Shown in pieces: positions 1-37,100 of a stretch of DNA of 37,100 bases. The stretch is from positions 1-37,100 of the forward strand of contig JAEEZC010000066.1 of NCBI GenBank assembly GCA_016288465.1, in the 5' to 3' direction. Below the pieces are notes generated by a model, which saw only the letters and a program-made list of their open reading frames with translations, was not told the DNA's origin and did no database searches. This DNA comes from Verrucomicrobiota bacterium (GTDB taxonomy: Bacteria > Verrucomicrobiota > Kiritimatiellia > RFP12 > UBA1067). The translations under genes and the position numbers were made by a program. Position 1 is the stretch's first letter. Each line of letters begins with the position of its first letter.

Positions 1-214
1 AGAAGGAGAAGGGGGTGTATTCTTTTTCTTTGGTTCTTTCTTTTTCTAGGGGGGAGAGGGAACGCGAACGTGTTAGGTTCGTGTTAGGTTCCGTGTTAGG
101 TTTTGTGTTAGGTTTCTGCCTGCTGCGCCAGTAGTGGATTTTCTGGTTGATGGCGTTGCGCTCCCTGACGAGGGATGCGATCTTCGCCGCGATTTCGTCT
201 TGTGTCGTTGCCAT
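1..214 (-). CDS. Partial CDS running off the left edge; accessory/phage-like protein of unknown function (MATTQDEIAAKIASLVRERNAINQKIHYWRSRQKPNTKPNTEPNTNLTRSRSLSPLEKERTKEKEYTPFSF...)
   Basis: My translation of the minus strand from ATG at 214 stays open to base 1; AAGGAG Shine-Dalgarno just upstream (gcatcAAGGAGaaacgcgcaATG). Absent from the ORF track because there is no stop in the window. Confidence 0.6.
   Translation of the reverse strand, partial: MATTQDEIAAKIASLVRERNAINQKIHYWRSRQKPNTKPNTEPNTNLTRSRSLSPLEKERTKEKEYTPFSF
70..116. repeat. Four tandem copies of GTGTTAGGTTC(C/TT), period 11-12 bp
   Basis: gtgttaggttc gtgttaggttcc gtgttaggtttt gtgttaggtttc read directly; encodes KPNT-KPNT-EPNT-N on the minus strand. 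Confidence 0.85.
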
Positions 215-274
215 TGCGCGTTTCTCCTTGATGCGGACCCCGAACCATTCGGGGATCGCGCAATACGCGCAAAA

Positions 275-376
275 TGGACCAATTCTGGACCAATTTCGGA
301 CTGGTCCAGTGCGAAAAAGCCAATAAAAACGGCCCTCAAATCACTTTGAGGGCCTGGACCAAATTTGGACCAATTC
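275..376. promoter_or_regulatory. Array of five TGGACCA boxes (275, 286, inverted 302-308, 355, 366) flanking a hairpin
   Basis: TGGACCAATTC at 275-285, TGGACCAATTT at 286-296, inverted TGGTCCAG at 302-309 (8-bp arm partner CTGGACCA 285-292), TGGACCAAATT at 355-365, TGGACCAATTC at 366-376. Confidence 0.7.
322..354 (-). terminator. Probable intrinsic terminator for the minus-strand HTH-like gene
   Basis: Perfect 10-bp inverted repeat GGCCCTCAAA-tcac-TTTGAGGGCC (331-354); on the minus strand it is followed by GTTTTTATT. Confidence 0.65.
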
Positions 377-388
377 TAGGGTTGTGGA

Positions 389-730
389 CTAACTACGGCA
401 GTGCAGAGGACGGTTTGCGGCGCGGACTTCGCGGGCGGCGATTTTGTCGCCTCTGTATAGCTGAGCCCATGCCGCGAGTATCTTCGCCGAGGAGTTCCGT
501 CCTGGATAATTCGTGTTCTTCGGGTCTTTGTCGAGACGCTTTATGGTCGACGTGCCAAGGCCTGTTATCCTTGCGGCCATCGCAATTGAGATGGTCTTTC
601 TTGTCGAATAGCGCCTGCCTTTTGCCGAAACGTGCGGAATCTCGCCTCTGGGAGGCTTTTTCATTAGATACAGCGTCTTGAACTCGCGGTACTGCGCGTC
701 TGGCACAATGATGCGATCCGCGTCGGACAT
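389..730 (-). CDS. Small hypothetical protein with HTH-like segment (MSDADRIIVPDAQYREFKTLYLMKK...MAARITGLGTSTIKRLDKDPKN...)
   Basis: ORF 389-904; internal ATG at 730 has a good SD (AGAGGAtctctaATG); HTH-like stretch ARITGLGTSTIKRL. Confidence 0.5.
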   Translation of the reverse strand: MSDADRIIVPDAQYREFKTLYLMKKPPRGEIPHVSAKGRRYSTRKTISIAMAARITGLGTSTIKRLDKDPKNTNYPGRNSSAKILAAWAQLYRGDKIAAREVRAANRPLHCRS

Positions 731-1026
731 TAGAGATCCTCTCATGTGCATGAGACATTGCGACGCGAACGCGTAACGATCGGCAAGTTGTACCTCGTCT
801 GGTGTTGTCGCAGCAGGGCATAACATGCTAAAAACGGTCGCTAAAACCGCAATCATGCGCTTTATGTTCCTTAGCGTGAGTATGTATACCCCCTTGATCT
901 TCATCTGGTTGCGAAGTATACCAAATCGCCATTATCGGCACAAGGCGCGAAGTCCAGAATTCATCATTTTTCCGTCGGAAAAGATTGGGGACTTCTCTCG
1001 CGCGCATCATACAGCAACCGAATTTT

Positions 1027-1035
1027 TGGTATAAT
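1027..1035 (+). promoter_or_regulatory. Extended -10 TGGTATAAT, upstream of the MBOAT operon
   Basis: Motif match. Confidence 0.7.
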
Positions 1036-1124
1036 AAGCGCCTATGGAAAGACTGATTCATAGATAAATTAGAGAAAATCTTCGGCTTCGTGGTTCCAAA
1101 TCAAGTTGTAGGTTGTAGACAGAA

Positions 1125-2558
1125 ATGCTCTTTACCAGTTTAGAGTTTCTTTTCCTTTTTCTTCCCGTAACCTTTGGGGTTTATTATCTGCTGCCTTCTT
1201 GGAAGGGACTCAAGAATTATTGGCTGCTTTTTGCCAGTCTTGTGTTTTATGCATGGGGGGAGCCGACTTTTGTCTTTGTGATGCTTCTGTCGATCGTGTT
1301 CAATTACTGCGCGGCGGTTGTTATCTCCATCTTCAAAGATCGGTTGCATATCGCGCGCCTGTTCCTGTGGCTTTCAATACTCGGGAATCTGTCGATCATC
1401 GGACTTTGGAAATATGCAAACTTCATCACCGAGACAATCAGAGCGTGGTTTCCGGCTCTTCACGGGATTGTCCCTCAGACAAGTTTTGTCTTGCCGATCG
1501 GCATCTCCTTTTTCACATTTCAGGCGATGAGCTATGTGATTGACGTTTATCGGGGAACTGTCGGCGTTCAGAAGAATCCATTCTTCCTTGCTCTTTACAT
1601 TGCACTCTTCCCCCAGCTGATAGCAGGGCCGATTGTCAGATATTCCACGGTGTGTGATCAGATAATGAGCAGGCGTACGACCTGGGATCTGTTTTCCTCC
1701 GGTGTCATGCGCTTTCTTGTTGGGTTCAGCAAGAAGATGCTCCTCGCCAATCTTTTCGCCGTTACAGCGGACAAGTATTTCGCGGCGAGAGAGCTGAGCG
1801 TTTGCGGTGCGTGGTTGGGAGCCGTTGCCTATACGTTGCAGATTTTCTTCGATTTCAGCGGATACTCCGATATGGCTATCGGATTAGGGAGAATGTTCGG
1901 GTTCAGGTTTCTGGAGAACTTCGATTATCCCTATATCTCAAAGTCAATCACCGAATTCTGGCGAAGGTGGCACATGTCGCTTGGCAGCTGGTTCCGCGAC
2001 TATCTCTACTTTCCGCTGGGCGGCTCCCGCGTGTCGTCGAAAATGCGCCTTGTCTTTAACCTTTCGGTTGTGTGGTTCGCGACCGGCGTCTGGCATGGCG
2101 CAAACTGGACGTTCATTCTCTGGGGCGTTCTTTACGGGGTACTCATTGTTGTCGAGAAACTGACTGGACTGCCAAAAAGAATTGATCGGAATATGGTTTC
2201 CAGGGCAGCGGGGTGGTTCGGCACGATGTTCTTCGTGATTCTTGGCTGGGTGCTTTTCCGTTCCGTGAATTTGGCGTCTGCCAAGTGTTATCTTGGTGCG
2301 ATGTTTGGGTTTGGCTCTTGCGGGTTCCTAGACGACAAGACAATTTTCGAGTTTGGTGAGATTAAAGTCGTCCTTCTATTCGGCTTGTTGGCGAGTGTCC
2401 CGCTTCTTGACATGGTGAAGAGTCGGATGAATCGCCATCCAGTGTTGCAGGACTGTTTGCATGCAATCGGCGGTGTTGTGTTGATTCTGTTGTTTGTGGT
2501 GGGCGTCTCCTACTTGTCTATGAACGCTCATAATCCGTTTATCTATTTCAATTTCTAA
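1125..2558 (+). CDS. MBOAT family O-acyltransferase (AlgI-like)
   Basis: MLFTSLEFLFLFLPVTFGVYYLLP start, multi-pass, ...FWRRWHMSLGSWFRDYLYFPLGGS...GVWHGANWTFILWG... typical MBOAT/AlgI motifs. Confidence 0.95.
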   Translation: MLFTSLEFLFLFLPVTFGVYYLLPSWKGLKNYWLLFASLVFYAWGEPTFVFVMLLSIVFNYCAAVVISIFKDRLHIARLFLWLSILGNLSIIGLWKYANFITETIRAWFPALHGIVPQTSFVLPIGISFFTFQAMSYVIDVYRGTVGVQKNPFFLALYIALFPQLIAGPIVRYSTVCDQIMSRRTTWDLFSSGVMRFLVGFSKKMLLANLFAVTADKYFAARELSVCGAWLGAVAYTLQIFFDFSGYSDMAIGLGRMFGFRFLENFDYPYISKSITEFWRRWHMSLGSWFRDYLYFPLGGSRVSSKMRLVFNLSVVWFATGVWHGANWTFILWGVLYGVLIVVEKLTGLPKRIDRNMVSRAAGWFGTMFFVILGWVLFRSVNLASAKCYLGAMFGFGSCGFLDDKTIFEFGEIKVVLLFGLLASVPLLDMVKSRMNRHPVLQDCLHAIGGVVLILLFVVGVSYLSMNAHNPFIYFNF

Positions 2559-2563
2559 GGTGA

Positions 2564-4111
2564 TTGAAGATGTGCAGGAGGTTTATCATCGGCTTGTCTC
2601 TTCTTTGGCTCCTTCTTGTCGTCGCATGGTCATTTATGACGACAAAGGAGATCAAGGGATTGTCGGAAGGGTCTGCTTTTTCGGTGACGAATCTGACCAA
2701 ACGGCTTCATAGCCAGATGCTAGGCAACCTCTGGCACAAGGACGAGTTAATAGACGTCAATGGAGGATGGACGAGAATTCTTGACAAGCGGATGTGCAAT
2801 GGTGCACTTAAGCTCAATAACGGCTATATATCTCGCGTGATGTCGCGAACGTATGTAAAAGGGGCGGCTTCAAGAATGAACTCTTTGGCATCGCTCTGCC
2901 GAAAGATTGGGGTCGAGTGTCTTTTTGTCATGTCACCTAGCAAGATAGATGTCAAGAAGTCGTTGCTTCCCGTCGGTGGACCTGCGGAATTCTCAAACGA
3001 CAATGCGGATGCATTCCTCAAGCTGTTGACGGACGTAGACGTTGTTGACACGCGAAAGATCATCTCGGCAACTGCAGATGACGTCACGCGGTACTATTCC
3101 AAGACAGATCATCATTGGAATTTTGAGGGCGCGTTCAAGGCTTTTCAGACAATAGCGCCGAAGATGCTTTCGATGCTTGGCGAGAATGCCGATTGCGCCA
3201 ATCTACAGCAGCTTGACGAGAAGAACTGGGACAAAGTTGGCCTTGGGCGTCCGTTCCTTGGATCGGTAGGAAGGCGAACAGGATGCTGGTTTGCGGGGAT
3301 GGACGAGAACGTGTCGTACCTTCTACCGAGATTCGACACTGAACTGTCAATTATGATTCCACGACACCAGATGTTTCTTCACGGGATTTTCCGGGACACG
3401 TGGATTTTTAGAGAGAATCTTGCAACCCCGGTTTCATGGCAACAAGACAGAGGATACAGTGTTTATGGTCATGATTTTCCGGAAATGTTCATATACAATT
3501 CCCGTGCGCCAGTAAAAAAGCGGATTCTAATCATCAAGGATAGTTTTGCCATTCCCGTTTATGCCTTTCTATCGACCATATTCAGCGAAATAGTCGTTTT
3601 TGATTTGCGACATAATGTGAGTGTTGATGTTGGAAATTACATTCAATCGTTTAAGCCGCATTTAATTGGCGTTATGTATGGCTCAGGGGTGTTGCGCGAA
3701 GGTCCTATGTTTGGTTTCGGGGATTGTAAGCTAAAGAAGACGGCGATAGTTAAAGAAACTCGGCAACTTCGGATAGCAGCCAAGCCATCCATGTACAACT
3801 GTGCGACGCTAACCGGAAATTTAAAACCTGGAAGCCATGTTAGTTGCTCAGTTCGGAAAATTGACATTACGGAAGGTGGCGCCCGATTCGCCACGGTTGC
3901 GCTTTATGAACGAACACGGAAGAAGATAATTGTTGCGCACTATTTTGAATTCGGACGTGGCGCTCCTCAGACGTTTTGCGCCGACGTTCCGAACGTTGAC
4001 GGGTGTTATCAGTTAGTCGTTTTTGCGGGTGAACGCGGCAAGACAGCTGGTAATTCTGTAGTTCTTCATGGTGTTTCACTGGAAAGTCTAGAGAAACTCA
4101 CGGATGAATGA
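2564..4111 (+). CDS. AlgJ/AlgX-like SGNH-type, DHHW-family protein (polysaccharide O-acetylation partner)
   Basis: N-terminal TM segment, YYSKTDHHWNFEGAF motif, immediately downstream of the MBOAT gene. Confidence 0.85.
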   Translation: MKMCRRFIIGLSLLWLLLVVAWSFMTTKEIKGLSEGSAFSVTNLTKRLHSQMLGNLWHKDELIDVNGGWTRILDKRMCNGALKLNNGYISRVMSRTYVKGAASRMNSLASLCRKIGVECLFVMSPSKIDVKKSLLPVGGPAEFSNDNADAFLKLLTDVDVVDTRKIISATADDVTRYYSKTDHHWNFEGAFKAFQTIAPKMLSMLGENADCANLQQLDEKNWDKVGLGRPFLGSVGRRTGCWFAGMDENVSYLLPRFDTELSIMIPRHQMFLHGIFRDTWIFRENLATPVSWQQDRGYSVYGHDFPEMFIYNSRAPVKKRILIIKDSFAIPVYAFLSTIFSEIVVFDLRHNVSVDVGNYIQSFKPHLIGVMYGSGVLREGPMFGFGDCKLKKTAIVKETRQLRIAAKPSMYNCATLTGNLKPGSHVSCSVRKIDITEGGARFATVALYERTRKKIIVAHYFEFGRGAPQTFCADVPNVDGCYQLVVFAGERGKTAGNSVVLHGVSLESLEKLTDE

Positions 4112-4198
4112 AGGGATGTGCTCGCCATACAACGTCTTCCAGGCTTTTGCGCGTGGCGCCTCAAGTGCTCGGCAATATTCCCCAACGGTGGAGATGTT
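4088..4198 (-). pseudogene. Possible C-terminal gene remnant NISTVGEYCRALEAPRAKAWKTLYGEHIPSFIREFL*
   Basis: My manual minus-strand translation; protein-like, no start codon, bounded upstream by TAG at 4199-4201; not in the ORF track. Confidence 0.35.
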
Positions 4199-4262
4199 CT
4201 AGTAACTGAAGCCCTATTTTCGAACCATAACCAGCTTTACTATAAAGACAAAAGGATAAGCA

Positions 4263-5351
4263 ATGAAAGATCGGATCTACGCGATAGACTTTATTAGATG
4301 GTTGTTGGCGTTGGCTATAGTTTATTTTCATATTTTGCATGCGAGTATTATTCCGTATGTGCCCAAAGAAAGCGTGTATCTGCATTTGCGTGATTTATCT
4401 GATTACGCGGCTGTTATTGTTGAATGCTTTTTTATTTTGAGTGGGTTTTTCTTTGCAAAGACATTTTGCCGTCATTCAGCTGTTTCTATGTATGATTTTG
4501 CTAAACACAGATTTATCCGGCTTTGGCCTGTCCTAGCGTTTTACTTCATTGTCATGTTAGTTTTCTTTGGTGGAAGTTTTTATCAGACGATTTACAATCT
4601 CGCCTTTCTTCAATGTGTGGGGCTTACGGCAGATATGCATGGCATAACTTGGTATGTCTCACCTCTTTTTTGGGCATCATTGTTTTATTTCGCCCTTTTT
4701 AAGTGCATAACTACGACACAACGGCGCAATTTGGTAATTGGGATTATAGTATATTTAGGATATATGGCCAATATGGTTGCGGTGAAAGGTGGCTTCTCTA
4801 GAGTCGTAGTGTATGGCATCGTGTCGCTTGCGCTTGCGAGGGCTTTAGCGGGAATGGGTATGGGGATATTGTTTTTCGAGTGGAGCAAGGCAATGCACGA
4901 ACAAAGGAAAGAAGACCGTGCGCATAATGGAGTGTCAGCTGTTGTTTGCTCGTCGATTGAGTTGTCTTCTATTGCGCTGCTCGCGATTGATTTCTTTTAC
5001 AAGCCTCTAGCGAATCGGAATCAGTTCATTGTCGTAATCGCATTCTCTCTTCTACTCTTGACAATGTCGTTAGGTGATGGTGTTGTGTATCGCGCCATTA
5101 ACCGGAAATGGCTTGGATATTTGGGACGATATTCTTATTCGGTTTATGTAATGCAGTCAGTAAGTTTTGGGCTTCTTGCTAAGATATTTTGGGGCCGCAA
5201 TAAAGCTTTTGTTGCGGAGAATCCAGCCGTTACTATCTTTTTTTCTGTCATGGTGTCAACTTTAGTCGGAATCGTTGTTTATCATCTTGTAGAACGGCCG
5301 TCAATTCGGCTGTATGCAGAGCTGATTCAAAACCGCCGCAAAACCACCTGA
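4263..5351 (+). CDS. Acyltransferase family 3 (OafA/YrhL-like) membrane protein
   Basis: MKDRIYAIDFIRWLLALAIVYFHILHA..., ECFFILSGFFFAKTF, multi-TM, C-terminal YHLVERPSIRLY. Confidence 0.93.
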   Translation: MKDRIYAIDFIRWLLALAIVYFHILHASIIPYVPKESVYLHLRDLSDYAAVIVECFFILSGFFFAKTFCRHSAVSMYDFAKHRFIRLWPVLAFYFIVMLVFFGGSFYQTIYNLAFLQCVGLTADMHGITWYVSPLFWASLFYFALFKCITTTQRRNLVIGIIVYLGYMANMVAVKGGFSRVVVYGIVSLALARALAGMGMGILFFEWSKAMHEQRKEDRAHNGVSAVVCSSIELSSIALLAIDFFYKPLANRNQFIVVIAFSLLLLTMSLGDGVVYRAINRKWLGYLGRYSYSVYVMQSVSFGLLAKIFWGRNKAFVAENPAVTIFFSVMVSTLVGIVVYHLVERPSIRLYAELIQNRRKTT

Positions 5352-5550
5352 CATATGGTTTCGGTAGCGCAAGCCTTTGCTTAACAATGCGACACTCTTT
5401 AGCCGCTGAAAGACTTAAGTAAGATTCGTGGCTTGCCCAGACATTCCTCGTTTGCATTGAGAATTCCAATGCGTTGATGAAATCGCAGCACAGCTTTTCT
5501 AGAGAATAGGTGTCGTTTACTAAAAGCGTGTAGCCGAACCTTTTTACCAT
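5248..5550 (-). pseudogene. Short ORF coupled to the upstream GT gene, overlapping the acyltransferase 3' end antisense; possible N-terminal gene remnant
   Basis: ATGGTAA overlap with the stop of the 5544-8627 CDS; MVKRFGYTLLVNDTYSLEKLCCDFINALEFSMQTRNVWASHESYLSL...; its last ~100 bp are antisense to the acyltransferase. Confidence 0.35.
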
Positions 5551-8500
5551 GTTGTCTTAGATCCGAAGAGCCGCATCACCTTGCCTATTGCATGCTTTAC
5601 GGTATACTTGAAGCCATTCTCCCTAAGGCACTTCACGCCGCCCCAGGCCTTTCTTGCCGGCCAGGTTATGAACATGCCGGTACGATAGGCCTCAGAATGC
5701 GTGAGCCTAAATACTTCTGCCCGCAAACGCTCGAGTTCACTTTTGTGTCGTGCTGATTCGATGTCGAGCTTAGACAACTGTGCCTTTAATTTCTTGGCAA
5801 CAGAGGAAGCTTCATTGAACTGGCGTCGCATTTCTTGACCGTACGCGCCTTGCGAAGCGATACGCCCTAGCGTTTGAAGCATGTATTCCTGCAAAAAGGG
5901 CAAAACGTCTTCATTTTCTGCAATGTCTTTGAAAAGACGGCATGTTGGCCAGCCTACATCGCCGGGCATTGTGTCTGCGACGCCCATCCTTTCGAATCCG
6001 CTATTTCTTAGATTCCCATACAGCTCCATGAACGCAGCTGATGTGGTAAAAGATGTCAATCTGTTAACGCATTGTGTTATGACGAATCGTTTGTAGCTAG
6101 CCTCAAAACGCGAATACAGATTGTTGGCGACAAGTCTGTCGTAAAGGGCGATGAAGGAATCCTCAATGGAGGTAGGCGCTTTATCGGCTATGGCAAGATA
6201 TTCACGGGATCTCAGTGCAGCTTTGTGATACAGGGCTTTGTTCACAATGCCAATTTTGGACGCTTCGACCAGGACGGCCATTGCCATGAACAAATCATCG
6301 TCATTTGGCACAGCTGGGAAGGCAATGTGACGCGTCTTAAGGAACTCGCGCCGTATAAGACGCGTTCCTAGCAGGTTGCCCATATCGTCTAAGAACGTGT
6401 TGTATGGGGCCTCTGGAGTGAAGCCTTGCGGAAGGTCGACAATCTTCTTGGGGAAGCATCGTGATTCCTCTGTCTTCCCCGAATCAGCGTTGTATGTCTG
6501 GCTTCCACAGGCTACTACATCGCAGGAGAATCGCTCAGCGCACTCGAACATCTCCTTCAGGAGGTTTTTGTCACAGAAGGATGTCGTGTCCAAAAACAAT
6601 ACATACTTGCCTTTCGCGATTGACAGGCCGGTGTTGCGCACAGATGCCAGTGTGCTGCGGACTCGAGGAAAGACTCCAATGCGAACGTCTTTTGACGCGA
6701 ATTTGCGCAAGACTGGCATTGGATCGTCGGTCGACCCGTTGTCCAGACAAATCACTTCAAAGTTTGCATGTGTCTGCGCAGTCAGGGACGACAGACATTT
6801 CTCAAGGAAGACAGTTGCATTGTTGATTGGCAATACCACGGAAACGTCAGGGATGCCTGCGGCGCGAACAGGAATGTCTGGTGCAAGATTGTTGTCCGTT
6901 ATCTCCGCATCCCTGGAATCGTGCCATATCTTCTGCAACACCCCAGACGTTCCAGGGAAAGCCTTGTCGCAGTACTCGACAACATTTGCGATCTGTCGGT
7001 CATTGCCGCCGGACATGACATTGCTTTCCCAAAGCGCGTTCTCCTGCGTTCCGTCTACGACTTTTAGGACGCATTTGCGATGGCTGGGGTTTACGACAGA
7101 TATGCCGGCAGCAGCGGTAATCATCTTCATCCATACATCATCGGCATGCGGACATACCTTCATGAAGACGTCATGATCGAGCGCTGAAGGGGGCACGACA
7201 TGCGGAGGATAAAGGACCCCAGCTCCGGTAGTCGCGAAAAGGGCTGTGTTCGGACGATTTACATAGTCGACGCACGTCATTCGCCAGGTTTTGTATGGCA
7301 TGAGCTGGCCATCGGGCGAGAACGTCATAAGGTGCGTTCGCAGGGCGCTTATGCATTTAGGGAAGCGAAGATACGAACGATAGAGCGTCGAGACGAGATC
7401 GTTGGGACAGACAAGGTCATCGTCCACAGTGATGACTATTGCATCTGGATTTTCCCGCAGAACATAGCAGTACTTCTTATGTGCTCCCAGATCTCGATCC
7501 GCCCAGCCAATCTCAACGCCTTGTGGAATTAGGTTGAGAAGGCTCTCGGGAAGGCCCCTTTCGAGTGAGGGGAATTGGTCTCGGGCAAGCCAAAGGATTA
7601 TCCGGTCTGGCCGCAGCGTTTGTGCGAGTATCGATTCCAAAGCGACATGGACCTTGTCTATTCGTGCAGGAAAGCTAGTTAGGGAGACTATTAGTGGGCG
7701 CTCCACGTCTGCCATGTCTTTGTAGTTGAACAAACAGACGCCGTCTGTTGGTTCGACGCGTACGAGCGGCACTGGCCCGAACGGAGACAGTCCGTAAGCC
7801 TTCTCCCATTCCTCGCCGAGAGGAGTGCCGGAGACTTTCCACGGCTTCTCTTTTGACGAATAGTGTATGACGGCAGCATCGTCCAACAATTCGGAAAAAC
7901 CGCGATATGTTGTTGAGAAGGTCTTGTTGAGCAGCGAAAATCTAAACGAACCAGCTGCATAGGCTCGAACAAGATTGACAAAAAGGCAGTTGTATCTGAT
8001 AGGAAGCGGCAGTACGGATCCGTCGAAAACGAGGTTGAATATGTTCTGATCCATCAAGGAAGCGTCCGTCGATTTCCGCTTCGCTTCCACGAGCTTCTCC
8101 GCATACTTGCCGTCTCGCATCTTCTTGAGATTGAGCAGCATGATGCCGGAGTTGAAATATGTCTTGACGGCACGCAGTATTGGACGCGACGAGTACATGA
8201 TTCCTGTGTCAGGAACCGCTGCTACAATGTTTTCCCCAAGATCTGTGTTGTAAAGGTCGAGCATGTCGTGACGAAAAACGACATCGCCGTCTGCATATAG
8301 CACTTTGTCAAGGTGGGACAATGTGTCGCCTAGGAAGAACTTTAGCAATGCTGCAGGAGTTGCTACGCACATCGAGCCGGGAACTGCAGTGTGGAGCGAC
8401 CGCAACTCGGCCGCGGACTTTCGTACCACTACGATATTAAAGTTATCGCGGCAAAGACCCTTGAACACACGCTCGTTCTCTTCGGACAGTTCGTCGGCAA

Positions 8501-8627
8501 TCACGTATACGTTGCATTTTGTTGACGATTGTTTGCTCACGGCCAGCGACGTAATCGCGACAACTGTCGGCATGACATAGTTGTTGTCGCATATGAAGCA
8601 AATCTCAAGCGTGGAATTACTTGTCAT
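5544..8627 (-). CDS. Multi-domain glycosyltransferase: GT8-like + middle glycosyltransferase-like module + GT2 + C-terminal coiled coil
   Basis: GT8-like YADGDVVFRHDMLDLY; middle module VSLTSFPARIDKVHVALESILAQTLRPDRIILWLA...VITVDDDLVCP; GT2 VSVVLPINNATVFLEKCLSSLTAQTHANFEVICLDNGSTDD. ATG at 8627 has SD GGAGAAAGAG. Confidence 0.9.
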   Translation of the reverse strand: MTSNSTLEICFICDNNYVMPTVVAITSLAVSKQSSTKCNVYVIADELSEENERVFKGLCRDNFNIVVVRKSAAELRSLHTAVPGSMCVATPAALLKFFLGDTLSHLDKVLYADGDVVFRHDMLDLYNTDLGENIVAAVPDTGIMYSSRPILRAVKTYFNSGIMLLNLKKMRDGKYAEKLVEAKRKSTDASLMDQNIFNLVFDGSVLPLPIRYNCLFVNLVRAYAAGSFRFSLLNKTFSTTYRGFSELLDDAAVIHYSSKEKPWKVSGTPLGEEWEKAYGLSPFGPVPLVRVEPTDGVCLFNYKDMADVERPLIVSLTSFPARIDKVHVALESILAQTLRPDRIILWLARDQFPSLERGLPESLLNLIPQGVEIGWADRDLGAHKKYCYVLRENPDAIVITVDDDLVCPNDLVSTLYRSYLRFPKCISALRTHLMTFSPDGQLMPYKTWRMTCVDYVNRPNTALFATTGAGVLYPPHVVPPSALDHDVFMKVCPHADDVWMKMITAAAGISVVNPSHRKCVLKVVDGTQENALWESNVMSGGNDRQIANVVEYCDKAFPGTSGVLQKIWHDSRDAEITDNNLAPDIPVRAAGIPDVSVVLPINNATVFLEKCLSSLTAQTHANFEVICLDNGSTDDPMPVLRKFASKDVRIGVFPRVRSTLASVRNTGLSIAKGKYVLFLDTTSFCDKNLLKEMFECAERFSCDVVACGSQTYNADSGKTEESRCFPKKIVDLPQGFTPEAPYNTFLDDMGNLLGTRLIRREFLKTRHIAFPAVPNDDDLFMAMAVLVEASKIGIVNKALYHKAALRSREYLAIADKAPTSIEDSFIALYDRLVANNLYSRFEASYKRFVITQCVNRLTSFTTSAAFMELYGNLRNSGFERMGVADTMPGDVGWPTCRLFKDIAENEDVLPFLQEYMLQTLGRIASQGAYGQEMRRQFNEASSVAKKLKAQLSKLDIESARHKSELERLRAEVFRLTHSEAYRTGMFITWPARKAWGGVKCLRENGFKYTVKHAIGKVMRLFGSKTTW

Positions 8628-8648
8628 CTCTTTCTCCGTCAATAGCAA

Positions 8649-11045
8649 TCAAACACAAGCGGCCTGTACACTTTCAAGGATTTTCTGCAGTCGTTCACGT
8701 TCTTTTTTGGCGACGGCAATTCTAAGCTTTTTCTCTTCGTTGGCCGCGCGAAGCTCGTCGACTTTTGCGGACAGCGTCTTCTTGGTCTTGTCCGCTTCGG
8801 CAATTCTAAGCTTTTTCTCTTCATTGGCCGCGCGAAGCTCGTCGACTTTTGCGGACAGAGTCTTCTTGATCTTGTCCGCTTCGGCAATCTTGAGCTTTTT
8901 CTCTTCGTTGGCCGCGCGAAGCTCCTCGACTTTTGCGGACAGAATCTTCTTGATCTTGTCCGCTTCGGCAATTCTAAGCTTTTTCTCTTCGTTAGCCGCG
9001 CGAAGCTCGTCGACTTTTGCGGACAGCGTCTTCTTGGTCTTGTCCGCTTCGGCAATTCTAAGCTTTTTCTCTTCGTTAGCCGCGCGAAGCTCGTCGATTT
9101 TCATGGACATGCCAGTCCGGATCTGTGTTTCCCGTGCAGCTTCGAACGATAGCTCTTCATTTCTACGACTGAAATGCGTGAATAATGTTGTTAAAAGGCT
9201 TGCTCCAGATAGGGCTAGACGATATGCATCGTCATACATGCCCATGTTGACCGTTGATGGAGGAATGTCTGGAAATTCCAGCGCTCTCAGTCCATTTGTT
9301 TGTAGAATGGAGAAAGTCCTCTCTATCGTTTTATCTGTTGCCCGTCGGAATAGGTTGTCAAAGCAACTGCGGATTGCCGCCTTAAAGAACTGTTTTCGAA
9401 GCTCCAGCTCGCGTCCAGCAATAGCGTCTCTGATTTCCAAGAATGCTTTTAGAAAGTTGGTCGGATGTTTGTCCGAATTTCCCATCTGACTGTTTGGCAG
9501 GAACGCTCTATAATAGTAGTACGACTTCCCCAGAAGCGCGATTCTTTCAGCATCAACAAGAGTCATCAGCACAAAGAACACATCGTCTGTCGGAGGAATC
9601 TGGTGGAAACGAATTCCGCATTGCTGGATGAAGGACGACCTATACAGTTTGTTCCATGGCGCGAATCCAAGCCCGGCAAAGACATTTATCCCCTGTTTAT
9701 TCGCGGAAATTGGCCCTTCGACTTGGAAATAGCTGTCGGGTATGCCCATTTCTTGACACTGATTGAAGTTGCGGCAGTTGATGTGAATTCGTCCAGCAAC
9801 AACAACATCAGCGTTTTGGGCTTCGCCACAAGATACCATGTCTGCCAACATGTCGGGACGGCAGAAGTCGTCTGCGTCGGCGAAGAAAAGCCAACGTCCT
9901 CTTGCTTCGTCTATTCCGCGATTTCTGGCAATGGCTCCACCTGAATTCTTCTGTGTGATTACCCTGACTCGTGGATCATTAGAAGAGAACTCATTGAGAA
10001 TTGCAGCGCTTTTGTCCGTTGAACCGTCGTCCACGCAGATAATCTCGATATTTCGCAGCGTTTGGGCCAACAGAGAAATAAGCATCATTGATAGGTATGC
10101 CTCCGCATTGTATACGGGGACTATTACCGAAACAGCCATGCCGTCGCCAGACTCAGTTTCCTCGCATGACAGGCCGAAGGCCGCTCGCCAGAGCTTGATG
10201 CCGTTGATGCCTGCATGAAGCCACCATAGGTGGGCCATCATGTGTTCGGGCTTTCTCCAAGGCTTCCTTGACGTTACGAAATGTGTTATGTAAGCTTCTC
10301 CGCCTGTTGCCTCAAGTTGGCTCTTGATGCAGTGGTTGCCGACTTGGACATTCCAGCGAAGGTCTAGAATCCTTATCTTGTCCTTGCAGCAGAAGTTTAT
10401 TGCGTCCTGCTCATTGTACCATTTGACTTTGGAAGCGGCTATTGTCACCGGAACAAGGGTGGTTATTAGTTGCTCTTTCCGGTAGGCGTCGAAATTCACG
10501 ACCAGAACACCTGCATTGATGTAGCGGTCTAATTCCTCGAATCCATTCTGTTTTGCCCACGCGACGAATTGCGGCATCTTTGAGAATTCGGCTCCATCGG
10601 GTACGCCCGCAAATATGTTGCCGCGTAGATCCGTCTCGAAAAGCTCTGTCAAATCGTGGTTAACTGCGATGTCGATGTCTAGCAGGATCGCTTTTTCAAA
10701 ATTGCATAGGATGACAGGAGCAAGAAGTTTGAAACACGTCGACACGGTGACATAGCTGTTCTGACCAAACTCAGACAGTCCGCTGCCATTCACGGCGGCG
10801 GAAACATCAACAAATCGGATCGACAGGTTCTTGTGTCCCGAAAGGTCTTTGGTTGCAGCGTCGCAACGGTCTTGCGGGATGTTGGCATGAAGAACGAGGA
10901 GGTCGATGTTGCTGTTCGGGGTGCTGGCGACAATTGAGCGTACCGTCACTTCGAGAAACGGCAGGTAGTTGCCGTCTGCCACCATGACGACCGGAATGTT
11001 CCGATTCTCGAACGCTGGTTTTATGTCGTCTCTTGCTGCGATCAT
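8649..11045 (-). CDS. GT8-GT2 fusion glycosyltransferase with tandem-repeat C-terminal coiled coil
   Basis: GT8 LLDIDIAVNHDLTELFETDL; GT2 VSVIVPVYNAEAYLSMMLISLLAQTLRNIEIICVDDGSTDKSA; C-terminus has repeated KVDELRAANEEKKLRIAEADKTKKTLSA. Confidence 0.93.
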   Translation of the reverse strand: MIAARDDIKPAFENRNIPVVMVADGNYLPFLEVTVRSIVASTPNSNIDLLVLHANIPQDRCDAATKDLSGHKNLSIRFVDVSAAVNGSGLSEFGQNSYVTVSTCFKLLAPVILCNFEKAILLDIDIAVNHDLTELFETDLRGNIFAGVPDGAEFSKMPQFVAWAKQNGFEELDRYINAGVLVVNFDAYRKEQLITTLVPVTIAASKVKWYNEQDAINFCCKDKIRILDLRWNVQVGNHCIKSQLEATGGEAYITHFVTSRKPWRKPEHMMAHLWWLHAGINGIKLWRAAFGLSCEETESGDGMAVSVIVPVYNAEAYLSMMLISLLAQTLRNIEIICVDDGSTDKSAAILNEFSSNDPRVRVITQKNSGGAIARNRGIDEARGRWLFFADADDFCRPDMLADMVSCGEAQNADVVVAGRIHINCRNFNQCQEMGIPDSYFQVEGPISANKQGINVFAGLGFAPWNKLYRSSFIQQCGIRFHQIPPTDDVFFVLMTLVDAERIALLGKSYYYYRAFLPNSQMGNSDKHPTNFLKAFLEIRDAIAGRELELRKQFFKAAIRSCFDNLFRRATDKTIERTFSILQTNGLRALEFPDIPPSTVNMGMYDDAYRLALSGASLLTTLFTHFSRRNEELSFEAARETQIRTGMSMKIDELRAANEEKKLRIAEADKTKKTLSAKVDELRAANEEKKLRIAEADKIKKILSAKVEELRAANEEKKLKIAEADKIKKTLSAKVDELRAANEEKKLRIAEADKTKKTLSAKVDELRAANEEKKLRIAVAKKERERLQKILESVQAACV
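8721..9102. repeat. Tandem 84-bp coding repeats (copies begin at 8721, 8805, 8889, 8973, 9057)
   Basis: The 'tctaagctttttctcttcg' landmark (variant 'tcttgagc' at 8889) recurs at exactly 84-bp intervals; encodes a 28-aa unit. Confidence 0.95.
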
Positions 11046-11299
11046 GCTCTAATCTCCCAGTGCCCGCCTTTGTCAGGGCCGACGCGTTGCAGACGTCCGT
11101 CCATTTTCAGCCTTTGCACATGCTTGGTTACGGCTCTTCGTGATATTCCAAGAATTCCTGCGAGTGAATCGTATGTGCAATATGGATCGGCTCGTATTGC
11201 TTCTAAGATTTTCAGGGAACTTTTCAGGGAACGTTCCGAACTCGCAACCTTCTCGTTCGCGGTCATGGGTTGTGAAATGTTGTTCGCTTGCTTGCGCAT
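11042..11299 (-). CDS. Small winged-helix DNA-binding protein
   Basis: SLKILEAIRADPYCTYDSLAGILGISRRAVTKHVQRLKMDGRLQRVGPDKGGHWEIRA; ATGA overlap with the next GT gene. Confidence 0.8.
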   Translation of the reverse strand: MRKQANNISQPMTANEKVASSERSLKSSLKILEAIRADPYCTYDSLAGILGISRRAVTKHVQRLKMDGRLQRVGPDKGGHWEIRA

Positions 11300-11319
11300 G
11301 TTAACCCGATTGCCATCGC

Positions 11320-12900
11320 TTATCCCTGCAGCTCCTCTACGAGGTCTTCCACGATTGTGCGCTTTGCCGCGGAGAAGGAGATGCCTATGAGTGTGATGCG
11401 CTTTCCCGAAAGAGCGTACTTGCCTGCGTAGTCCTTGCCCCTGATCTGCTCCAGCGCTTCCGTCGCGGGACGGTCAAGCTTGAACTCGACTATGTAGACG
11501 TCTTCGGGCGTGTGCGCAACAAGGTCGATCCGGCCGTCGTTCGTCTGCACTTCCCCCTGTGCGCTGACGCCGATCAGCCGCAGGACTACATAGACAATCG
11601 TCTGCCACATCTGCTCGTTCTGTCGGTCGGTGAGACTGTAGGGGATGTTGGAGAAGAATGTCTTGAGCGCCTTCACGAACTTCGGCACGTCATGATCGTA
11701 AAGCGCAGTGATGGCCGCAATCTGCGCAGCTCCGGCAGCATCCTCGCCTAGCCCGGAATAAACGGGGGCGATGGCATGAAGGAACGATTCGCGAACCTCG
11801 CGGTTGGGGAAGTCGAGCGAATACAGGCGGGACCCGCCGACGTCCCTGCTCGCACAGATGGTCAGATAGCCGGTCTGGTAAAGAAGCGTCACGGCACGCG
11901 GGTTGCCCGGCTCGTAGTTTCCGAGTTCCGTTGCAGATATGTCTATCCGCGAAAAGTCGAGCGGCTTCCTTCCCAGAATGTCGGCGAGAAACGTCGGCAT
12001 TGCGGTTTCGGACCAGTAATTGCCGAACTCTCCCCTGCCAAAGCAAAGACCAAGCGAGACAGGATTTATGACCGGCTCCGCGGCGTGATGGAACTTGTAG
12101 CCGTCGTACCATTCCACGATCTTGGCGAACGACTCCTTGTCTGTAAGGCCCTGCGCCTCGCCAAGTTCGTGGATGCGCCCGGGGAAATACTTCAGCACCT
12201 CCTCGTGCGTGTAGCCAAAGAGCGTCGCCGCCTTTGGGTGCATCGTCCAGTCGTTGAGGTTGTTGAGGTCGGAGAATATCGACACCTTCGAGAACTTGGA
12301 GACGCCCGTTATGAACGCGAACCGCTGCTTCGCCTCCAGCGTCTTGATGACGGAGTAGAACGCCTTGAGCGTGTCGCGGAACTCCGTGACGTCCGGCTTC
12401 ATGAGATGTCCGAGAAGAGGCTTGTCGTACTCGTCCACAAGGAGCACCATGTGACCGTCCGGCGATTTCGCGGCAAGCGCGTTTATCGCACGCTCGAAAG
12501 CGGTTGCAGGGTTGGCGTCATCTGCGAAGGGGACGCCGTTGCGTCGGCACTCGTTGTCCAGCATGACGCGCCAGCGGCGATTGAGCTCTTCGGCCGTTTT
12601 TGCCTGTGCGCTTCCCATGTCGAGGTGAAGGACCGGCCACTTCTTCGACCAGTCCCCCTTGGGTTCGACAGCAAGGCCGGTGAAGAGTTCGCGTCTCCCC
12701 TCGAAGAGAGCCTTCAGCGTAGAGACGGCGAGCGACTTGCCGAAGCGACGCGGGCGGGCGATGAAGAAGAGCTTGCCGACATCGCCAGACGCCATCGTGT
12801 AGAGCGCATCCGTCTTGTCGACGTATGTAAAGCCGCCGCCTCGCAGCTCCTCGAACGTGTATGTGTCTGTCGCAACCTTTTCCATATCCATAGCCCGCAT
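11320..12900 (-). CDS. AAA-ATPase-like / PD-(D/E)XK nuclease superfamily protein
   Basis: YVDKTDALYTMA...FFIARPRRFGKSLAVSTLKALFEG (P-loop) and GRIDLVAHTPEDVYIVEFKLD (D...EFK nuclease motif). Confidence 0.9.
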   Translation of the reverse strand: MRAMDMEKVATDTYTFEELRGGGFTYVDKTDALYTMASGDVGKLFFIARPRRFGKSLAVSTLKALFEGRRELFTGLAVEPKGDWSKKWPVLHLDMGSAQAKTAEELNRRWRVMLDNECRRNGVPFADDANPATAFERAINALAAKSPDGHMVLLVDEYDKPLLGHLMKPDVTEFRDTLKAFYSVIKTLEAKQRFAFITGVSKFSKVSIFSDLNNLNDWTMHPKAATLFGYTHEEVLKYFPGRIHELGEAQGLTDKESFAKIVEWYDGYKFHHAAEPVINPVSLGLCFGRGEFGNYWSETAMPTFLADILGRKPLDFSRIDISATELGNYEPGNPRAVTLLYQTGYLTICASRDVGGSRLYSLDFPNREVRESFLHAIAPVYSGLGEDAAGAAQIAAITALYDHDVPKFVKALKTFFSNIPYSLTDRQNEQMWQTIVYVVLRLIGVSAQGEVQTNDGRIDLVAHTPEDVYIVEFKLDRPATEALEQIRGKDYAGKYALSGKRITLIGISFSAAKRTIVEDLVEELQG

Positions 12901-13829
12901 TATGCCATGTTCCCAGTCGCTTCTGATAGGTTCTTGTATGCCTTGAGCAGCTCGCGCACCTTGCCGATCTTTTCCGCATCCTCCGCCATTTGTCTGGCTG
13001 CCGCCGCCTTGCGCGCGGCAGCCTCGGCCCGTGCGCTGATTCTCGCCTTGGCGGAGACAGGGTCGTAGACAGCCTGCGAATGGCCGTGCAGGAACTCCTC
13101 GTAGCAGTCGCAGACTCCGGCGACGTCGTCCGTGAACGCGATCTGGCAGCCCTTGTTGAGCCAGAGGACCTTGTTGCAGAGCGAGCGTATCTGCCCTATC
13201 GAATGCGAGACGAGTATCGTGGTCGCTCCTCCGCCGATTATCTCCTTCATCTTGCTTTCGCTCTTCTGCCTGAATGCGCCGTCGCCTACGGCGAGCACTT
13301 CGTCGAGTATGAGCAGGTCGGGCTTGACGAGCGAGGCGATGGAGAACGCGAGACGGGACTTCATGCCGGACGAAAGCTGCCTGAAAGGGCGGTCTTCGAG
13401 CCCGTCGAGCTCCGCGAAGCTGATTATCTGCCGGAACGTCCTGTCCAGGAACGCGCGCGTGTAGCCGAGCATCGCTCCGCGAAGGTACGTGTTCTCCTTG
13501 ATGGTTAGGTCCCCGTCGAAGCCGCTTGCGAGCTCAAGCAGCGCCGAGACTCGCCCGTGGCGCACGATGGTGCCTTCCGTCGGCTCCATTATGCCCGAGA
13601 CCGCCTTGAGCAGCGTGGACTTGCCCGCGCCGTTCGAGCCGATTATGCCGAGCATGTCGCCTTTGTCGATCGAGAACGTGATGCCCCGGTCCGCCCAGAA
13701 GTCGACGACCTTGTAGTTGCCGGTCAGCCGGCGCATGACCCATTCTTTCAGGCCGATGTTCTTGAAGTCGCCTATCCGGTACCGGATGGAGACGCCGCGG
13801 CATTCGAGCATGGCCTTCTTGTCAGACAT
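12900..13829 (-). CDS. wzt: Polysaccharide ABC transporter ATP-binding protein (Wzt/KpsT/TagH type)
   Basis: GIIGSNGAGKSTLLKAVSGI (Walker A), QLSSGMKSRLAFSIAS (signature), LLILDEVLAVGD (Walker B). ATG 13829 overlaps the permease stop; the longer ORF-track start is unlikely. Confidence 0.93.
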   Translation of the reverse strand: MSDKKAMLECRGVSIRYRIGDFKNIGLKEWVMRRLTGNYKVVDFWADRGITFSIDKGDMLGIIGSNGAGKSTLLKAVSGIMEPTEGTIVRHGRVSALLELASGFDGDLTIKENTYLRGAMLGYTRAFLDRTFRQIISFAELDGLEDRPFRQLSSGMKSRLAFSIASLVKPDLLILDEVLAVGDGAFRQKSESKMKEIIGGGATTILVSHSIGQIRSLCNKVLWLNKGCQIAFTDDVAGVCDCYEEFLHGHSQAVYDPVSAKARISARAEAAARKAAAARQMAEDAEKIGKVRELLKAYKNLSEATGNMA

Positions 13830-14589
13830 AGTACAGGAATTCGGTGTTGTAGCGCTTGTACATGTAGCAGCCCGCGATGATCGCCGCGAGAGCCACTCCC
13901 GCAAGCGTCAGATGAGTCTCGAGGGACGGAACCGCGCCGTTGAGCACGACTTCGCGGAAGTACGCGATGTGGCGGTACACCGGGTTGCACGCGAACGCGA
14001 GCTGCATCCGGGGCGAGTACCCGTCTATCGTGTAGAATATGGCCGAGCCGTACATGAGAAGCTGGACGAAGACTCGCCAGAGGTAGTCGATGTCGCGGAA
14101 GAACACGAAGAAGGCGGACAGGACCAGCCCGATGCCCGTGTTGAAGGCGAGCATGGTGGCGATGGGATACGCCAGCAGAAGGAACTTCCACGTGAACTCC
14201 ACTCCGTCCATCCAGCAGAAGAAGAAGAACACTACCAGCGTCAGGGCGAAGTTGATCAGCGTCTGCACCGAGCTAGCGAACAGGAACAGGTACTTCGGCA
14301 CGTTCACCTTGGTGAATATGGCCGCGTTGCCGTACAGGCTGTGCATCCCGAGGCTTGTGGACTCGGAGAACCAGCAGAACACGAGGTTCCCGCAGAACAG
14401 GTATGTCGTGTAGTGGTCCATGTTGCGGCCGAAGAACTGCTCGAACACCAGCTTCATGACGAAAAGCATCATGAGCGGCATGAGCATGCTCCAGCCAACT
14501 CCCAGGATGGTGCGCTTGTACTTCTTCTTGAAGTCCCGTTTGACCAGCTCTTCAAACAGGAATCTGTGGGTTTTCAGTGTTTTGAGCAT
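13822..14589 (-). CDS. wzm: Polysaccharide ABC transporter permease (Wzm type)
   Basis: ABC-2 permease: LVKRDFKKKYKRTILGVGWSMLMPLMMLFVMKLVF...; adjacent to wzt. Confidence 0.92.
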   Translation of the reverse strand: MLKTLKTHRFLFEELVKRDFKKKYKRTILGVGWSMLMPLMMLFVMKLVFEQFFGRNMDHYTTYLFCGNLVFCWFSESTSLGMHSLYGNAAIFTKVNVPKYLFLFASSVQTLINFALTLVVFFFFCWMDGVEFTWKFLLLAYPIATMLAFNTGIGLVLSAFFVFFRDIDYLWRVFVQLLMYGSAIFYTIDGYSPRMQLAFACNPVYRHIAYFREVVLNGAVPSLETHLTLAGVALAAIIAGCYMYKRYNTEFLYYV

Positions 14590-14597
14590 TTCGACGT

Positions 14598-14606
14598 ATT
14601 ATACCA
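14598..14606 (-). promoter_or_regulatory. Extended -10 TGGTATAAT, 8 nt from wzm ATG
   Basis: ATTATACCA on + strand. Confidence 0.8.
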
Positions 14607-14622
14607 AACGCCGTTGCTCCGC

Positions 14623-16044
14623 TCAATATGCGCCGCGCATGAAAAGCACCGCGTAGATGGTGCGGATGAGTATCCAGACGTCCATCCAGGGCGACCAGTT
14701 CAGGACGTAGTGCGCGTCAAGCGCCACGCGGCGCGCGTACCCGGTGCCGCTTCTGCCCGACACCTGCCAAAGCCCCGTTATGCCGGGCCGCACCGACGAG
14801 AACACCTCGTACGCGTCGCCATAGTACTGCACCTCCTCCTTTACTATGGGACGGGGGCCGATCAGCGCCATTTCGCCAGTGAAGACGTTGAAAAGCTGCG
14901 GAAGCTCGTCGAGGGACGTCTTGCGCAGGAAACGGCCTACGGCGGTGATGCGCGGGTCGTTTCTGATCTTGAATGTCTCGTGCCACTCCTTGGCGATGCC
15001 GGGGTCGGACTCCAGAAGCTGGCGGAGGCGCTCGTCGGCGTCGACGTGCATGGAGCGGAACTTCAGCACCGAAATCTCCCGCCCGTTCCGTCCCAGCCGG
15101 CGCTGGCGGTAGAACACGGGCCCTTTGCTGGTCAGCTTGACGAGAAGGGGAATCGCCACGAAAAGCGGCGAAAGGACTGCGAATGCCAGCGCCGCGAGCG
15201 TCGTGTCCATGATCCGCTTCTGGAGGCGCTTGACCTTCATCCGGGACTGGTTGACCATCTCTATGCCGCCAATGCCCTCGAAGTTGATCGGCTTCGCGCC
15301 GAACACCGGGAACGCCGCGGACGTCGGCAGGTACTCGATGTAGGTGAACCACTTCGTGAATTCGTCGAGCTGCAGGCGGAAGAGCCGCGGATCCTGGCAG
15401 GCGAGCAGTATCCTTACGCCGCATTCGCGCGCCTTGTGCGTTATGTCGCGCAGCGAGCCGAGCCTCTTGATGCCGGACTTCTCCAGCTCGCTTTCGCCGC
15501 TGTGCTCCGCGTTGTCGAAGTAGCCGACGATCCTCATGCCGAGATAGGAAGAGCCGCATATCGCCTCGGCGACCAATTCGGCCGTTTTCCCACCGCCCGC
15601 CAGCAGAACAGGTATCTGGCCGACGCCCGCCTTGCGCATCAGGCACCGCGCCCAGTTGCGGAATGACTGGGATGCGAATGCGATGACTATGCCCGAGAAC
15701 GCGACGACGAAGCGGGAGACTCCGTCCGTCGTCTTGTAGGTGAACCCGAGATAGGCGAGCACTCCGGCGTGCGTCAGCATCGACGAGATCATGAGACGCC
15801 GCATCTCCTCGACAGGGGAAAGCGGCGCCGACGGATACATCCAGTTGCCGTGGTACAGGTCCAGCGCGGCGTTGGAAAGGACGAAAAAGACCGCCACTGG
15901 CCAGAAGCTGAGGTAGAAGAACGGCTCGTATTCGCCTATTCCAGCTGCCCAATAGCCCCAGACAGTCAAAGCCCATACGGCGAAGACGCCGATGACATCG
16001 GCGAAGCAAAGCCCTATGATGCGGATTCTCCCCTGCGTGAACAT
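14623..16044 (-). CDS. Undecaprenyl-phosphate sugar transferase (polyprenyl glycosylphosphotransferase, WbaP/WcaJ-like)
   Basis: KRIMDTTLAALAFAVLSPLFVAIPLLVKLTSKGPVFYRQRRLGRNG...KFRSM...RKTSLDELPQLFNVFTGEMALIGPRP. Start moved to 16044, 7 nt from a TATAAT box. Confidence 0.95.
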   Translation of the reverse strand: MFTQGRIRIIGLCFADVIGVFAVWALTVWGYWAAGIGEYEPFFYLSFWPVAVFFVLSNAALDLYHGNWMYPSAPLSPVEEMRRLMISSMLTHAGVLAYLGFTYKTTDGVSRFVVAFSGIVIAFASQSFRNWARCLMRKAGVGQIPVLLAGGGKTAELVAEAICGSSYLGMRIVGYFDNAEHSGESELEKSGIKRLGSLRDITHKARECGVRILLACQDPRLFRLQLDEFTKWFTYIEYLPTSAAFPVFGAKPINFEGIGGIEMVNQSRMKVKRLQKRIMDTTLAALAFAVLSPLFVAIPLLVKLTSKGPVFYRQRRLGRNGREISVLKFRSMHVDADERLRQLLESDPGIAKEWHETFKIRNDPRITAVGRFLRKTSLDELPQLFNVFTGEMALIGPRPIVKEEVQYYGDAYEVFSSVRPGITGLWQVSGRSGTGYARRVALDAHYVLNWSPWMDVWILIRTIYAVLFMRGAY

Positions 16045-16051
16045 GCGCGAT

Positions 16052-16060
16052 ATTATACCA
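16052..16060 (-). promoter_or_regulatory. Extended -10 TGGTATAAT, 7 nt from sugar transferase ATG
   Basis: ATTATACCA on + strand. Confidence 0.8.
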
Positions 16061-16084
16061 AAATTCGCAATTGACGGCGTAAAG

Positions 16085-16654
16085 TCATGTCGTTGCCCGC
16101 TTTGCCTCCGCACTGTTGGCGTCGGATGATGGAATCGCCGCGCCCTGGATTATCATCAGACGCAATGCCATCGCCCCCATTTCGTCCATGCGCGCGTATT
16201 CCTGCCGGTCCTTGTCCGAAAGCCGGTATCTGCGGCTCCTTGCCAGTGCGCTGTCCTGGTTGACCGCAGCCGAAGAACGCGCGCCCTGCCAGTTGCCGGC
16301 GTGCAGGCGATCGTCCTCAGCATCCCACCACAGGACAAGTCCGTAGGGCATGACGAACCGTATGGTGCCGGAAATGCCGCTGTCCTTCGCCGCATCCCCG
16401 ACTTCCATCCTGTGCTGGCGGCGGAGGAAGCCCTTCATCTTTCCGTACGGAACGAAGAACTTGACGAGCCTGATGTCGGATTCCTTGCGCACGCTGAGCG
16501 TTGCGGTGAACGCGAAGGGGAGAATCGCCAGCAGCGCCCTGAGAAATGCTCCGCCAGGTGCCGGAGCGACGGATATCCCGTAGCGCTTTGCAAGCCATAT
16601 CCGCATGGCGAACGCCGGCGGCAGAAGCTTGATGGCTCTGCGAAGTTTCTTCAT
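16085..16654 (-). CDS. Hypothetical 189-aa protein
   Basis: MKKLRRAIKLLPPAFAMRIWLAKRYGIS...; ATGA overlap with the upstream giant GT stop, SD GGGAGG; ORF-track extension to 17560 is antisense/alternate frame to the GT. Confidence 0.65.
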   Translation of the reverse strand: MKKLRRAIKLLPPAFAMRIWLAKRYGISVAPAPGGAFLRALLAILPFAFTATLSVRKESDIRLVKFFVPYGKMKGFLRRQHRMEVGDAAKDSGISGTIRFVMPYGLVLWWDAEDDRLHAGNWQGARSSAAVNQDSALARSRRYRLSDKDRQEYARMDEMGAMALRLMIIQGAAIPSSDANSAEAKRATT

Positions 16655-19600
16655 TGACGGGCCTCCCTTCCGTCTATGGCGCAGATCTGTTCGTACAGGC
16701 GGGCGCATATGTCGTGACGATACGCAAAATGGCGTCCGGCTATTGCGCACTTCTCCGGCTCGAGCCTGAAGCCGGCGTCGGCGTACTTCTCGATCATCGA
16801 CACGACCTCTTCGACTGAGCCGACGCGGTTGAACATGTTCTGGCCCTGATGCTCGGCAAACACGACCTCGGCGTAGTCGTCGCCCTTCAGAAGTCCGTCG
16901 TGGCGGTCGGGAATCCAGAAGATGCACGGCTTGTCCAGGAACAGGAAGTCGAAGCTCACGCTCGAGTAGTCGGTCACGCACAGCGAAGCATGGCGTATCC
17001 AGTACGATATCTCGGACGTCGGGACCAGCTTGATCGGCAGACTGAAGTCGAGTCCCTTCACGTGGTTCACCAGATGATGGTGCGCGGCCATTATAATCCG
17101 GACATTTCTCTTCTTCAGCCTCTCGATGTTCTCTTCGCAGACAAGCGAACGTATGCCCGAGAGATATGCGGACTTCTCTATCGCCTCCATGCCCTTGTTG
17201 AACGCTGCGCGCCACGTCGGCATGAAGAAGACGACTTTCTCGCCTTCCTCCGCGCTTTCGTCCTTCAGGAGGTCCCATCTCGGAAGCCCTGCGATGAGAT
17301 AGCGGGGCTTGCGTTTCGTCTCCCAGTGCTCGGGGACGTGCTCTTCGAGGAACCTTTTCTCCGTCTCGGACGTCGCGTTGACGTAGTTGGCGACGGCAAA
17401 TGAGCTGGCGAGCGTCGGGGCCATCTTCCAGAACGTCGGGCCGTGCTGCATGAAGATGTAGCTGCAGCCGTCGAGCATGTGGAAATATCGCCAGGTAAGG
17501 GGATTGAGCGCCGTGTTCTCCATGACGACGGCTCTCAGTCGCGGAAGGAGGTCGCGGCACTTTGTGATGAATTCGAAGTCGTCGAAGCCGTTGCCGGAAA
17601 GCAGGATCACGTCCTTAAGCCCGTTGTCCTCGCGCATCCGGTCGACCATGCAGTGCTTTTTCCAGACGACGTATCTGCACGGAACGCCGTGCGTCTGCAG
17701 CCATCTGAAGAACGTCCACGAGTCGATTGGCTCGTTTGTCGTGGAGTTTAGTTGCCCTGCGACTATGACAAGGTCCTTCTTCGTCCCGTTTCTCGCGATT
17801 ATCGCATCGCGCATGATCTTCTGGACTTTGCGCGGCGCCATCCTGATGAAGTATTCTATGTCGATCGGCTGCTCGAAGCCGCCCTTTGCCGCAAGCGCGT
17901 CGAATCTCGCGGCCATCTCGGGGACGACGCTCTTCAGAAGCTCGATTCCGCCGAAGGCGTCGAAACCCTTTTCGCTCAGCCAGGCGCGAGCTTTCGGCAT
18001 CCTCTCGCCGTAGAAGAGAACGTCGTGTGCCATTCGCGAGAGGAACGCCTTGCGCATGACTTCGTCCTGAATGCCGTCAAGGACTTCCGCAAGGCCCTTG
18101 AGCGCCTGCGTCGGCGCGTCGCTTGCCGCCGTCTGCAGCCTCGACACCGCGGAAGACGGGTCGCCTCTCCTGTAGTCGTAGAAGGGCGCGTTCAGGACGC
18201 GCATCCGCCTGACTTTGCTCAGTTGCGCGAGAACCCAGACAAGATCCTCGCCGAGCTTGAGGTCGGGGAACCTGGCGCCTGTCCTGCGCAGGAACTCGGC
18301 ACTCCACAGAAAGGCCCAGCACGCTCCGTAGACAGGAAGACTCTCAAGTCCGGCGACGGAGAACGCCTTGTTCTGCGGAAACTCCTTGACGTGGTTCGAG
18401 AGCTGCCAGTAGTGCTCGACCGGCATCATCGAATCGCAGTCGACGCAGCGGTAGTCGAACATCACGGCGTCCAGCCTGTCCATGGCCGCCATCGTCAGAG
18501 TCTGCGCCGCCATGTGCGGACGCAGCCTGTCGTCGCCGTCGACAAACGCTATGTACCTGCCTGACGCCTTCTCCATACCGAAGTTCCTCGCCCGCGAGAC
18601 TCCGCCGTTCTCAAGGTGCCAGACCTTGATTCGCCGGTCGATCTTCGCATAGAAGTCGAGAATCCTTGCGCTGTCGTCGATGGAGCCGTCGTCGACGCAG
18701 ATCACCTCGAAGTCGGGCACTGACTGCCTTCTCAGCGACTCCAGCGTCGCGGCGACGTACTTCTCCACGTTGTAGACGGGAACGATGAACGAGACAAGCG
18801 GCGCGTCGGTGCGGACTTCCTGGGGAAGGGCTTTCGGGAACCATTCTTCAGGCGTGGCTTCGGGCTCCCGGCTGAGTCCGCCGGCGCGGTTGAGCAGTTC
18901 AAAGACGCGCTCCTGCACCCATTGCCGGCTTTCCCCGCAGACAAGGTCGGCGTAGTGGAACGCCTTGGTCTTGTGGAGTATCGCCGACGTACAGTCGGAG
19001 ATCGCCTCCTCGATCGGCGTGCCAATGAACCTCTGGACGAACCCGGCCATGTGCCGGTACAGCACGCCCAGCAGATCTCTGCGATTCTCCCTCTGAAGAA
19101 GCTCTGCGACGAAAGCGTAGATCTTCGTCGCGTCCGGAATCTCGCCCTTACCCGCGGCCTTCTGCTGCTTCGCCATTATGCCTTCGTCGTTTCGAAGGTA
19201 GTGGTAGTGGCGGTGCGCGGTGAAGAAGCAGTTCCTTGCGCGGCAGAACACCTCGAAGAAGAACGCCTCGTCCTCGTTCTTTGCGCCTTCAGGGAACCTG
19301 ATGCCGTTGGCCCTCAGGAAATCCGCCCTGTAGAGCTTGTCCCAGGCGCATACGTCGGTCCGGTTGACTATGTCGCAGTCGGGACGGATGCATCCTTCAA
19401 CGGGATTGTCGAAATAGGCCAGCGTCGCCTTCCGCTCGTCCTCGGAGACTTTGTAGGTGTATTCGACGGCGACGCCGCATTTTGCCAGATCGCATGTCGG
19501 ATTGTCCTCAAGGGCGTCCGCCATCTCTCCGAACATGTCGCGCTCGACGTAGTCGTCGGCGTCCACGAAGCCGATGAACTTGCCCTTTGCGGCGTCCATT

Positions 19601-21360
19601 CCGGCGTTTCGGGCGGAGCTCAGGCCGCCGTTCTTCTTGTGGATGACCCTGATGCGCTCGTCGGTCCCGGCCCACTTGTCGCAAAGAGCCGGCGTGGAAT
19701 CCGTGGAGCCGTCGTCGACGACTATTATCTCAAGCCTCTTGTATGTCTGGCGCACGAGGCTCTCGAGGCACCTGTCCAGGAGCTTCTCCGTATTGTACGC
19801 GGGGACTACAACGGAGACGAGCGGCGTGGACGCGTGGTGCGTGTGCTCTGTGAAGGGGCGCGGCAGAACCTTTATCTTTCCGGCGTGGACAAGAGCCGTC
19901 GCGACAAACGCCTGTTCGTCGGACGCAAGCGTCGAGAGCAGATAGGCGTTCCTTCGCAGCCAGTCGGTCTTGAACACGAAGTCCGCGGCGTTCGACGAGG
20001 CGGGGTCCGGCACGCCGCCCACGATGTCCGCGCCTTCAGCCTTCGCCGTGTTCACCATCCGCTCAAGCGCATGTTCGTTGATGTAGCGGTCGTTTACGTC
20101 CAGAATCGCCACATAGTCGCGTGAGATTCCGTCCAGCACGGACGACGAGACCCTGTCGGCGAAGATCGCCTCCGCCCGTTTCGACATCGAGAGCGTCGCG
20201 ACGTGCTTGAGAAAGGCGTCCCTGCCCATGCCGTCGCCGTTGTCTCCGGTCACGACAAGGGCGACGTCGGGAAGCCGTCTGGCCTCAGTGTGCTTTGCGG
20301 CCGCCGCCTTCAGCTTCGCAAGCTCCAGCCTGCTGCTCTCGCGGTCTCTGAAGAACTTCATCATCCACTTCCCGAGGTTGGAGCCGTTGCGCATTGCGAA
20401 TGCGGAATAGGAGGGGGATGACTTTATGAGCCTGAGCGACTCGGCCATTATGTCGTTGCGGACGTCCTCGGGTTTGACGGTGGAGAAGAACTCGTCCTTT
20501 TCGAACAGGGACTTCACCGCGCCAAAGAGCTCGGCGTACTCCTTTTCATGCGCAGAGAGCACGTCGAGCGTCCTTGTGATCGAATACATCGACGTCAGGG
20601 CAAGGCCGGCCCGGAACCTCTCGGCGAGGTTTCTGCCGCGGAGCTCGGCCGAAAGGGCGCTCCATGCCTGTACTATGGAAAGGGGAGTCGCCTGGTTTGC
20701 GGACTGCAGGTTGCCCGTTGCCCTTGCCCGGTAGTTGTAAAGGGACTCTCCGACGTATGAGATGCGTGTTGCGGCGGCAATCGCAAGGCATCCGAAGACG
20801 ACGTCGTTTGAGCGGTCCAGCGGCTGGAACTCGATTTTGTTCCGCCTGACGAAGTCCGCCTTGACAAGCCTGTTCCAGGGCGCGAAGTTGAAGCACGAGA
20901 ACGCCTTTTCGCGGAACGCGGCGCCGTCGCACGGAAAGCGGATGTCTGACGGCAGGCTCGGCACTATGTTCCGTATGACCTTCCCGGTCGCGTCGTCGCG
21001 CTCGCAGTGCTTCCACAGCACCACGTCCGCGTCGTCGGCCTTCGCCCTTGAGTACGCCTTCTCGAAAAGCGTCGGCTCGCACCAGTCGTCCGAATCCGCA
21101 AAGCCGAGGTATTCGCCCGTCGCCACGGCCATGCCGGCGTTGCGCGCGGCGCCTGCGTTCGTGTGCTTGTGGGAGAGGACCTTGACTCGGCCGTCCTTCG
21201 CCGCGTATTCGGACAGGATCGCGGATGAGCCGTCGGTAGAGCCGTCGTCAACGCAGACGACCTCGATTTCCCGCAGAGACTGGCCGACAAGCGAGTCCAG
21301 ACACTGCCGGAGATAGGCCTCAACGTTGTAGACGGGTACTATTACCGAGACTTTCGTCAT
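16651..21360 (-). CDS. Giant glycosyltransferase: three GT2 modules + C-terminal CDP-glycerol glycerophosphotransferase-like (TagB/TagF) domain
   Basis: Three GT2 signatures (VSVIVPVYNVEAYL..VDDGSTDG; VSVVVPAYNTEKLL..VDDGSTDS; VSFIVPVYNVEKYV..VDDGSIDD) then FMQHGPTFWK...VVFFMPTWRAAF...VTDYSSVSFDFLFLDKPCIFW. Start at 21360 (MTKVSVIVPVYN), 7 nt from TATAAT. Confidence 0.95.
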   Translation of the reverse strand: MTKVSVIVPVYNVEAYLRQCLDSLVGQSLREIEVVCVDDGSTDGSSAILSEYAAKDGRVKVLSHKHTNAGAARNAGMAVATGEYLGFADSDDWCEPTLFEKAYSRAKADDADVVLWKHCERDDATGKVIRNIVPSLPSDIRFPCDGAAFREKAFSCFNFAPWNRLVKADFVRRNKIEFQPLDRSNDVVFGCLAIAAATRISYVGESLYNYRARATGNLQSANQATPLSIVQAWSALSAELRGRNLAERFRAGLALTSMYSITRTLDVLSAHEKEYAELFGAVKSLFEKDEFFSTVKPEDVRNDIMAESLRLIKSSPSYSAFAMRNGSNLGKWMMKFFRDRESSRLELAKLKAAAAKHTEARRLPDVALVVTGDNGDGMGRDAFLKHVATLSMSKRAEAIFADRVSSSVLDGISRDYVAILDVNDRYINEHALERMVNTAKAEGADIVGGVPDPASSNAADFVFKTDWLRRNAYLLSTLASDEQAFVATALVHAGKIKVLPRPFTEHTHHASTPLVSVVVPAYNTEKLLDRCLESLVRQTYKRLEIIVVDDGSTDSTPALCDKWAGTDERIRVIHKKNGGLSSARNAGMDAAKGKFIGFVDADDYVERDMFGEMADALEDNPTCDLAKCGVAVEYTYKVSEDERKATLAYFDNPVEGCIRPDCDIVNRTDVCAWDKLYRADFLRANGIRFPEGAKNEDEAFFFEVFCRARNCFFTAHRHYHYLRNDEGIMAKQQKAAGKGEIPDATKIYAFVAELLQRENRRDLLGVLYRHMAGFVQRFIGTPIEEAISDCTSAILHKTKAFHYADLVCGESRQWVQERVFELLNRAGGLSREPEATPEEWFPKALPQEVRTDAPLVSFIVPVYNVEKYVAATLESLRRQSVPDFEVICVDDGSIDDSARILDFYAKIDRRIKVWHLENGGVSRARNFGMEKASGRYIAFVDGDDRLRPHMAAQTLTMAAMDRLDAVMFDYRCVDCDSMMPVEHYWQLSNHVKEFPQNKAFSVAGLESLPVYGACWAFLWSAEFLRRTGARFPDLKLGEDLVWVLAQLSKVRRMRVLNAPFYDYRRGDPSSAVSRLQTAASDAPTQALKGLAEVLDGIQDEVMRKAFLSRMAHDVLFYGERMPKARAWLSEKGFDAFGGIELLKSVVPEMAARFDALAAKGGFEQPIDIEYFIRMAPRKVQKIMRDAIIARNGTKKDLVIVAGQLNSTTNEPIDSWTFFRWLQTHGVPCRYVVWKKHCMVDRMREDNGLKDVILLSGNGFDDFEFITKCRDLLPRLRAVVMENTALNPLTWRYFHMLDGCSYIFMQHGPTFWKMAPTLASSFAVANYVNATSETEKRFLEEHVPEHWETKRKPRYLIAGLPRWDLLKDESAEEGEKVVFFMPTWRAAFNKGMEAIEKSAYLSGIRSLVCEENIERLKKRNVRIIMAAHHHLVNHVKGLDFSLPIKLVPTSEISYWIRHASLCVTDYSSVSFDFLFLDKPCIFWIPDRHDGLLKGDDYAEVVFAEHQGQNMFNRVGSVEEVVSMIEKYADAGFRLEPEKCAIAGRHFAYRHDICARLYEQICAIDGREARQ

Positions 21361-21367
21361 GCCGCGT

Positions 21368-21376
21368 ATTATACCA
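21368..21376 (-). promoter_or_regulatory. Extended -10 TGGTATAAT, 7 nt from giant GT ATG
   Basis: ATTATACCA on + strand. Confidence 0.82.
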
Positions 21377-21443
21377 TAATAAGCACTGAATTTGGCCTTT
21401 GCCGCGGCCTTGTGTCGGCCTGGTGGAACGGGGCGGACGAAAA

Positions 21444-21452
21444 TGGTATAAT
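21444..21452 (+). promoter_or_regulatory. Extended -10 TGGTATAAT, 7 nt from esterase ATG
   Basis: Motif match. Confidence 0.82.
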
Positions 21453-21459
21453 CTCGCAC

Positions 21460-22431
21460 ATGGTAAAACAGACATCTCTAGCAGTCGCCGCGCTGTCGGC
21501 GTTCGTTGCCGCGGCCTATCCTGCGCCATACGCCGCCGACGTGTCAACACCCGAGAAGCGCGCGGCTAAGATTGAACAGCTTTGGACGCATGACAAGGCC
21601 TCCGACGTGCGCATCTGGCCGGCGGAGCGGCTGAAGCCCGAGGCAGTCCAGAAGCCGTTCTCCCTGACCGAGTGGGAGCTTGACCAGAGCAATCTCGTGA
21701 TTGGCGACGTGCTCAACCCGCAGTTCTCCGTCTTCCCGGCCAAGGGAGAGGGGCGGCGCCCCGCGGTGCTTGTGTTTCCAGGCGGCGGCTATCACGTCCT
21801 GGGCTGGAATAAGGAGGGCACCGAAATAGCGGAATGGCTCAACTCGCTCGGCTTTGCCGCGTTTGTGCTTCTGTACCGCACCGACGATCGTGACGGGGCG
21901 CTCGCCGACGCGCAGCGCACAATGGGCATCCTGCGGCGCGACGCCGCGAAGTACGGCATCGATCCCGCGAGGCTTGGCGTAATCGGCTTCTCGGCAGGCG
22001 CCAATCTCGCCGTCAGGCTCTCGACCAACTGGCGCAGCCGCACGTATGAGAAGGTGGACGATGCCGACGACCAGCCGTGCCGCCCGGACTTCATGCTGCC
22101 GATCTATCCGTGGGACATCAGGCCGAGGCTGAACTCGACGGATCCGTGGAAGGGCTGGGAGAAGACGATGGCCCTTGCGAAGGAGTATCCTGTCGACTCG
22201 CAGACTCCGCCGTCGTTTACGATACAGTCCATTGACGACATGTGCGAGGCGGAGACGGCCGTTGCGCTCGACTTCGTCCTGCGCAGGGCCGGAGTGCAGT
22301 CTGAAATCCGCATCTATCCGAGCGGCGGGCACGGCTACGGCCTTCGCAGGCTCGGCAAGCCGACCGACGTCTGGAGCTACGAGGCGGCCAGCTGGCTGGC
22401 GCGTTTCGCAGGGCCTGCTTCAGTCCGCTGA
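21460..22431 (+). CDS. Secreted alpha/beta hydrolase (acetyl-xylan-esterase-like)
   Basis: Signal peptide MVKQTSLAVAALSAFVAAAYPAPYA; VLVFPGGGYHVLGWNKEG; GFSAGANLA nucleophile elbow. Start at 21460 rather than 21412. Confidence 0.88.
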   Translation: MVKQTSLAVAALSAFVAAAYPAPYAADVSTPEKRAAKIEQLWTHDKASDVRIWPAERLKPEAVQKPFSLTEWELDQSNLVIGDVLNPQFSVFPAKGEGRRPAVLVFPGGGYHVLGWNKEGTEIAEWLNSLGFAAFVLLYRTDDRDGALADAQRTMGILRRDAAKYGIDPARLGVIGFSAGANLAVRLSTNWRSRTYEKVDDADDQPCRPDFMLPIYPWDIRPRLNSTDPWKGWEKTMALAKEYPVDSQTPPSFTIQSIDDMCEAETAVALDFVLRRAGVQSEIRIYPSGGHGYGLRRLGKPTDVWSYEAASWLARFAGPASVR

Positions 22432-22489
22432 CGAGAGCCTCCCGTCCGATCTCTTCGCTTGGATTTGCGTATCATTCCCGAGTGGAATT

Positions 22490-22498
22490 TGGTACACT
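22490..22498 (+). promoter_or_regulatory. Extended -10-like TGGTACACT upstream of MBL hydrolase
   Basis: Motif match, weaker hexamer. Confidence 0.5.
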
Positions 22499-22553
22499 AT
22501 ACGCAGACGCGCATGAGGACGCGCGTTTTGCTGGAAATCGAGGAGGTATGGCT

Positions 22554-23480
22554 GTGACTACAAGGCGAGATATGATTGTGGCGGCGGGCGCGGCTGGCGC
22601 GATGGCCGCGCTGGACTGCCGCGGTGCGCTGTGCGGAGACCGGGACGCGCTTCAGCGCGAGATAGACATGGTGACTCCGACCGTCTGGGACATGTACTAC
22701 AAGGCCGGCGTCGGCCTTGCGCCGGCCGAGGCCGCGCGCCTTCGCGCCGAGCTGCCGGCTCTCGGGCGCGTCGAGGACGCGTTCGACAAGGTCGTGGATG
22801 AGGTCATGACCACGGAGGTCTGCGACCGTCCCGCAGTCTGGTTCGTCTACAACATGGGCTTCATAGTGAAGACGCCGAAGACGCTCTTCGCCATCGATCT
22901 CCATCATCGAAGGGCGGAGGAGCTTGCGCCGATACTGGACTTCGCCCTCATCACCCACAACCACGGCGACCACTTCACCGAGCGATTCTACAACGCGATG
23001 AACGGCGCTCAGCGGAAGACCGTCATCTCCAACTTCAAGGACAACTACGGCGCGCACTTCGGCGGGCGCTGCATCGGCGGCTACACACGTGCGGAGAAGA
23101 CCTTCGAACTCGGCGACGTGACGATCCGCACGACGTACACCGACCACAACAAGTATCTGGTCGACTTCACGACTGTGTTCGAGATCGAGTCGTGCGGCTT
23201 TACGATCTACCATACGGGCGACTGCGCGAACGCCGCCAAGCTCAAGCCGAAGTGCGCAAGCCCTGACCTCTGGATGTTCCATCCGTATTGCGGTATGAAG
23301 GCGGTCGAAGGGGCGAAGGCGGTGAATCCGAAGCTCGCCGTCGTCGCGCACCTGAACGAGCTTGGACACGCGAAGAACCGGTGGCGCTGGACCTGGGCCC
23401 AGGGCGACGCCGCGAAGGCGAAGCTCGAGGAGGCCGGATTCAGGGCCGTCGTTCCGGTCTGGGGAGACAGAATCGCATAG
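22554..23480 (+). CDS. MBL-fold (UlaG-like) metal-dependent hydrolase with Tat-like signal
   Basis: LITHNHGDHF; TTRRDMIVAAGAAGAMAAL. GTG at 22554 is 6 nt downstream of GGAGGT. Confidence 0.85.
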   Translation: MTTRRDMIVAAGAAGAMAALDCRGALCGDRDALQREIDMVTPTVWDMYYKAGVGLAPAEAARLRAELPALGRVEDAFDKVVDEVMTTEVCDRPAVWFVYNMGFIVKTPKTLFAIDLHHRRAEELAPILDFALITHNHGDHFTERFYNAMNGAQRKTVISNFKDNYGAHFGGRCIGGYTRAEKTFELGDVTIRTTYTDHNKYLVDFTTVFEIESCGFTIYHTGDCANAAKLKPKCASPDLWMFHPYCGMKAVEGAKAVNPKLAVVAHLNELGHAKNRWRWTWAQGDAAKAKLEEAGFRAVVPVWGDRIA

Positions 23481-23550
23481 CGGACCCTTTGCCCTGCACG
23501 CTCCCCGCGCGACCACTTGGGTTCCCGTCGGTTTTGGTCTTAACTCCGAT

Positions 23551-23755
23551 GGTTTGGGCTCTCACTAACGTTCCGCTGCTTCGCAGTTTCAAACCATATC
23601 AAAGGGGCTTGATTTGCTGTATTTTTAGCTACCTTCGGCTGAGGAGATCTGGAGGATACTTCCTCCAGATAAAACAAAACAAGACAAGTGGTTTCCTTGC
23701 AGCATTGCGCGGCGAAGCACGCCCTGCCAGCGGAACGTTAGTGAGAGCCCAAACC
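23551..23755. mobile_element. 205-bp element bounded by perfect 28-bp inverted repeats (MITE-like or invertible segment)
   Basis: GGTTTGGGCTCTCACTAACGTTCCGCTG (23551-23578) and its exact reverse complement (23728-23755). Confidence 0.7.
23647..23670. repeat. Perfect hairpin ATCTGGAGGA-tact-TCCTCCAGAT
   Basis: Read directly. Confidence 0.9.
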
Positions 23756-23945
23756 TTTTCGGAACTACTACGTAGGTTTTGGATTTTCCAACGTTGGTTT
23801 TCGCCGCGTCTGCGGCAAACTGTCGGGGTCTGCCCCCGTCGGCTCATAACCCGCCGCCGGAAGCGTCGGGCGTGGAAACGCGGGGTAGATTTGATGGAGA
23901 TTGTCTCCATCAGGGATGGCGTGGCGGGGCAGCGCTACCGTTGCA

Positions 23946-24033
23946 TCAACCGTCAAACGAAATTTTGTCAACCGGCAAAACATCTTCCATCAACCGGCAA
24001 AATTCTTTTTGTCAACTAGCGGAAATCCGATCT
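23946..24033. repeat. Four imperfect 22-bp direct repeats (TCAACCGGCAAAA...)
   Basis: TCAAC(CG/TA) at 23946, 23968, 23990, 24012, exactly 22 bp apart. Confidence 0.8.
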
Positions 24034-24263
24034 GCGTGAGATATAACGAAGTGCATAGAAAGTGAAATGACGAATTTAGGTTCAGTTAATTGGCTCTCTG
24101 TCAAACGGGTGAAGAAATCAAAGAAGGTGATTGGATACGTTACCCGGTACCGTTCGGAGATGGCGTCTCAGCATATGTCCACCTGCCGCAATCTTCGTGT
24201 GCGAGTGGCCATGTCGGGGCGGCGATCAGCGGCGAGGCGGATTTGCGCCGTTTCATATATGTG

Positions 24264-24272
24264 TGATATAAT
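24264..24272 (+). promoter_or_regulatory. Extended -10 TGATATAAT, 7 nt from galM ATG
   Basis: Motif match. Confidence 0.8.
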
Positions 24273-24279
24273 ACGGAGC

Positions 24280-25383
24280 ATGAAAAAGCCATCATACAAG
24301 GTCGCCGCATTCGGAACCACGAAATACGGCGAAAAGGCCCGCAAGTACACTCTCAACGGCGCCGGCGGCGTCGTGATGGAAGTCTCTGACTACGGCGGCA
24401 AGATAGTGAAGCTGTTCACTCCCGACCGCCGCGGCAAGCTGCAGGACGTTGTCGTCGGCTTCGACTCGCCGGCAGGCTGGGACGAGGGCGATCCCTACTG
24501 GGGATGCATTGTCGGCCGCTACGCCAACCGAATTGCAAAGGGCGTCTTCAAGCTGAACGGCAAGAAGGTCAAGCTGCCGGCTCTCAACAACGCTCCTGGC
24601 GGCATAGGGTGCAATCTGCATGGCGGCGCGCGCGGCTGGAACGCGTATGTCTGGAAGGCGAAGCCGTTCGTGAACGGGTACGACGTCGGAATCGAGTTCC
24701 GCCACACTTCTCCCGACGGCGACGAGGGCTTTCCCGGGAAGGTCGACGTCAAGGTCGTCTACACGCTGACGAAGGACAACGTCTGGCGCGTCGACTACGA
24801 GGCTGTTCCCGACAAGGAGACGCCGATCAACATGACGCAGCACGTCTACTTCAACTTCAAGGGCGAGGCCGGCGGCACGATCGAGGACCACGTGATGAAG
24901 ATCCCCGCCAAGAAGTACCTTCCCACGGACGAAGGGCAGATACCGACCGGCGTTCTGAAGGACGTCGCGGGAACGCCGTTCGACTTCCGCAAGGGCATGC
25001 GCATCGGCGAGAAGATCAACGCGGGATTCCGCGACCTCGAGATCGGCAAGGGCTACGACCACTGCTGGGTGCTGGACAAGGGCGAGATGGCGACGGGCAG
25101 GAAGTCCCGTTCGCTCGTTCGCGCGGCTGAGGTGACGTGTCCGCTCAACGGTCGCGGCGTGGACGTCTGGACGTCCGAGCCCGCCGTTCAGATCTACACC
25201 GCGAACTGGGCGTCCTACGACAAGATCGCCAAGGGCGGCGAGCATCTGTCGTTCCGCTGCGGCGTCGCGATCGAGACGCAGCACGCGCCGGATTCGCCCA
25301 ACAAGCCGCAATGGCCCTCGACTTTCGTGAAGGCGGGCGAGACGTACCGCTCGACGACGGAATTCCGCTTCTTTGCGAAGTGA
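24280..25383 (+). CDS. galM: Aldose 1-epimerase (galactose mutarotase)
   Basis: MEVSDYGGKIVKLFTPDRRGKLQDVVVGFDS..GRYANRIAKG..NNAPGGIGCNLHGG..NMTQHVYFNFKG. Start 24280 is 7 nt from TATAAT; the ORF track start (24067) is too long. Confidence 0.93.
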   Translation: MKKPSYKVAAFGTTKYGEKARKYTLNGAGGVVMEVSDYGGKIVKLFTPDRRGKLQDVVVGFDSPAGWDEGDPYWGCIVGRYANRIAKGVFKLNGKKVKLPALNNAPGGIGCNLHGGARGWNAYVWKAKPFVNGYDVGIEFRHTSPDGDEGFPGKVDVKVVYTLTKDNVWRVDYEAVPDKETPINMTQHVYFNFKGEAGGTIEDHVMKIPAKKYLPTDEGQIPTGVLKDVAGTPFDFRKGMRIGEKINAGFRDLEIGKGYDHCWVLDKGEMATGRKSRSLVRAAEVTCPLNGRGVDVWTSEPAVQIYTANWASYDKIAKGGEHLSFRCGVAIETQHAPDSPNKPQWPSTFVKAGETYRSTTEFRFFAK

Positions 25384-25392
25384 CATGCGCGG

Positions 25393-25773
25393 ATGACGGC
25401 TGTCGAGAAGGCGTTCGCAAAGCTCGCGAGGTCTCGCTTCCGTTCACGCTTCCACCTTTCCGACGCCGACGTCGCGTACGTCGGCGGGAAGGGTCTGGAG
25501 ACTATCCGCCGCCACTGCGAGGACTTCGTCCGCACGCGCCTTGCGCCGGCGAGCCCTCCGAACGACGGGAGGCAGACTCCGATGCGGGGGCATCCCGTCT
25601 TCGTCGCGCAGCATGCATGCGCGTGCTGCTGCCGCGGATGCCTTGCGAAATGGTGGAAGGTTCCGAAGGGCGTTGAGATTCCCGCCGAACGCCAGGCGGG
25701 AATCGTCGACTTTCTCATGGCGTGGATCGAGCTTGAGCTGCGCCGGCGGAAAAATGGTATAATCTCATCCTGA
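25393..25773 (+). CDS. DUF4186-like protein
   Basis: RSRFHLSDADVAYV..., QHACACCCRGCLAKWW. Confidence 0.8.
   Translation: MTAVEKAFAKLARSRFRSRFHLSDADVAYVGGKGLETIRRHCEDFVRTRLAPASPPNDGRQTPMRGHPVFVAQHACACCCRGCLAKWWKVPKGVEIPAERQAGIVDFLMAWIELELRRRKNGIISS
25755..25763 (+). promoter_or_regulatory. Extended -10 TGGTATAAT for yqeY, embedded in the DUF4186 gene 3' end
   Basis: Motif match; a leader with a possible SD (aagga) follows. Confidence 0.75.
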
Positions 25774-25786
25774 AAGGACAACGAAG

Positions 25787-26233
25787 ATGTCGGAGATGTA
25801 TGACAGACTTATGACGGACATGAAGTCCGCGATGAAGGATCATGACATGGTGACGGTGAACGCGATACGCGGAGTCATCGCCAAGGCGAAGGACCTCACG
25901 GTAAACGCGGGCAAGGAGATGACTGACGACGCTCTCGTCTCCGTGATAGCGAAGGGCGCAAAGCAGCGCGAGGAGTCCATCGCGCAGTTCACCGCCGCCG
26001 GTCGCGCGGAGCTTGCGGCCGCCGAGCAGAGCGAGCTTGCGCTTCTGAAGAAGTACCTGCCCGCGCAGCTTGGCGAGGAAGAGGTCGCCGCGGTCGTGAA
26101 GGCCGTCATAGCCGAGACAGGCGCCGCGTCCAAAAAGGACATGGGCCGCGTCATGAAGGAGACGATGGCGCGACTCAAGGGCCAGGCGGACGGCAAGCTG
26201 GTGTCGAAGCTTGTCGGCGCTGCGCTGCACTGA
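25787..26233 (+). CDS. GatB/YqeY domain-containing protein
   Basis: YDRLMTDMKSAMKDHDMVTVNAIRGVIAKAK... AELALLKKYLPAQL-type YqeY pattern. Confidence 0.93.
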   Translation: MSEMYDRLMTDMKSAMKDHDMVTVNAIRGVIAKAKDLTVNAGKEMTDDALVSVIAKGAKQREESIAQFTAAGRAELAAAEQSELALLKKYLPAQLGEEEVAAVVKAVIAETGAASKKDMGRVMKETMARLKGQADGKLVSKLVGAALH

Positions 26234-26251
26234 GCCCTGCGATGCCCGCCC

Positions 26252-26731
26252 GTGGACACGATCAGCGCGGAGAGACGGTCGAAGGTGATGTCGGCGATAC
26301 GCTCGCGCGACACGCTGCCTGAAGTCTGCGTAAGAAAGATGCTGTGGGCGAACGGGTACCGCTTCCGCGTGTGCGACAGGCGCATTGTCGGGCATCCGGA
26401 CATAGTGATACCGAAGTGCCGCGCTCTTGTCGAGATTCGCGGATGCTTCTGGCATCAGCATGGATGGGAGTGGGACGGGCGCAAGCTGGTGCGGACGTCC
26501 GTCTGCGCCGCGGCGACGAGGCCTAAGTCCAACCGCGCGTTCTGGAACGCCAAGTTCAGGCGCAACGTCCGTCGCGACGCCGAGCACGAGCGGGCGTGGG
26601 CGGAGCAGGGGTGGAACCTCATTGTCGTCTGGGAATGCGCGCTTAAAACAGAGGACGAACGCGAAAAGACGTTCGCGTTCGTCCTTCGTCATCTCGCCAG
26701 CTGGGCCAAGTCCGGCAGGCGGAGACGCTAG
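26252..26731 (+). CDS. vsr: Very short patch repair endonuclease (Vsr)
   Basis: ERRSKVMSAIRSRDTLPEVCVRKMLWANGYRFRV..GHPDIVIPKCRALVEIRGCFWHQHGW; GTG start. Confidence 0.92.
   Translation: MDTISAERRSKVMSAIRSRDTLPEVCVRKMLWANGYRFRVCDRRIVGHPDIVIPKCRALVEIRGCFWHQHGWEWDGRKLVRTSVCAAATRPKSNRAFWNAKFRRNVRRDAEHERAWAEQGWNLIVVWECALKTEDEREKTFAFVLRHLASWAKSGRRRR
26652..26685. repeat. 14-bp perfect inverted repeat inside vsr
   Basis: AGGACGAACGCGAA-aagacg-TTCGCGTTCGTCCT. Confidence 0.9.
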
Positions 26732-26740
26732 GCGCAGGTC

Positions 26741-28387
26741 TCAGTTGCGCCTTACCGCTTCGAAATAGGGCAGGCGGTCGAGAGGGGTCCTGACCGTGAT
26801 CTTTGCGGGACCGTTGACGATTTCGCCTTCGTCGGACTTCCAGACGCCAGGCGGAACGATCACTTCGCGCTCCGCTGCGCCCTTGGCTGTCTGAGGCGCG
26901 ACCAGGAGGTCCGTTCCCATCAGGAACTCGTCGCGGACTTCCGCATAGCCCATGCCCGGATAGTTGTATTCCAGGTTGCGAAGGATCGGCTCGCCCGTCT
27001 TCGCGGCGTTTCTGACGCACTCCATGATGTAGGGGACGTGAGCCTGCCGGACGGAGACCGCCTTCTTCACGGCTGCGAGGTGGCGTTCGTCCAGGACGCG
27101 CTTCGGAGAGGCCGACAGCTGCATCATAGGGCAGAGAGCGTGGATCTGCGCGGAGCGCACGAAGAGCTCCTGCTCGAAAGGGGAGCCGGGGATGAAGGCG
27201 ACCCAGTCTCCGCCGCCGACCATGTCTGGGCAGATGAAGGGATAGCCCATGAGTCCTGCGCCGATCATGTCCGCGATGATGCGCGGCAGGGCCGCCCATT
27301 CGTGCATCTTGTCGTGCAGGCGCATGACAACGGGCTCTTCCTGGAACCTGAAGCAGTTGCGCAGTTCGCTGTACGGGTACATGAGCGCATAGGCAGCGTA
27401 GCCGTTGTTGAGCGAGCCGCTTGTTGCCGCAGGGTCTTCGGCGGAGCATTTGGACAGGTCGTATGCCGCAAGGTCGGCGCCGTCGAGCTTGAAGCCGTCC
27501 ACGTTGAAGTCGGAGACGAGAGAGTCGAGCGTCTCCTTGAACCAGGCGTTGGCGTTGGGGTGGGAGAAGTCGAGGAACGCCGACACGCCGTTCCACCAGT
27601 CGCATGCCTGCGGCTTCGGGACGCCGTGGTCCTTTACGGAGCGGTCCCTGCAGGCGAGGAGGCCTCCGCGAGTCGGCCATCCGCGCACGTCGTCGGGATT
27701 CTGCCCCCATGCTATGCGGCGGTAAGCCGGCAGGTCCATGCCGACGTAAGGGCACATCCACAGCATGACCTTGAAGCCCTTTTCGTGAAGCACGTCGACC
27801 ATGCCTTTCGGGTCTGGGAACCGCGAGGGCTCGAAGCGCCAGTCGCCGTAGCCGGCCTGCCATGTGTCGTCAATCATCAGCACGCCTGCGGGAAAGCCGA
27901 GCGCGAGCATGTCGTCGGCGTAGGCGAGCACGTCCTTCTGGTTCTGGTGGTAGGTGAGCTCTATCCACGTGTTGTACTGCGGCGACGTGAAGAACAGTTC
28001 CGGCGGATGTCGGCCCTTTGCGGGGAAGTGCCTTGCCGATGCGTGGCGAAAGGCCTCCGCGAGCGTCGCGCCTCCGTTCTCGACGACGACAGGCGAGGCC
28101 GACTTGACCCTGATTTCGCCGTTGGCTATTTCGAACCCTGCCTGCGCATCAGTCCAGATGACGCGGCCCTGGTCGGACACGAGGAACGATGCGCACTGGT
28201 TGGAGTAGTTGCTCTTGCGCAGATCCACAGAGATGCCGGACTTGGCGTTGAAGGGCATCTGGCGGCCGAACTGATTGGCTACGCCCCACCAGTTCTCGCC
28301 CTTGTTCATCTTGACGGTTTCGGCGTCTGACGCGAGGGCGGCGAACGCTGCGACTGCGGCGGTTGCGAGGGTTGCTAGTGTTTTCAT
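26741..28387 (-). CDS. Secreted glycoside hydrolase, GH31-like (alpha-glucosidase/xylosidase type)
   Basis: Signal peptide MKTLATLATAAVAAFAALA; FTSPQYNTWIELTYHQNQKDVLAYADDM..GVLMIDDTWQ..FKVMLWMCPYV..VDGFKLDGADL. Confidence 0.88.
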   Translation of the reverse strand: MKTLATLATAAVAAFAALASDAETVKMNKGENWWGVANQFGRQMPFNAKSGISVDLRKSNYSNQCASFLVSDQGRVIWTDAQAGFEIANGEIRVKSASPVVVENGGATLAEAFRHASARHFPAKGRHPPELFFTSPQYNTWIELTYHQNQKDVLAYADDMLALGFPAGVLMIDDTWQAGYGDWRFEPSRFPDPKGMVDVLHEKGFKVMLWMCPYVGMDLPAYRRIAWGQNPDDVRGWPTRGGLLACRDRSVKDHGVPKPQACDWWNGVSAFLDFSHPNANAWFKETLDSLVSDFNVDGFKLDGADLAAYDLSKCSAEDPAATSGSLNNGYAAYALMYPYSELRNCFRFQEEPVVMRLHDKMHEWAALPRIIADMIGAGLMGYPFICPDMVGGGDWVAFIPGSPFEQELFVRSAQIHALCPMMQLSASPKRVLDERHLAAVKKAVSVRQAHVPYIMECVRNAAKTGEPILRNLEYNYPGMGYAEVRDEFLMGTDLLVAPQTAKGAAEREVIVPPGVWKSDEGEIVNGPAKITVRTPLDRLPYFEAVRRN

Positions 28388-28394
28388 GTGTTGA

Positions 28395-28403
28395 ATTATA
28401 CCA
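28395..28403 (-). promoter_or_regulatory. Extended -10 TGGTATAAT, 7 nt from GH31 ATG
   Basis: ATTATACCA on + strand. Confidence 0.8.
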
Positions 28404-28468
28404 TTTCCAAGCGGCCTGTTGGTAGTGGCTGTGCGTTTCGGCGGGATGGTGACGTTTGGCGTTTTTTC

Positions 28469-28477
28469 TGCTATACT
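28469..28477 (+). promoter_or_regulatory. Extended -10 TGCTATACT for the TetR gene
   Basis: Motif match. Confidence 0.65.
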
Positions 28478-28580
28478 ACGCGCCTGTTATGGCGAAGTGT
28501 GCTTTAGTTGCTGACTCTGCGGCACCTGCGATGCGGTGCGCGGCGTTAGCGTCTGTCGTGAGGGAGGGAATGTAGTCTCT

Positions 28581-29177
28581 ATGGCGCAGAAAGTCGATCA
28601 TGAGGTTCGCAGAAGGGAGATTTCCCAGTGCGCCATGCATCTTTTCTCGGAGTTTGGCTACGAGAACGTATCCCTGATTCGCATTGCTGACGAGGCGGGC
28701 ATCGCCAGAACCATAATCTACCGCTATTTCCGCTCGAAGCGCGAGGTGATGGATGCGGCGATATTGTTTGTCACGTCAGAGGTGGAGCGCCGCTGTTCCG
28801 AGATAATGCTGTCGCGAGAGTCGGCGCTTGACCGTCTGGAGCGAGTGTGCGCCGCCGTGGCAGAGGAGATGTTCGAGCATCAGGAGTTCGTAATCGCGAT
28901 CTTCGACTTTGTGAGCGGGCTTGTTCGGTCCGGAACCGACATGACGAGCGGAGTCGGCGACTTCACCGCTGGCACTCGCAACGCCATAAAGCGCCTTCTG
29001 AAGCATGCCTCAAGGTGTGGCGAAATCTCGTCCGAACTTGATGTCAACGCCATCGCAGATGCCATCTACGCGGGTTTTGAGGCTTGCACGGTGAGGCTTG
29101 TCCTTAGGTCGGAGACTAGTGCAGACGCCGCGAAACTGCGGTTTTCTCAGATTATTCGTGCATTAAGGCGTAGTTAA
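28581..29177 (+). CDS. TetR/AcrR family transcriptional regulator
   Basis: RRREISQCAMHLFSEFGYENVSLIRIADEAGIARTIIYRYFRSKREVMDAAI N-terminal TetR HTH. Confidence 0.92.
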   Translation: MAQKVDHEVRRREISQCAMHLFSEFGYENVSLIRIADEAGIARTIIYRYFRSKREVMDAAILFVTSEVERRCSEIMLSRESALDRLERVCAAVAEEMFEHQEFVIAIFDFVSGLVRSGTDMTSGVGDFTAGTRNAIKRLLKHASRCGEISSELDVNAIADAIYAGFEACTVRLVLRSETSADAAKLRFSQIIRALRRS

Positions 29178-29200
29178 CGCTTTGTGACAAACTTTTTTAA

Positions 29201-29245
29201 AATGTCGCATTGACAAGTTGCGACATTTTTCGGTATAATGTCGCA
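29201..29245. promoter_or_regulatory. Operator: three AATGTCGCA half-sites in alternating orientation with 9-bp gaps, overlapping -35 TTGACA and -10 TATAAT
   Basis: AATGTCGCA 29201-29209; TGCGACATT 29219-29227; AATGTCGCA 29237-29245; TTGACA 29210-29215; TATAAT 29234-29239 (18-bp spacer). Confidence 0.85.
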
Positions 29246-29273
29246 ATCATTCGTCAAGAAAGGTTACGACACG

Positions 29274-30563
29274 ATGAAGAAAACATGTTTGGCGTCTCTG
29301 CTGGTACTCACAACGGCCACGGCGTACTCCGCCGGCTTTTCGCTTTATGAGCCGTCGACGTATGCGACTGCGATGGGAGGCGCGCTTCTGGGCAGGGGGC
29401 ATGACGGCTCGGCAAACACGATCAACCCTGCCACTCTTACCGACATCACGAACTTCATGGTCACGGTCGGCTTCGTGACCGAGCATCCTCGCGCCAGAGT
29501 CAAGACGGCGAACGGAGGGGCTTCGCCGATGGATCCCGGCTTCTTCGTTCTGCCTCACGCGCATATCGTCGCTCCGCTTCCGATGGACTTCACGTTCGGT
29601 TTCGGCATGGGCGCGGACTATGGTCTTGGCACGCACTACACGAAGGACTTCCCGACGTCGTGGAACTCGCAGGAGACGACGATCCAGGGTTTCGTGTTCA
29701 ACCCCAATCTCGCCTACAAGGTAACTGACAAGTGGTCCGTCGCGGCGGGTGCGCGGTGCCTCTACTTCGACTTCGATCAGTATTCCTATCCTTTTGCCGG
29801 CACTGGCGTCGACAGGCTCACCAGGGCGTACGGCATGAACACCGACCTTGAGCACGCCCGGCAGCATCTTAAGGGCGACAACAACGGGCGCAACTGGGGC
29901 TGGCAGCTCGGCACGAGCTACAAGATCCGCGACGACCTTTCGGTCGGTGCCGTGTACAAGTCCCGCATTCTTACGCACGTTCGCGGCAAGACGCGCCTGC
30001 ATCCCTCGAACCAGCAGGTTATCCAGGGCATGAGCAGGCTTGGGTACGACTACACGTTCCTGAGCGGCCCCGCCTCTGCCGACCTCGAGATTCCGCAGTC
30101 CATCGCGTTCGGCGCGAACTGGGACATCACCGACAAGTGGCATTTGGGCTCCGCCGTCACGTGGACGGACTGGTCGTCGATCGACACGATCCACTTCATC
30201 CTCGGCCCGAACCGCAAGGACAATCCGAAGCACCTCGGCTGGCACGACTCGTGGCGTTTCTCGTTTGCGCCGTCCTACGACTTCACCGAGAACTGGACGG
30301 GCATAATGTCATACGTCTACGACACAAACGTCTGCAGCTCCAACCAGGAGTCGACGATGCTTCCTCCCGGCGACCGGCACATTCTTTCGTGGGGTCTTGC
30401 GTGGAAGGCGACGGAGAATCTCGAGTTCGACCTCTGCTACTCCCTTGTTCTCATGCAGAGCAGCTCCATGCACAGCACGGACCCGACGCGCGGAGATTTC
30501 AGGCTTGAATGCCACCGCGGTCTGTCGCATGCAGGCGGTTTTTCCGTCATTTACCGCTTCTGA
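29274..30563 (+). CDS. OmpP1/FadL-family outer membrane transport protein
   Basis: Signal peptide then AGFSLYEPSTYATAMGGALLGRGHDGSANTINPATLTDI; C-terminal aromatic ...SVIYRF. Start 29274, since the 29238 ATG lies in the -10 box. Confidence 0.92.
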   Translation: MKKTCLASLLVLTTATAYSAGFSLYEPSTYATAMGGALLGRGHDGSANTINPATLTDITNFMVTVGFVTEHPRARVKTANGGASPMDPGFFVLPHAHIVAPLPMDFTFGFGMGADYGLGTHYTKDFPTSWNSQETTIQGFVFNPNLAYKVTDKWSVAAGARCLYFDFDQYSYPFAGTGVDRLTRAYGMNTDLEHARQHLKGDNNGRNWGWQLGTSYKIRDDLSVGAVYKSRILTHVRGKTRLHPSNQQVIQGMSRLGYDYTFLSGPASADLEIPQSIAFGANWDITDKWHLGSAVTWTDWSSIDTIHFILGPNRKDNPKHLGWHDSWRFSFAPSYDFTENWTGIMSYVYDTNVCSSNQESTMLPPGDRHILSWGLAWKATENLEFDLCYSLVLMQSSSMHSTDPTRGDFRLECHRGLSHAGGFSVIYRF

Positions 30564-30618
30564 CGGGCGGTTTTGCCGGAATCTCTCACGGCCCGGATTG
30601 AAAACACGGCATGAAATA

Positions 30619-30627
30619 TGCTATAAT
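30619..30627 (+). promoter_or_regulatory. Extended -10 TGCTATAAT for efp
   Basis: Motif match; SD (gaaagagg) before ATG. Confidence 0.75.
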
Positions 30628-30670
30628 CTGCCTGTTTGTTTAATCCAAACCACTTGAAAGAGGTAAAAGA

Positions 30671-31246
30671 ATGGGCGAAGTCATTGGAGCTGGTGAGCTC
30701 CACAAGGGCGTGAAGCTTCTCATCGACGGGGAGCCGTGGGAGATCACCGAGTTCTCGTTTTCTAAGCCGGGCAAGGGCCAGGCCATATACAACTGCAAGT
30801 TGCGCAACATGGTGACTGGTGGCGGCCAGTCGAGGAGCTATCGGTCAGGCGACAAGTTCGAGAAGCCAGAGCTCATCCAGATGAGCGTGACGTATTCCTA
30901 CGACGACGGCTCCGCCTTCGTGTTCACCGACGAGAACTTCGAGGAGATACGCGTCAGCTACGACGTGATGGGCGACAAGAAGTACTTCCTGATGGACGAG
31001 ATGGAAGTCAAGGCCCTCTTCTTCAACGACAAGGTGATCGGCGTTGATCTGCCCCAGCTCGTCGAGCGCAAGGTGGTCAAGGTCGAGCCCGGCGTCAAGG
31101 GCAACACCGCGTCCGGCAAGGTGACGAAGCCCGCGACCGTCGAAGGCGGCTACGTGCTTGCGGTGCCGCTCTTCATCAACGAGGGCGACGTGATCCGCAT
31201 CAACACCGAGACCGGCGAGTACAACGACCGCACTGCGACCAAGTGA
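30671..31246 (+). CDS. efp: Translation elongation factor P
   Basis: ELHKGVKLLIDGEPWEITEFSFSKPGKGQAIYNCKLRNMVTG...NTETGEYNDR. Confidence 0.95.
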   Translation: MGEVIGAGELHKGVKLLIDGEPWEITEFSFSKPGKGQAIYNCKLRNMVTGGGQSRSYRSGDKFEKPELIQMSVTYSYDDGSAFVFTDENFEEIRVSYDVMGDKKYFLMDEMEVKALFFNDKVIGVDLPQLVERKVVKVEPGVKGNTASGKVTKPATVEGGYVLAVPLFINEGDVIRINTETGEYNDRTATK

Positions 31247-31287
31247 CGCAGCGCAGTCTCCCTTGTCCTTGTAAGCAGGAGGCGACC

Positions 31288-33057
31288 ATGAAGCTCGACC
31301 CAACGAAGATGACGGATTGGCAGGTCGCGGAGGCGGCCGAGTCGAATTCCACGTTCAAGACCGCAGCTCGTCTGGCGGAGGAACTAGGTCTCAAGGAGAG
31401 CGAGTGGGACCCGTACGGCAGGTTCCTCGCCAAGATTGACGTTGAGAAGGTTCTGAGACGTGTCGGCCCCGAGAAGCGGGCGAAGTACATAGACGTCACG
31501 GCAATCACGCCGACGGCGCTGGGCGAGGGCAAGACGACGACCACGCTTGGTCTCGTCGAAGGCCTCGGCAAGCTTGGCAAGAAGGTGATCGGCTGCGTGC
31601 GTCAGCCGTCCGGCGGGCCCACGTTCAACATAAAGGGCTCCGCTGCCGGCGGCGGTCTTGCGCAGGTCGTTCCTCTGACGGCGCTTTCGCTCGGCCTTAC
31701 GGGCGACATCGACGCCATCACCAACGCCAACAACCTCGCGATGGTGGCGCTCAACTCGCGCATGCAGCACGAGCGCAACCACGACGACGCATGGCTCGCC
31801 GAGCGCGGCCTCAAGCGCCTTGACGTCGATCCCGCCCGCATCCAGTTCCGCTGGGCGATGGACTTCTGCGCGCAGGGCCTGAGGAACATAACAATCGGCA
31901 ACGGCGGCAAGCTCGACGGCTTCGCCTGCGAGTCAGGCTTCTACATCACCGTTGCGTCCGAGGTGATGGCGGTTCTCACGATGAGCACCGACCTGAAGGA
32001 TCTGAGGAACCGCCTTTCGCGGATTGTCGTCGCGTATTCGAGGAGCGGAGTCCCCGTGACGACGAAGGACCTTGAGGTCGACGGCGCGATGTGCGCGCTT
32101 CTGGTCAATGCGATCAAGCCGACGCTCATGCAGTCCTTCGAGGGGCAGCCGATGCTGGTGCACGCCGGGCCTTTCGCGAACATCGCAATCGGCCAGAGTT
32201 CGGTTGTGGCCGACAGGCTTGCGTGCGCGCTTGGCGACTACGTCGTCACCGAGAGCGGCTTCGCCAGCGACATGGGCTACGAGAAGTTCTGGAACATCAA
32301 GTGCCGCTGCTCCGGCCTGAAACCCGACGCGGTCGTGCTTGTCGCGACGGTCCGCGCGCTGAAGGCGCACGGCGGCGCGCCGAAGGTGCAGGCGGGGCTT
32401 CCGCTGGACCCGGTCTACACGCACGAGAACCTTGAGCTTCTGCAGCGCGGGTGCGACAATCTGCTCGCGCACATCGACATCATCCGCCGTTCCGGCGTCC
32501 AGCCGGTGGTCTGCCTGAATGCCTTCTATACGGACACGAAGCGCGAGCGCGAGCTTGTAAGGAGCATGGCCGAGAAGGCCGGCGCTACGTTTGCGGTGTC
32601 CGACCACTGGCTAAAGGGCGGCAGCGGCGCGCTGGAGCTTGCCTCCGCGGTCATCAAGGTGTGCGACGAGCCGAACAACTTCGCGTATCTCTGCGACCTT
32701 TCCGAGCCGCTCAAGGACCGCATCGAGAAGCAGGTCCGCGAGGTGTACGGCGGCGACGGCGTCGACTTCGAGCCTCTTGCGCTCGAGAAGCTGGAGAGGC
32801 TGCAGGCCGATCCGGAGACCGCGAAGCTGCCGATCTGCGTTGCGAAGACGCAATACTCGCTCTCTCACGATCCGAGTCTGCTTGGCCGCCCGAAGGGGTG
32901 GCGCATGCCGGTGAGGGACGTGCTGTTCTACCGCGGCGCGGGGCTGATCGTCCCTGTCGCGGGCGATATCAAGCTGATGCCGGGCACGTCCGCGTCGCCT
33001 GCGTACCGCAAGATTGATGTCGATGTCGAGACTGGCAAGGTCCGCGGGCTCTTCTGA
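31288..33057 (+). CDS. fhs: Formate-tetrahydrofolate ligase
   Basis: YIDVTAITPTALGEGKTTTTLGLVEGL..RQPSGGPTFNIKGSAAGGG..LTGDIDAITNANNLAMVAL; SD AGGAGG before ATG 31288. Confidence 0.97.
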   Translation: MKLDPTKMTDWQVAEAAESNSTFKTAARLAEELGLKESEWDPYGRFLAKIDVEKVLRRVGPEKRAKYIDVTAITPTALGEGKTTTTLGLVEGLGKLGKKVIGCVRQPSGGPTFNIKGSAAGGGLAQVVPLTALSLGLTGDIDAITNANNLAMVALNSRMQHERNHDDAWLAERGLKRLDVDPARIQFRWAMDFCAQGLRNITIGNGGKLDGFACESGFYITVASEVMAVLTMSTDLKDLRNRLSRIVVAYSRSGVPVTTKDLEVDGAMCALLVNAIKPTLMQSFEGQPMLVHAGPFANIAIGQSSVVADRLACALGDYVVTESGFASDMGYEKFWNIKCRCSGLKPDAVVLVATVRALKAHGGAPKVQAGLPLDPVYTHENLELLQRGCDNLLAHIDIIRRSGVQPVVCLNAFYTDTKRERELVRSMAEKAGATFAVSDHWLKGGSGALELASAVIKVCDEPNNFAYLCDLSEPLKDRIEKQVREVYGGDGVDFEPLALEKLERLQADPETAKLPICVAKTQYSLSHDPSLLGRPKGWRMPVRDVLFYRGAGLIVPVAGDIKLMPGTSASPAYRKIDVDVETGKVRGLF

Positions 33058-33078
33058 GGTTGCGCCTCTGCCCGGTCC

Positions 33079-33549
33079 GTGGACTTCGCCGCGATAGACT
33101 TCGAGACGGCCGAGTGCCGCGACGGCCGCTCCGGCGAGCCGTGGCAGCTCGGCGTCGCCTTCGTAAGCGGCGGCGAGGTCGTGGACACAAAGGAGTTCCT
33201 ATTTGACGTCGAGGGCGCGCCCGAAAGGGCGCACGGCGGCGGTTCTCTGGGCACGATCCAGTCTTCTTTCGAATCGTGGGCGCCGTTCGTGGAGGGCCGT
33301 CCGCTTGCGGCGCACAACGCGTCCTGCGAGCGGACGATACTCACTCGTGCGGCGCCTTTCACGAAATGGGGGCCGTGGACGGACACGATGAGACTGGCAA
33401 AAGCGCGCTATCCGCGGCTTCCGTCGTATGCGCTGCGCGACCTCTGCGAGATGTTTGGCTGCGTTCCGCGCATGGAAGGGCGCACGTGGCATGACGGCGT
33501 ATACGACGCCGTTGCCTGCGCAAAACTGGCAATGGCGCTCGCAATGTGA
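33079..33549 (+). CDS. DnaQ-like 3'-5' exonuclease
   Basis: FAAIDFETAE..LAAHNASCERTIL..HDGVYDAVACAKL; GTG start. Confidence 0.82.
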   Translation: MDFAAIDFETAECRDGRSGEPWQLGVAFVSGGEVVDTKEFLFDVEGAPERAHGGGSLGTIQSSFESWAPFVEGRPLAAHNASCERTILTRAAPFTKWGPWTDTMRLAKARYPRLPSYALRDLCEMFGCVPRMEGRTWHDGVYDAVACAKLAMALAM

Positions 33550-33568
33550 TGACCGCCGCGCCGATTTT

Positions 33569-33577
33569 TGGTAAAAT
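33569..33577 (+). promoter_or_regulatory. Extended -10 TGGTAAAAT for manB
   Basis: Motif match; SD present. Confidence 0.65.
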
Positions 33578-33611
33578 ATTGGAAAATCCTGAAACGGAGA
33601 GAATATAAGAA

Positions 33612-34964
33612 ATGAGCATCTACAAGGCGTATGACATCCGCGGCATCTACGGCAAAGACCTGTGCGACGACGAGTTCTACAGAATCGCAAGGGCATATGC
33701 GCAGTTCTGCGGGTTCACGGGCAAGGGCCGCGTCGTTGTCGCCCGCGACTGCCGAAAGTCCAGCGACGCGCTTTTCGCGGCGTTCTCGGCAGGGCTTGTG
33801 GACGAGGGCGTCGACGTTATCGACATCGGTCTCGCGTCAACGCCGATGAGCTACTTCGCGAATGCGAAGCTCAAGGCCGACGGCTCGGTGATGATCACCG
33901 CTTCGCACAACACGAAGGAGTGGAACGGCTGCAAGCTGTGCAAGGCGAACGCGGTGCCCATATCCGGCGCCACGGGAATCAAGGACATAGAGCGTCTTGT
34001 CGCGGGCATCACGACGGGCGATCCGGCGGCGGGCGTCGGCGAGATCAAGAAGGTTGACGTCTCGGCCGACTACGCGGCGCATGTGAAGGAGTTCGCGCAC
34101 ATGAAGCGTCCGCTTCACCTTGCGCTCGACTTCGCCAACGGCATGGGCATTGCCGAGTCCGTCGCGTTCAAGGGCTCCGACATCACGTACGACGCGCTCT
34201 ACGGCGAGTACGACGGCGATTTCCCGAACCACGACGCGAACCCGCTCCACCACGAGACGCTGGCCGACCTTCAGGCGCTCATGCGCGCGAATCCCGGCAA
34301 GTACGCCTTCGGCGTCGCATACGACGGCGATGCGGACCGCGCGGGCTTCCTCGACGAGAAGGGCGACATCATTCCGATGGATTTCGTCACCGCCCTTATC
34401 GCGAAGGACCTCCTTTCCTCGAATCCGGGCCGCGCGTGCTTCTACGACCTTCGGTCGTCCAAGGTCTGCGAGGAGGTAATCGCCGCCGCAGGAGGCAAGC
34501 CGATGATGTCCCGCGTCGGACACTCGTTCATCAAGGAGCAGATGCGCCAGAACGACGCGATCTTCGCGGGCGAGCTTTCCGGCCACTACTACTTCCAGGC
34601 GAACTCGACGGCGGAGTCTTCCTCGATGGCGACGTTCGCCCTCTGCAACATCGTCTCGGCAAGCGACAAGCCGCTTTCGGAGCTTGTCGCTCCGCTGAGG
34701 AAGTACAGCCAGTCGGGCGAGATCAACACCAAGACGTCGACCAGTCCTGCGGAGATTCTCGAGCGCGTCAAGGCGACGTACGCTGGCAAGGCCCGCGTCT
34801 TCGAGCTCGACGGCGTGTCTGTCGACGCATGGGATTCCGACGGCTACTGGGCCAACGTGCGCATGTCGAACACAGAGCCGCTAGTCCGTCTCAACCTTGA
34901 AGGCAAGACGGCGGAGATAATGGAGGCCAGACGTGACGAATTCCTCTCCATCATCCGTTCTTAA
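33612..34964 (+). CDS. manB: Phosphomannomutase/phosphoglucomutase
   Basis: YKAYDIRGIYG..VMITASHNTKEWNGCKLC..YDGDADRAGFLDE; SD GGAGAG. Confidence 0.94.
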   Translation: MSIYKAYDIRGIYGKDLCDDEFYRIARAYAQFCGFTGKGRVVVARDCRKSSDALFAAFSAGLVDEGVDVIDIGLASTPMSYFANAKLKADGSVMITASHNTKEWNGCKLCKANAVPISGATGIKDIERLVAGITTGDPAAGVGEIKKVDVSADYAAHVKEFAHMKRPLHLALDFANGMGIAESVAFKGSDITYDALYGEYDGDFPNHDANPLHHETLADLQALMRANPGKYAFGVAYDGDADRAGFLDEKGDIIPMDFVTALIAKDLLSSNPGRACFYDLRSSKVCEEVIAAAGGKPMMSRVGHSFIKEQMRQNDAIFAGELSGHYYFQANSTAESSSMATFALCNIVSASDKPLSELVAPLRKYSQSGEINTKTSTSPAEILERVKATYAGKARVFELDGVSVDAWDSDGYWANVRMSNTEPLVRLNLEGKTAEIMEARRDEFLSIIRS

Positions 34965-36120
34965 GGCCGTATCGGCCGCCGTCCTGTGCGCCGCGCTCGG
35001 CTGCGCGCCGGGCGACGGCTCGCGCGAGCTTGAGGCCGGCCGCGCCGCTTTCGAGGCCGGCGACTTCAAAAAGGCGGAGAAGCTTCTTGCCAAGTGCGCG
35101 GAGCTCTCGCCGACCAATGTCGAGGCCGTCGTCTACCTCGCCAGAATGAAGCTCCAGTCCGGTGAAATCGCCGAGGCCGGCCAGTACGTCGCTCGTGCCG
35201 CGGCTCTGGCGGGAGGCGACAGCGACGTCCGACTGCTGGGCGCACAGGTCGCATGGCATCAGAAGGACTATGCAAGGGCGGCGGATCTCTTCGCCGGAAT
35301 CGCAGATGACGCGTCGCTCGACGCAAGACTCCGCTCTCAGGGCTGGACGGGGCTCGGAATCGTCGAGATGGGCCGCAACGACAAGGGCCAGGACCAGACG
35401 CGCTACGATCTGGCCAGGATAGCGTTTATTCGCGCGATTCGCGCCGACCGTCGCAATGCGTCCGCATACTATCACCTCGGCCATCTCTACCGCTACGCTC
35501 CCTTCGGCTATGCCGAGGCCGCGCTTGAGCAGTTCGAGATATTCGTGAGGCTTGACTCCGAGACGTCGTCTCCGCGCGTCCAGAAGACCCAGCGCTCCAT
35601 AATACCGGACCTCAAGGAGTCCATCGCCCGTGCGGCGACGGAGCGCCCCGGAGCCGCCCAGCGCAACAGCGCCGTGTGCCAAGCCCTGATTTCGCGGGCG
35701 GAGGATGCTCTCAAGAAGGGCAACGTCAAGGTAGCCCGCTCGTGCTTTAAGGAGGCGTGCGAGGCAGATCCTCTTTCGTTTTCCGCCGCGCTAGGCCTGG
35801 CGAAGGCCGAGCTCAAGGCCGATTCGTCGGCTGCGGGGCAGAGGCGGGCCTTCGAGAGCTACCGCAAGGCGTGCTCCCTCAGGCCCGGCGCTGTTTCGAC
35901 GCTTGTTGAGACGGGTCTGCTAGCCGAGAGGCTTGCGCTCCACGCCCAGGCTCGCGAAATCTATTCGCGCGCGGTCGCGGCGAATCCGGCGTCGCTTGAC
36001 GCGATTGACGGGCTGATCCGTTCGCTTGGCAAGGCCGGCGACAAGTCGCTCAAGGCGCTTGCCCAGGCATACCAGAGATACCGCGACACTCTGCCGACAC
36101 CGAAAAAGAGAAGGAGGTAG
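34933..36120 (+). CDS. TPR-repeat lipoprotein
   Basis: Lipobox-like AALGC; repeated TPR helices (FEAGDFKKAEKLLAKCAELSPTNVEAVVYLARMKLQSGE); GTG start overlapping manB. Confidence 0.8.
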   Translation: MTNSSPSSVLKAVSAAVLCAALGCAPGDGSRELEAGRAAFEAGDFKKAEKLLAKCAELSPTNVEAVVYLARMKLQSGEIAEAGQYVARAAALAGGDSDVRLLGAQVAWHQKDYARAADLFAGIADDASLDARLRSQGWTGLGIVEMGRNDKGQDQTRYDLARIAFIRAIRADRRNASAYYHLGHLYRYAPFGYAEAALEQFEIFVRLDSETSSPRVQKTQRSIIPDLKESIARAATERPGAAQRNSAVCQALISRAEDALKKGNVKVARSCFKEACEADPLSFSAALGLAKAELKADSSAAGQRRAFESYRKACSLRPGAVSTLVETGLLAERLALHAQAREIYSRAVAANPASLDAIDGLIRSLGKAGDKSLKALAQAYQRYRDTLPTPKKRRR

Positions 36121-36123
36121 CGC

Positions 36124-36561
36124 ATGGGGCCGCTCACGGTTCCTGACTACCTCGTTGTTTCGGTGTCGGTCCTTGCGGCCGCCGTGGGCGTCGTCATAGG
36201 CTTTTCCGGCGCTATCGCGTTCCTTTCGGGGCTTGCCGCAGCTGTCATGATCGGCTATCTGGTTGGCCCCGAGATTGTCGATGCGCTCGGGGCTTATGTC
36301 CCGAACGCAATGGTTAGGGGCGCTGTGGCTTTCGCCGCAGCCATCATAGCGTTTGGAGCCGTTCGATGGGCGGTTGCGAAGTGCGTGCACGGGCTTGTTG
36401 CCCAACCAGGCGACGCGATTCTGGGCGCGATGTTCGCAGCTGTGTCCGGTCTGGTCGTGTCGCTCGGCATCGTATGGGTGCTTGAGATGTTCTTCCCGTA
36501 CGACCCTGTCTTCTCGTCCGCTATACTTGACGCCGTTCGCGCCTATGTCTCAGCGCGATAG
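36124..36561 (+). CDS. CvpA-like small membrane protein
   Basis: Four hydrophobic segments; weak family resemblance. Confidence 0.5.
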   Translation: MGPLTVPDYLVVSVSVLAAAVGVVIGFSGAIAFLSGLAAAVMIGYLVGPEIVDALGAYVPNAMVRGAVAFAAAIIAFGAVRWAVAKCVHGLVAQPGDAILGAMFAAVSGLVVSLGIVWVLEMFFPYDPVFSSAILDAVRAYVSAR

Positions 36562-37042
36562 CATTCTTGGCGAGGCGAGACGGTTCGAAAAGAATCTTCT
36601 GAACTTTTTCTGGCGTCAGGGCGTTTCACCTTCTGAGGGAGAGGACCTCGTCCAGGAGACGTACCTTCGGCTCTGGAAGTACCGGGACAGGTACGTGCCC
36701 ACGGCGAAGCTCTCGACCTTTCTCTTCACTCTCGCGAGGCAGGTTCGCATCGACGACCTTCGAAGGCGGGTGCGCCGACAGGAGAGGGAGGAGTTGTACT
36801 GGAAGGACTCTGTGGAGCCGCCGCCGTCGCCAAACGGAGGCGCGGATGCGAGGTGGGATGCGAGATGGGCGCTGTCGAAGCTGTCGGAGCCGCTGAGGGA
36901 TGTGGTGGAGCTGGGTCTTATGCAGGACCTTCCCTATGCCGAGGTGGCGGAGATACTCGGCATACCTGTCGGAACGGTGAAGTCGAGAATGTCTAATGCG
37001 CTGAAAAAACTCAAGGAGGTTTTTGATGACGAAGGATCTTGA
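36545..37042 (+). CDS. RNA polymerase sigma-70/ECF-type sigma factor
   Basis: GEDLVQETYLRLWKYRDRY..FLFTLARQVRIDDLRRR..GLMQDLPYAEVAEILGIPVGTVKSRMSNALKKLK. Confidence 0.92.
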   Translation: MSQRDSILGEARRFEKNLLNFFWRQGVSPSEGEDLVQETYLRLWKYRDRYVPTAKLSTFLFTLARQVRIDDLRRRVRRQEREELYWKDSVEPPPSPNGGADARWDARWALSKLSEPLRDVVELGLMQDLPYAEVAEILGIPVGTVKSRMSNALKKLKEVFDDEGS

Positions 37043-37100
37043 TGAGACACTTGCGGAGCTTGGTCCCGAATTCCGATCCGTCGCTCAGCGTCTTCGCGAA
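37026..37100 (+). CDS. Partial CDS off right edge, putative anti-sigma factor (MTKDLDETLAELGPEFRSVAQRLRE...)
   Basis: ATG overlapping the sigma-factor 3' end and open to the window edge; function inferred from position only. Confidence 0.5.
   Translation, partial: MTKDLDETLAELGPEFRSVAQRLRE

Follow-up and report, generated by a model that had tools for sequence, protein, structure and literature searches.

The window, by which we mean the whole 37,100-nucleotide stretch of DNA that was analyzed, contains a conspicuous inverted repeat between a gene for an MBL-fold protein (22482-23480, Lactamase_B_3) and a galM-like gene for aldose 1-epimerase (24280-25383). A repeat search identified two arms of 28 nt that are 100% complementary and separated by 149 nt. 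This pair is the top inverted repeat across the window, the next one of equal length being 71% complementary, and by our own arithmetic the chance of a perfect 28-bp inverted repeat at such a distance is of the order of 1e-10. The interior contains a 10-bp hairpin, ATCTGGAGGA/TCCTCCAGAT (23647-23656 and 23661-23670). These data agree with a first-pass annotation of the sequence, which had described a 205-bp unit with perfect 28-bp terminal inverted repeats and a second perfect hairpin, located between an MBL hydrolase gene and galM. The boundaries of that unit, however, were drawn too narrowly: comparison with related copies showed that members of the family start with AACTCCGA, found at 23542 in the window, and end with TCGGAGTT. 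The positions of all parts are listed in Table 1. A known RNA family was rejected as an explanation, since a search of 23400-24100 against Rfam gave no match with E up to 1, and no tRNA or tmRNA was found.

Table 1. Parts of the module copy found in the window.
Feature	Position	Strand	Remarks
Left outer flank, CCCGTCGGTTTTGGTCTT type	23524-23541	+	Common to other copies in the same genome
Whole module	23542-23766	.	From AACTCCGA tip to degenerate TTCGGAACT tip; limits from comparison with bounded family members
Type I structured end	23542-23597	+	Stem ATGGTTTG (23549-23556) pairs with CAAACCAT (23590-23597)
Left 28-bp arm	23551-23578	+	
Conserved 20-nt core GGCTCTCACTAACGTTCCGC	23557-23576	+	
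Interior hairpin	23647-23670	.	Kept in related copies
Type II structured end, worn tip	23688-23766	-	GTGGTTTCC (23688-23696) can pair with AAACC segment (23751-23755), read by eye
Right 28-bp arm	23728-23755	-	Exact complement of left arm

A dispersed family of modules

The 205-bp unit is not a single-copy sequence, as it matches six other places in the same genome with 83-93% identity over parts of its length. A search with the pattern AACTCCGA-N(4-14)-GGCTCTC gave 14 matches in this genome and none with the reversed control. The same pattern was present in 22 out of 61 genomes of the genus (rumen Kiritimatiellae), with up to 30 matches per genome. Outside the genus only 9 out of 285 further genomes of the class had one or two matches each, some of which are probably due to chance. 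Named records likewise place the family mostly in Kiritimatiellae MAGs from rumen and gut, and all genomes compared are draft MAGs. Several copies are located at contig ends, which is expected because repeats break assemblies. Most of the 88 bounded elements are 200-330 bp long; there are also some shorter forms and two elements of ~1.56 kb, and both solo and shortened forms of the module exist. The interior hairpin is conserved in related copies.

The usual module consists of one short (type I) and one long (type II) end, inverted around a variable interior without genes. Each end starts with AACTCCGA, followed by a variable segment (usually 7 nt), the 20-nt core GGCTCTCRCTAMCGYTCCGC, a GCTTCGC motif and the complement of the variable segment, so that a stem can be formed. 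In type I ends the stem is closed ~14 nt past the core; in type II ends it is closed ~35-40 nt past it, often with an additional inner GAATG/CATTC pairing.

The sequence of the variable segment differs between copies, and its pairing was analyzed with one representative per stem class. When own partners were compared with swapped ones, the excess of Watson-Crick pairing had a z of 4.0 for 16 type I classes (1 out of 20,000 shuffles was as high) and 6.7 for 29 type II classes (0 out of 20,000 shuffles). With G-T pairs allowed the excess was smaller, with z of 2.7 and 3.3, respectively. Consensus folding of 11 type II ends without guidance produced the same stem with zero broken pairs, including C-G, A-U, G-C and U-A at one position, and a covariation score of 0.74 against 0.20 for shuffled and at most 0.16 for slid versions; these ends were chosen by hand as clear representatives of stem classes, so that the fold and the score lean towards structure and the shuffle test is the fairer one. 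Copies without a gene contribute nearly all of the stem classes in which compensatory changes are seen. Judging from this pattern of substitutions, the end stems are under selection. Cases of G-T versus A-C mismatches were too few to tell which strand folds.

In the window copy the type I stem is paired in 8 out of 8 positions, and this end folds as predicted when treated as single-stranded DNA (z of -1.8). The right tip is degenerate, with TTCGGAACT at 23758-23766 where the family has TCGGAGTT, and the predicted stem of this worn type II end was not recovered by the same procedure.

Modules in insertion sequences and in MITEs

Ends of the module were also found in complete insertion sequences (IS). 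One of them, L096, is an IS4-like element with a DDE_Tnp_1 match, and L192 and L193 are 79% identical to it. All three have outer repeats CTGGAGTTTACCCATTTTT, inside which module ends lie on both sides of the transposase gene. Locus L162 holds an ISL3 element (DDE_Tnp_ISL3); its outer repeats belong to the GGYTCWTCGAAGAATTTAGTGG type, and its gene is flanked by module ends in the same manner. No sequence relation is recognizable between the IS4-like and ISL3 transposases (E of 0.45). Since outer repeats of both types are found without a module in elements with related transposases (L194 and L195 in the IS4-like group, L186 in ISL3), the module is an added part that does not depend on the IS family. 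The module-less ISL3 copy L186, from genome G059, directly adjoins a CRISPR array with the repeat GTTTTCCCCACGCCCGTGGGGATGTTCC (L186:750-1130). L162 is the only full ISL3 example with a module and is known from one record; its record title, like that of L115, names another taxon and both may be misbinned. The cross-family claim is backed independently of L162 by gene-less elements of the ISL3 type that carry the module (L085, L088 and L131). Sequence sharing among IS and MITEs is commonly assumed to be confined to members of one family, and the presence of module ends inside two unrelated kinds of IS is unusual.

Gene-less modules of related genomes have either IS4-like or ISL3-like outer repeats, with target-site duplications of 8-10 bp and 8 bp, respectively. 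Exact 8-bp duplications flank the ISL3-type copies L085 (TAAACCGC) and L088 and L131 (GAAGTAAT), the latter two being one locus in two genomes, and L073 shows a partial match. Most complete IS4-type copies have duplications, for example L071 (GATACGTA), L076 (GCGGGTTG), L104 (CAGGCGGA), L149 (ATCGTGGC) and L157 (ATAGGACCC), as has the full IS L192 (GTTCCCGCAC). Our script compared fixed 10-mers, and these duplications, except that of L192, were read from printed flanks as repeats of 8-9 bp. A duplication was not seen at L112, L116 and L162. The combination of outer repeats and target-site duplications indicates that the related gene-less copies were inserted by transposition and moved as MITEs. 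The suggestion of a MITE-like non-autonomous element, one of two offered in the first-pass annotation, is thus supported by the copy number, by the outer repeats and duplications of the relatives and by the existence of partners that carry a transposase.

Mosaic structure and arrival of the window copy

In the genome of the window, both outer flanks were seen with type I as well as with type II interiors, and a variable segment may or may not match the adjacent interior. This mosaic points to recombination at the conserved core, which would leave just such a structure. The opposite outer flank, usually of the TCTTCTATA-GCGCC type, has been replaced or worn at the window copy, and neither an IS-type pair of outer repeats nor a target-site duplication was found there, the first-pass annotation also having seen no clear duplication. 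We considered that the outer flanks in this genome might be terminal repeats of one IS, and rejected this as only ~20 bp per side are clearly conserved and no duplication was found. No transposase or IS with the outer flanks of the window copy was found in the genome. Because neither a matching IS nor a duplication was found, we infer the route of arrival of the window copy from its relatives. An empty site could not be assigned at the window locus, where relatives share only the MBL gene and no conserved neighbour. Among fetched loci, the sole candidate obtained by joining flanks (L031 against L101) proved to be no empty site but a partial deletion with the right end still present. With its worn right tip and no target-site duplication found, the window copy is probably immobile now. 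In our reading it belongs to a family of MITEs whose structured ends resemble those of REPINs or BIMEs, and has decayed.

The remainder of the MBL-galM intergenic region is filled with other dispersed repeats. A palindromic CCTACGTAG...CCAACGTTGG stretch (23767-23847) adjoins the module and also occurs beside other copies, e.g. L005 and L234; it is followed by a 158-bp stretch (23844-24001) that is 92% identical to C257. A TCAACCGGCAAAA motif occurs three to four times with 22-bp spacing at 23941-24022, and is also present at C54, C89, C170 and C257 of the same genome; this array looks like the multi-repeat end of another transposable element. Together with its flanks, the interior hairpin CTGGAGGA...TCCTCCAG (window 23640-23680) occurs outside modules as well (L162:540-575, L022:1500-1545), so that the interiors may have a small repeat of separate identity nested in them. 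In some copies one end contains an additional 30-106 bases (GCAGACGCTTGCGCGC...) (L002:1418-1500, L028:1660-1745, L070 against L140). A related genome lacks the extra bases at the corresponding locus; they represent either another nested repeat or ends that were exchanged.

Discussion

We propose, with a probability of roughly 0.65, that this feature represents a non-autonomous mobile element of rumen Kiritimatiellae, MITE-like and by now decayed, that contains a module of two structured ends. Such a gene-less element would be mobilized in trans, with a DDE transposase working on the outer repeats, as the duplications of its relatives suggest for the window copy too. Recombination at the conserved 20-bp core would let copies swap outer flanks and interiors, giving rise to the mosaic. 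The two ends may act in cis as folded single strands, either DNA or transcript, needed for propagation; we infer this role because compensatory changes keep the stems in copies that have no gene to regulate.

For the other suggestion of the first-pass annotation, an invertible regulatory segment, one could cite the perfect 28-bp inverted arms and the fact that the outer flank next to type I interiors varies from copy to copy within this genome. We consider it very improbable. The arms belong to a dispersed repeat, and at 8 out of 8 loci that genomes have in common the interior has kept one orientation. A scan of 23400-24350 for sigma-70-type promoters, with other promoter types outside its scope, gave no match. 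The differing outer flanks point to past recombination between copies and not to a switch at one locus. It is rather improbable as well that the module ends are regulatory parts of IS, for example limiting expression of the transposase from outside transcripts, and mere leftovers in MITEs. Their location to either side of the transposase gene, immediately internal to the terminal repeats (L096, L192, L193 and L162), would suit such a function, but related IS work without the module, and the stem classes with compensatory changes are nearly all gene-less, so that regulation of a transposase cannot be the selected effect there.

The pairs of inverted, compensated hairpins, the recurrence of one module in three or more outer contexts and the solo and shortened forms could also be explained by an independent mobile unit of the REPIN/BIME kind, which would be propagated by an enzyme of its own that works on folded single strands and would have repeatedly invaded IS and MITEs of different families. 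We regard this as unlikely. The full IS have a module end on either side of the transposase gene, an arrangement that simple insertion would not give, and no duplication was seen directly at AACTCCGA/TCGGAGTT. Matches to the Y1 (RAYT) transposase, PF01797, are above the cut-off in 37 out of 59 genomes, and a RAYT partner was rejected because module ends were present at none of 30 fetched Y1 loci of the genus (~90 further PF01797 matches lie outside this set).

Together with the MITE-like interpretation we put forward, as a tentative idea that we are inclined to doubt, that unrelated DDE IS of one genus (IS4-like and ISL3) obtained one and the same kind of co-varying folded end immediately internal to their own terminal repeats, so that all of these IS would be served by a common factor, trans-acting or from the host, and that the module would be a transferable part spreading between mobile elements. 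One co-varying module in two unrelated IS families and their gene-less derivatives offers a testable case of mobile elements trading accessory end parts. The family accounts, in addition, for a group of intergenic repeats in rumen Kiritimatiellae, the copies of which are often located at contig ends and break assemblies.

Several known systems resemble parts of this picture. The transposase families of the partner elements and their pattern of terminal repeats and duplications are those of ISL3 and IS4; the partner elements differ in carrying an extra module inside their ends, and related copies are without it. IS that target REPs (PMC1525189), including ISPpu9 (PMC8450116), are likewise associated with palindromic repeats, but here the repeats lie inside the IS terminal repeats and not outside as a target. 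With REPINs and BIMEs (PMC3116915, PMC8266576) the module shares two inverted conserved units of two kinds with a variable linker, compensated hairpins, clusters and mosaics; in contrast, its ends are 56-90 nt long with a 20-nt core and are found inside DDE insertion sequences. The GTAG-type foot tetranucleotide is absent, the foot being AACTCCGA in all aligned ends. As the GTAG foot is lacking and no module ends were seen at the fetched Y1 loci, both being defining points for REPINs and BIMEs, we do not file the element as a REPIN or BIME. IS-derived MITEs, including mosaic TIMEs (PMC4133298), are alike in being gene-less and in their mosaic structure, and copies in related genomes also resemble them in terminal inverted repeats, duplications and an autonomous partner with the same outer repeats; the window copy, in turn, is short, has no transposase gene and is multi-copy, as is characteristic of such MITEs. 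They differ in that the core here is a separate pair of co-varying structured ends, common to MITEs and two unrelated IS families. We file the element as a variant of MITE that probably works partly like a REPIN or BIME.
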